From: a virus
Strand: one strand, 5' to 3'
Length of the DNA stretch: 40,581 bases
Virus record (IMG/VR): IMGVR_UViG_3300027749_000214
Location: 1 to 40,581 of that record
The position numbers and the translations under genes were made by a program. A model generated the notes under the pieces. That model searched no databases. It worked only from the letters and a program-made list of their open reading frames with translations, and had not been told where the DNA came from. Below, one piece after another: positions 1 through 40,581 of this stretch (its first letter is position 1; each line of letters starts with the position of its first letter).

Positions 1-162
1 GATTGCCTTTCAGAGTCGCGAAACCCGCACCGGGGGTCAAACGCCCCCCCCGCTCATCGAGGTTCGAATGCCATTTCCGTCCGATGCGCCTATTTTGACG
101 GGCGCCCTGATGCAGCCTGCCATGCCTTGAGGGCGACGGACGAACATTCGAGGAAATCACAA
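1..162. other. Non-coding left end, likely packaging (cos/pac) region
   Basis: No convincing gene lies here. Together with 40422-40581 it forms a stretch of about 320 bases between the HNH nuclease gene and the small terminase gene when the sequence is closed into a circle. In HK97-like phages this is where the cos site lies. The DNA holds C-runs and the palindrome GGGCGCCC at 99-106. A GAGGAA ribosome site at 150-155 serves the terminase start at 163. The exact cut site cannot be read from sequence alone. Confidence 0.5.
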
Positions 163-648
163 ATGGTGTCCGGACGAAAACCGAAGCCGTCGCATTTGAA
201 GCTAGTCACCGGGAACCCTGGGAGGCGGCCAATCCTGCCCGGCGAGGCAAAGCCATCGCTCGCACTGCCAACGCCTCCGCCACACCTTGACGACACAGCG
301 AAGGTCGAATGGGGACGCATCTCGGAGGAGCTTTACAAGATCGGCATGTTATCCGGTATCGATCGGGCGGCCCTCGCTGCCTACTGCCAGTCATACGCGC
401 GATGGGTAAAGGCTGAGACCGCAATATCGAAAATGGCCGAGCGCGATCAACTCACTGGCGGCCTGATGATCAAGACCACAAATGGGAACGCAATCCAGAA
501 CCCGCTGGTGGGCACGGCCAACAAGGCAGCCGCCGACATGGTGCGCTACGCCGCAGAATTTGGAATGACGCCCAGTGCTCGCAGCCGGATCACCGCGGCG
601 CCGCCGGGCGACCAAGAAGCAGACCCGACCGCCAAATACTTCGCCTGA
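163..648 (+). CDS. terS: Small terminase subunit, P27 family
   Basis: 161 aa. Small terminase subunits bind the packaging site and hand the DNA to the large subunit motor. The N-terminus (GRKPKPSHLKLVTGNPGRRP) is the typical basic opening of P27-family small terminases, followed by the helical core ending in NPLVGTANKAAADMVRYAAE. I prefer ATG 163 over the upstream in-frame TTG 127 because GAGGAA sits at 150-155, well spaced for 163. The 3' end overlaps the large terminase gene by 74 bases. Being the first late gene next to HNH is the standard HK97-type order. The family call is strong. Confidence 0.9.
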   Translation: MVSGRKPKPSHLKLVTGNPGRRPILPGEAKPSLALPTPPPHLDDTAKVEWGRISEELYKIGMLSGIDRAALAAYCQSYARWVKAETAISKMAERDQLTGGLMIKTTNGNAIQNPLVGTANKAAADMVRYAAEFGMTPSARSRITAAPPGDQEADPTAKYFA

Positions 649-2473
649 CGATCCCGTCACTGCCTGGGCCGCTGAGGTCATCGCTGGTCGCTGCATCGTT
701 GGCCCGCACGTCCGAAACTCCTGCCAGCGTCACCTCGACGACCTGGTGCATGGTGCGGGCCGCGGCCTGACTTGGGACAGAGACGCTGCGATCCACGCCA
801 TCAACTTCTTCCCTGATGTTCTTCGGCTAAATGGTGGCCAATTCGAAGGCCGAAAATTCGAACTCCACCCTTCGCAGGCGTTCCGCATCGGTTCGCTGTT
901 CGGCTGGATGAAGGCTGACGGCACCCGCCGGTTCCGCCGCTTCTACGACGAGGAGGGCAAGGGCAACGGTAAGTCGCCCATGCTCGCCGGGATCGGTCTC
1001 TATTGCCTTCTCGCCGACGGAGAGGCCCGCGCCGAGGTATATGCGGCCGGGTCCAAAAAAGACCAGGCGATGGTTTTATTCCGTGACGCGGTGGCGATGG
1101 TCGACCAGTCGCCGGCACTGGCCGCACGGCTCACCAAGTCGGGCGGCAATCCGGTGTGGAACCTGGCAGATCTCCGAACTGGCAGTTTCTTCCGGCCGAT
1201 CTCGTCCGACGAAGGCCAATCCGGCCCGCGACCGAGTTGTGCGCTGTGCGACGAGGTGCATGAGCATCGTGACGCGCGGACGGTTGAACTGCTGGAGCGC
1301 GGCTTCAAATGGCGCCGCCAGCCATTGCTGGTGATGGCCACCAACAGCGGCTCCGACCGCAACTCGATCTGCTGGCAGGAACACGAGCATGCCGTTCGCG
1401 TCGCTGCCGGCACCAAGACGCCGGATGCAGAATTCGCCTATGTCGGCGAGATAATCGACGACGAGACGTTTTCGTTCGTCTGCGCCCTCGATGCTCACGA
1501 CGATCCGCTGACCGATCCGACGTGCTGGATCAAGGCGAACCCTCTGCTCGGCGTGACGGTGAAGGAACACTACCTCGCCAGTGTGGTGCGCCAGGCGACG
1601 GCGATCCCCGGCAAGCTCAACGGCATCCTGCGGCTTCACTTCTGCCAATGGACGGACGCCGAGGAGAGTTGGATGGGTCGCGCGGCGCTGGAGGCGGTGC
1701 TCGCTGATTTCGATCCGCTGGACATGTCCGGCGATGATGCGTTCTGCGGCCTTGATCTATCGGGCAGCCAGGATTTGACGGCGCTCGCTGTGGTGCAGCC
1801 GACCGGCATGGTTGATGTCGTCCGTGACGATGGCACGATTGCCAGGCTGCCGACCTTCGACGCCTGGGTGGAAGCCTGGACGCCTCGGGACACGATGACC
1901 GAGCGGGCGTTGCGCGACCAGCAACCTTACGACGTCTGGGCCGAGCAGGGCCACCTGCGGGCCGAGGCGGGCAAGACGATCCGGCTCGATTTTGTCGCCG
2001 CCCGCATTGGTGAGATCGCTTCAGAGTATCGGGTCCGGGCGCTGGCCTATGACCGATACAGCTACCGCAAGCTGGAGGATGAACTCGACGCCCAGGGCCT
2101 GACCCTGCCGCAGATCGAGCACCCTCAGGGCGGCCGGCGACGGGCGAAGGTCACCGACGAGCAGCTGCTGGACGCGAAGCGCTCGGGCAAGCCGCCGGTT
2201 GATGGCCTGTGGATGCCGGGCTCTCTGGCGATGCTCGAAAATCTGATCCTTGAGAGGCGGATACGCATCCGCCGAAACCCGGTGCTCATTTCCGCGATCA
2301 TGTCGGCGGCGATTGAGCGCGACCCATTCGACAACCGCTGGTTCAGCAAGCGCCGGGCGGTGAACAGAATTGACGCCCTTGTGGCGCTGGCAATGGCAGT
2401 AGGAGCGGCAACCATGAACGGTTCGATTGAGTCCCGCTCGATCTATGACACCCGTGGTCTGCTGGTATTCTGA
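575..2473 (+). CDS. terL: Large terminase subunit
   Basis: 632 aa, full length for the HK97/P27-associated family (Terminase_1). It is the ATP-driven packaging motor plus the headful/cos nuclease. Visible motifs: Walker A-like EGKGNGKS at about 127-134, Walker B-like CALCDEVHE at about 222-230, the coupling motif ATNSGS at about 255-260, and the start of the RNase H-like nuclease GLDLSGSQD at about 392-400 with an acidic residue at 394. Start is GTG 575, inside the small terminase gene; the conserved DPVTAWAAEVIAG stretch begins near residue 26, so a start much further downstream would cut the family N-terminus. It ends TGATG into the portal gene, suggesting coupled translation. Confidence 0.95.
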   Translation: MLAAGSPRRRRATKKQTRPPNTSPDDPVTAWAAEVIAGRCIVGPHVRNSCQRHLDDLVHGAGRGLTWDRDAAIHAINFFPDVLRLNGGQFEGRKFELHPSQAFRIGSLFGWMKADGTRRFRRFYDEEGKGNGKSPMLAGIGLYCLLADGEARAEVYAAGSKKDQAMVLFRDAVAMVDQSPALAARLTKSGGNPVWNLADLRTGSFFRPISSDEGQSGPRPSCALCDEVHEHRDARTVELLERGFKWRRQPLLVMATNSGSDRNSICWQEHEHAVRVAAGTKTPDAEFAYVGEIIDDETFSFVCALDAHDDPLTDPTCWIKANPLLGVTVKEHYLASVVRQATAIPGKLNGILRLHFCQWTDAEESWMGRAALEAVLADFDPLDMSGDDAFCGLDLSGSQDLTALAVVQPTGMVDVVRDDGTIARLPTFDAWVEAWTPRDTMTERALRDQQPYDVWAEQGHLRAEAGKTIRLDFVAARIGEIASEYRVRALAYDRYSYRKLEDELDAQGLTLPQIEHPQGGRRRAKVTDEQLLDAKRSGKPPVDGLWMPGSLAMLENLILERRIRIRRNPVLISAIMSAAIERDPFDNRWFSKRRAVNRIDALVALAMAVGAATMNGSIESRSIYDTRGLLVF

Positions 2474-3780
2474 TGAGTTTTTTCTCTCGTCTGTTTAAGC
2501 CAGCAGAGCAACGCTCGGCCTCGCCGGTGTCGCCTGGTGGCATGTTCGGCGGGATCGGATCGGTGCCGAGCGCCTCCGGGATGCCGGTGTCGCAGTCGAC
2601 CTCGATGACGGTTTCAGCCGTCTATGCCTCGGTTCGCATCCTCTCGTCTGACGTCGCGCGCTGCCGGCCATCGTTGTTCCGCAGCCTGGAAGATGGTTCG
2701 CGGGCCCACATTCGGCCGAAGGATCATCCGGTCGCGCGCCTGCTGAAGACGCCGAACCGGGCACAGACCTGGCACGAATTCACCCGCGACCTGGTCGCCG
2801 CCTATATGCTGCGCGGAAATGGCTATGCAGCCGTCCTGCGGAACAGTCAGGGCGATCCGACCGAGATGGTCTTGATCAACCCGGACGCCGTCAGCGTCCT
2901 GGAGGCGGTTGATGGGTCGGTATTTTATCAAGTGTCCCGGATGGGTTTGTTCCAGTTCGCGGCGCTGCAATCCTTTCCGCTGGCGATCCCGGCCGAGGAC
3001 GTGCTCCACCTCCGCGGCCTATCGTTCAACACGCTGGTCGGTGCTTCCACAATCGGCCTGGCGCGTGATGCGATCGGCCTGGCCATCGGTCAGTCTCAGC
3101 AGCAGAGTCGCTGGGTCGGAAACGGCGCCCGGCCATCTGTGGTGCTGGAGACTGACCAGAGCCTGAACGAGCAGTCCGCCGCCCGCCTCAAGCAGGGATG
3201 GGAGCAGTTTTCGGCCGGTATTCAGAACGTCGGCCGGACTGCGGTGCTGGAGCATGGGGTGAAGGCGAAGGCGCTGTCACTGACCTCGGTGGACCTGCAA
3301 TTCATCGAGCAGGTGAACCTGACGGTGCAGGACATCGCCCGGTTCTTTGGTGTGCCGACGCGCAAGCTGATGCAGCCTGACACCACGCGCGGCTCGACTG
3401 TGATCCAGGAGGAGCAGGCTTACGTGAACAGCACCGTCAGCCCATTGCTGGACATGCTGGAGCAGAAATTCGAGCGGGCATTCGGACTCGAAGATGAGGG
3501 TCTTGAACTGGACCTTAATGAAGACGCTCTCCTCCGAGCCGACCCGCTCACCCGCTACAACCTGGGCCGGATCGGCAAGCTGTCCGGCTTGATCTCCACG
3601 AACGAGTGGCGCCGTGCCGAGCGACTGCCGGCGGTCCCCGGCGGCGATACGATTATGCAGCCGGTGAACATGGCTGCAATCGGCAGCGACATGAGTGGCC
3701 AGGCGCCGGACGGTGCCGGTCATCCGAAAGATGGCCATCCCCCAGAGCCTGGCGTTCCGACGTCGGCCCCAGACGCTTAG
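2473..3780 (+). CDS. Portal protein, HK97 type
   Basis: 435 aa, the usual length of HK97-family portals (Phage_portal). Twelve copies would form the ring at one capsid vertex through which DNA passes and to which the tail joins. Typical stretches are AVYASVRILSSDVARCR near residue 50, the DPTEMVLINPDAV and DVLHLRG segments, and the C-terminal half with DIARFFGVPTRKL and GRIGKLSGLISTNEWRRAE. The ATG overlaps the last base of the terminase stop. The tail after about residue 400 is proline/glycine-rich and probably disordered. Confidence 0.93.
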   Translation: MSFFSRLFKPAEQRSASPVSPGGMFGGIGSVPSASGMPVSQSTSMTVSAVYASVRILSSDVARCRPSLFRSLEDGSRAHIRPKDHPVARLLKTPNRAQTWHEFTRDLVAAYMLRGNGYAAVLRNSQGDPTEMVLINPDAVSVLEAVDGSVFYQVSRMGLFQFAALQSFPLAIPAEDVLHLRGLSFNTLVGASTIGLARDAIGLAIGQSQQQSRWVGNGARPSVVLETDQSLNEQSAARLKQGWEQFSAGIQNVGRTAVLEHGVKAKALSLTSVDLQFIEQVNLTVQDIARFFGVPTRKLMQPDTTRGSTVIQEEQAYVNSTVSPLLDMLEQKFERAFGLEDEGLELDLNEDALLRADPLTRYNLGRIGKLSGLISTNEWRRAERLPAVPGGDTIMQPVNMAAIGSDMSGQAPDGAGHPKDGHPPEPGVPTSAPDA

Positions 3781-3789
3781 GAGCATGAC

Positions 3790-4068
3790 ATGGCGATCAA
3801 CGCGAAAAACGTCTCGCACGGATTGGTCGGCGCCACTCCGATCCTGGTGAACATGGCCCGGATCGAGAGCAGCGCTTCGGTCAAGGTCGTGCTCTCGTCC
3901 TCTTACGCCCGCGCAACTTCGACCGGCACGCCGTCCGCGCCCTCGATGACGGGATGTGCTTCAGCCGGGCTCGACTATCCCCGAACAATCGCCAGCGGCG
4001 TGACCTTGTCTCTGCACAAGCATGAGGCCGATGCGCTCGTGGCTGCGGGCGCGGCGAGCTACGCCTGA
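3790..4068 (+). CDS. Small conserved-looking protein between portal and protease
   Basis: 92 aa; not a family I can name. It has a clear AGGAG ribosome site (3780-3784) ahead of ATG 3790 and its stop overlaps the protease ATG at 4068 by one base, so it belongs to the head operon. The sequence is rich in Ser, Ala and Val with no membrane segment. Its position suggests a minor head component or assembly factor, but that is only inference from context. Confidence 0.75.
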   Translation: MAINAKNVSHGLVGATPILVNMARIESSASVKVVLSSSYARATSTGTPSAPSMTGCASAGLDYPRTIASGVTLSLHKHEADALVAAGAASYA

Positions 4069-4793
4069 TGGCGATCATCCGAAAGCTCGTTCCCAGTCAC
4101 GTCAGCCTGCTCGACGAAGACGAGATCGAGGCCGTGATCATGACAGGCGACATCGCGCGCGACGGTCACATCCTCGTTCCCGGCGGTGTCGATCTGGCCA
4201 ACTACCTCCGGAACCCCGTCGTCTTGTGGCAGCACAACCCGGACGAGCCGGTCGGCAACGCAGAGGCCATCCGCATCGAGGGCGACCAGATCATCGCTCG
4301 GGTCCGGTTCGCTCCCCTCGGTATCTCAGAAGTAGCCGATCGCACGCGCGGCCTGGTCAAGAGCGGCGTTATCCAGGCGGTGAGCGTCGGGTTTGAGCCG
4401 CTGGACGGTGAGCCGCTTGATCCGACAAAGCCTCGCGGTGGCCAGCGGTTTACCCGATGGGACCTGCTCGAATTCTCGTTCGTCAGCGTGCCGGCCGACA
4501 CCGGCGCCGTAGTGACCGCGCGATCTGTTGAACCCCAGGAGCCTGACATGTCACGACCCAGCAAGCGCGCCGGCAAGACGATCTCGTCCGTCACCCGCGA
4601 TGTGCTCGACACTGCCCACAACAAGATCGACGAGGCGCGCTGCATGATCCGCGATCTGCTCGACGACACCGACACAACCGAATTCCAGACGACTGATGGC
4701 GAGGGCGAAAGCGACGGAACGGCCAATGGCCGCTCGCTCTCCCTCGAACATCGTCGCCGCCGCGCCGTGGCTCTGAGCCTCGCCGCCGCCTGA
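4068..4793 (+). CDS. Prohead maturation protease, HK97 (S78/U35) family
   Basis: 241 aa. It would cleave the N-terminal delta domain of the capsid protein during head maturation. Family hallmarks: GDIARDGHILVPGG, VVLWQHNPDEPVG (likely catalytic His in LWQHN), SGVIQAVSVGFEP (likely catalytic Ser) and LLEFSFVSVPAD. The protease fold ends near residue 150; the remaining about 80 residues, beginning MSRPSKRAG, are charged and less conserved. That tail has its own AGGAG site and ATG at 4548. It sits between portal and capsid genes, the standard place. Confidence 0.92.
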   Translation: MAIIRKLVPSHVSLLDEDEIEAVIMTGDIARDGHILVPGGVDLANYLRNPVVLWQHNPDEPVGNAEAIRIEGDQIIARVRFAPLGISEVADRTRGLVKSGVIQAVSVGFEPLDGEPLDPTKPRGGQRFTRWDLLEFSFVSVPADTGAVVTARSVEPQEPDMSRPSKRAGKTISSVTRDVLDTAHNKIDEARCMIRDLLDDTDTTEFQTTDGEGESDGTANGRSLSLEHRRRRAVALSLAAA

Positions 4794-4887
4794 CCCCATC
4801 CCGGCATAAGCCGGGCGCCCCATACGCGGCTTGGGCAACCGCTTGCAGCGCCGGACGGCGCCGCTTTCCCTCGATGGAGCCCTTTTC

Positions 4888-6261
4888 ATGCACTTCAAGA
4901 TTGCGGACCTCCGCAAGCAGCGTTCTGCTGCCTTCGATGCGTTCAACTTGTTGGCGCAAAAAGAGAATCTCACTGAACCCGAACTGGTCGATTTCACCGG
5001 CAAGGAAGCGACTGTCCGGTCGCTCGACGACCAGATCACTCGCGCCAAAGCCGCGCAGGAGCTCGCCGCCAGCACCGCTCAGCCTGTGGCCGGTCAGCCC
5101 ACGGTTTCGGCCTCGGTCGAAAAAGACCACTACGTCCGCGAGAAGTCCCTCGTCCTCGGCGGCGTCGTCAAGATGCTCGGCGCTGGCGGTGGCAGCATCT
5201 ACAACGCTCGCACCGCGGCGCACGAGGCCTATGGCGAGTCTCACCCGGTCACGCGCGCTCTGGCTGCCACGACCGGCACCAGCGGCGGCTTTGCGGTCCC
5301 AGAGGACTACATGGCCGAGATCATCCCGCTCCTGCGCGCTGCCGCTGTGGTGCGTTCGGCTGGTCCTCGCGTGATCCCGATGCCGCGCGGCACGATGCGT
5401 CTGCCCGGTCAGTCGTCCGCGGCGAGCGCCACCTACGGGTCGGAAATCCAGAAAATCCCGACCTCGCAGCAGGGTTTCAACCAGATCGTGGCCAGCTACA
5501 AGAAGCTGACGGCCCTGGTTCCGGTGTCCAACGACATGATGCGGTACGCTGATCCGGCCATCGACGCATTCGTGCGCGATGACCTGGTCAAGATCGTGGC
5601 GCTGCGTGAAGACATCGCGTTCCTGACCGGCGATGGCACGCAGGACACTCCCAAGGGGTTCCTGGGCTTCGCCAATGACTATGTCCGCGCGACGGCCGGC
5701 ACCATCGGCAACTGGTCGACCTCCGGCAACTCCGTCTACGCGGTCGGCGGCACGTTCATCACCAGCAACATGGTCTACACGCTGGCGACCGTGGCGAACG
5801 AACTCGGCGGCGCGATCAACCGCCTCGATGTCGCGCTCGTGCCCGACAATCGGCGCGTCTGGTTTATGCATCCCCGGACCTTTAACTATCTGAACAACGT
5901 GCAGAACAGCCTGGCGATTTACGTGTTCCGCGACGAACTGAGCCGCGGGACCCTGCTGGGCTACCCGTTCAAGAAAACGGCGCAGCTGCCGATCAACATC
6001 TATGACTCGTCGAGCACCAACCAGGATCTGAGCTTCGTTTTCCTCGCCGAGATGACTGAGGCGATGGTGCTCGACTCCATGCAGCTTGAGTTGGCGGTCT
6101 CGAAAGAGGGGACCTACATCGACGGCGGCGGCAACACGATCTCGGTGTTCCAGAACGACCAGACGCTGATCCGCGCGATTGCCGAGCACGACTTCCAGCT
6201 GCGTCATGCGGCTGCGGTCGCGGTGATCCAGAACGTCCGCTGGGCCCCCGCGATCAGCTGA
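4888..6261 (+). CDS. Major capsid protein, HK97 fold
   Basis: 457 aa from ATG 4888, chosen over the in-frame ATG-less extension to 4831 because GGAG lies at 4875-4878 and the product then starts with a typical delta-domain helix (MHFKIADLRKQRSAAFDAFN). Residues 1 to about 110 form the coiled-coil delta/scaffolding region that the protease gene at 4068 would remove. The mature HK97-like shell domain follows: GGFAVPEDYMAEIIPLLRA, the E-loop and P-domain, and near the C-terminus the A-loop-like YIDGGGNTISVFQNDQTLIR. Built as hexamers and pentamers of the icosahedral head. Confidence 0.93.
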   Translation: MHFKIADLRKQRSAAFDAFNLLAQKENLTEPELVDFTGKEATVRSLDDQITRAKAAQELAASTAQPVAGQPTVSASVEKDHYVREKSLVLGGVVKMLGAGGGSIYNARTAAHEAYGESHPVTRALAATTGTSGGFAVPEDYMAEIIPLLRAAAVVRSAGPRVIPMPRGTMRLPGQSSAASATYGSEIQKIPTSQQGFNQIVASYKKLTALVPVSNDMMRYADPAIDAFVRDDLVKIVALREDIAFLTGDGTQDTPKGFLGFANDYVRATAGTIGNWSTSGNSVYAVGGTFITSNMVYTLATVANELGGAINRLDVALVPDNRRVWFMHPRTFNYLNNVQNSLAIYVFRDELSRGTLLGYPFKKTAQLPINIYDSSSTNQDLSFVFLAEMTEAMVLDSMQLELAVSKEGTYIDGGGNTISVFQNDQTLIRAIAEHDFQLRHAAAVAVIQNVRWAPAIS

Positions 6262-6339
6262 TCCGCGTCCGCCTGACCCGTCAGCCGGTCACGGTAATCC
6301 GTGGCCGGCGCTCACCTTCCGCACAAGGAAAAATCTCCC

Positions 6340-6783
6340 GTGGAAATGGTTACCCAGTTCAATATTGGCGGCATTGTGTTCGCCCTGTCGGGCGTTCGTC
6401 CGCAGAGCGCGTCTGCCGGCGCCATCAACGGCGCGACGATCGACCGCATGGCGCACGAGATGCCGCTGTCCTGCGTTGTTCATCAGAACGTCGGCGCCCT
6501 CGGCGGCGCCCCGACGACCACCAGCGTCATCACTAAGGTCCAGGACAGCGCCGACGGCAGCACTTTTGCCGACTACGCCCCGCTCTCCGCCCTCTCGGTG
6601 GTCCAGGCGACGACCGCACTGACAGCGACGAACACGGACAACTCCGTCAACGTCAATCTGTCCTCGGCGCGTCGCTACATCCGCGCCGTCACGACTGTAG
6701 CATTCACCGGCGGCACTTCGCCGACCGCTCTGGTGTCCGCAATCGTCATGCTCTCCGGCGAAACCCTCGACCCGGCTGTCTGA
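6340..6783 (+). CDS. Putative head decoration-like protein
   Basis: 147 aa from GTG 6340 (AAGGAA at 6325-6330, nine bases away); ATG 6346 is the alternative and GTG 6301 gives a longer, less likely N-terminus. The protein is a beta-rich, Ser/Thr/Ala-rich sequence with stretches QDSADGSTFADYAPLSAL and ARRYIRAVTTVAFTGGTSP. Similar small beta proteins sit next to capsid genes in alphaproteobacterial phages, from memory. A decoration or minor head role is inferred from place and composition only. Confidence 0.65.
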   Translation: MEMVTQFNIGGIVFALSGVRPQSASAGAINGATIDRMAHEMPLSCVVHQNVGALGGAPTTTSVITKVQDSADGSTFADYAPLSALSVVQATTALTATNTDNSVNVNLSSARRYIRAVTTVAFTGGTSPTALVSAIVMLSGETLDPAV

Positions 6784-6965
6784 TGAAGCTGGTTGACCTG
6801 ACGCGGGACATCCGGCCGTGGCGTGCTGGCGACAGCGCGGCGTTGCCGGACGACATCGCTGATCGTCTGGTCGGCGCGGGCGAGGCAAAGAACCCTCGCC
6901 CGTGGCCTCCGACTGCTACTGCACCTGCCTCCGTGGTGAGCCGTGTCCTTCGCCGCAAATCCTAA
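6783..6965 (+). CDS. Small head-region protein of unknown function
   Basis: 60 aa. The ATG at 6783 overlaps the stop of the previous gene (TGATG), which supports it as a real coupled gene. It is a basic, Pro-rich protein with an RDIRPWRAGDSAALPDDIADRL segment followed by an arginine-rich end (VSRVLRRKS). I cannot assign a function. Confidence 0.65.
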   Translation: MKLVDLTRDIRPWRAGDSAALPDDIADRLVGAGEAKNPRPWPPTATAPASVVSRVLRRKS

Positions 6966-6980
6966 CGACGCGAGGCCCGC

Positions 6981-7862
6981 ATGACCGTCGAAATCCTCTC
7001 GACCACGCTGGTCGCGGCGCCGAGTTATGACCTGACGGACCTCGCCACCGCCAAGAGCGAACTATCGATCGCTATCGGTGAAACGTCGAACGACGCCTTC
7101 ATTGGTCGGGCAATAACGCAGGCATCTTCAGCGGCATCGAATTATTGCAACCGGACATTTTCGCTGGAGACGGTGCAGGACCTGGTCATTCCCGACCGCG
7201 ACCCGTATCCGTTCCAGACGCCTGGTGGCCTGGCGGTCGTGCAACTCAGCCGCTATCCAGTGGTCAGCACATCGGTGGTGGTGGCGACATCGAGCGCCGC
7301 GGCGATCGGTGCCAGCGTCCTGCCATTCGCCTCGACGTCAGGTCTCTCGGTCGGTCAGCCGGTGACTGGCGTGGGTGTTGCTGTCGGATCGGTGATCACC
7401 ATCATCACGGCCAACGTCAGCGTCACCCTCAGCCGCTCGACGACCGCCGCGATCGCCTCCGGCACATCAATCGCGTTCGGCCCGGCGGTGACCCAGACTT
7501 CGGCTGGTGGGGCCGTCACCATTTTGACGGCCGGCGTCGACTATCAGGTCGACAGCAAAAAGGGCTGGCTGATCCGGATCGATGCAGTGACAGGATACCC
7601 GGTCACCTGGTCCGCGCTGCCGACATCCGTGGTCTATCAGGGCGGATACGCCACGATCCCGGCCGACATCGTTGACGCCGTGCTCCGCATTATCACGCAG
7701 CGGGTCGCCGGTCGTGGCCGTGATCCGCTCCTCAAGACCTCGATCCAGCCTGGCCTCGGTGAGCAGAGCTACTGGGTGGGCGGGTCGCCTGGCCAGACTG
7801 GCGTGTTCACCACAGAAATATCGGGCATGCTCGACAGCTATCGCGTGCCGGTGACGGCGTGA
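6981..7862 (+). CDS. Head-tail adaptor, gp6-like, with an inserted beta domain
   Basis: 293 aa, against about 100-200 aa usual for gp6/connector proteins. The N-terminal helical part (TDLATAKSELSIAIGETSNDAFIGRAITQASSAASNYCNR, read in pieces) and the C-terminal part (WSALPTSVVYQGGYATIPADIVDAVLRIITQRV) match the pattern of gp6-type adaptors that sit under the portal. Between them, about residues 98-165, lies a Ser/Thr/Val-rich block with LSVGQPVTGVGV and SVTLSRSTTAA, typical of a beta repeat common in phage fibres. Overlaps the next gene by four bases (GTGA). Confidence 0.8.
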   Translation: MTVEILSTTLVAAPSYDLTDLATAKSELSIAIGETSNDAFIGRAITQASSAASNYCNRTFSLETVQDLVIPDRDPYPFQTPGGLAVVQLSRYPVVSTSVVVATSSAAAIGASVLPFASTSGLSVGQPVTGVGVAVGSVITIITANVSVTLSRSTTAAIASGTSIAFGPAVTQTSAGGAVTILTAGVDYQVDSKKGWLIRIDAVTGYPVTWSALPTSVVYQGGYATIPADIVDAVLRIITQRVAGRGRDPLLKTSIQPGLGEQSYWVGGSPGQTGVFTTEISGMLDSYRVPVTA

Positions 7863-8362
7863 CCGACTTTTTCGCTGTAGATATCGCTGGCGACACTCGA
7901 GCCGTCCTGCGGTTCGATAAGTTTCCAGCGGTGCTGCACGACCGTTTGTTCGCCACGCTGACCAGCCTGGAGAGGCGTTTGGAGGCTGCCGTTCTGGCAG
8001 CGGAGCCCGAGCGGTCGGGAGAACTCAAGAGTCTGACTGGTGGCCGGGTTTATGACCACGGCGACCGCATTGCAGCCGTGGTCGGGGTCAGAACACAATC
8101 TCAGTCGAAAGCGCGCAAGGCTGCCGCCTTAGAATACGGTTCACGAGGCGTGGCAGTCACTCAAAGCGCCCACAAGATGCGCCTCGACCACGTCTGGCTG
8201 CGCGCGCGTATGGGTGCGCCCGTCGACGTCGGAACGTATAGTCGCACGCCGACGCTGCGCGCCATGAACTTCCTGCGCGGTCCGATCAAATCCTTGCAAC
8301 AATCAGCGCTGTCTGAAATGCGCGCAGCCATCGCCTTCGCAGCAGCGGAGAGCGACGCATGA
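7859..8362 (+). CDS. HK97 gp10-like tail completion/head-tail joining protein
   Basis: 167 aa, GTG start overlapping the adaptor stop. The pattern ERSGELKSL, VYDHGDRIAAVVGV, AAALEYGSRG and the closing MNFLRGPIKSL fits the HK97 gp10 family (usually SGRL, EYG and RPFLRPAL-like motifs). These proteins help close the head-tail joint. The next ATG overlaps its stop by four bases. Confidence 0.75.
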   Translation: MTDFFAVDIAGDTRAVLRFDKFPAVLHDRLFATLTSLERRLEAAVLAAEPERSGELKSLTGGRVYDHGDRIAAVVGVRTQSQSKARKAAALEYGSRGVAVTQSAHKMRLDHVWLRARMGAPVDVGTYSRTPTLRAMNFLRGPIKSLQQSALSEMRAAIAFAAAESDA

Positions 8363-8787
8363 GCCGGTCCACGATTGTTGACGCCGTGCTCCAGCTGCTC
8401 AACAGCACCGGCGCATTCAACACCTCCGGGCGGCGCCTGGTGCCCTGGACCGAGGTGAGGAGCCAGCCGGCCGTTTTTGTCCGCCACGTCGGCGACCACT
8501 ACTCCGCGCGTGCGACCGGGATGCCTCCAAAGATCACGATGGAGACGGAAGTCTGGGTCTACAGCCAGTCCGGCAAGGACAGCCAAGTCGCGCCATCGGT
8601 GGCGATGGACGGGCTGCTCGACACGATCGAGGCGCTGCTGAAACCGGCGCCTGGCGTCGTGCAGACCCTCGGCGGCACCGTCACGCACGCATGGATCGAG
8701 GGGAAAATCGAGATCTATCCCGGCGACCTTGATGGTCAGGCGATCGCCGTCATTCCCGTCTCAATTCTCTGTCCTGCACTGAATTAG
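8359..8787 (+). CDS. Putative tail terminator protein
   Basis: 142 aa. It opens with a helix (STIVDAVLQLLNSTGAF), continues with beta strands and ends with a strand PVSILCPALN, the layout of small tail-terminator proteins (lambda gpU/DUF3168-like). It sits between the gp10-like gene and the tail-tube genes, exactly where the terminator is expected. The family call rests on order and length more than on motifs. Confidence 0.6.
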   Translation: MSRSTIVDAVLQLLNSTGAFNTSGRRLVPWTEVRSQPAVFVRHVGDHYSARATGMPPKITMETEVWVYSQSGKDSQVAPSVAMDGLLDTIEALLKPAPGVVQTLGGTVTHAWIEGKIEIYPGDLDGQAIAVIPVSILCPALN

Positions 8788-8796
8788 GAACCCCCC

Positions 8797-9000
8797 ATGT
8801 CCGACACCATTGAAGCGCCCGCTCTCGATGCTCCGCCGCCGCTGCCTAATTCTCGCGCCGACGCCATTGATGCAGTGTTCGTGGCCTGGGTGGTCGAATT
8901 CATCAACGACGGCCCCGTCTCCCGGTCGACTGAGGCCTATAATCTCCTGACCGCCACTGCGCTGCCGATCCTTCGTGCGCGCCTTTTGAGCGAGGCCTGA
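8797..9000 (+). CDS. Small protein between tail terminator and tail tube
   Basis: 67 aa, unknown function. An acidic, Pro-rich N-terminus precedes a helical segment DAIDAVFVAWVVEFIND. Its last codons and stop (AGCGAGGCCTGA) recur in the spacer before the second tail-tube copy at 9751-9762, so the duplication of the tail-tube gene began inside this gene's 3' end. Confidence 0.65.
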   Translation: MSDTIEAPALDAPPPLPNSRADAIDAVFVAWVVEFINDGPVSRSTEAYNLLTATALPILRARLLSEA

Positions 9001-9001
9001 C

Positions 9002-9745
9002 ATGTCCCTATACGCTGACCAACTCGGTTTCGCCGCAGGTGTCCTCATCGGCACCAGCCTGGCCGCGAACTCCACCCCGCGCCGGTTCGGCATTTTGCAG
9101 GACGCCACGCTCGATTTCTCGGCCGACCTGAAGGAGTTGTATGGCCAGAAACGCTACGCCATCGCGCTGGCACCCGGCAAGACGAAGGTCTCGATCAAGG
9201 CGAAATTCGCGTCGATCCGTGGTGCTCTGTTCAACGACATCTACTTCGGCGCGACCTCCACCGCGACCCAGACGTTGTTCGCCGATAGCGAGGCGGTGAC
9301 GATCCCCGCGTCGACCCCCTGGTCGGCGCCTGTTGCCAACTCGGCTACCTTCCTGGCCGACCAGGGCGTCTACTACGCGCTGACGGGCATGCCTCTCCGG
9401 CGTGTGGCCTCAGCGCCATCCACCGGCACATATTCACTGACCGGCGGCACCTACACGTTCGCTGCGGCCGACGCCTCGCTGGCCGTCTATATCAGCTACA
9501 CTTACTCGTCCGCCGCCGGTGTTCAGATCCCGATCACGAACCTCGCCATGGGCAGCGGTCCCGCGTTCACAATCAACCTGTCGCAGCCGTACGACGGTCG
9601 GCAGGCTCTGTATTCGTTCAATAACTGCCAGGCGTCGAAGCTGTCTCTGCCCACCAAGCAGGATGATTTCATGATCGCTGAGATCGATTTTATGATCGCC
9701 GCCGACCTGAGCGGCAACATCGGTAGCATCAACACATCCCTCTAG
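9002..9745 (+). CDS. Tail tube-like protein, copy 1 of a tandem pair
   Basis: 247 aa. N-terminal half: GFAAGVLIGTSL, RRFGILQDATLDFSADLKELYGQKRYAIA, with KTKVSIKAKFASIRG. C-terminal half: PITNLAMGSGPAFTINLSQPYDGRQ and LYSFNNCQASKLSLPTKQDDF. Position between the tail terminator and the tail chaperone fits a major tail (tube) protein. The following gene is a clear tandem copy; the two differ mostly in the middle (about residues 95-150). Starts one base after the previous stop. Confidence 0.75.
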   Translation: MSLYADQLGFAAGVLIGTSLAANSTPRRFGILQDATLDFSADLKELYGQKRYAIALAPGKTKVSIKAKFASIRGALFNDIYFGATSTATQTLFADSEAVTIPASTPWSAPVANSATFLADQGVYYALTGMPLRRVASAPSTGTYSLTGGTYTFAAADASLAVYISYTYSSAAGVQIPITNLAMGSGPAFTINLSQPYDGRQALYSFNNCQASKLSLPTKQDDFMIAEIDFMIAADLSGNIGSINTSL

Positions 9746-9762
9746 TATAAGCGAGGCCTGAC

Positions 9763-10512
9763 ATGTCCCTATACGCTGACCAACTCGGTTTCGCCGCAGG
9801 TGTTCTCATCGGCACCAGCCTCACCGCCAGCCCTGCTACACCCCGACGCTTCGGCATTTTGCAGGACGCCACGCTCGATTTCTCGGCCGACCTGAAGGAG
9901 TTGTATGGCCAGAAACGCTACGCCATCGCGCTGGCTCCGGGGAAGACGAAGGTCAGCCTGAAGGCGAAATTCGCCTCGATCCGTGGCAGCCTGTTCAACG
10001 ACATCTACTTCGGCGCTGCGACGACCCCGGCAACGCAAACCCTGTTCGCCGACAGCGAGCCAGGGACCGTTCCCGCCGTGAGCACCTACACCGTGACGGT
10101 GACCAACTCGGCTACCTTCCTCGCCGACCAGGGTGTTTATTACGCGCTGACCGGGCTGCCTCTCAAGCGTGTGGCCTCGGGCATGACCGTCGGTCAATAC
10201 AGCGTCTCTGCCGGCGTCTACACGTTCGCTGTGGCCGACGCCTCGGCCGCCGTCTACGTCAGCTACACTTACTCGTCTGTGGCCGGTGTTCAGATTCCGA
10301 TCACGAACCTCGCCATGGGTTCTGGTCCGGCATTCACGATCAACCTGTCTCAGCCGTACGACGGTCGGCAGGCTCTTTACTCGTTCAATAACTGCCAGGC
10401 GAGCAAGTTGAGTCTCCCGACAAAACAGGATGATTTTACCATCCTTGAAATTGACTTTCAGATCGCGGCCGACGTCGCCGGCAATATCGGCTTTATCAAC
10501 ACGTCTCTGTAA
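9763..10512 (+). CDS. Tail tube-like protein, copy 2 of a tandem pair
   Basis: 249 aa, near-identical to the copy at 9002 over the first about 80 and last about 75 residues, diverged in between (for example TVPAVSTYTVTVTNS here against TIPASTPWSAPVANS). The 16 bases before its ATG repeat those before copy 1, so the duplication took the ribosome-binding context with it. Both copies are intact with mostly conservative or synonymous changes, suggesting both are used, or that one is a recent spare. A mixed tail tube or a structural tube plus special ring is possible. Confidence 0.75.
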   Translation: MSLYADQLGFAAGVLIGTSLTASPATPRRFGILQDATLDFSADLKELYGQKRYAIALAPGKTKVSLKAKFASIRGSLFNDIYFGAATTPATQTLFADSEPGTVPAVSTYTVTVTNSATFLADQGVYYALTGLPLKRVASGMTVGQYSVSAGVYTFAVADASAAVYVSYTYSSVAGVQIPITNLAMGSGPAFTINLSQPYDGRQALYSFNNCQASKLSLPTKQDDFTILEIDFQIAADVAGNIGFINTSL

Positions 10513-10521
10513 AAGGTTCCA

Positions 10522-10884
10522 ATGTCCCAACAAAACATCGTCATTATCGGTGGCGAGAGCGTTGTGGTTCCCGCCATCCTGAACTTCGCAGCCCTGGAGC
10601 GTGCTTGGCCGGCGATCAAGGCGTCGTCGATCGCCACTGATCCGGTGGAAGGTCTCGCGGCCGACATCGCCATCATCTCGGCTGCTGTCGTCACCGTGCG
10701 CCCTGAACTGACGGTGCCGGAGATTAAGCGTCGCCTGCTGGTCAATCGCGTGGCCGGCACCGACGAGCGTGCGGGCATCTCGGCAGCCGTCCATCGCCTG
10801 ATGGTCGACTCGGGGCTCGTGCGCGAGGGGGAAGCGGCGCCGCCGGAGACCCCGGCGGCCGAAACGGAGACGACCTCGACTTAG
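10522..10884 (+). CDS. Tail assembly chaperone, gpG-like
   Basis: 120 aa. Helical, with SVVVPAILNFAALERAWPAIK and LTVPEIKRRLLVNRV, ending in an acidic, Pro-rich tail (REGEAAPPETPAAETE). It lies immediately before the tape measure gene, the place of lambda gpG and its relatives, which coat the tape measure during tail assembly. AAAGG precedes ATG 10522. The -1 frame is open across its 3' end and on to 11147, the classic layout for a gpG/gpGT frameshift. Confidence 0.75.
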   Translation: MSQQNIVIIGGESVVVPAILNFAALERAWPAIKASSIATDPVEGLAADIAIISAAVVTVRPELTVPEIKRRLLVNRVAGTDERAGISAAVHRLMVDSGLVREGEAAPPETPAAETETTST

Positions 10885-10916
10885 AGTATATCGTTGCTGA
10901 ACTGGCTGCCGCCGGC

Positions 10917-11147
10917 ATGGAGGGCGGTTCGCCAGAGGCGATATGGGAGCGCTGGTCGCTCCCGATGTATCTCGCCCAGCGGCGTTACTGGACAGACCAT
11001 CCGCCGGTTCAGTGGCTGGTGCAGGCATATTTCAAAATACCCGCGAAGAAGACTCCCCGGCCGCCCCGTTCGGGTGATGCGCCATCTACTCCGCAGCGGC
11101 CGGTTGATTGGTCTCTGCTAGAAGAGAAGCAGGAAAATGGCCGATAA
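10917..11147 (+). CDS. Downstream half of tail chaperone (gpT-like extension)
   Basis: Open reading frame in the -1 frame relative to the gene at 10522. The frame is open from 10707 to 11147, and the protein-like part begins before the only ATG: DLEYIVAELAAAGMEGGSPE then AIWERWSLPMYLAQRRYW. That continuity across the upstream stop at 10882-10884 favours a -1 ribosomal frameshift that joins it to the chaperone, rather than a separate gene starting at ATG 10917 (76 aa). It overlaps the tape measure start by 11 bases. No perfect slippery heptamer was found; G-GGG-GAA at 10827-10833 is the best partial candidate. Confidence 0.65.
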   Translation: MEGGSPEAIWERWSLPMYLAQRRYWTDHPPVQWLVQAYFKIPAKKTPRPPRSGDAPSTPQRPVDWSLLEEKQENGR

Positions 11148-13797
11148 TATTTCCGTAAACATCACCGCTGATGCCACGAAGCTGCGCGCCCAGCTTGCGT
11201 TGGCGCAGGAGGACTTGAAGCACTATTCGGCCGAGGTGCGGAAGGCGGCGCAGGAGGTCCGAACCGCCGGCAATCAGGCGACGGCTGAGCAGATCGTGGC
11301 GCTCGAAAAAGCGTCGGCGGCGATGAATACGGCCAAGGGGTCGGTCACCAACTATTCGACGCAGTTGAAGACGGCCAAGCCTGCGCTGGAGGAGCTGACA
11401 AAGGCGACGCACAACCACGGCGCGGCGACCGAGGCCATGGTGCTGGTTCATGAGGCGATGTCCGGCCGGTTCAGCAAGATGGGCGGGTCGCTGATGATTT
11501 TGACCAGCCGCATGGCAGGCAATTCTGGGGCGATGATGGCGCTGGCTGGCGCCTTCGGTGTCGGCGCGATGGCCGCGATGCATTTGATCGAGTGGCTGCA
11601 TAAGCTGCATGACGCCAAACTGCTCGCCGAGGCCGGTGGCATTGGGTCCGGCGTCTCCAATGCCGATCTAGATGCCCAGGTCAAGAAACTGGCGAAGATC
11701 GGCGACACCGGCGTCGAGGTGGCCGGTAAGGTCGTCCATGCTTTTGCCTCGATCCCCGGCACATCAAAGCCTGTTATCGACGAACTTACTTCGGGCGTGT
11801 CGCAGCTCGCTCTGCGGATGGGCGATGACGTACCGCAGGCGGCTGGACGCATTGTCGAGGCCTGGAACCTCAACGCGCGCGCTGGCGCCGAGCTGTTGGA
11901 GAAGACCCGCGCCCTCCCCGAGACTATAAAGGCTTTCACTAAAGCGGCGGAGGACAACGACGCCATCAAGGCTCGGTCGATCCTGTTGTACGAACTGGCG
12001 CGGAACACCCGCGAGGTGAACACCCAGACCAGTCTTGGCGCCCAGGGCAATGCATTTAAGGCGCTAGTCGGCCAGCAGCAGGACCTGGCCAAGCGCCAGC
12101 CCGGCCTTCAGGGCACTGGACCGGCCTCGGGTGAGGTTGATCCTTCCAAGAAGCAAATCGCCGCGATCGAACGCACGAAGGCAGCCCTGGGCGCGCTGAC
12201 CGACCAGATGAAGACCCCTCCGCCGGTCTCCTGGTCGCAGCAGATGACCGAGCAGCTGCACCTTGTCACCCGCGAAGCTGGCATGGCAGCCCGGACGCAG
12301 GGCAAAGACTGGCGCGCGACACACGAGGGGGAGGCCAAGGCGACAGTCACGTTCTGGCAGGGGGTTGTCGGCCAGACCAAAGAAGGAACCAAGAACCGCA
12401 TCGAGGCCGAGGACAAGCTGGTCCAGGCCGAAGAAGCGCGTGACATGATCATGCAGCGCCTGGCCGAGCGATCAGCCAAGCACACTTTGCAAGAGCACCT
12501 GGCCGGCCTGGCGGCTGAAGTAGCGGCGAACCACGATAACCTGGGGATGGTCCAGGACCTTGAAAATCAGAAGCTAGCGATCATCCGCGCAGCCGAGGGT
12601 GAGCACTCAAAACTCTACAAAGACGAACTGAAAATTCAGACGCAGGTCGTTCGCTCGGCAGTGATGGAGCAAGTCCGTCTCGTCGAGGAGGCGGCCCGCG
12701 AGGACGTTCAGGCGGTTCGTGCGGCAGCGACCCAGATGCAGGCCGAGCGCAAGAAGTCTCACGCCGAAATCCTGCAAGGCGTTGTCGACCAAACCGCTCT
12801 GATCGGCGAACAGGAACTGCGGCAACTCGACAACCTGATCGCCACGCTGGCAAAGGGCACGCTGGCCGAACGCGAGGCGATGCACGCCCGTGAGAAGCTC
12901 GCCCGTGAGTTGGCTGACCGTCAAATCCAGGAGCAGTCACGCGCCACTGAAGAGGTGATCAAGGCCAATGAGGCTCAGATGCGCGTCTACAAGCAGGCAT
13001 TTGACGGCATCGCCAGCGCTGGTCGTTCGACCATCACCGGCTTGATCACCGGGACTGAGACATGGCGGAAGGCCCAGCAGAAGGTGGCGACCGCGGTGCT
13101 TGAGAGCGCGGTCAACATGGGCATGCACATGGTCGGCCGGTGGATTGCCATGGAGATGACAAAAAACGAAGTGTCGGCGACTGCAACCGCCGTTCGCTCC
13201 GCCATCGCGCGCGGTGACTCCGGCTTCGACGCGCTGATCACCAGCAAGATCGCGGCATGGCTGGGGATGGAGACCACAAAAACGACGGCGACGGTCACTG
13301 GCCTCACGGTTCGAGAAGCCGCCGAGATATCGGCCGCGGGGGCGACAAAGGCGATCAACATGACGACGACTGCCAGCGACATCGGAGGAAAGGCAGCGAG
13401 GGCTGCTGCCGGTGCGTATGCGGCGATTGTAGAAATTCCCATTGTCGGCCCCGTGCTCGCTCCCATCGCCGCCGGCGTGGCCTTCGCCGCTGTGTCGGCG
13501 TTCGGGATGCTGCCCTCGTTCGACGTCGGCGCCTGGTCGCTCCCCTCCGACATGGTCGCCCAGGTTCACGCCGGGGAAATGATCATCCCCGCCGACGTCG
13601 CGGCCGGTATCCGAGGCGGCGCATCTCCATTCCCGTCTGCGCCTGGCGCCGCTGGTGGCGGCGGTGCTGTCCATCTCCACGTCCACGCCAATGACGCCTC
13701 GTCTGTTGCGGCCTTGTTCCGCTCGAACGGTGCTGAACTCGCCCGGATCGTGAGCGCCCAGATGAAGAACAACCCCTCACTGCGGCTGGCATATTAA
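11137..13797 (+). CDS. Tail tape measure protein
   Basis: 886 aa, the longest gene of the window, as expected for the protein that sets tail length. Long Ala/Glu/Lys-rich coiled-coil stretches fill about residues 10-90 and 330-640. Hydrophobic segments lie near residues 120-150 (AMMALAGAFGVGAMAAMHLI) and 760-800 (PIVGPVLAPIAAGVAFAAVS). The end has FDVGAWSLPSDMVAQVHAGE followed by a His-rich HLHVHAN stretch common in tape measures. Preceded by the chaperone pair and followed, with overlapping TAATGA, by the distal tail gene. Confidence 0.92.
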   Translation: MADNISVNITADATKLRAQLALAQEDLKHYSAEVRKAAQEVRTAGNQATAEQIVALEKASAAMNTAKGSVTNYSTQLKTAKPALEELTKATHNHGAATEAMVLVHEAMSGRFSKMGGSLMILTSRMAGNSGAMMALAGAFGVGAMAAMHLIEWLHKLHDAKLLAEAGGIGSGVSNADLDAQVKKLAKIGDTGVEVAGKVVHAFASIPGTSKPVIDELTSGVSQLALRMGDDVPQAAGRIVEAWNLNARAGAELLEKTRALPETIKAFTKAAEDNDAIKARSILLYELARNTREVNTQTSLGAQGNAFKALVGQQQDLAKRQPGLQGTGPASGEVDPSKKQIAAIERTKAALGALTDQMKTPPPVSWSQQMTEQLHLVTREAGMAARTQGKDWRATHEGEAKATVTFWQGVVGQTKEGTKNRIEAEDKLVQAEEARDMIMQRLAERSAKHTLQEHLAGLAAEVAANHDNLGMVQDLENQKLAIIRAAEGEHSKLYKDELKIQTQVVRSAVMEQVRLVEEAAREDVQAVRAAATQMQAERKKSHAEILQGVVDQTALIGEQELRQLDNLIATLAKGTLAEREAMHAREKLARELADRQIQEQSRATEEVIKANEAQMRVYKQAFDGIASAGRSTITGLITGTETWRKAQQKVATAVLESAVNMGMHMVGRWIAMEMTKNEVSATATAVRSAIARGDSGFDALITSKIAAWLGMETTKTTATVTGLTVREAAEISAAGATKAINMTTTASDIGGKAARAAAGAYAAIVEIPIVGPVLAPIAAGVAFAAVSAFGMLPSFDVGAWSLPSDMVAQVHAGEMIIPADVAAGIRGGASPFPSAPGAAGGGGAVHLHVHANDASSVAALFRSNGAELARIVSAQMKNNPSLRLAY

Positions 13798-14375
13798 TGA
13801 CCATTCCCACATTCCCCGCGCTGACGACAATCGGCTTTCCGAAGCGCACCCCGATCTGGTCGACCGTCAAACAGCCGTCTGTCGGCGGGCAGGAGAGCCG
13901 GTTTTCGCTGTGGTCGTGGCCGCGCTGGCGCTATGAGTTCGGGTTCGAACTGCTCCGCGATGGCACTGAACTGACGACCCTCGCCGGGTTCTACAATGCA
14001 TCCCTCGGCTCGGCGCTCGTGTTCCAGTACGCCGACCCCACAGACGGAAGCGTGACCGCTCAGAATTTCGGCACAGGCGACGGTGCAACCCGCGCTTGGC
14101 AGCTGGTCCGGTCCTATGGCGGGTTCATCGAGCCGGTGTTTCTGCCGACTGGATCGCCTGTGATCTCCGTCAATGGCACGCCGACCTCAGCCCTCACGAT
14201 TAGCGCGACGGGTGTTGTGACCTTCACCGTTGCACCGGCCGCAGCGGCGGTTTTGACATGGACCGGCACGTTCAACTGGTTGTGCACCTTTGACGACGAC
14301 AGCGTTGATTTCGAACAATTCGGTGCGACCCAATGGGCGCTGTCCTCGCTCAAATTCTCGACGGTGAAACTGTGA
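13797..14375 (+). CDS. DUF2460 distal tail-like protein
   Basis: 192 aa. Start of the tail-tip block shared with alphaproteobacterial phages and gene transfer agents. Features: FPALTTIGFPKRTPIWSTVKQ at the N-terminus, WPRWRYEFGFELLRD, a central FGTGDGATRAWQLVRSYGG segment typical of DUF2460, and the closing FEQFGATQWALSSLKFSTVKL. It would form the ring or hub joining tube to tip. Its stop overlaps the next GTG start (GTGA). Confidence 0.85.
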   Translation: MTIPTFPALTTIGFPKRTPIWSTVKQPSVGGQESRFSLWSWPRWRYEFGFELLRDGTELTTLAGFYNASLGSALVFQYADPTDGSVTAQNFGTGDGATRAWQLVRSYGGFIEPVFLPTGSPVISVNGTPTSALTISATGVVTFTVAPAAAAVLTWTGTFNWLCTFDDDSVDFEQFGATQWALSSLKFSTVKL

Positions 14376-15313
14376 AAACCGCGAAATACGAGACCTCGAC
14401 GGGCGCCCTGGTAGCCCTGCTGGGGGCCCGCGCCTTCGTCTGGGCTGATCTCTACACGATCACGCTGGCGACCGGCGTGGTGCTGCGCCTGGCGGCCGGC
14501 GACAGCGACTGGGCCTATGGAGGCAACACCTGGTCCCACAGCGGCCCGTTCATCGAGCATCCGGACCGCAAGCCAACCGCCCACTGGAAGCTCGGCCTCG
14601 ATGTCGACACCTGGCAATTCTCGGTGATCCCGCGCTCAGTAGATCCGATCACCAACGCCGCATATCCCGACGCCATCGGCAGCACGCCTTGGCTTGCAGC
14701 GGCTCGCGCGGGTGCTCTGGACGGCGCGATAGTCCAGGTCGACCGCGCCTATCTCGCCGCCTGGCCAGCGTATCCTCGTGCTCTGATACTGGCCCCAACC
14801 GGCGTGGTGAACATTTTCACCGGCCGGGTCGCAGCGATCGACGTCGACCGCGCGACGGTCGAAATCACCGTCAATAGTCACCTGGAACTGCTCGACCAGA
14901 GCATGCCGCGCAATCTGTATCAGGCCGGATGCAGTCGGGTGCTGTTCGACGCCGGATGCAGCCTCATCGCCTCTTCCTATGCCGCCAGTCTCACCGTCGG
15001 CAGCGGCAGCACGCAGTCGCTGATCGTCGCCACCAGCGGGCTACCTGGTGGCTCGGGGACCTATGCCCTCGGGCGCATCTTGTTCACCAGCGGTCGCAAC
15101 TCCGGCTTTTCGCGCTCGGTCCGCAGCATGACGCAGGTGACCACCACCTTGCAGCTCGCTCTGATCGCCCCGATGCCATTCGCAGTCACGGCCGGAGACG
15201 CGTTCACCGCCTGGCCCGGCTGCGACAAGAAAATGGCGACATGCACCACCTGGGGAAATATCGCCAATTTCGGCGGCGAGCCCTACATCCCCTCTCCGGA
15301 GACGGCTGCATGA
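14372..15313 (+). CDS. DUF2163 baseplate hub/tail-tip protein
   Basis: 313 aa from GTG 14372, which overlaps the previous stop by four bases; the in-frame ATG 14333 would give a 13-residue longer start. N-terminal DUF2163 hub domain (FVWADLYTITLATGVVLRLA; WQFSVIPRS), then a C-terminal BR0599-like part with cysteines: NLYQAGCSRVLFDAGCS and GCDKKMATCTTWGNIANFGG. The order DUF2460, DUF2163, NlpC/P60, gpJ-like is the standard alphaproteobacterial tail-tip set. Confidence 0.87.
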   Translation: MKTAKYETSTGALVALLGARAFVWADLYTITLATGVVLRLAAGDSDWAYGGNTWSHSGPFIEHPDRKPTAHWKLGLDVDTWQFSVIPRSVDPITNAAYPDAIGSTPWLAAARAGALDGAIVQVDRAYLAAWPAYPRALILAPTGVVNIFTGRVAAIDVDRATVEITVNSHLELLDQSMPRNLYQAGCSRVLFDAGCSLIASSYAASLTVGSGSTQSLIVATSGLPGGSGTYALGRILFTSGRNSGFSRSVRSMTQVTTTLQLALIAPMPFAVTAGDAFTAWPGCDKKMATCTTWGNIANFGGEPYIPSPETAA

Positions 15314-15786
15314 TTGATCCCGACGAGCTGGTCCAGCGCAAGGCCGTGGTGGCTGAGGCGCGCTCCTGGATCGGAACGTCTTATCATCACCGCGCGGCAG
15401 TCAAAGCAACCTGGTCCGACGGCGAGCGGCTGACGCCTGGCGGTGTCGACTGCGCCACTCTGCTCGCCCAAGTCTATGAGGCGGTCGGCCTGACTCCTCC
15501 GGTTCCGATCCCGAGTTATCCGCCGGATTGGCACATGCATCGCAAGACCGAGCGCTATGCCGACACCGTGACCGAGCGCGCGCGGGAAATCGATCAGGCT
15601 GACGCGCTGGCTGGTGACGTGGTGATGTATCGGTTTGGCCACTCGTTCAGCCACGCGGGCATTCTCATGCCGCCGGGCTGGCCGTCGATCGTGCATGCGT
15701 TCTTCGCTTCGCGCCTTGTGCAACTCGACCACGGCGAGGGTGGCGTTCTCGCCGGCCATGACCGTCGTTTTTTTACGGTGTGGTGA
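15310..15786 (+). CDS. NlpC/P60 family tail peptidase
   Basis: 158 aa from ATG 15310, overlapping the previous stop by four bases. NlpC/P60 cysteine peptidases at the tail tip cut peptidoglycan stem peptides to aid DNA entry. The catalytic Cys is in GGVDCATLLAQVYEAVGL, and the His is in FSHAGILM followed by a IVHAFF strand; GDVVMYRF is the usual strand before it. The long open frame upstream to 14929 is a shadow of the DUF2163 gene. Confidence 0.88.
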   Translation: MIDPDELVQRKAVVAEARSWIGTSYHHRAAVKATWSDGERLTPGGVDCATLLAQVYEAVGLTPPVPIPSYPPDWHMHRKTERYADTVTERAREIDQADALAGDVVMYRFGHSFSHAGILMPPGWPSIVHAFFASRLVQLDHGEGGVLAGHDRRFFTVW

Positions 15787-15789
15787 TCC

Positions 15790-16248
15790 ATGGCAGGGCT
15801 ATTCGGCGGCGGCGGAAAACTCACCACCAAGACGCAGCCGGCAACGGCGATGCGCGTGCAGACGGCAATCGCCGGGAAGGCGCGGCCGATCGGCTGGGGC
15901 CGCAACCGGATCGCTGGCAACCTTGTCTGGTATAACGACTTCACCGCTTCCCCCTCCAACAATGGCGGTGGCGGCAAGGGTGGCGCGACCGGAGGCGGTA
16001 AGGGCGGCGGTGGCGGCAGCTACGACTACTCTGCGGCTGTGATCGTCGGCCTGTGCGAGGGTCCTGTTGTCGGTCTGACCGGGAAGCTCTGGGCCAACGA
16101 GATCGCTGGCGTTCTCGCCGACTACAACTTGACCGTGTTCCTCGGGACCACCAGCCAGACGGCCTGGGGCTATTTCAGCACAGTTCCGGCGGCGACCACT
16201 ATTGACGTCTGGTCTGACACCCGCTCCGGCGTCGAGGGGCCCAACTGA
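15790..16248 (+). CDS. gpJ-like tail tip protein, N-terminal piece
   Basis: 152 aa. Residues 20-50 (VQTAIAGKARPIGWGRNRIAGNLVWYNDF) match the opening of large alphaproteobacterial phage tail-tip proteins, followed by a Gly-rich linker and SYDYSAAVIVGLCEGPVVGL. In relatives this sequence runs straight on into the part encoded from 16248. Here a stop (TGA 16246-16248) separates them with a -1 frame change at GAG-GGG-CCC-AAC-TGA. It may be a true gene split with TGATG coupling, a sequence error in the G run, or a frameshift. Confidence 0.75.
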   Translation: MAGLFGGGGKLTTKTQPATAMRVQTAIAGKARPIGWGRNRIAGNLVWYNDFTASPSNNGGGGKGGATGGGKGGGGGSYDYSAAVIVGLCEGPVVGLTGKLWANEIAGVLADYNLTVFLGTTSQTAWGYFSTVPAATTIDVWSDTRSGVEGPN

Positions 16249-18356
16249 TGCCGCATCCCGATCAAGCTCTCAATTATCGCGGTCTGGCTTATGTCGCCGC
16301 CGGACTTATGCCGCTCGGATCATCGCCGACGCTACCCAATCTCACCTACGAGATCACTTTCAACAGCGATGCTTACGGCATTTCCGGTCAGCCTGACGTC
16401 AATCCGGCGACTGTGATCTCCGACTATCTGACCAATGCGAGCTACGGCTCGGGCTTTCCGTCGGCGATGCTCGGCGATCTGTCCGCCGTGCGGTCATATT
16501 GGCGGGCATCTGGACTGGTGGTTTCCCCGATCCTGATCGACCAAGCTGAGGGTCGGAGTTTCATCAAGGACCTGCTCGCCGCCACGAATGCGGAAGCCGT
16601 GTGGTCCTCGGGCGTTCTCAATTTCGTCAGTTACGGCGACGCCAATCTGAGCGCCAATGGGGCCAGCTACACGGCGCCGTCAGTCCCGTTGTATGCTTTG
16701 ACCGACGCCGACTTCAAGGCGCTACAGGGTGGCAATTCGAACAGTTCAGGCAGCGGTGGCGTCGGTCCGGTCGCCTACACGCGCAAGGCTCCGGCGACCC
16801 AGCAGAACGCCTGGACGGTCGAATATCTCGATCGCGGGAACAACTACAATCCGGCCATCGCCTCAATCCAGGATGACGCGGCGATCGCCATCTATGGCTT
16901 GCGTCCGGCCGATCGCAAGCAAGCGCACTTCTTCTGCCTCCAGTCCGCCGCGGTGATGAGCGCTTCGCTGACAATGGGCCGCGCCCAGGTTCGCGGCACA
17001 TACGCCTTCACCCTCGGTGCCGAATTTATCCTGCTCGACCCCATGGACATCGTCTCCATTACCGACAGCGCGCTCGGTCTGTCCGCCCAGTGGGTGCGGA
17101 TCACCGAGATCACCGAGAATTCAGACTCGACCCTTTCGATCCAAGCCGAGGACTACCTGGCCGGTACCGGCTCGGCGCCGAGCTATTCGATGGAGACGGG
17201 CGCAGGATATCAGCCGGCGTACGGTGGCACGCCTGGTGCCACGACTGCGGTGATCTGGCAGCCGACGTTCGCCGTCGCCGGCGCCTTTGAGGTCTGGATC
17301 GCAGCAGCCGGACCGACCAACTGGGGCGGCTTCGATCTCTGGGTCTCAACCGACAATGCCACCTATCGCTACGCCGGGCGGCAGAGCGGGATCGCCCGCC
17401 TTGGTGCCACCACGGCCAGCCTTGCCTCTGTGGCGGTGACGGCGGCGCCGATCATCGACAACACCAACACGCTATCAGTCGATCTCGCCGCCTCCGCGCA
17501 GCAGCTGATCTCCGGCTCGCTCACTGACGCGCAGCAGGGCAACACGCTCTGCTACTGCGGCGGCGAATATCTGGCGTATGAGAACGCGACCCTCGGCAGC
17601 GGCGCGGCCTATGCTCTGACTTATCTCCGGCGCGGGATGTATGACACCGCGCCCAATTCGCACGCCTCCGGATCGCCGTTCGTCCGCATATACGACGGAA
17701 CCATTTTCCGCTTCGGCCTGACGACGGATCGGATTGGCCAGACGCTCTACTTCAAAATCCTGCCGATCAACGTCTACGGAGGCGGTCAGCCGGATATCTC
17801 GACGGTGACGGCTCGGAGCATCACGATTGCAGCGATTGCACCAGCCGCGCCTGGCGGACTGACGGCAGTGGCCGGCAACAGATCTGTGAACCTGACGTGG
17901 GCGGGCGTCAGCGCGCAGGACGTCGCACACTACGATATCTGGCGGACCCTGACCTCGACTGCGCCGAGCACGTCGACCACTCCGACCATGGTGGTGAAGG
18001 GCACATCGACTGTTGACGCCGACAGCGCCACGCTGACGCCCGGCACAACGGCTTGGTATTGGATTCGGACTGTCACCCTGTCGGGCGGTGTCAGCAGCTT
18101 GGCCGGGCCTGCCTCGACTGCCTCCGGGCAGATCGCGACGGCCGATATTACGTCTGGCGGTGTGTCCGGTGCACAGACCAGCACGCAGACGGGCGCGCTG
18201 ACTTGGCCGGCTTCGACATGGACAGTAGCGGCATCGGTGACATTGGCCGTTTCGACGAACGCGAACGTGCAAATCTCGATCAGAAATATCACGTCGGACA
18301 CTTCGGGCTCATCGCCCGGCGGCACTGGCGGCGGCGCAGAGGGGACGAGCGGATAA
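16248..18356 (+). CDS. gpJ-like tail tip / host specificity protein, main piece
   Basis: 702 aa. Continues the family pattern left off by the gene at 15790: GLAYVAAGLMPLGSSPTLPN then the hub region, AVWSSGVLNFVSYGD, and GLRPADRKQAHFFCLQSAA, matching phage tail-tip proteins of the Phage-tail_3 kind. A fibronectin type III-like domain lies near residues 520-620 (GLTAVAGNRSVNLTWAGV; YDIWRTL). The C-terminus is Gly/Ser/Thr-rich. It would contact the cell surface and link to the fibres. ATG overlaps the preceding stop by one base; followed by TAATG coupling to the next gene. Confidence 0.85.
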   Translation: MPHPDQALNYRGLAYVAAGLMPLGSSPTLPNLTYEITFNSDAYGISGQPDVNPATVISDYLTNASYGSGFPSAMLGDLSAVRSYWRASGLVVSPILIDQAEGRSFIKDLLAATNAEAVWSSGVLNFVSYGDANLSANGASYTAPSVPLYALTDADFKALQGGNSNSSGSGGVGPVAYTRKAPATQQNAWTVEYLDRGNNYNPAIASIQDDAAIAIYGLRPADRKQAHFFCLQSAAVMSASLTMGRAQVRGTYAFTLGAEFILLDPMDIVSITDSALGLSAQWVRITEITENSDSTLSIQAEDYLAGTGSAPSYSMETGAGYQPAYGGTPGATTAVIWQPTFAVAGAFEVWIAAAGPTNWGGFDLWVSTDNATYRYAGRQSGIARLGATTASLASVAVTAAPIIDNTNTLSVDLAASAQQLISGSLTDAQQGNTLCYCGGEYLAYENATLGSGAAYALTYLRRGMYDTAPNSHASGSPFVRIYDGTIFRFGLTTDRIGQTLYFKILPINVYGGGQPDISTVTARSITIAAIAPAAPGGLTAVAGNRSVNLTWAGVSAQDVAHYDIWRTLTSTAPSTSTTPTMVVKGTSTVDADSATLTPGTTAWYWIRTVTLSGGVSSLAGPASTASGQIATADITSGGVSGAQTSTQTGALTWPASTWTVAASVTLAVSTNANVQISIRNITSDTSGSSPGGTGGGAEGTSG

Positions 18357-18550
18357 TGGCGAGCATCTATCGAATCAAGCGGTCGGACGGCGTGGTGATT
18401 GTGACGGGGCTGGACGCGACCGACGCATCCCTGACCATGATGGACGCCCCCCCGTCGGCGACTACTTATACCTACACGCTGGAACTTTATTCGAACGTGG
18501 TCCCTACTAGGACCATGTCGATGATCACCGCCCTCCTGGTGAAGAAGTGA
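18356..18550 (+). CDS. Small tail-region protein
   Basis: 64 aa. ATG 18356 overlaps the stop of the gpJ-like gene by one base, and its own stop overlaps the next GTG by four bases, so it is part of the tail operon. It begins MASIYRIKRSDGVVIVTGL and looks like a short beta-rich protein. Function unknown; an accessory tail-tip or fibre-attachment piece is possible. A longer open frame reaching back to 18053 is only a shadow of the gpJ-like gene. Confidence 0.7.
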   Translation: MASIYRIKRSDGVVIVTGLDATDASLTMMDAPPSATTYTYTLELYSNVVPTRTMSMITALLVKK

Positions 18551-19134
18551 CCGATTGGGCCGCCTATGCGACATCGACAGGCACCGTTTTTGTCGCCACG
18601 ATCGGCCCGGACGGTCTGATTTCGGGCTTTACCACTTGCGTGATCGACGTCCTCTCCGATCATCTCGCCGCCACGATCAATAGCGTGCCGGTGATGCCGG
18701 ACCAGGCGGCACTGTTCAGCCATGGCACGCCATTCGCCCTGATCGACGGCCTGGTGGTCGCGTCATCGCTGCCGCTGGATGAGGTGAAGAGACGTCGGGT
18801 AGCATCGCTCCGAGCGACCTGCGCTGCAACAATTACGGGCGGTTTCGCATCTTCGGGCCGCACTTATCCGAGCCGCCCGGCCGACCAGGCAAACATGACC
18901 GCCTCGATCAGCGCCAGCTTGTTTCCCAATCTCCCCGCCGACTGGACCACGCCATTCTGGTGCGCCGATGGTGCTGGAGTGTGGGAGTTTCGCTCTCACA
19001 CTGCAGCGCGAATCCAGCAGGTGGGGACTGACGGCAAGGCGATGATCGTCGGCGCGCAGACCAAGCTGGCCGAGCTTCTCGATGTCGTCGCGGGCGCCAC
19101 TACCGAAGATCAGGTTCTCTCCGCCATCTGGTGA
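18547..19134 (+). CDS. DUF4376-containing fibre-associated protein
   Basis: 195 aa, GTG start in a GTGA overlap. The C-terminal half (EVKRRRVASLRATCAATITGG; TYPSRPADQANMTASISASL; FWCADGAGVWEFRSHTAARIQQV) follows the DUF4376 pattern found in phage fibre and fibre-assembly proteins. The N-terminal part (FVATIGPDGLISGF) resembles the start of tail-fibre assembly or attachment proteins. It stands between tip and fibres, consistent with linking or assembling them. Confidence 0.7.
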   Translation: MTDWAAYATSTGTVFVATIGPDGLISGFTTCVIDVLSDHLAATINSVPVMPDQAALFSHGTPFALIDGLVVASSLPLDEVKRRRVASLRATCAATITGGFASSGRTYPSRPADQANMTASISASLFPNLPADWTTPFWCADGAGVWEFRSHTAARIQQVGTDGKAMIVGAQTKLAELLDVVAGATTEDQVLSAIW

Positions 19135-19164
19135 CGGCCTCCCCATACACAGAGGATTTATTTC

Positions 19165-20256
19165 ATGAGCGTCTGGCCGCAAGAGGTCATCTTCTACGGG
19201 TCTGCGTCCATGCCCGAAGCCGACAGCGCCACAGTCGGCGGCGCTGTCGATCTCACGCGAATTATCAGTTTTGCGGACCTGAGCGCCGCATCTCTGATGG
19301 ATGTTGTGTCGTCTGCGGCTGGCGATACCGCCACCAAGATCGTCTACTCGGGTCGAGACAGCAGCGGCATCGTGCAGTCTGAGACGCTGACCCTGACCGG
19401 CACCACCAAGGTCTCAGGCGCCAAATCCCTCTCCCGCCTGCTCTATGGCGCGCTCTCTGGTGCGACTGCCAACGGCCCGCTGGCGAACCCCGCAGGCACC
19501 GCTGCGACGGGCGATGTCGCGCTGATGGCGCACACCCTGTCGATCACTGTACATACGGCACAAACGGGGTCGGCTAACCCCACGGGCGTGACGCCGCCGA
19601 TCTTCAAACTCCAATCGGGTGACGGCGCCGGCGTCACCCTCGGCCAAATCATCCGCGTCACGGGCGGCACAGGCTCGGGCCAACTGCGGCAGGTCTGCTC
19701 GCTCTCCGGCACCGGCACTGGCCAATACGGGACGGACATCGTGGCTGTGAACCGCGCATGGACTACGGTGCCTGATGCCACCTCGACCTATGAAGTGGCG
19801 AACGGCTTCCTGTTCCCAATCCTCCCCAACCCTGTCACGGCGGTGATCCGGCCATTCGCGGGCGTGTCGGCTGACGTGATCGGTGGCTTGACCCGGATTT
19901 ATTACGAGAAAATCTTCGCCCTCAATACGGACGGCACTACGGCGCTGACGACGATGACGGTGGCCAAGCAGACCGACCCGGCGGGGCTGTATGCTGGCAG
20001 CGGGGCGCTCGACCTGGCGCCGTGCTCTACGCTGAACGACAGCGTGGCCGCGACGAACCGGCAGACGGCTCCGGCATCTGGCGTCGGTTCATACTCGTCC
20101 GGCGCCGCGCCACAGATCGTCACGCCTGTTCAGCAATCGGCCGCTGCGAATACCGCGGCGCAGGCTCAAGGTCTCTGGCTCCGGCTGACGCTCGCGGCAG
20201 GCCAGGCGCCAGCGAACGGAAGCTGGACGCTGCGCCCAAGCGGTCTGACCACATAA
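19165..20256 (+). CDS. Putative tail fibre/appendage protein
   Basis: 363 aa, unknown family. AGAGGA precedes ATG 19165. Rich in Ser, Thr, Ala and Gly with many predicted short strands, and segments such as TVGGAVDLTRIISFADLSAA and QIIRVTGGTGSGQLRQV. No membrane segment. The C-terminal AQGLWLRLTLAAGQAP segment resembles capping domains of phage appendages. Place in the fibre cluster is the main reason for the call. Confidence 0.6.
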   Translation: MSVWPQEVIFYGSASMPEADSATVGGAVDLTRIISFADLSAASLMDVVSSAAGDTATKIVYSGRDSSGIVQSETLTLTGTTKVSGAKSLSRLLYGALSGATANGPLANPAGTAATGDVALMAHTLSITVHTAQTGSANPTGVTPPIFKLQSGDGAGVTLGQIIRVTGGTGSGQLRQVCSLSGTGTGQYGTDIVAVNRAWTTVPDATSTYEVANGFLFPILPNPVTAVIRPFAGVSADVIGGLTRIYYEKIFALNTDGTTALTTMTVAKQTDPAGLYAGSGALDLAPCSTLNDSVAATNRQTAPASGVGSYSSGAAPQIVTPVQQSAAANTAAQAQGLWLRLTLAAGQAPANGSWTLRPSGLTT

Positions 20257-20270
20257 GCGAGTGATGTAAA

Positions 20271-20879
20271 ATGTCGTTTGTCAGCAAAGACCGGGTAAAA
20301 GAAACGACCGCTACGGTCGGCACGGGGAGTATCACCCTCGCCGGGGCAGCGGCTAATTTTCGGACGTTTGCGTCGGTGCTGGCGATTTCAGACACCTGTT
20401 ATTACGCGATCGTCTCGCAGTCGGGCTTGTTCTGGGAGATCGGTGTTGGAACGCTTGCGAGCGCAACGGGTCTGGCGCGCACAACAGTAACCGCTTCGAG
20501 CAACGCGAACGCCCTGGTGTCCCTGACGGGAGCGTCGGATATTTTCCTGACCGCCCCAGCGTCTGGTTTCGTTCAAATCAACGACACGGGGGCTATCCAG
20601 AATTACGCGGTATCCGGCACCGGTAGCCTGGTGCTCGCCACTAGCCCGACGCTGACGACGCCAAATATTGGCGCGGCCACCGGCACCAGCCTGGCAGCTA
20701 CTGGCGCGGTGTCAGGCGCCTCCGTTCGCGCAACCAACGGGATTATTTTTAACAACAACACAATCACGGCCAGCACGACGATTGCGGCGGGAACTAATGG
20801 CATGTCGGTGGGGCCAATGACCCTTGCCAGTGGCGTTACCGTAACAGTCACATCTGGCCAGAGGTGGATCACAATATGA
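20271..20879 (+). CDS. Putative tail fibre protein, beta-rich
   Basis: 202 aa. It opens FVSKDRVKETTATVGTGS, a start I know from phage fibre/receptor proteins, followed by beta-strand repeats with TSPTLTTPNIGAATGTSL, the TTP-N-G pattern of trimeric fibre shafts. The stop overlaps the ATG of the glycine-rich gene by four bases, so shaft and adhesin are likely made together. Confidence 0.65.
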   Translation: MSFVSKDRVKETTATVGTGSITLAGAAANFRTFASVLAISDTCYYAIVSQSGLFWEIGVGTLASATGLARTTVTASSNANALVSLTGASDIFLTAPASGFVQINDTGAIQNYAVSGTGSLVLATSPTLTTPNIGAATGTSLAATGAVSGASVRATNGIIFNNNTITASTTIAAGTNGMSVGPMTLASGVTVTVTSGQRWITI

Positions 20880-21925
20880 GTTCAATCGTCGTCGCGGGCG
20901 ACACTTCCGGTTCCGTTACGCTCCAGGCGCCTGCAATTGCGGGCTCTCCTACGCTGACGTTGCCCACGGTGACGGGGAACTTGCCGATTGCGCCGACTAT
21001 CACGACGTTTACGTCGTCCGGCACCTACACCAAACTCTCGACATCTACCATCGTGCAGGTGCTTATTTTTGGCGGTGGTGGCGCTGGCGGGTTCGGCGGC
21101 ACCTATGCTGCCGTTGGCGGCGGATCAGGTGGTGGCGGTGGCGGCTCTGGAGGGTATGATGCTCAGCAGTTCCTAGCATCTGACTTAACCGGGTCAATCG
21201 CTGTGATTGTTGGCGCGGGTGGTGCTGCCGGAGTATCCGGCGTGACACCGGCAGGCGGCACTATTTCAGGGCAGGGTGGGCGTGGAGGTATATCGTCGTT
21301 TGGGGCTTTCTTGTACGGCGGCGGCGGCGGAGGCGGCGCTCCTGGCATCGCTGGGACCGCATCTGGTGGCGGTGGCGGTGGAACTAATGGAAACGGTCAG
21401 GCTGGATTCGGAACAAATGCAATCGGCGGCGCTGGGATGAATTTGGCGGCCAGCGGCGGGTTTGGTGTCGGTGGAGGTGGGGTAAATAGCTTCTTGCCTT
21501 TTATAACAAGTGGAGGGGGGGGAACATCCGCCATCGGAGTTGCAGGTCAGGGAGGAAATTATACACAGGGCTACACAAGCGCTGGCAGCGGTGGCGGGTT
21601 CAGTGTTGCGGGCGCTGCTCAGAATGGTAGCGCCAGCGGCACTTCAGTGTCCCAGGGTAATTTTTATTACTCATCTGGCGGCCTAGTAGGGAGCGTCGGC
21701 GGTGTTGGCGGTCGGCCATCCCCGCTCAAGTTTGGGCTTATTCAAATCGGGGCTGCTGCTGCCGGTGGCGGCTCTGGCACGGCAACTAACGGTGGCGCAG
21801 GCGGTGCTGGCACTGGTTTTGGGTTGGCAGGCGGAGGTGGCGGCGCAGGCAACAGCACTTCGTCATTTGTCGGCGGTGTTGGTGGCGCTGGTGGCGCAGG
21901 TGTAGTCATAGTAGTGGAGTGGTAA
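20876..21925 (+). CDS. Glycine-rich tail adhesin, copy 1
   Basis: 349 aa from ATG 20876 (GAGG at 20861-20864); GTG 20864 is an alternative. After a short beta start, the segment LTLPTVTGNLPIAPTITTFT leads into FTSSGTYTKLSTSTIVQVLI and then about 250 residues of Gly-Gly-x runs, ending in GAGVVIVVEW. This is the layout of polyglycine-rich phage adhesins, whose loops choose the receptor. The second copy at 22095 shares the flanks but not the Gly-rich middle. A small partner gene follows two bases later. Confidence 0.75.
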   Translation: MSSIVVAGDTSGSVTLQAPAIAGSPTLTLPTVTGNLPIAPTITTFTSSGTYTKLSTSTIVQVLIFGGGGAGGFGGTYAAVGGGSGGGGGGSGGYDAQQFLASDLTGSIAVIVGAGGAAGVSGVTPAGGTISGQGGRGGISSFGAFLYGGGGGGGAPGIAGTASGGGGGGTNGNGQAGFGTNAIGGAGMNLAASGGFGVGGGGVNSFLPFITSGGGGTSAIGVAGQGGNYTQGYTSAGSGGGFSVAGAAQNGSASGTSVSQGNFYYSSGGLVGSVGGVGGRPSPLKFGLIQIGAAAAGGGSGTATNGGAGGAGTGFGLAGGGGGAGNSTSSFVGGVGGAGGAGVVIVVEW

Positions 21926-21927
21926 AG

Positions 21928-22098
21928 ATGAACCGATACAACGTAATCACGACAATCGACATTGAGCAGATGCAGATGGCCGAGGACGGCACGGTAACGA
22001 CCGTCACCATCCCTGCTGGATCGGTGGTTAACACCGTCCTGTGGGACGGCGTTGCCGAGTGGGCGCCTCCTGAGAACACGAGGGTAGAGCCCGCATGA
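21928..22098 (+). CDS. Small partner of glycine-rich adhesin, copy 1
   Basis: 56 aa: begins MNRYNVITTIDIEQMQMAED and continues TVTTVTIPAGSVVNTVLWDG. Too short to be seen in an ordinary ORF screen but clearly a gene, since it starts two bases after the adhesin stop, overlaps the next ATG (ATGA at 22095), and an almost identical copy follows the second adhesin at 23342. A chaperone or fibre-tip role is an inference from this strict pairing. Confidence 0.75.
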   Translation: MNRYNVITTIDIEQMQMAEDGTVTTVTIPAGSVVNTVLWDGVAEWAPPENTRVEPA

Positions 22099-23339
22099 CC
22101 AGCACAATCAACGCAACGACGACGGGCGGCGGTGGCGTAGTCACGACCGCCGATGCGTCGGGCAACCTGGCGCTTCAGGGGGCGGGCGTGACGCAGATCA
22201 CCGTCACGTCCACGGGCGTGACGTTGGCAAGCGCGCTGCCCGTGGCGCAGGGCGGCACTGGTGCCACAACAAGCACAGGAAGCGGTGCAGTCGTCCTAGG
22301 GACCGGCCCCACGCTTACCAGCCCCATCATCGGCACCATCGTCAACACCGGCACGCTGACGTTGCCCACGGTGACGGGGAACTTGCCGATTGCGCCGACT
22401 ATCACGACGTTTACGTCGTCCGGCACCTACACGAAATTGGCAACATCCACCGTTGTCCAAGTGCTCGCTGTCGGTGGTGGTGGCGGTGGTGGATATGGTG
22501 GCTCTTATGCTGCCGCCACAGGTGGTTCTGGTGGTGCTGGTGGCGGAGGGGCGGGTTGGCGGTTTCGCAACATGGCAGCGTCTGCTGTTGCAACCAGCGT
22601 GACAATCACTGTTGGGTCGTTCGGTGCAGGCGGAACATCCGGCACTCCAGTCGGCGGGAACGGCGGCTACTCAAGTTTTGGTGTCATCAACATCACCTCT
22701 TATGCCGTCATGGCCGGTGGCGGTGGCGGTGGCGCTGGCGGCGCAGTCAGCGTTGCGTCTGGCGGCGGTGGGAGCGGTGGTGATACCCCCAACGCTGGTA
22801 ATGCCGGGTCTAATACGGCAGCAGGTGGCGGCGGATCGGGGGGTGCTGCAAGCGGTGGATTTGGTGTGGCTGGGGGCGGAGCAGGCGTATCTCACTGTGG
22901 ATCAGGAGGCGGCGGAAGTAGCGCGACTGGTGCGTCTTTTGGGGGGGGAAACAATCTACTCGCGGGACCAAGTGGCGGCGGATCGGGGGGTGGTTTCGCC
23001 GTTGGCGGCGCAACCGCTGCGGGCGCGATTGCTGGGGCGGCACAGACGGCTCTGTATGGCACGACTTGGACGCAGCCCGGAGGAGCGGCGGGCGGTGGTG
23101 CTGGGACCGCTGGAACTGCAACCAGCTCTGCTGGCGGCGCTATGTGGAACGAAGCTGGCGCGGCGGGTGGAGCAGGTGGAGGGTCGTCTGCAACAACCGT
23201 GGCTGGTGGTGCTGGTGGTGCTGGCGGTGCGTATGGCGCAGGCGGCGGCGGTGGGGGCGCTGGCAACAGCACGAACTCTCTCTTGGGAGGCGTTGGCGGC
23301 GCTGGCGGCGCAGGTGTAGTCATTGTGGTGGAGTGGTAA
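22095..23339 (+). CDS. Glycine-rich tail adhesin, copy 2
   Basis: 414 aa. N-terminal 90 residues are beta-rich (NLALQGAGVTQITVTSTGV; LPVAQGGTGATTSTGSGAV, the last being a common fibre-shaft motif), then the same TLPTVTGNLPIAPTITTFT block as copy 1 and a long Gly-rich region ending GAGVVIVVEW. DNA identity to copy 1 is high at both flanks and low in the Gly-rich middle, the pattern expected when receptor loops diversify. Confidence 0.75.
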   Translation: MTSTINATTTGGGGVVTTADASGNLALQGAGVTQITVTSTGVTLASALPVAQGGTGATTSTGSGAVVLGTGPTLTSPIIGTIVNTGTLTLPTVTGNLPIAPTITTFTSSGTYTKLATSTVVQVLAVGGGGGGGYGGSYAAATGGSGGAGGGGAGWRFRNMAASAVATSVTITVGSFGAGGTSGTPVGGNGGYSSFGVINITSYAVMAGGGGGGAGGAVSVASGGGGSGGDTPNAGNAGSNTAAGGGGSGGAASGGFGVAGGGAGVSHCGSGGGGSSATGASFGGGNNLLAGPSGGGSGGGFAVGGATAAGAIAGAAQTALYGTTWTQPGGAAGGGAGTAGTATSSAGGAMWNEAGAAGGAGGGSSATTVAGGAGGAGGAYGAGGGGGGAGNSTNSLLGGVGGAGGAGVVIVVEW

Positions 23340-23341
23340 AG

Positions 23342-23521
23342 ATGAACAGATACAATGTGATCACGACAATCGACATTGAGCAGATGCAGATGGCCGAGGA
23401 CGGCACGGTAACGACCGTCACCATCCCTGCTGGATCGGTGGTCAACACCGTCTTGTGGGACGGCGTCGCCGAGTGGGCGCCTCCTGAGAACACGAGGGTT
23501 GAACCCGCACCTCAATGCTAG
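23342..23521 (+). CDS. Small partner of glycine-rich adhesin, copy 2
   Basis: 59 aa, near-identical to the gene at 21928 but three residues longer at the end (VEPAPQC). Starts two bases after the adhesin stop and overlaps the next gene by seven bases. DNA differences between the two copies are few and mostly at third codon positions, so the protein is kept. See copy 1 for possible role. Confidence 0.75.
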   Translation: MNRYNVITTIDIEQMQMAEDGTVTTVTIPAGSVVNTVLWDGVAEWAPPENTRVEPAPQC

Positions 23522-23982
23522 GGTTTTCACCTGTTGGAACCGTGCCAATTTCCGGCGTTGGCGTTAGCGTCGTCGTTATCACGTATGACGCCGGTGTCCC
23601 GGTCTCGGCAATAACTAGATTATTCTCTGACGCCGGTGTCCCGGTCTCGGCAATAACTAGATTATTCTCTGACGTAAATACGCCTACGGATATCGGCGGA
23701 AGCGTATCAAGTATTACAGCCGTCCCGGTCGAGATATCCCAGCACACGTTTGTGCTATCGGGCGATTCCAGCAATGCACTTGAGTGGCTGACGACGGCAC
23801 GCAGGGACGACGCCATCCCGGCGTGGCTACGCTACACCGTAATCCCGCTGCAAATGCCGCGCGGTGCTGTCGCGCTGATCCCCGCTGACACCAACGCCAT
23901 CGCAGTCCTCGCGCCACGCAACGCCATCCGCATCCTGCTCGACGCCAACGCCATCCTCATCCCACTGGAGCCGTCAGCATGA
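23515..23982 (+). CDS. Unknown protein with an internal 42-bp direct repeat
   Basis: 155 aa. The start MLGFSPVGTVPISGVG resembles small proteins of phage tail regions. A 42-base unit encoding DAGVPVSAITRLFS occurs twice in tandem (23587-23628 and 23629-23670) with no base difference, keeping the frame. The C-terminal half is rich in Ala/Ile/Leu with AVALIPADTNAIAVLAPRNA. Stop overlaps the next ATG by four bases. Function unknown. Confidence 0.65.
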   Translation: MLGFSPVGTVPISGVGVSVVVITYDAGVPVSAITRLFSDAGVPVSAITRLFSDVNTPTDIGGSVSSITAVPVEISQHTFVLSGDSSNALEWLTTARRDDAIPAWLRYTVIPLQMPRGAVALIPADTNAIAVLAPRNAIRILLDANAILIPLEPSA

Positions 23983-24335
23983 CCGATCTCGCCCCACGCT
24001 ACTGGTCACCGATTATGTCGACCGACAATATGCTGCGGTATTTCGATCTCACGACATGGTTCCTTCCCGGCGACGTGCAGGTTGGAACCCCGACGATCAC
24101 CATTGTGCCAATCACCGGCGATACCAGTCCACTGACGGTTTCCACTGCGCCGACCTGGGACACCGGCCCGAAATCGGTCGTGTTCTCGCCTGGCGTCACC
24201 GTCGTTAGCGCAGGCCCGCGCATCGCGCTGATGGTGACGGGCGGGACACCCGGACAGACGTATCAAGTGCAGGTTCGGTTCACCGATACGTTCGGCCAGG
24301 CCAAGACCGTAATCGCGTTTCAGGACGTCAACTGA
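23979..24335 (+). CDS. Small beta-sandwich-like tail-region protein
   Basis: 118 aa. Opens MTDLAPRYWSPIMSTDN, then a beta-rich body ending in IALMVTGGTPGQTYQVQVRF, which looks like an Ig-like or fibre-type fold seen in small phage virion proteins. It sits at the end of the fibre cluster, coupled on both sides by overlaps (ATGA at the start, TGATG at the end). Function unknown. Confidence 0.65.
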   Translation: MTDLAPRYWSPIMSTDNMLRYFDLTTWFLPGDVQVGTPTITIVPITGDTSPLTVSTAPTWDTGPKSVVFSPGVTVVSAGPRIALMVTGGTPGQTYQVQVRFTDTFGQAKTVIAFQDVN

Positions 24336-24502
24336 TGCCAGATGAACTCCCCCTCGACGTGATGAAAGCAGCGCTCAAAGAAGCCACAGCCGAGTGGCTC
24401 GACAAGAAATTCGCGGAGCTTGGCAAATGGACCCTTCGCGGCCTGGCGGCGGCGCTCTTTTCTGTGATCGTCGGCGCCCTGCTCCACGTGTCGGCGAAAT
24501 GA
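24335..24502 (+). CDS. Small membrane protein, holin-like
   Basis: 55 aa, below the usual ORF length cut-off. A charged amphipathic N-terminus (LPLDVMKAALKEATAEWLDKK) is followed by a single membrane segment, about residues 35-52 (LAAALFSVIVGALLHVS). ATG overlaps the previous stop by one base and its own stop overlaps the lysin ATG (ATGA). It resembles small proteins found just before lysins in alphaproteobacterial phages (DUF6127-like, from memory). Holin or lysis regulator by context. Confidence 0.7.
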   Translation: MPDELPLDVMKAALKEATAEWLDKKFAELGKWTLRGLAAALFSVIVGALLHVSAK

Positions 24503-25014
24503 CCCCGTTTGACACGGCCATCGCCTTCACCCTGCGCGAGGAGGGCGGCTACAGCGATGACCCGCATGACCCAGGCGGACCCACAAACTACGGCGTCACC
24601 CTCGCCACGCTGACTCACTGGCGCGGCTTGGCGTGCGTTGCTGACGATGTGCGGCTGATCACGCTGGCCGAGACTGACGCCATCTATCGCTCGCTCTATT
24701 GGCACGCGCTGCGCTGCGACCTGCTGCCGCCCGGTGTCGAGATCATGACCTTCGATTTTGGCGTGGTCGCGGGACCTCACGAGAGCGCGGTCGAGCTTCA
24801 GCAAGCGGTCGGCGCGTCGGTTGACGGCGTGGTCGGTCCTCTGACGGCCCTCGCTGCCAGGGGTGCCGACCGGGCCACCCTCATCGGCAATCTCCACGAT
24901 CTCCACGAGGCACGCTATCGCAGCCGGCCAGGCTTCGCACGGTATGGCCACGGCTGGCTCGCTCGTCTCGCGCGCTGCACAGATCTCGCCGTGCAGCTCG
25001 CCGCGACAAACTGA
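24499..25014 (+). CDS. Endolysin, GH108 muramidase
   Basis: 171 aa from ATG 24499. Glycoside hydrolase family 108 domain at residues 1-90 with the catalytic Glu in REEGGYSDDPHDPGGPTNYG (E15), which cleaves the glycan strands of peptidoglycan. Residues 95-165 hold a peptidoglycan-binding part of the PG_binding_3 type (GASVDGVVGPLT; YRSRPGFARYGHGWLARL). No signal peptide, so export depends on a holin. Lies between two small membrane proteins, a normal lysis cassette. Confidence 0.9.
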   Translation: MTPFDTAIAFTLREEGGYSDDPHDPGGPTNYGVTLATLTHWRGLACVADDVRLITLAETDAIYRSLYWHALRCDLLPPGVEIMTFDFGVVAGPHESAVELQQAVGASVDGVVGPLTALAARGADRATLIGNLHDLHEARYRSRPGFARYGHGWLARLARCTDLAVQLAATN

Positions 25015-25024
25015 AAGGCCAACG

Positions 25025-25294
25025 ATGTCAGATCTAATCAAATACCTCGCCACCAGGCTGGGTGAGGCGACAACATGGGCGACGATCGCAGCCCTCCTCA
25101 CCGCCGCTCATATCAAAGTCGATCCCGGCATCTGGCAGGACGTGACGCTCTACGGCGTCATGGTCGCGGGCGCTCTTGGTGTCCTGATCCGGGAGCGCGG
25201 CACGAAATCTGACGCCATGATCGCCCTTGATGTCCTGGCACAGATGATCCCAGCATCTCCCCCCGCCGCTCCCCCCACTTCGCCCGGCGCCTGA
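25025..25294 (+). CDS. Small membrane protein, probable holin
   Basis: 89 aa from ATG 25025 with AAAGG upstream. Two hydrophobic stretches, about residues 16-30 (TTWATIAALLTAAHI) and 41-54 (LYGVMVAGALGVLI), followed by a basic RERGTKSD and a Pro-rich tail. Size, two membrane segments and place right after the endolysin make it the better holin candidate of the cassette. Confidence 0.7.
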   Translation: MSDLIKYLATRLGEATTWATIAALLTAAHIKVDPGIWQDVTLYGVMVAGALGVLIRERGTKSDAMIALDVLAQMIPASPPAAPPTSPGA

Positions 25295-25331
25295 CGCTTC
25301 GTTCACCCCCTCCGTTCAAGGAAACTCCCCC

Positions 25332-25655
25332 ATGCGTCGCATCTCCGCTTTCGCGGCCGCTATCGGCTGCGCGTTTCTCATCGCCGCTTGCACCTCGACT
25401 GGCGGGCTCACCCCGACCGGCGTGCAGGTGCTCAACACCGCCGTCACCGCCGGTCAACTCTTCTGCGCCAATTCCGCCGGCGTGTTTGCGATTGTGGATG
25501 CGCTCGACGCCAAGGCAGTGACCGTCACCAACAAGGCCGCATCGGTCGTCGCCGCGACATGTCCGCTGGTCGCAGGGCTGCGGACGGTGCCAGTGGTGCC
25601 GCCTGCAATCCCCTCCGCCGTGCCTGCGATCGCTGTGGTGGTCCCTGCGGCGTGA
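25332..25655 (+). CDS. Small lipoprotein 1 of the lysis region
   Basis: 107 aa. Signal peptide with lipobox: MRRISAFAAAIGCAFLIAAC, Cys 20 being the predicted lipid-bearing residue. The rest is Ala/Val-rich with two more cysteines (FCANSAG; ATCPLVAG). GGAAA lies upstream. The stop overlaps the GTG of a second lipoprotein gene (GTGA). Together they might serve as outer-membrane lysis factors (spanin-like), but the classical inner-membrane partner is not evident. Confidence 0.7.
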   Translation: MRRISAFAAAIGCAFLIAACTSTGGLTPTGVQVLNTAVTAGQLFCANSAGVFAIVDALDAKAVTVTNKAASVVAATCPLVAGLRTVPVVPPAIPSAVPAIAVVVPAA

Positions 25656-25849
25656 TCCGTGCCGGCATGGCGCTGCTGCTCCTCGCTGGGTGCCACGCTG
25701 TGCCGGTGGCTGCGGTGTATGCCGGCGTCGGGCTGCTGGCCGGCGAGATGAAGCTCGGCTCGTCGGTGCTCGATTATATGGCGGCGCGGGAGGCTCGGCC
25801 TCCGGACTGCTCCCTGACGGTGCTGCCGCCTTGTGTGGTGCTTCAATAG
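25652..25849 (+). CDS. Small lipoprotein 2 of the lysis region
   Basis: 65 aa from GTG 25652, overlapping the first lipoprotein stop by four bases. MIRAGMALLLLAGC is a short signal peptide ending in a lipobox with Cys 14. Mature part about 50 residues with two cysteines near the end (PDCSLTVLPPC). Last gene of the rightward late operon. An o-spanin or lysogenic surface protein are the two options I see. Confidence 0.6.
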   Translation: MIRAGMALLLLAGCHAVPVAAVYAGVGLLAGEMKLGSSVLDYMAAREARPPDCSLTVLPPCVVLQ

Positions 25850-25953
25850 CCTCCGACTGCTCCGCGACTCCGGCGTTTATCGTCCGTTGGATCAGCGGTG
25901 CGGGAGGGTCGGCCGGGCGCTGCATTGGTGCGGGTCCGGCCGGCCGATTTAAA
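25850..25953. other. Convergent intergenic region: likely attP and terminator
   Basis: This 104-base gap lies between the last late gene and the 3' end of the integrase gene, which point at each other. By analogy with lambda, attP should lie here, so that integration puts int at one prophage end and the lysis genes at the other. I see no clear tRNA 3' end, so the core cannot be named. It contains the hairpin listed separately. Confidence 0.4.
25909..25953. terminator. Candidate bidirectional terminator between late genes and int
   Basis: Inverted repeat TCGGCCGG (25909-25916) and CCGGCCGA (25940-25947) with a GC-rich 23-base loop, followed by TTTAAA. The T-run is short, so it would be a weak intrinsic terminator for rightward late transcription; the convergent gene arrangement supports the role. 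Confidence 0.4.
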
Positions 25954-27162
25954 TCATCGTGTTTTGCGTGGGCCGCTCGCCAGTTCGCCGACAGGGCGTG
26001 CGTCGAGCAGCAGCATATCAGCCCATGCCTGCGCCAACTCACGCCGCCTGGTCATGTGCTTCGCCCGATTATAGGCAGCTTCCACTGCGCCGGCGGGAGT
26101 GTGCGCCAGCATCAAGTCAATCGCTCCTCGATCGGCAGGGTATGTCTCGTTCATGACGGTGCTGAATGTCGCACGCCAGCCGTGCGGCACCTGCACGCCA
26201 CCGAGACCAGCGCGCTGAAGCAGATATATGAGGGCATTCTCGCTCATCGGCCTCATTATCGCGGACCAGCTCGGAAACAGCAGATCGCCTGGCGCGACTG
26301 TCCGCAGCACCGCCAGCGCTTCGACGGCCTGGCGGGAGAGCGGCACGACGTGGTCGGACGTTACCGCGGCTCGGGCTTGAATGTGTTTCATCCGCCCAGC
26401 CGGAACGCGCCAGACCGGCTCGGTTCCATTCAAGCCTTCTATCTCCTGCCAGCGCCCACCGCGTAATTCGCCAGGCCTCAGAGCGGTCAGGGCGAGCAGG
26501 CGCATGCCCAGACGAGTCACCGGATGAGCCGGGATGCTCTCGGCGGCTGCCAGCGCCGCCCGGGCGTCGTCAAGCGTCACCACTGCGGGTTGTCGACCCT
26601 GCCGGACAACAGGCTTCAGCGCCGCCTCCAGGCCGGCAGCAGGGTTCACCGTTGCCTCGCCCGCAGCGATCGCATACGTCCACACACCGGCCAGCCGCTG
26701 CCGCAGCCGGTGCGCGAGTTCGATCGCTCCCCGGTCCTGGACCGGCCGCAGTGCGACGAGAAGATTTGGCGCAGTGATCGTCGCCAGCGGCCGATGGCCG
26801 AGGGCGGGGAGTATCTCTCGATCCAGGCTTGCTTTCACGTCGGCCGCATGGTGCGGTTTCCAGAGCGGCGTTTGCGCCGCGAGCCAATCGGCAGTGACCT
26901 CGGCAAGGGTGCGCGACGGTGCAACCGTTGGCGCCGACAGGGCTGCCCTCCCTTCGTCACGCGCACGCCGCGCATCCGTCACGCTTAAATCCGGCCAGGT
27001 GCCCAGGGTGACGAGGTGCTCGACGCCAGCCTTCTGGTATCGCCAGCGCCAAGATTTTGAACCTGACGGCAGCACCAGAATATGCAGGCCATCGCCGTCG
27101 GTGAGTTTATACCGGGTCGATCTGGCCTTCGCCGCGCGAATCGCGGAAACCGTCAAAACCAT
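25954..27162 (-). CDS. int: Tyrosine-recombinase integrase, P4-like
   Basis: 402 aa from ATG 27162, chosen because GGAGAG precedes it and the product then starts directly with the DUF4102 N-terminal domain (LTVSAIRAAKARSTRYKLTDGDGLHI, in part). Core-binding domain at about 85-185, catalytic domain 195-385. Active-site residues: R229 in LTALRPGELR, H327 and R330 in PHGWRATFS, H354 in MLAHTP, nucleophile Y364 in EAAYNRAKH. It would integrate and, with the excisionase gene upstream, excise the phage. Family members often use tRNA genes as targets. Confidence 0.93.
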   Translation of the reverse strand: MVLTVSAIRAAKARSTRYKLTDGDGLHILVLPSGSKSWRWRYQKAGVEHLVTLGTWPDLSVTDARRARDEGRAALSAPTVAPSRTLAEVTADWLAAQTPLWKPHHAADVKASLDREILPALGHRPLATITAPNLLVALRPVQDRGAIELAHRLRQRLAGVWTYAIAAGEATVNPAAGLEAALKPVVRQGRQPAVVTLDDARAALAAAESIPAHPVTRLGMRLLALTALRPGELRGGRWQEIEGLNGTEPVWRVPAGRMKHIQARAAVTSDHVVPLSRQAVEALAVLRTVAPGDLLFPSWSAIMRPMSENALIYLLQRAGLGGVQVPHGWRATFSTVMNETYPADRGAIDLMLAHTPAGAVEAAYNRAKHMTRRRELAQAWADMLLLDARPVGELASGPRKTR

Positions 27163-27363
27163 TGTCTCTCCATGCCGGGACACGTGTCCCGACCAATGTC
27201 CCGGATTGGGGTTGAGTCGGGTAGGGACAATGCGGGATGGCAGGAGGCGCGCGCAACCCCTTAAACGATTGATCCCGCGACGTTTTGACACGTCGCGGGA
27301 TCATGTAGGCGGGGTCAATGGCTCCCGAAGTAGGAACCGAATATACTCTATAACTTATTGAAA
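27163..27363. promoter_or_regulatory. int-xis spacer with palindromes and TGTCCC repeats
   Basis: A 201-base gap in an otherwise gapless operon. It holds a perfect 16-base palindrome CGGGACACGTGTCCCG (27176-27191) just 14 bases upstream of the int ATG, several further TGTCCC/GGGACA copies, and a 12-base perfect inverted repeat at 27271-27302. The region around 27335-27380 is AT-rich. It probably holds an int promoter and recombinase or regulator binding sites; a separate int promoter would explain the gap. Confidence 0.5.
27271..27302. repeat. Perfect 12-bp inverted repeat between int and xis
   Basis: Arms GATCCCGCGACG (27271-27282) and CGTCGCGGGATC (27291-27302) with the 8-base spacer TTTTGACA. 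No T-run follows on either strand, so an intrinsic terminator is unlikely. An operator, an RNA hairpin that controls int expression, or part of an attachment site are possible. Confidence 0.6.
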
Positions 27364-27615
27364 TCACTTAATTAAAGTAGAGTAATTGATAATGTGTCCC
27401 ACCTTGTGTCCCGCCGCCACTGGCCGCGATTCGATCCAAGCGATAATTTCATCCGACCTCCAGGCTACCGGCCCTCCGCCAAGATCGCGCGGCGCAGGGA
27501 ACTCTCGTGTCCCGATTCGCCGATATATCGTCGATCGACCGAGGCCGGTCATCTCAAGCACGCGCTCAAGTCGCCAGAGCGCCGGTGGGGCATCGATTAT
27601 TTTTGTCGTGCTCAT
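27364..27615 (-). CDS. AlpA-family regulator / excisionase
   Basis: 83 aa. MerR/AlpA-like winged HTH: LWRLERVLEMTGLGRSTIYR, then RRIGTREFPAPRDLGGGPVAW and the closing WRSDEIIAWIESR, the full pattern of AlpA/phage excisionase proteins. Positioned upstream of int in the same direction, so it likely bends DNA at the attachment site and directs excision. Start overlaps the previous stop by four bases (ATGA). Two TGTCCC copies lie inside its 3' end. Confidence 0.85.
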   Translation of the reverse strand: MSTTKIIDAPPALWRLERVLEMTGLGRSTIYRRIGTREFPAPRDLGGGPVAWRSDEIIAWIESRPVAAGHKVGHIINYSTLIK

Positions 27616-27908
27616 GACGCAATCTCCTGGTTCAGCGGTGCGAGATCGGTTGCCGCAATGATGCGTAGTTTAGTGTTTATGGAGCCGTAGCCTTTGCCGT
27701 CGCCGTAGCCGCTGCCGTAGCCGTCGCCGTCGCCGTAGCCGCTGCCGTAGCCGTAGCCGTTGCCGTAGCCGCTGCCGTAGCCGTCGCCGTAGCCGTCGCC
27801 GTAGCCGTCGCCGTCGCCGTCGCCGTAGCCGTTGCCGTAGCCGTCGCCGTCGCCGTAGCCGTAGCCGTCGCCGTAGCCGTAGCCTACCGGAACGATGGCA
27901 GTATCCAT
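27612..27908 (-). CDS. GYG-repeat protein of unknown function
   Basis: 98 aa from ATG 27908. After MDTAIVPV comes about 65 residues of alternating Gly-Tyr-Gly-Asp/Ser/Asn dipeptide repeats, then a normal C-terminus (SINTKLRIIAATDLAPLNQEI). Four-base overlaps with the genes on both sides (27908 and 27615) show it belongs to the operon and is translated. Low-complexity Gly/Tyr-rich proteins can self-associate or form condensates; no function can be read directly. Open frame upstream to 28112 is a shadow. Confidence 0.7.
   Translation of the reverse strand: MDTAIVPVGYGYGDGYGYGDGDGYGNGYGDGDGDGYGDGYGDGYGSGYGNGYGYGSGYGDGDGYGSGYGDGKGYGSINTKLRIIAATDLAPLNQEIAS
27684..27886. repeat. Hexanucleotide tandem repeat array (GCCGTA/GCCGTC type)
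   Basis: About 200 bases made of GCCGTA, GCCGTC, GCCGCT and GCCGTT units in irregular order, encoding the Gly-Tyr-Gly-x repeats on the minus strand. The units keep a multiple of three, so slippage would change repeat number without breaking the frame. Confidence 0.85.
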
Positions 27909-28198
27909 CACAAACCCCACCCAGACGGAACCGGCACACAGAAAACTTCTGCTCCCGCCGGTATATCCAAGTCGGCAATCCTGCGGATATCCGCGTTTTT
28001 CGGCTCTGCAATCACGCCGGAAAAGCCGACTTTCTCCCATCTGAACAACCAGACTGCGTTTGTAAGAAAGATGCGGCCATCTTTCCGAGTCACGTCCCCG
28101 GCAAAAATCCACCCGCGATCAACAACGATCACGGCGCGGTTACCCTCGGTTTTGACGACGGGGGTGTATTCGATGCCGTTCAAAGTGATGTTAGACAT
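27908..28198 (-). CDS. Unknown early protein
   Basis: 96 aa from ATG 28198 with AAGGAG upstream. Starts MSNITLNGIEYTPVV and is beta-rich (AVIVVDRGWIFAGDVTRKDG; VWLFRWEKVGFSGVI). No family recognised. Overlaps the DUF551 gene by eight bases and the GYG-repeat gene by one base. Its layout recalls small phage proteins that describe a display or field-like unit, but I give no function. Confidence 0.75.
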   Translation of the reverse strand: MSNITLNGIEYTPVVKTEGNRAVIVVDRGWIFAGDVTRKDGRIFLTNAVWLFRWEKVGFSGVIAEPKNADIRRIADLDIPAGAEVFCVPVPSGWGL

Positions 28199-28541
28199 TG
28201 TTGGTCTCCTTCTGTGCTGCGGGCAGGGGGCGCCAGTGGGTGGGCTCACGGATGGTGTCAATGCAAAAACCCGCGTCCTCGTGGTATGCCGCTGTGCAGA
28301 TGATGGCGGGCAGATCCCATACTGACTCGTGCCACTTTTCTGGATCGGGTGGCGGCGCGTAAACCAGCACTGTTGTTCCGTCGCAAGGTGCGTCGCCAAT
28401 TGGCTGCCACGCTGCGGCCTCGGCGGCTTCAAGGGCGGCGCGCATGGCTTTAAGATGGTCCCCCAGCACACCAAAATTCAATTGGTGATCCTGGCCGCAA
28501 TACGCTTGCAACGCCGCCTCAACCATTTGATCCGTGATCAT
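28191..28541 (-). CDS. DUF551-containing protein
   Basis: 116 aa. The N-terminus (ITDQMVEAALQAYCGQD) is a short helical module seen at the start of several phage early proteins. The rest has the DUF551 signature: WQPIGDAPCDGTTVLVY and a closing PTHWRPLPAA. DUF551 proteins are common in phage early regions and have no known function. Four-base overlap with the gene upstream. Confidence 0.8.
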   Translation of the reverse strand: MITDQMVEAALQAYCGQDHQLNFGVLGDHLKAMRAALEAAEAAAWQPIGDAPCDGTTVLVYAPPPDPEKWHESVWDLPAIICTAAYHEDAGFCIDTIREPTHWRPLPAAQKETNNV

Positions 28542-28717
28542 GTCTTGCTCCTCGCCCGGACGGCGGCGGCGAGCAACTTGCCAAGCGGGTTGTCGTTCGC
28601 ATCAAGCATCGCGGCTATTTCCTCCCGCTCCCTTGCCACCGCCTCGGCAACGCGGTCGTCGATGCGAGCAAGAATTTTTTCGATCAACACCACCTGCGGA
28701 TCATCGGTCAGTTTCAT
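28538..28717 (-). CDS. Small helical early protein
   Basis: 59 aa from ATG 28717, AGGAGAG upstream. Almost entirely helical and charged (VLIEKILARIDDRVAEAVARE), ending LGKLLAAAVRARSKT. Too short for the usual length filter from this start. Overlaps both neighbours by four bases, which supports translation. Function unknown. Confidence 0.65.
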   Translation of the reverse strand: MKLTDDPQVVLIEKILARIDDRVAEAVAREREEIAAMLDANDNPLGKLLAAAVRARSKT

Positions 28718-29016
28718 GTCGTCTCTCCTTCGATGGGGATGGCGCGGATTTGTGCCGCTTCGATGGCGCCGCAAATGTTGGATGATGAACAACTTGCAGT
28801 GTAACTAGTCGCCAAATCCATCAGCACCATCGGACGGCACTCGCATCCGCAATCCACACTCTGCGCCGCTTCCTCACGCATCGCCTCAGCCGCGTGGCGG
28901 GCGGCTCTTTCCGCCCATGCCCGGTTGTGACAACCGCACCTGTCGGGATACTGGCACCCACCGAATTGCGAAAACGCGCACCCCGCTCGCACCGCGTCTT
29001 GGATAATGTCGGTCAT
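28714..29016 (-). CDS. Cysteine-rich early protein
   Basis: 100 aa with nine or more cysteines: CAFSQFGGCQYPDRCGCHNR and SVDCGCECRP suggest metal binding. The first nine residues, MTDIIQDAV, match the start of the next gene upstream (MTDIIKDAV) and so does the DNA. The C-terminus (IEAAQIRAIPIEG) is ordinary. A small zinc-binding regulator or inhibitor is possible but unproven. Confidence 0.7.
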   Translation of the reverse strand: MTDIIQDAVRAGCAFSQFGGCQYPDRCGCHNRAWAERAARHAAEAMREEAAQSVDCGCECRPMVLMDLATSYTASCSSSNICGAIEAAQIRAIPIEGETT

Positions 29017-29516
29017 ACCTTCAACAACCCCCGAATTTTTGCCACTTGCTCAATGTGGTCGAGGATGACCATTGTTTCGTCACCGAGTTGTGTTCCGCCG
29101 CGAGTCTTGGCCCAATGTTCGCGGGCTTCAGTAATCGACAAGTTGCGGCACCCAGCGCGAATTTGCAGAACGCCGCCTTTGACCCAGCCAACGAACCTGT
29201 AACCGTCGCTGCGTTGCCCGGCATCGACCAGATTGGCACCGGCCAGAACGGCATAGGCCAGATAGGCACCGGCCAGATCGGCATAGGCCAGATTGGCACC
29301 GGCCAGAACGGCACCGACCAGATTGGCATGGGTCAGATCGATGCCGGCTTTCACCGCAGCATTGACCGCAAAACCAAGCTTCAATCCATACGATTGTGTT
29401 TCAACTTCGACGGGCAGTTTGCACTCGAATAACACGTCGCCGGTAAAGCGCTGTTTGATCTGAAACATTCCGGGCGCATCCTCCGCCAGCACCGCGTCTT
29501 TGATAATGTCGGTCAT
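29013..29516 (-). CDS. Pentapeptide-repeat protein
   Basis: 167 aa. Residues about 60-100 are pentapeptide repeats of the A(D/N)LxX kind: [21 protein letters not shown], read in part, forming a short right-handed quadrilateral beta helix. N-terminus MTDIIKDAV is shared with the neighbouring gene. The C-terminal half ([20 protein letters not shown]) is a common extension that I have seen with such repeats in phage proteins. Known family members include DNA-mimic gyrase inhibitors; this one is too short in repeats to claim that role. Confidence 0.8.
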
Positions 29517-29941
29517 GGCGTTTCACCCTCCAAAATCTTGACCGCTTTTGCGATCCTGGACCCCAGCGCGCTTTCAAGGCGATCGGTGTAGATCACCATC
29601 TGAGGCGGTATCCCGGTTCGTATTTCTGCACTGAACGCCGATCCATTGAGAGACACGTCCATCATCCCCTCATCCCCGAGCGCCGCCGCGATAGCGAAAA
29701 ACTCAGGGTTGGGGATCGTGGCGTGAACCGTGATGATTCGGCCCACGTCGTCGGGAGGAATGTCGTCGGGCTCGTCGGGCTCCCAATCAAGCGACGACAT
29801 CCACCCGACATAGCCTTCTATCGGATGCTCGGCCCGCGCATTCAGGTTGCGCGCCACCATTTCAGCGGCGAGCATTTCGCGCTCCGGCGCAAGCAAGAAC
29901 CACACCACGCGCATGTCTTGCGATACGTCGTAACGGCTCAT
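29513..29941 (-). CDS. Unknown acidic early protein
   Basis: 142 aa with a strongly acidic centre (DWEPDEPDDIPPDDVGRI). No recognised family. Four-base overlaps with both neighbours in the leftward operon. The beta-rich second half (MDVSLNGSAFSAEI) ends in a helix. An acidic protein in an early operon could bind a host protein or mimic DNA; that is speculation. Confidence 0.7.
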   Translation of the reverse strand: MSRYDVSQDMRVVWFLLAPEREMLAAEMVARNLNARAEHPIEGYVGWMSSLDWEPDEPDDIPPDDVGRIITVHATIPNPEFFAIAAALGDEGMMDVSLNGSAFSAEIRTGIPPQMVIYTDRLESALGSRIAKAVKILEGETP

Positions 29942-30438
29942 GCTACCGCCCCCTTCGGAAACGTATGAGACTGTCTCGCCAGCGCAAGACCGTTTGACCG
30001 CGTGACCGGCGCGGCTGCCGGGGCCGCGACAACCGGAGCTTTGGCGGCAAACCAGCCTGGGAGCTTGATCTCCAGCCAGCCGTCGGAACGGTCGAATTCG
30101 GCCTCTGTGGTTTTACAGGCTGCGGGAGGCAAACCCGGAAAACCGGGCAGGCGCAGCAGAAGCAAACTGGATCTGGCGTTCTTGCCGCCGGGCGTGGATA
30201 TCGCGACTTGATTTCCAGGGACGAGGCGTATCCAACCCGCGTGCTCGCCATGACCCAGCAGCACATCGACACGCTGCCCGATTTTAAGCCATTCCGGAGG
30301 GGTGTCGATCACAGAACAATCGATTGTCACCATCATCGCTTGCTGGAACCTACCGCCGGCGCGGATGCAACCGACGCGCACGGCGGGCTTGCTGTTATGA
30401 TTGATCGACGCACTCAGGACGACGGGGGACCAGGTCAT
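29938..30438 (-). CDS. Unknown early protein
   Basis: 166 aa, no recognised family. N-terminal half looks like a beta-barrel: VDVLLGHGEHAGWIRLVPGN, preceded by PPEWLKIGQRV. The middle (LPGFPGLPPAACKTTEAEF) and the Ala/Pro-rich linker lead to a short basic end. Sits two genes downstream of the YqaJ exonuclease in the same operon, overlapping by four bases. Confidence 0.7.
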   Translation of the reverse strand: MTWSPVVLSASINHNSKPAVRVGCIRAGGRFQQAMMVTIDCSVIDTPPEWLKIGQRVDVLLGHGEHAGWIRLVPGNQVAISTPGGKNARSSLLLLRLPGFPGLPPAACKTTEAEFDRSDGWLEIKLPGWFAAKAPVVAAPAAAPVTRSNGLALARQSHTFPKGAVA

Positions 30439-31043
30439 GCCTCCATTTCCCCAGCTTCAGCCCGATCGAACACCGCCAGCGCACTCGCGATCGCATCGGA
30501 CACCCGCTCAGCCAGTTCCGGCCGGCGCTCGGCGAGCTGCGCGCGTCGTTTCACCACGGAGGGCTGTTTGGTGATCTCCTCCAGCGCAGCGTGATCGACA
30601 GCGGCGGCAATCGACGCCACGGTCGCATCAGCCCATGAGGTCGCGGCGTCGTCGACGACGAGCGGGCGAACCGTGAAAGGCTTCCGTTTCCCCTTCGTGG
30701 AGGTCAGCATCATCGTGACCGGCTCGGCGATGTGCGAGGCGTGGCTGATCCTGATGCCGCCCACGGCCATGCCACCAAAAACGACAGATGGATCTGTGTA
30801 GAGGGTGAGCGACCGGCCGACATAGAGCTTCGCGTCCGGGCCCCACAGAGTGACGAGCACGCGGCGCATCGACAGGCCAGGGCGGAATGGCCGACCGCCG
30901 TCGCCGTCATAATTGATCGTGGCGGGCTGTTCACTCAGCACGATCGACACGCCGGTGATCCGGATCGTCAGCGGCCCGGCGAGCAGGCTGTCTGCGTTCA
31001 ATTGGTCAGATTTCGGGATGATGGTGTCGCTCATGTCGCTCAT
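30435..31043 (-). CDS. Conserved phage protein paired with YqaJ exonuclease
   Basis: 202 aa. I recognise the pattern from phages where it accompanies a YqaJ exonuclease: IPKSDQLNADSLLAGPLTI, GGRPFRPGLSMRRVL and LYVGRSLTLYTDPSVVFGG with VGGIRISHASHI. Its place beside an exonuclease suggests a recombination partner, perhaps in the role of a single-strand annealing protein, but no annealing motif is seen. Two adjacent ATGAGCGAC starts (31043 and 31034). Confidence 0.75.
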   Translation of the reverse strand: MSDMSDTIIPKSDQLNADSLLAGPLTIRITGVSIVLSEQPATINYDGDGGRPFRPGLSMRRVLVTLWGPDAKLYVGRSLTLYTDPSVVFGGMAVGGIRISHASHIAEPVTMMLTSTKGKRKPFTVRPLVVDDAATSWADATVASIAAAVDHAALEEITKQPSVVKRRAQLAERRPELAERVSDAIASALAVFDRAEAGEMEA

Positions 31044-31711
31044 GCGTGCATCTCCAGTTCAACCAGACGTTCGGTTGGGATCAGGCCCGGTCCGTCGATC
31101 GCGGCCTCGTATTGCCGGAGCCGCTCGATCAGCCGCTCCTCGAACGCCTCCGCAGCATTCAGGATCGCCGCGCGGATGACGGGATCGGGATAGACGCGGA
31201 TCGTCATCATGGGCATGCCGCCGCAGTAACTGATGAAGTCGCACCACCTGCGCCCGCTCACCAGCATCCCTGTCTGCACCTGCAGCAAGTAATCGGCGGG
31301 CATCTCTCCGCTGATGATCGTTTCAGTCTGGAATTTCTGCGCGCGTGACTTGATTTCGATCAGGCCGTCATCGCCCACCAGGCCGTCCGGGCTGTATCCC
31401 AGCGTGAATCCCCAGACGTCGTTGGTGATGAACCCGACCTCCTGGACCTCATTGTAATTCCGGGCATACAGCGCGCGGGCCTCGATCTCGTCTGTGTGAC
31501 CGCGGAGCATGTCGCTGTTGACGTAACGCGGCTCGACGTAGCGGGTGATCCGCTGGGCCAGGAGTTCGTAAAGGTGAGCGCGCTCGCGGTCATTGCTCGC
31601 CGGCTTGAACGTCGGCGTGACGATGAGCTTCATCTCGCTGGCAGTGATCAGGCCGCAGCGCGCGTCGAGCCACTCGTCGGTGCCCTGGATCAGCGTGGAG
31701 TATATTTTCAT
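31040..31711 (-). CDS. YqaJ-type viral recombination exonuclease
   Basis: 223 aa from ATG 31711 (AAGGA upstream). YqaJ/lambda-Exo-like fold: QGTDEWLDARCGLITASEM at the N-terminus, then the catalytic core GYSPDGLVGDDGLIEIKSRA, giving the D...E-x-K metal site, followed by YLLQVQTGMLVSGRRWCDF. It would chew double-stranded ends for phage recombination together with the gene at 30435. Longer open frame to 31879 overlaps other genes and is not needed. Confidence 0.9.
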   Translation of the reverse strand: MKIYSTLIQGTDEWLDARCGLITASEMKLIVTPTFKPASNDRERAHLYELLAQRITRYVEPRYVNSDMLRGHTDEIEARALYARNYNEVQEVGFITNDVWGFTLGYSPDGLVGDDGLIEIKSRAQKFQTETIISGEMPADYLLQVQTGMLVSGRRWCDFISYCGGMPMMTIRVYPDPVIRAAILNAAEAFEERLIERLRQYEAAIDGPGLIPTERLVELEMHA

Positions 31712-31866
31712 ATCTGGTCCTTCGATGAGCGGCTGGCGATCTGCACGCGCGCCCAGGCCACTGCGCCGTCCGGTGACGTGATGTGGCTGGCAGCCGTCCA
31801 GCCGTCGCCGGAGACCTGGACCGCGAACCGGCCGGCGACGGGGATCATGCAGACCGTGAGCGTCAC
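31708..31866 (-). CDS. Hidden 52-residue protein upstream of YqaJ
   Basis: 52 aa, missed by ordinary length limits. GTG 31866 overlaps the stop of the HTH gene (GTGA) and its TGA overlaps the YqaJ ATG (ATGA), so it closes an otherwise unexplained 150-base gap in the operon. It reads MTLTVCMIPVAGRFAVQVSG and ends ASRSSKDQI. Residues 14-40 look beta-rich (DGWTAASHITSPDG). ATG 31848 is a possible alternative start. Function unknown. Confidence 0.65.
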   Translation of the reverse strand: MTLTVCMIPVAGRFAVQVSGDGWTAASHITSPDGAVAWARVQIASRSSKDQI

Positions 31867-32249
31867 CGCGCTGCGCCAAACAAGCGCCTGGCGCGCTCGC
31901 GGTGGGTAGGAGGACGGGCCCGCTCGTCGAGGTCCGCTGCGTCGTCCGCCAGCTCGGCGAGCGTCATCGACAACTCGAAGAGGCCGGCCGAGGCGTCGTC
32001 ATCGAGGGCTGCGTATTCACCTGCCAGGCAGTCGGCGGCGAGGTGCTCAGCGGTGGCGCGCAGTTTGAGCGAGAGGACTGTCGTCTTGAGGCCACGGGCG
32101 ATCTGGTGTGCCACATGAGGGCTCGGCGCCTGGTGGCCGATTTCGATCCGCGTCAGGCAGGTCTGGCTGATCCCGATCCGCCCTGCTGCGTCGGTGGAGC
32201 GCATGCCGAGGGTAGCCCGTGCGGCGCGGACTGCTGTGCCGATGTTCAT
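31863..32249 (-). CDS. HTH (XRE-like) early regulator
   Basis: 128 aa. N-terminal helix-turn-helix: GTAVRAARATLGMRSTDAAG then RIGISQTCLTRIEIGHQAPS, the XRE pattern. The C-terminal part is helical and acidic (LSMTLAELADDAADLDERA). Third gene of the PL operon, so likely a second regulator of early or late timing, different from the repressor at 33432. Start overlaps the previous stop by four bases. Confidence 0.8.
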   Translation of the reverse strand: MNIGTAVRAARATLGMRSTDAAGRIGISQTCLTRIEIGHQAPSPHVAHQIARGLKTTVLSLKLRATAEHLAADCLAGEYAALDDDASAGLFELSMTLAELADDAADLDERARPPTHRERARRLFGAAR

Positions 32250-32470
32250 GAGATGATTTCCTCAACAACAAGCGATGCGGCGGCGGCGGTGAACATCACG
32301 GCGAGATCAGCGGTCTCGGCTGGCGTGAGGATTTGCGTGTTCACTTGCCGGCCAAGATTGGCGCTGAATGTGACGGTGACCATCGGCCGGGTCCCGGCAT
32401 GGCCGTTGACGGTCGCATCGACCTCTTTTTTCCAGCCGGTGGGGAGCGTCGCGGTGTACACGATCGTCAT
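32246..32470 (-). CDS. Small early protein of unknown function
   Basis: 74 aa, second gene of the PL operon. Beta-rich N-terminus (MTIVYTATLPTGWKKEV), then MVTVTFSANLGRQVNTQ and a hydrophobic helical end (AVMFTAAAASLVVEEI). Overlaps the HTH gene by four bases and follows the first gene after a one-base gap. No family recognised. Confidence 0.7.
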   Translation of the reverse strand: MTIVYTATLPTGWKKEVDATVNGHAGTRPMVTVTFSANLGRQVNTQILTPAETADLAVMFTAAAASLVVEEIIS

Positions 32471-32471
32471 G

Positions 32472-32642
32472 TCACGCGCTCCAGGCGTCGAGATACGCCT
32501 CTATCAGCCACTCGCCATCGAGGATGAACCCGCGCTGCGCTCGCTGCTCGGATGGGTCAGTGGGCACGGGGATGGCTGCGACTAGGGCGACGGCCTCGCG
32601 TATTTTGGCCGCGGCGGCTGCGATTGTGGCGGGGATGTCCAT
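32472..32642 (-). CDS. First gene of the PL operon, small helical protein
   Basis: 56 aa, below common length limits. ATG 32642 has a strong GGAGGG site and begins about 19 bases after the predicted PL start. Sequence: an Ala-rich helix (DIPATIAAAAAKIREAVALV), then PVPTDPSEQRAQRGFIL and a closing WLIEAYLDAWSA. As the leading gene it should be the earliest made; in lambda this is the N position, but it lacks the Arg-rich motif of N. Function unknown. Confidence 0.7.
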   Translation of the reverse strand: MDIPATIAAAAAKIREAVALVAAIPVPTDPSEQRAQRGFILDGEWLIEAYLDAWSA

Positions 32643-32660
32643 GGTGGCCCTCCGGGAGTT

Positions 32661-32697
32661 ACAAGCGCATTACTGCGCATATCCCGGAAAGCGTCAA
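32661..32697 (-). promoter_or_regulatory. Leftward early promoter PL
   Basis: On the minus strand: -35 TTGACG (32697-32692), 17-base spacer, -10 AGTAAT (32674-32669), start expected near 32661. One operator overlaps the -10 and another abuts the -35. It would drive the gene at 32642 and the whole leftward operon. Confidence 0.7.
32665..32680. promoter_or_regulatory. Operator OL1
   Basis: GCGCATTACTGCGCAT, a near-palindrome with half-sites GCGCA/TGCGC, covering the -10 of PL. Same motif as at 32698, 33852 and 33896. Confidence 0.75.
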
Positions 32698-32713
32698 GCG
32701 CAATTATGCGCAT
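32698..32713. promoter_or_regulatory. Operator OL2
   Basis: GCGCAATTATGCGCAT, abutting the -35 of PL on its upstream side. Its start is 33 bases from that of OL1, about three helix turns, which allows repressor dimers to touch on one face of the DNA. Confidence 0.75.
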
Positions 32714-32750
32714 TTACGGACACGTCTATTTTGGTCGTCAGGCGATCGGC

Positions 32751-33347
32751 TCAGGCGGCGATATCTGGTGGGGCGATCGGTTGGGCCTTTTTGGAGCGAG
32801 GCTTGGGCACCTTCGGTTTTTTGGGTTCCGGAGGTGGAGCAGGCGGACGCGGGTCGAACACGTAAACGTGGATTAGAACGCCCCAGATTTCTCCGTCGGG
32901 CGAGGGCCTTAAATCCGCGGCTATTATCTCCACCTGAAGCCCTTTTTCTAACCATTCAAGGACATCGCAGTTTAGGAAGCGTTTCAAATAGCCAATCTGC
33001 ATTCCGCCTGGCGTGAATACAGCGACGGCCTGGCTGTCACCCGGATTATTGGCCTCATGGGCGAGGCGGAGCTTCATGGCACGGTGAACGTCTCGGCGGA
33101 TTATTGTTTGGCGGCGCGTTCCATTGCCATTTGCGAAGGTGACGCCGGCAACCATGTTGTGGAAATCTCGATAGGGGATACCGCGCTGGCCAGGAACAAT
33201 TTCGGGAAGCCATCGCAAAGATGGGGGCGGTGGTGGCGGCGGAGAACCAAACCTCCGCGCATCGCCCGGCACGGACCAATAGTCATCTGCCGGGACCTCA
33301 TCGAGAGTTTTGTTGCGCTGAAAAAGCCTTTTGAAGAAAGAAAACAC
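32751..33347 (-). CDS. HIRAN-domain protein in the rex position
   Basis: 198 aa from GTG 33347; TTG 33407 gives 218 aa in the same frame. The HIRAN domain covers about residues 60-150: MVAGVTFANGNGTRRQTIIR, LRLAHEANNPGDSQAVAVFT and GMQIGYLKRFLN. HIRAN domains bind DNA 3' ends or stalled-fork DNA and are found alone or with helicases and nucleases. Short basic N-terminus (VFSFFKRLFQRNK) and a Pro/Lys-rich tail. It follows the repressor gene in the same direction and precedes PL, where lambda carries rexAB. A 14-base G run (minus strand) sits right at the GTG, so start choice or frame may vary with tract length. Confidence 0.8.
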   Translation of the reverse strand: MFSFFKRLFQRNKTLDEVPADDYWSVPGDARRFGSPPPPPPPSLRWLPEIVPGQRGIPYRDFHNMVAGVTFANGNGTRRQTIIRRDVHRAMKLRLAHEANNPGDSQAVAVFTPGGMQIGYLKRFLNCDVLEWLEKGLQVEIIAADLRPSPDGEIWGVLIHVYVFDPRPPAPPPEPKKPKVPKPRSKKAQPIAPPDIAA

Positions 33348-33360
33348 CCCCCCCCCCCCC
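33347..33360. repeat. C14/G14 homopolymer at start of HIRAN gene
   Basis: Fourteen C on the plus strand (14 G on the coding strand) directly at the candidate GTG start. Loss or gain of one base moves the upstream TTG-started frame out of register and changes spacing or ribosome access for the GTG start. Longest homopolymer of the window. Confidence 0.85.
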
Positions 33361-33431
33361 GTGTTTGAAATATAATTACAACCAAGGTCTCTCGACACAG
33401 TGTGCAATTACGGCAAGTCTGTCTAAAGCTA

Positions 33432-33815
33432 TCAGTCTCTTTTAAAAGGGCTCACGCTATGGGGATTGTCTTGCGCTTCGAGAAGATCGAGGATCATCGA
33501 CACAAGGCCAGCGCGTTGTTTCCGCGACATGCGATCCCAGAAGCCAACCCACATCATCTTTTCGACCTCCTCGTGAGGATGAATAGGCTGATCGGCGGCG
33601 GCGGGGAGATAATCAAGGACAAGACGTCCACCCGCAGCCCGCGCTAGATTGTGAAGGATCGGGACGGAGAGGACGTGCTTTACCTCTCCGTTCATGAAGC
33701 GGTTGACGGTGCTCGCAGCGATATTCGCCCGCCTAGCGAGTTCGGTTGCAGTGGTTGAACTATCAGCAACCATCCTCTGCACTAGATCGCGGACTGGACT
33801 TTGAAGGTCAGACAT
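33432..33815 (-). CDS. Phage repressor (CI-like), HTH
   Basis: 127 aa from ATG 33815. N-terminal XRE-type HTH at about 18-50: TATELARRANIAASTVNRFM then GEVKHVLSVPILHNLARAAG. C-terminal half has no S24 peptidase (no Ala-Gly cleavage site or Ser/Lys pair), so induction would not be by LexA-like self-cleavage. Divergent from the Cro-like gene, with operators between. A -10-like TATAGA lies 8-13 bases before the ATG and no ribosome site is seen, so the mRNA is probably leaderless, as for lambda cI from PRM. Confidence 0.8.
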   Translation of the reverse strand: MSDLQSPVRDLVQRMVADSSTTATELARRANIAASTVNRFMNGEVKHVLSVPILHNLARAAGGRLVLDYLPAAADQPIHPHEEVEKMMWVGFWDRMSRKQRAGLVSMILDLLEAQDNPHSVSPFKRD

Positions 33816-33867
33816 AGACGCATCTATACACATCTGACCTGATTTTGCGTGGCGCACCATTGCGCGT
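33816..33867 (-). promoter_or_regulatory. Repressor maintenance promoter (PRM-like)
   Basis: Minus-strand -10 TATAGA at 33828-33823 would start transcription at or next to the ATG (33815). The -35 position (about 33846-33851) shows no good match, as in promoters that need an activator. The operator at 33852-33867 lies immediately upstream of it, fitting activation by the bound repressor. Confidence 0.5.
33852..33867. promoter_or_regulatory. Operator OR2
   Basis: GCGCACCATTGCGCGT, same half-sites as the PL operators with a less perfect right flank. Start is 44 bases from the other operator in this region. Confidence 0.65.
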
Positions 33868-33886
33868 CGGCAGAATGCATTCGGGC

Positions 33887-33923
33887 TTGACGAAAGCGCA
33901 TTATTGCGCATACCGTGACCTCA
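33887..33923 (+). promoter_or_regulatory. Rightward early promoter PR
   Basis: TTGACG at 33887-33892, and a -10 region CATACC (33909-33914) or TACCGT (33911-33916). Transcription should begin within a few bases of the ATG at 33923, so the Cro-like mRNA is leaderless or nearly so. The operator GCGCATTATTGCGCAT fills the spacer between -35 and -10. Confidence 0.6.
33896..33911. promoter_or_regulatory. Operator OR1
   Basis: GCGCATTATTGCGCAT, lying inside the -35/-10 spacer of PR, so binding of repressor would block RNA polymerase directly. Confidence 0.75.
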
Positions 33924-34117
33924 TGAACATGCTCCTTTCCGCTACAGACGTCGAGCAACTCGCGCGAAACCGTGGGCTGACCACTCGGGAACTCTGCCGC
34001 ATGGTCGGCATCGCGCCATCGACGTTCACCCGTTGGAAGTCCGGCGAAACCGAGCCGACGCTCGGCGTGTATCGGCGGATCGTCCAGGCGGTCTCTGCTC
34101 CTCCGATCGCGCCCTGA
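33923..34117 (+). CDS. Cro-like HTH protein
   Basis: 64 aa from ATG 33923. Compact HTH: SATDVEQLARNRGLTTRELC, RMVGIAPSTFTRWKSGETEP, with TLGVYRRIVQAVS closing the fold. First gene of PR, divergent from the repressor, so it takes the Cro role of shutting the repressor down on induction. The in-frame start at 33845 would include the operators and is rejected. Confidence 0.85.
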   Translation: MNMLLSATDVEQLARNRGLTTRELCRMVGIAPSTFTRWKSGETEPTLGVYRRIVQAVSAPPIAP

Positions 34118-34120
34118 TCC

Positions 34121-34336
34121 ATGACCACAAAATTCCCTGCAACGAATTTCTCGAACCCCGGAGCGTGCAGGGCATCGGCGCCAGTAATCGCCCACAGTAT
34201 CGTGGATCGATTTGCAGCCCTGGCGCTGTATTGTCGGGCGGGGGCTGCGGTTTCGCCCGCGCTCGCCCGACATTTAATTCGGATCATGATTTTCATGCTT
34301 TCGATATCGATCAATTCTCGCACGGTGATTTCATGA
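34121..34336 (+). CDS. Doubtful small ORF after cro
   Basis: 71 aa, starting three bases after the Cro stop and overlapping the next ATG by four bases (ATGA at 34333), the arrangement used by most genes here. Against it: no recognisable family, and a strong hairpin sits inside (34232-34272). A short hydrophobic end (LIRIMIFMLSISI) could be a membrane segment. Could be real, or a terminator leader. Confidence 0.4.
   Translation: MTTKFPATNFSNPGACRASAPVIAHSIVDRFAALALYCRAGAAVSPALARHLIRIMIFMLSISINSRTVIS
34232..34278 (+). terminator. Candidate tR1-like terminator downstream of cro
   Basis: Perfect 9-base arms TGTCGGGCG (34232-34240) and CGCCCGACA (34264-34272), with further GC pairing possible in the 23-base loop, followed by TTTAATT. 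Position about 115 bases after cro matches lambda tR1. It overlaps the doubtful ORF at 34121. Confidence 0.45.
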
Positions 34337-34692
34337 CGTCGCGGAGAAAAGTGTCCATCCCGAGCGAGAAAATCGAGGAAGTCGCGCACCTGGTCCACGA
34401 GGTTGTGACCTCGTACCGCACGACCGGACTGAAGAACGAGCACGCTCAGTCGGAGGCGTCACGCGACCTTGGCCTCACTGAGCGGCGGGTCCGGGCATAC
34501 GTGTATGGCGAGGTGTTCAGCGTCTGCCGCGCCGAGGCGGATAGAATTCGCGCCGGGTTTGTCACTCACCTGGATCGTGAGGCGGCTCGATTGATCGCGC
34601 GGGCTGAGCAGGTGCGGCAGCGGCGGCTGGCTCTGACGCCCGAGGCGCATGTCGCGCCGGTGACGGTCACGCGGCTGCGGAACGTCAAGTGA
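34333..34692 (+). CDS. Early DNA-binding-like protein
   Basis: 119 aa from ATG 34333. A helical protein with VSIPSEKIEEVAHLVHEVV, SEASRDLGLTERRVRAYVYG (looks like an HTH recognition region) and a basic helical end (ARLIARAEQVRQRRLAL). Possible replication or regulatory factor in the PR operon. The stop overlaps the next GTG by four bases. Confidence 0.7.
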   Translation: MTSRRKVSIPSEKIEEVAHLVHEVVTSYRTTGLKNEHAQSEASRDLGLTERRVRAYVYGEVFSVCRAEADRIRAGFVTHLDREAARLIARAEQVRQRRLALTPEAHVAPVTVTRLRNVK

Positions 34693-35030
34693 CGGACCCA
34701 ATCGTCGCAGCCGTCACCGCAAAAATGGAGGCCCGCAGTCAGTTTGGCCGGCGGAAATACGGCGTCGGCTTGGATCGGACCGATTTGTCGCAGCTTCAGT
34801 GGCTGATCCACGCGCAGGAAGAGGCGATGGACCTGGCGCAGTATCTAGAGGTGTTGATTTCCCAGATCGGGCTCCGGCCCGATGCGCTGCATCCCGCGCT
34901 GTGTGGTGCTGCTCCTGCCCGTTGCTCCTTTCCTGACGGCCAGGACGCCAACCTTACCTCGGCCGGAGCGGTGCCTAACGAACCACGCGACGGCCGAGGG
35001 CTTTTTGGGGCGGGTGATGGCGCAACCTGA
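34689..35030 (+). CDS. MazG-like / dATP-metabolism type early protein
   Basis: 113 aa, GTG start in a GTGA overlap. The N-terminal 60 residues match a motif common in phages: ARSQFGRRKYGVGLDRTDLS and LQWLIHAQEEAMDLAQYLE, where EE...D recalls the metal-binding helices of MazG-like nucleotide pyrophosphohydrolases. The rest (from about 68) is low-complexity Ala/Pro/Gly and overlaps the next gene by 14 bases. Function uncertain. Confidence 0.65.
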   Translation: MTDPIVAAVTAKMEARSQFGRRKYGVGLDRTDLSQLQWLIHAQEEAMDLAQYLEVLISQIGLRPDALHPALCGAAPARCSFPDGQDANLTSAGAVPNEPRDGRGLFGAGDGAT

Positions 35031-35529
35031 GGCACGTCTCCGGGCTCGCTGCCGCATGTGGTTGGATCAATTCCTGCCGTCGCCGGGCACTTTTACCGCC
35101 ATCGAACACGGTCGCGCCCACTCTGGCACGCCTGCACAGCGGGCTCGCGAGTGGCAGCGGCTCAAGGCCCAGGGCGTCAAGACGGGGCTCAGCGACATCA
35201 TGATCTGGTATCGCGGTCGGTTCATCGGCGTCGAACTCAAGGCCGGCACGAACACGGCATCCGCTGCTCAGGAAGATTTTGGCCGCGCCATGATCGCCAA
35301 CGGGTTTCAGTGGTCTGTCGTCCGCTCCGTCGAGGGTCTGGCGACCGTTCTGCACCAACACGGTGTGCCGCTTGCCTTGACGGCGCCGCACGTCGCCAGC
35401 GGATACGACCGCGAACTGGCCACGGCTGAGCCGGTCAAAAAAAACACTCGACGCTCCGCTAAATGCAAGCCCGAACCCTCCAAACTCGCCGCCATGGCTC
35501 GGTTGCGGCGGGCGGGGGTGTTCGCATGA
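35017..35529 (+). CDS. VRR-NUC domain endonuclease
   Basis: 170 aa from ATG 35017. VRR-NUC (PD-D/ExK) core: GVKTGLSDIMIWYRGRFIGV then ELKAGTNTASAAQEDF, the D...E-x-K metal site and the usual Gln, ending SVEGLATVLHQHGVPL. VRR-NUC proteins are structure-specific nucleases or resolvases. It sits beside the DNA methyltransferase. A basic C-terminal tail (KKNTRRSAKCKPEPSK) may bind DNA. The in-frame region upstream to 34882 is a shadow. Confidence 0.85.
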   Translation: MAQPEARLRARCRMWLDQFLPSPGTFTAIEHGRAHSGTPAQRAREWQRLKAQGVKTGLSDIMIWYRGRFIGVELKAGTNTASAAQEDFGRAMIANGFQWSVVRSVEGLATVLHQHGVPLALTAPHVASGYDRELATAEPVKKNTRRSAKCKPEPSKLAAMARLRRAGVFA

Positions 35530-36524
35530 ACGTCCTTGATCTCTTCAGCGGCATCGGCGGCTTTTCCCTCGGTCTGGAACGCGCCGGAATGAAAACCGTC
35601 GCCTTCTGCGAAATCGAGCCGTTCCCGCGCGCCGTCCTGGCGAAGCATTGGCCGGAGGTGCCCTGCTATGACGACATCCGCACCCTCACGGGAGAGCGTT
35701 TGGCGGCAGACGGAATTTCCGTTGATGTCATCTGCGGCGGGTTCCCGTGCCAGGATATCAGTTTCGCCGGAAAGGGCGCCGGGCTCGCGGGCGAACGGTC
35801 TGGCCTCTGGCGTGAGTATGCCCGCCTTATTGGCGACATTCGACCCCGCTTCGTCATTGTGGAAAACGTCGCAGCATTGCTTTCCCAAGGGCTTGGCGAC
35901 GTTCTCGGAGACTTGGCCGCGCTCGGGTATGATGCGGAATGGCATTGCATACCGGCTTCCGTCGTTGGTGCGCCTCACCGACGCGACCGGGTGTGGATCG
36001 TGGCCCACCCCCACAATGCGCGACATGGAGTCGCCGGCGAAGTGCAGCCGGGGCGCGGGGAGCCTTGCGGCGGGGAACGAATGGGTTCCGCCCCTGGCGG
36101 TGGCCGTTACGATGTGGCCGACCCCAAGGGCGAACGACCCGGAGAAACGCGGGGATTTCGACGCGACGAACCCGCGCAACGGGCTCCCGGGTGCAGTGAA
36201 ACTGTGGCCGACGCCAGCAGCGCGGGACTACCGGGCGCCGAACGCCCCGGACGGGGAGTCCCGATTGTCACGCCCGCCGACCTCTGGCGAGCAACTGCCA
36301 AATGCAGTTGGCGGCGTGCTGAACCCGGAATGGGTGGAACGGATGATGGGGTTCCCGGCCGGGCATACGGAAGTCGAGGGGTGGAAGCCTGGGAAGGCGA
36401 CACGCCCCGCACCGTAGGTAAGGGGTTCCCGAACCGCCGGCCGCGCCTTATGGCGCTAGGCAACGCCGTAGTCCCCCAAATCCCTGAACTCATCGGCCGC
36501 GCGATCATGGAGGCCAACCCATGA
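35526..36524 (+). CDS. DNA cytosine-C5 methyltransferase
   Basis: 332 aa from ATG 35526 (overlaps the VRR-NUC stop). Motif I DLFSGIGGFSLGLERAG (5-21), motif IV GGFPCQDIS with the catalytic C75, motif VI ENV (113-115), motif VIII HRRDRVWIVAHP (151-162), and motif X LGNAVVPQI (about 311-319). It would transfer a methyl group from SAM to C5 of cytosine, protecting phage DNA or altering host marks. The part after residue 165 is unusually Gly/Pro/Arg-rich, and another frame over it codes for a second protein-like sequence (35668-36417). Confidence 0.88.
   Translation: MNVLDLFSGIGGFSLGLERAGMKTVAFCEIEPFPRAVLAKHWPEVPCYDDIRTLTGERLAADGISVDVICGGFPCQDISFAGKGAGLAGERSGLWREYARLIGDIRPRFVIVENVAALLSQGLGDVLGDLAALGYDAEWHCIPASVVGAPHRRDRVWIVAHPHNARHGVAGEVQPGRGEPCGGERMGSAPGGGRYDVADPKGERPGETRGFRRDEPAQRAPGCSETVADASSAGLPGAERPGRGVPIVTPADLWRATAKCSWRRAEPGMGGTDDGVPGRAYGSRGVEAWEGDTPRTVGKGFPNRRPRLMALGNAVVPQIPELIGRAIMEANP
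35668..36417 (+). CDS. ORF overlapping the methyltransferase in another frame
   Basis: Up to 249 aa in the +1 frame inside the methyltransferase gene; ATG 35818 gives 199 aa. It carries text I know from phage proteins found with such methylases: TFDPASSLWKTSQHCF, FSETWPRSGMMRNGIAYRLP, repeats of WPTP(T/R/A)xR, and the end LNPEWVERMMGFPAGHTE. A random shadow frame would not be expected to show these. No clear ribosome site is seen, so it may be translated weakly, by frameshift, or be a relic of gene fusion. Function unknown. Confidence 0.55.
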   Translation: MTTSAPSRESVWRQTEFPLMSSAAGSRARISVSPERAPGSRANGLASGVSMPALLATFDPASSLWKTSQHCFPKGLATFSETWPRSGMMRNGIAYRLPSLVRLTDATGCGSWPTPTMRDMESPAKCSRGAGSLAAGNEWVPPLAVAVTMWPTPRANDPEKRGDFDATNPRNGLPGAVKLWPTPAARDYRAPNAPDGESRLSRPPTSGEQLPNAVGGVLNPEWVERMMGFPAGHTEVEGWKPGKATRPAP

Positions 36525-36742
36525 ACCCGCCCGACGGTCAGTGGATCAACTTGACCCTGTCTGTCGCCAAGCAGGACGACGGATCATACGCCGGGACGAT
36601 GCACGTCGGCGCGGCTGGCTGGCACGTCCGCGGCTGGCACAAGGGCGCGGATGGCGTGCTGCGGGCTGAGATTTGCGCGCCGTCTGATCCGGTGTGGGAT
36701 TCAGTGATTGAGCAGATGGGTCGGAAGGTTTGGGCGGGATGA
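36521..36742 (+). CDS. Small early protein
   Basis: 73 aa. ATG overlaps the methyltransferase stop by four bases and its own stop overlaps the next ATG. Beta-rich with GQWINLTLSVAKQDDGSYAG and Trp-rich AGWHVRGWHKGADG. No family recognised. Confidence 0.65.
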   Translation: MNPPDGQWINLTLSVAKQDDGSYAGTMHVGAAGWHVRGWHKGADGVLRAEICAPSDPVWDSVIEQMGRKVWAG

Positions 36743-37197
36743 ACGTCCTCGCCCCCGAGAAATCATCGACGTGGATCTACTTCCTTCGCCGCTGGCTCAA
36801 CCGCGACGCATCGCGGATCGCCACGCTGGTGCATTGGGCAGTTTACGACGAGGTGTTGGCCAGGAAGGAATTGCGTGGAATTGCTTATGGCTACGCGGTC
36901 CGCGCCAAGATGGATGGGCTCAAGTGGCGCCCTGTCTCTGACCAAGCCTTCGCCGACGCCTATGCCATGCAGGAGACGCAGCACCGGGACAGCCTCGCGG
37001 CCATGACCGGCGCAGCGATGGCTGCAATCCAATCCGGCGGCGGCGTCACTGAAGCGCGCCAAGCCATCGGACAGACCGCAATCACCCGCCCTCTGGCGCC
37101 GCCGTTATGGCTGCTGGAGCAGGCCCTCGCAGAAGCAATGCAAGAACATCGGAGAGCCGCCGCATGGACGCGGAAATTAGAGGCGGCGCGGCTATGA
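36739..37197 (+). CDS. Unknown replication-region protein
   Basis: 152 aa from ATG 36739. Mostly helical; STWIYFLRRWLNRDASRI and VHWAVYDEVLARKELRGIAY could form a DNA-binding or protein-contact fold, and the C-terminal helix is basic (MQEHRRAAAWTRKLEAARL). It directly precedes the RepA-like ATPase gene with a four-base overlap (ATGA), suggesting a helper in replication. Function not known. Confidence 0.65.
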   Translation: MNVLAPEKSSTWIYFLRRWLNRDASRIATLVHWAVYDEVLARKELRGIAYGYAVRAKMDGLKWRPVSDQAFADAYAMQETQHRDSLAAMTGAAMAAIQSGGGVTEARQAIGQTAITRPLAPPLWLLEQALAEAMQEHRRAAAWTRKLEAARL

Positions 37198-38423
37198 ATG
37201 CGACCGCTCTGCAAAGTATTTACGCCAGCGGCGGGTTCGGTGATCCGATCACGCCAGTGATCACGATCATGGGTCAGGCTATCGCCGTGGATGACAGCGA
37301 TTGGGAAGAGGCGGCGATCCCCGTTCGCGCCTGGCTGGCGAAGGGCTATTTACTCCGCGGCGCAGTCACTGTTGTGAGCGGCCCCGGTTCGGCTGGAAAG
37401 TCGAGCTTGATGGTATCGTGGTGCATTGCCATGGCGTTGGCGGCTGAGTTCGCCGGCTTCAAGCCTGTCGGATCGCTCAAGGTGCTGACCTACAACGTCG
37501 AGGACGATGCCATTGAGCAGAGGCGCCGCATGTCGGCAGCTCTCCGTCACTTCGGCGCCACGCCGTCCCAGCTACAGAAGCGCGTCGTGCGTCTCACTCC
37601 GGCTGGCGTCGGCACGCTCCTGCGGCGCGACCCTATCACCGGGCGCCTGACGTTCACGGAAGCCATGACGGCGATCGAGCGTGAGATTGAGGAGCGCATG
37701 CCGGACGTGCTGATCCTCGATCCGCTTGTGGAGCTGCACGACGCTGAGGAAAACGACAACACTGCGATCCGCGCTGTGATGGCTAAATTCCGAAGCCTGG
37801 CAGCCCAATACAATATCGCCGTCGTGCTTCTGCATCATTCGCGAAAGGGCTCGTCCGCTACGCCAGGCGATCCTGACACGCTGCGCGGCGCATCGGCCAT
37901 CGTAGGGGCGGCGCGGGTTGTCCTAACGCTCTCTGTGATGACCAGCGAAGAGGCAGGGGCTTTTGGCCTGCCAGAGGCGCACCGCTTCCATTATGTCCGG
38001 CTGGATGGCGCCAAGTCGAACTACGCACCACTGCACGAGGCAGAGTGGTTTGAGCGTGTCGCCTACGACCTCGACAACGGGGAAACCGTGGCTGCCTGCA
38101 TACCCTGGGAGCCGCCATCGAAGGTGCTGACGGCGGAGGTGATCAACACCATTATCGGCATCATCGAGCGCGGCACCGCGCATGCGCTGCCCTGGTCTGA
38201 TCGGATATCCGACAGTGAGCCTCGGTCGATCTCTCGCGCTCTTGAGGTTAAGGGCATCGAAATTAGCAGCAAGGCAGCTCAGAGGGAGGCCATGAAGCAG
38301 GTGATGGCCACGGGGAGGGTGGTTGTTGCGGTCTATCAGAGGACTGGAAGGTCAGCGGCAGAAGGGCCTAAGGGTCTCCGCTCCGAGGGTGGTTTGCCGT
38401 CCTGTGTCGAGTGGCTGTCATGA
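37194..38423 (+). CDS. RepA-type AAA ATPase / replicative helicase
   Basis: 409 aa from ATG 37194. AAA_25/RepA-like RecA-fold ATPase: Walker A GPGSAGKS (63-70), TYNVEDDAIEQRRRM at about 99-113, Walker B DVLILDPLVEL (171-181), and VVLLHHSRKGSSA near 213-225, followed by RGASAIVGAARVVLTL. Such proteins open the origin as hexameric helicases in phages and plasmids. The iteron-like repeats right behind the gene fit its role at an origin. The start at 37107 seen as an open frame is a shadow. Confidence 0.87.
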   Translation: MNATALQSIYASGGFGDPITPVITIMGQAIAVDDSDWEEAAIPVRAWLAKGYLLRGAVTVVSGPGSAGKSSLMVSWCIAMALAAEFAGFKPVGSLKVLTYNVEDDAIEQRRRMSAALRHFGATPSQLQKRVVRLTPAGVGTLLRRDPITGRLTFTEAMTAIEREIEERMPDVLILDPLVELHDAEENDNTAIRAVMAKFRSLAAQYNIAVVLLHHSRKGSSATPGDPDTLRGASAIVGAARVVLTLSVMTSEEAGAFGLPEAHRFHYVRLDGAKSNYAPLHEAEWFERVAYDLDNGETVAACIPWEPPSKVLTAEVINTIIGIIERGTAHALPWSDRISDSEPRSISRALEVKGIEISSKAAQREAMKQVMATGRVVVAVYQRTGRSAAEGPKGLRSEGGLPSCVEWLS

Positions 38424-38569
38424 AAAACTCTGTGTCAAACCCTGTGCTAAACCCTGTGCACAGACTTGTTTTGGGTTCCCTAGTAAAAAAACCAAACCCT
38501 GTGGTGGTTTGGGTTTGTTTTACCCTGTGGGGAACCCTGCGCGAACTCTGTGTGATGGGGCCGGTATGA
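38420..38569 (+). CDS. Short ORF spanning the repeat cluster
   Basis: 49 aa, ATG 38420 overlapping the ATPase stop by four bases and TGA overlapping ATG 38566 by four bases. It reads MKNSVSNPVLNPVHRLVLGS, then a hydrophobic WVCFTLWGTL part. The Ser-Asn-Pro-Val repeats in it simply translate the DNA repeats. The double overlap fits the operon style, but the DNA may matter more than the protein. Confidence 0.45.
   Translation: MKNSVSNPVLNPVHRLVLGSLVKKPNPVVVWVCFTLWGTLRELCVMGPV
38425..38552. repeat. AAACCCTGTG repeat cluster, candidate replication origin
   Basis: Copies of AAACYCTGTG at 38425, 38437 and 38449 with an exact 12-base period, another at 38494, and partial copies at 38522, 38533 and 38544. 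An inverted repeat CCAAACC-N7-GGTTTGG lies at 38492-38512. The stretch is A/T-richer than its surroundings and lies just after a RepA-type ATPase gene, the usual setting for iterons. Confidence 0.6.
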
Positions 38570-39015
38570 ACCACGCAAAATGGCTCCCCGCCGACGTAGC
38601 CGTCCTCACGCCTTACATCTCGATCCCGCTCCCCGCCAAAGTGGTGCGAGCCCTCGCCGACAAGACCGGCCGCACGCTGGAGGGCGTCAAAACAAAAATG
38701 CTGACCATGCGGCGCCAGGCCGGAGTGCAGCTGAACCAGCCGCGCGCCATCCTGTCTCCTGAGCGGATCGCCTCAATCCAGGCGCGGGCCGCATCAGGCG
38801 AAACTGTGACGTCGATCTGCCGGACGACTGGTATTTGCAGGCGGCGCATCGAAACGCTCACCAAAGTCCGGACCGCTGCGATCGTGCCAGTCGTTGTCGC
38901 ACCGGTCCGTCCTCAAACCCGCTCATGGGACCCGCTCCCGGCCGGCCATTCGATCTCCTGGTCCCTGATCACGCAGGGGACGATTTTGGAGGGTTTGGGA
39001 TATGCCGTCTGTTGA
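38566..39015 (+). CDS. HTH-like protein, paralogue A
   Basis: 149 aa from ATG 38566. Begins MNHAKWLPADVAVLTPYISI and has two helical modules: RALADKTGRTLEGVKTKMLT and SICRTTGICRRRIETLTKV, the second looking like an HTH. It ends with SWDPLPAGHSISWSLIT, which recurs in the next gene. Probably a DNA-binding early protein. The upstream in-frame extension to 38323 covers other genes. Confidence 0.7.
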   Translation: MNHAKWLPADVAVLTPYISIPLPAKVVRALADKTGRTLEGVKTKMLTMRRQAGVQLNQPRAILSPERIASIQARAASGETVTSICRTTGICRRRIETLTKVRTAAIVPVVVAPVRPQTRSWDPLPAGHSISWSLITQGTILEGLGYAVC

Positions 39016-39511
39016 GGACGACCAACGCATTCGATGGTCGGCTGAGCAACTCGCCGAGATCGCGCCCTACGTCACAAAATCCCTCAGGGGTGAGGCGCTG
39101 CGGATACTGTGCGCGTCGCAGAACCGATCGGTTGGCGCGGTGCAAGTCAAGCTGCGCCATCTGCGCGAGGCCGCTGGTGTGCAACTTGAGACACAGCGCA
39201 CGATCACGGCGGCGCTCGACGTGTTTATCCGCGCCGAGGTGGCCAAGGGCTCGACGATCGTGTCGATGGCCAAGGCGACCGGAATCAAGCCGGACACGAT
39301 CAGTTATCACATCCGGCATCGGATCAAGCCGGTCCGCACCCGCATCTCGTCTCCTCCTACAGTCCGCGCCGACGGGTCGCTCCGTGAGCTCGCATCAGAT
39401 CCACTCCCAGTCGGTCACCCGCTCACCTGGGGCCTGATCACCGCCGGCACACTCCTCGATGGCGAGCCCTGCCGCCGGGATGGCGTTTTGACTTTTCGAG
39501 AGGATAATTGA
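39002..39511 (+). CDS. HTH-like protein, paralogue B
   Basis: 169 aa, overlapping paralogue A by 14 bases. Same order of modules: WSAEQLAEIAPYVTKSL, NRSVGAVQVKLRHLREAAGV, then SMAKATGIKPDTISYHIRHR (a clear HTH) and the C-terminal SDPLPVGHPLTWGLIT. The pair arose by tandem duplication and diverged well apart from the shared C-terminal motif. Regulatory role inferred. Confidence 0.7.
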   Translation: MPSVEDDQRIRWSAEQLAEIAPYVTKSLRGEALRILCASQNRSVGAVQVKLRHLREAAGVQLETQRTITAALDVFIRAEVAKGSTIVSMAKATGIKPDTISYHIRHRIKPVRTRISSPPTVRADGSLRELASDPLPVGHPLTWGLITAGTLLDGEPCRRDGVLTFREDN

Positions 39512-39999
39512 TGGCGCGAAAATTCAAACATGATCCAGGCGTCGACCACGGCACTGGCTTCGGCCCGCCCGTCGTCATCGAGGACGTCGCAGTCTCGCCA
39601 GTCGTCAGCATCCGTCGCGCCAGGCGGGCCGACCCGCTGGATGCGATCGACATGACGCCCGGTCAGCGCCAGGCGGCACGGATATACCTCCAGGCTCACG
39701 AGCACATTGGTGCGGGTCGCGGCCTGGGCCCGTTGCCGTTCGGTCGCGATGTCCCGTTCTCGTCGACTGGCGGCGTATGGCTCGCACCGCAGGAACGCGC
39801 TCTGTCTGCCGCCGACTGCTGGCGTCGTGGGTGTCAGGCGATGGGGCTCGCGGCGAGCGAGGGTGTCGTCAACTGGGTGGTGATCAAAGGCTTTCCGTTG
39901 CACGAATACGACGCAGTTCGGAAATGGCGCCGCGGCACAGCGTCGGCTCAACTAAAGGCAGCTTTACAGCGGCTTTCCGAGGCATACGGCACAGCGTGA
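39511..39999 (+). CDS. DUF6456-like protein at the antiterminator position
   Basis: 162 aa from ATG 39511 (GAGAGGA upstream). Second half: MTPGQRQAARIYLQAHEHIG, ADCWRRGCQAMGLAASEG, VVNWVVIKGFPLHEYDAVRK and the closing LKAALQRLSEAYG, which resembles DUF6456 proteins of alphaproteobacteria, a modest match from memory. As the last early gene before the late region it lies where Q-type late regulators are found; a late switch role is inferred. Confidence 0.6.
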   Translation: MARKFKHDPGVDHGTGFGPPVVIEDVAVSPVVSIRRARRADPLDAIDMTPGQRQAARIYLQAHEHIGAGRGLGPLPFGRDVPFSSTGGVWLAPQERALSAADCWRRGCQAMGLAASEGVVNWVVIKGFPLHEYDAVRKWRRGTASAQLKAALQRLSEAYGTA

Positions 40000-40009
40000 A
40001 AATAAACGA

Positions 40010-40038
40010 TTGACATCGGGGACAGATAATTGCATGTT
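40010..40038 (+). promoter_or_regulatory. Candidate late promoter
   Basis: TTGACA at 40010-40015 with CATGTT at 40033-40038 after a 17-base spacer. The -35 is perfect, the -10 is weak, as expected for a promoter needing a factor. It points at the HNH gene and the late operon across the packaging region. Confidence 0.35.
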
Positions 40039-40055
40039 TTCGTCATCATCTGAAT

Positions 40056-40096
40056 AGCGCGCTCGGCAGGTCACCACCTTCCGGGCGCTTTCTTTA
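40056..40096 (+). terminator. Candidate terminator upstream of the HNH gene
   Basis: AGCGC-3-CGG (40056-40066) can pair with CCG-1-GCGCT (40081-40089), followed by TTCTTT. A stem with an internal bulge and a short T-run. Lying downstream of the candidate late promoter, it could be the site where an antiterminator acts, as for lambda tR'. Confidence 0.4.
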
Positions 40097-40103
40097 TGGG
40101 CGC

Positions 40104-40421
40104 ATGGCACACCCTGCAAGCGTCGCGTTCTACGGCTCGACCTGGTGGCGGAAACTAAGGCGCCAGTGTCTGACCCGAGATGGCAGTCGCTGCGCCATCG
40201 CTGGCTGCACCAGTCGCGCCACTCACGTCGACCATGTCCAGCGCCGACCGCGTTCGCCGACACCGACGTCGGCTGACCACCTCGGCAATCTGCGATGCCT
40301 CTGCGCTCACCACGACGCCCAACTCAAGGAGCGGCCCGGCGGCAACCGCGGCCTCGACGGTGTCGGGCTGGTCCGGGGCTCTGACCCTGATGGATGGCCG
40401 CTCGACCCTCGCCGTCGATAG
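40104..40421 (+). CDS. HNH endonuclease
   Basis: 105 aa. HNH motif: TWWRKLRRQCLTRDGSRCAI, AGCTSRATHVDHV (zinc Cys and catalytic His), then DHLGNLRCLCAHHDAQLKE. HNH proteins next to terminase genes in HK97-like phages help the terminase cut at cos. Placement at the right edge, facing the small terminase across the closed ends, supports this role. Confidence 0.85.
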   Translation: MAHPASVAFYGSTWWRKLRRQCLTRDGSRCAIAGCTSRATHVDHVQRRPRSPTPTSADHLGNLRCLCAHHDAQLKERPGGNRGLDGVGLVRGSDPDGWPLDPRRR

Positions 40422-40581
40422 CGTCCCTCACAGGGCGCTGTGTGGCACCCACCCACGAGGGCACCCACGACGCCACCGACGGGATGGACGGGGCTGTGCC
40501 GGTCTGTGCGCCCCCCCCCATGACCCACCCCACCCCGAGGGGGAGGGGGTTTGGCCGAGGGGGCCGATCCTTGCCATCAAC
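40422..40581. other. Non-coding right end, likely packaging region
   Basis: No gene seen. The DNA holds several G- and C-runs (C8 at 40510-40517, GAGGGGGAGGGGG near 40540) and the sequence GGCCGAGGGGGCC near 40555-40570. Joined to position 1 it forms the probable cos/pac region between HNH and the small terminase gene. Confidence 0.45.

What the first reader, a model, noticed from the sequence alone, without database searches (positions are those of the whole stretch)
35526..36417. Cytosine methyltransferase gene seems to code for two proteins in different frames
In frame A, residues 110-162 carry motifs VI and VIII of a C5 methyltransferase, and motif X is at the end. In the +1 frame over the same DNA there is FSETWPRSGMMRNGIAYRLP, repeated WPTP units and LNPEWVERMMGFP, text I recognise from phage proteins that accompany such methylases. 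Both frames thus look conserved. In codons 35817-35978 of frame A, 23 of 54 end in A or T by my count, more than in neighbouring genes, as expected under a double constraint. This could be a true overprinted gene pair or a widespread mis-annotated frame.
Basis: partly seen in the sequence, partly recalled or inferred. Interest (0 to 1): 0.75.

Follow-up and report, generated by a model that had tools for sequence, protein, structure and literature searches.

The report
Two enzyme halves in overlapping frames
A phage DNA-methylating enzyme appears to be built from two proteins that are written on top of each other in the same stretch of DNA, and relatives of this doubly used gene occur in phages of many different bacteria.

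Summary
Frame A (35526-36524) is a C5-cytosine methyltransferase. Frame B (35668-36417, +1) is a real second gene (PHROG_1008) behind a Shine-Dalgarno-like GGAGGT. In 69 viral relatives picked by frame A alone, +1 stops number 4 against 223 expected; the other four frames show no depletion. Four-fold sites of A diverge 0.68 outside B, but 0.24 and 0.12 over B's two main motifs. B beats every A-preserving shuffle in 135 of 135 loci. B carries motif IX, which A lacks. Of 48 methyltransferases without B, 45 carry IX in their own frame. Of 26 with B, 19 have IX in B only, 4 in A only, none in both; 3 are broken, cut or lack it. Actinobacterial relatives join A core, B part and motif X in one frame. 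AlphaFold gives A a confident core and motif X with a disordered overprinted stretch between. Best reading: a two-chain methyltransferase, A catalytic, B supplying motif IX and probably target recognition. Precedent: M.EcoHK31I (I-VIII and X on the large chain, IX on the small). Not shown: that A and B bind, that B sets specificity, or any activity. Between motifs VIII and X, A is only weakly constrained.

The parts
35526..36524 (+). Frame A: C5-cytosine DNA methyltransferase, 332 aa (motifs I-VIII, then a long variable stretch, then motif X); lacks motif IX
   Evidence: PF00145 E 2.4e-41 over residues 1-163, PHROG_363 E 1.5e-82; AlphaFold core pLDDT about 97 and motif X up to 95
35668..36417 (+). 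Frame B (+1): 249-aa protein of PHROG_1008, lying wholly inside frame A; carries FSETWPRSGM, three WPTP units and motif IX
   Evidence: PHROG_1008 E 1.5e-30; conserved in +1 in the viral relatives; shuffle test 135 of 135
35654..35659 (+). Shine-Dalgarno-like GGAGGT, 8 nt before the ATG of frame B
   Evidence: excess of such starts across 135 loci, 60 with 5 nt or more against 29 expected
35745..35753 (+). Motif IV (PCQ, catalytic cysteine) in frame A
   Evidence: P74 and C75 invariant in 96 rows
35862..35870 (+). Motif VI (ENV) in frame A; the same DNA reads KTS of WKTSQ in frame B
35902..35961 (+). FSETWPRSGMMRNGIAYRLP of frame B, over VLGDLAALGYDAEWHCIPAS of frame A just before motif VIII
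   Evidence: four-fold divergence of A falls to 0.237 here
35979..35990 (+). Motif VIII (RRDR) in frame A
36001..36216 (+). Three WPTP units of frame B (36001, 36115, 36205), over VAHP / VADP / VADA of frame A
36030..36422 (+). Frame A residues 169-299: predicted mostly disordered linker from motif VIII to motif X, overprinted on B
   Evidence: pLDDT below 50 over most of it; only weak A-frame constraint
36319..36369 (+). Motif IX (LNPEWVERMMGFPAGHT) in frame B; the A-frame reading EPGMGGTDDGVPG is largely its shadow
   Evidence: four-fold divergence of A 0.12
36453..36485 (+). Motif X (ALGNAVVPQIP) in frame A, just downstream of B's stop

Best explanation
The locus encodes one two-chain C5-cytosine methyltransferase in two reading frames of the same DNA. 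Shown: frame B is a conserved protein-coding gene in the +1 frame; A has the catalytic core (motifs I-VIII) and motif X but no motif IX; B has motif IX. Inferred: A and B, translated separately from one transcript (B from ATG 35668 behind GGAGGT), assemble so that B's WPTP region and motif IX form the missing small, DNA-reading domain, while A's overprinted middle is a flexible linker that carries motif X back to the core. The enzyme would methylate the phage's DNA against host restriction. Ancestrally the small domain was in one chain with the core; this clade moved it into the +1 frame. Splits, fusions and shifts of IX or X between frames arose within the clade.
For: B is coding: +1 stops 4 vs 223.1 expected in 69 A-selected loci, other frames ratio 0.96-1.14; four-fold divergence 0.67-0.70 in A1-60, 0.237 at 121-140, 0.12 at 261-300, 0.52-0.69 after B ends; B score above all 40 A-preserving shuffles in 135 of 135 and A above all 40 B-preserving shuffles in 135 of 135; codon-position ratio pos3/pos1 2.52 outside B, 0.87-0.96 in the middle and IX; codon usage fits B, not A, in the middle. 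B supplies IX: in the 135-locus set IX is found in B in 129 by profile (the other 6 keep an MG[FLY]P core by eye) and in A in 0 by pattern. Of 80 A-type ORFs from bacterial genomes, 45 of 48 without B carry IX+X in frame A; of 26 with B, 19 have IX in B and not A, 4 have a B-type IX in A and a B that ends before it. Natural one-frame versions: Mycobacterium phages Wachhund gp69 and DLane gp65 and Tsukamurella plasmid protein WP_074850583.1 match PHROG_363 and PHROG_1008 in one ORF. Split versions: in Anthony, Samy, Phelipe, JangDynasty and KBurrousTX the second ORF carries PTP units, a IX-like motif and X. hhalign of 12 IX-X tails of relatives to 7 of ordinary C5-MTases: probability 91%. A model: core and X confident, 169-299 mostly below 50; best PDB matches M.HhaI/M.HaeIII over about 170 columns. 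All sampled B-bearing, split and fused forms lie on one side of a 100/99 branch.
Against: No expression, binding or activity data. The B model is poor (pLDDT 60) and has no PDB match. B as a whole did not align to 11 ordinary C5-MTases by hhalign (probability 0.1); the 91% rests on tails that include motif X, which B of the window lacks. No Pfam or NCBIfam match to B of the window, nor a consistent Pfam match among 96 B proteins. Of the 26 B-bearing ORFs in bacterial genomes three do not show the rule: L280 is frame-broken, L334 is cut by the contig end, and L305 shows neither IX nor X in any frame. That the WPTP region is the target-recognition domain is inferred; PMC3404938 places the predicted TRD of M.EcoHK31I in its large chain. 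No single start codon of B is conserved in all loci: 30 of 135 have no SD-like start under the criteria used.
Confidence: 0.8

Rival explanations
1. B is a real conserved protein with a separate job (for example a regulator of A or an anti-restriction factor), and A alone is the active enzyme with its own recognition domain in the variable stretch.
For: B could not be modelled or matched to a known fold. A's variable stretch stays open (0 stops observed against 384 expected under B-preserving shuffles in 112 loci, though loci with a truncated A were not in that set) and is mildly constrained (59 of 112 above all shuffles, 110 of 112 above the mean).
Against: A lacks motif IX, which 45 of 48 relatives without B have in frame. 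In four loci IX is in A and B lacks it, and in no classed locus is it in both. One-frame fusions of both parts exist. A's variable stretch is predicted mostly disordered.
Confidence: 0.1
2. B is reached from A by programmed ribosomal frameshifting, giving an A-B fusion instead of, or besides, a separate B.
For: Fusions of A core with B's C-terminal part exist in one frame, and in intact loci A and B are one frame apart.
Against: In the window a shift would lose motif X, which is in A. B has its own SD and ATG, with an excess of SD-led starts across loci. B's conserved N-terminal part overlaps motifs VI-VIII, so a shift would drop either VIII or that part. No search for slippery sites was made.
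Confidence: 0.07
3. B is a shadow: its conservation is forced by frame A and high GC, and databases carry a mis-annotated frame.
For: Frame A is itself highly conserved over motifs VI-VIII, so part of B's similarity there is forced (null median 58 of 176 bits). Six C5-MTases without a full B give weak B scores of 21-30 bits at +1, as a forced resemblance would.
Against: A-preserving shuffles never reach B's score (135 of 135; 112 of 112 between VIII and X). Stops are depleted in +1 only. In the ten A-selected loci with gene GC 0.45-0.50, stops fall only at the two ends of the stretch, with 3.8-10.2 expected each. Relatives whose A frame is closed after motif VIII keep B.
Confidence: 0.02

Closest known systems
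M.EcoHK31I (YGGCCR), two-polypeptide C5-MTase
   Same: Large chain with motifs I-VIII and X, motif IX on the small chain (PMC3404938, passage read). From recall only: the small chain is nested in an alternative frame of the large one (Lee, Kam and Shaw 1995, not held).
   Different: PMC3404938 places the predicted TRD in the large chain, whereas here A's variable stretch is predicted mostly disordered and weakly constrained. EcoHK31I is listed as a Type II restriction-modification system (PMC6456624, passage read); here no restriction partner showed among five neighbouring ORFs scanned, and the rest of the contig was not scanned. Sequence kinship not tested.
M.AquI (CYCGRG), two-subunit C5-MTase
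   Same: Core I-VIII on one chain, IX on another (PMC3404938, passage read).
   Different: In M.AquI motif X goes with IX on the small chain; that matches the split relatives, not the window, where X is in A.
Single-chain C5-MTases (PF00145; M.HhaI and M.HaeIII as solved structures)
   Same: Core fold and motifs I-VIII and X.
   Different: Single-chain relatives examined in bacterial genomes carry IX in the same frame and have no B (45 of 48). M.HhaI and M.HaeIII genes themselves were not tested for a +1 frame.
PHROG_1008 ('DNA methyltransferase')
   Same: Frame B is a member (E 1.5e-30).
   Different: The family label says nothing of the frame relation; the split and fused relatives match it up to motif X, which B of the window lacks.

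Membership tests
C5-cytosine methyltransferase (PF00145) | Motifs I, IV, VI, VIII in frame A | tested here: met
C5-cytosine methyltransferase (PF00145) | Motif X in frame A | tested here: met
C5-cytosine methyltransferase (PF00145) | Motif IX in the same chain | tested here: not met
   PF00145 match stops at residue 163; IX pattern in A in 0 of 135 loci and in B in 108, in neither in 27; by profile in B in 129 of 135
M.EcoHK31I-type two-polypeptide C5-MTase | Large chain I-VIII and X, IX on the small chain | tested here: met
   definition from PMC3404938
M.EcoHK31I-type two-polypeptide C5-MTase | Small chain nested in another frame of the large one (recalled for M.EcoHK31I) | tested here: met
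   window frames; the M.EcoHK31I side is recall only
M.EcoHK31I-type two-polypeptide C5-MTase | Predicted TRD in the large chain | tested here: inconclusive
   A 169-299 mostly pLDDT below 50, weak A constraint
M.EcoHK31I-type two-polypeptide C5-MTase | Both chains needed for activity | not testable with these tools
   needs expression
M.EcoHK31I-type two-polypeptide C5-MTase | Sequence kinship with M.EcoHK31I | not tested
   its sequence was not at hand
M.AquI-type | IX and X together on the small chain | tested here: not met
   X is in frame A in the window; the M.AquI pattern is met in split relatives L061, L070, L173, L174
Overprinted (overlapping) gene pair | Purifying selection in both frames | tested here: met
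   over the whole overlap; between VIII and X strong for B, weak for A, and not significant for A of the window itself
Programmed ribosomal frameshift | Slippery site and stimulator, no independent start | not tested
   no slippery-site search made; independent starts favoured

The most novel reading that the evidence does not exclude
A large, old clade of phage and prophage C5-methyltransferases divides one enzyme between two frames of the same DNA: catalysis in one frame, motif IX and the whole target-recognition domain in the other. Motifs IX and X have repeatedly moved from one frame to the other by indels. The overlap couples change in specificity to the catalytic core, and this makes it one of the longest-kept and most widespread overprinted gene pairs in DNA viruses.
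Probability: 0.6. Interest if true: 0.82.

Novelty: new variant of a known kind. Interest (0 to 1): 0.72.

Why it matters
Long same-strand overlaps that are kept over deep time are rarely demonstrated in DNA phages and bacteria (general knowledge), and annotation rules work against them (PMC6070908 says that overlapping is penalised). Here the second frame is one half of an enzyme, so the claim can be tested with a plain methylation assay. If right, a widespread phage methyltransferase has been annotated as one chain where two are needed, and frame A expressed alone would be expected to be inactive. Its split, fused and frame-swapped relatives also give a natural series for studying how overprinting begins and ends.

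Tried and rejected
Mis-annotated frame: rejected by the shuffle and stop tests. AT-ending codons as evidence: true count but within the range of other ORFs. Fold of B: poor model, no PDB match. Profile comparison of all of B with 11 ordinary C5-MTases: no match; only IX-X tails of relatives match. Solved-structure search with the B profile: best E 1.6, not significant. Pfam on split and fused relatives: beyond the core only one weak hit in the IX-X part, E 0.2 in Samy. E. coli copies: only 4 of 5426 genomes hold a relative of the Salmonella phage S9-5 gene, too few for a population test. Antisense ORF 35307-36179: no depletion of stops in any antisense frame across 69 relatives, so read as a GC by-product. 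A first SD null with stops counted overstated the excess; the same-span null is used.

Literature: ten searches of the open library led to no paper describing this overlap among those I opened. Ten papers were opened by term search only. Passages were seen in PMC3404938, PMC8903798, PMC8227390, PMC3439449, PMC6456624, PMC8936443, PMC6070908, PMC10885494 and PMC3091744; in PMC5009743 three methylase terms were not found in the part held (300,000 of 475,107 characters). PMC6070908's table lists gp61 and gp62 both as DNA-cytosine methyltransferase; no mention of their overlap was in the passages shown. The 1995 M.EcoHK31I paper is not held, so its nested-frame detail is recall.

Rows dropped: 18 of 161 loci as duplicates or without a best pair at +1; 8 of 143 without clear motif patterns or with ambiguous letters; 2 of 71 A-selected loci without motif patterns; 23 of 135 with a short variable stretch.

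Full report
What is in the window. The window is a 40,581-base viral contig. Frame A, 35526-36524, is a 332-residue C5-cytosine methyltransferase (PF00145, PHROG_363). Frame B, 35668-36417 in the +1 frame, is a 249-residue ORF inside A that matches PHROG_1008 at E 1.5e-30 and no Pfam or NCBIfam family. Motif X of A lies beyond the given end, at 36453-36485.

Is B a gene? All 160 carry both families. The best A-B pair was one frame apart in 158 of 161 (window included); the other three are two loci where one indel appears to shift both frames together (L026, L057) and one split locus (L070). In the 69 non-redundant loci chosen by A alone that had clear motif patterns (of 71), the +1 frame between motif IV and motif X has 37 stops where A-preserving codon permutation expects 293, nearly all of them near B's own end. 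With the ends trimmed it is 4 against 223.1, with 66 of 69 fully open, while the other four frames have ratios 0.96, 1.01, 1.03 and 1.14. The three loci with stops are L083 and L132, where A is longer and the stops come after B's motif IX, and L106, with one stop inside B. L056, from the B scan, also has B in two pieces.

Constraint in both frames. Leaving out related clusters when training, B's profile score exceeds all 40 A-preserving shuffles in 135 of 135 loci (median 176 vs 58 bits). A's score exceeds all 40 B-preserving shuffles in 135 of 135 (186 vs 50). Four-fold sites of A differ in 0.67-0.70 of comparisons over residues 1-60, 0.525 over 61-80, 0.636 over 81-100, 0.355 over 101-120, 0.237 over 121-140, 0.392 over 141-160, and 0.124 and 0.117 over 261-300. 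They return to 0.522 and 0.693 after B ends. Windows 181-220 show no clear drop (0.60-0.63 on few sites). The ratio of third to first codon position divergence is 2.52 before B, 2.59 over residues 61-97, 1.35 over motifs VI-VIII, 0.96 and 0.87 over the middle and IX, and 1.89 over motif X. So the N-terminal part of B, before residue 98 of A, shows little constraint by these measures. Restricted to the stretch between motifs VIII and X, B beats all 30 shuffles in 112 of 112 loci, but A only in 59 of 112 (34.5 vs 22.5 bits). For the window itself A is not significant there: 46.7 against 40.7, sd 5.6. So over motifs VI-VIII both frames are strongly held; further on B is the strongly held protein and A is mostly kept open. 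The A-frame text EPxVGRVADGVP is largely the shadow of B's LNPxWVExLMGFP. Codon usage agrees: in the middle B scores 0.26 and A 0.02, against a mean of 0.19 for 31 proxy ORFs.

Translation of B. ATG 35668 follows GGAGGT by 8 bases. Across 135 loci, 60 have a start of B with an SD match of 5 bases or more, against 29 expected in the same span; 30 have none. The commonest place is the window's own ATG column, 21 loci.

What B is. Its end, LNPEWVERMMGFPAGHT, resembles motif IX. Twelve tails of split and fused relatives that hold both this motif and motif X align to seven tails of ordinary C5-MTases with probability 91% and E 1.1e-6 for one comparison; B as a whole does not. In the 135-locus set the B profile covers IX in 129, and the other 6 keep an MG[FLY]P core by eye; a strict pattern finds it in B in 108, in A in 0, in neither in 27. 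In bacterial genomes searched with PF00145 or the A profile, 80 distinct A-type ORFs were classed. Of 48 with no B, 45 carry IX and X in their own frame, 1 part of IX and 2 none. Six have a weak B score; 5 of these carry IX and X. Of 26 with B of 60 bits or more, 19 have IX in B and none in A (the match in A of L282 is to the linker, judged by eye). Four (L272, L330, L331, L332) have a B-type IX in A followed by X, while B's ORF ends before it (read by eye; the profile gives L330's B a spurious cover). L280 is frame-broken, L334 is cut by the contig end, and L305 shows neither IX nor X in any frame. No classed locus has IX in both frames.

One-frame and split relatives. Mycobacterium phage Wachhund gp69, DLane gp65 and the Tsukamurella plasmid protein WP_074850583.1 match PHROG_363 and PHROG_1008 in a single ORF, with motif X at the end. 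In phages Anthony, Phelipe, JangDynasty, KBurrousTX and Samy the A frame stops soon after motif VIII, and the next ORF carries PTP units, a IX-like motif and X. A census of 257 loci, duplicates and the window's copy included, gives 241 with B at +1 inside A and X in A, 7 at +1 with X in B (one of them the indel locus L026), and 9 others. Both chains are annotated in Paenibacillus phage Tadhana. In Acinetobacter phage ABMM1, Salmonella phage S9-5 and Microcystis phage Mel-JY01 only A is annotated, though B is open.

Structure and history. AlphaFold on 96 aligned A proteins gives residues 1-166 pLDDT mostly above 89 and about 97 over the first 70, most of 169-299 below 50, and motif X 87-95. The best two Foldseek matches are M.HhaI and M.HaeIII at 1.5 A over 168 and 170 columns. 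B's own model is poor (pLDDT 60), as might be expected of a chain that folds only with its partner; this is inference. In a tree of 78 cores, the 55 overprinted, split, fused and IX-in-A forms lie on one side of a branch with support 100/99 and the 23 ordinary ones on the other. Overprinting occurs in most lineages of the first side; the tree is unrooted and deep branches inside that side are weak.

Mechanism. Most likely A and B form one enzyme: A brings AdoMet and catalysis, B brings motif IX and, by position and by the one-frame relatives, the DNA-reading domain. Steps shown: B is coding, A lacks IX, B has it. Steps inferred: assembly, specificity, and protection of phage DNA. The precedent is M.EcoHK31I, whose large chain has I-VIII and X and whose small chain has IX (PMC3404938, passage read). 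That its small chain is nested in another frame is recall. M.AquI differs in having X on the small chain. The find is therefore called a new variant of a known kind: the division of motifs is known from a single enzyme in the papers seen, while the phage-wide overprinted clade and the movement of IX and X between frames were found in none of the papers opened.

Noticed in passing
window 35526-35529: Frame A starts inside the stop of the upstream gene (ATGA overlap); that gene (34882-35529) matches endonuclease / Holliday-junction-resolvase PHROGs, so the pair may be translationally coupled.
   Followed up: no
window 35307-36179 minus strand: A 290-aa antisense ORF lies over the pair; antisense frames of relatives show no stop depletion, so it looks like a by-product of composition.
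   Followed up: yes
L266 1501-2262 (E. coli PCP07014 prophage): A prophage relative annotated as a pseudogene shows a stop in both frames at about the same place, so both proteins appear to be lost together.
   Followed up: partly
L026, L057, L280: Loci in which a single indel seems to move both frames together; they may be sequencing errors or decayed copies.
   Followed up: partly
L174 2278-3619 (Streptomyces phage Samy): The annotated second methyltransferase gene starts well downstream of where its open frame begins, so its conserved N-terminal part is missing from the annotation.
   Followed up: partly
L177 2267-3433 (Acidovorax phage Alfacinha3 gp46): A B-like protein annotated as a cytosine-specific methyltransferase; the frame at +1 to it is closed and the frame one before it, where A would lie, was not read. 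It may be a B that stands alone.
   Followed up: no
L272, L330, L331, L332: A group in which the B-type motif IX sits in frame A directly before motif X while B is shortened; L272 and L061 have nearly identical cores but differ in this, a recent frame change.
   Followed up: partly
L305: A has its core and B is open for about 400 codons, yet neither motif IX nor X was found in any frame of the locus.
   Followed up: partly
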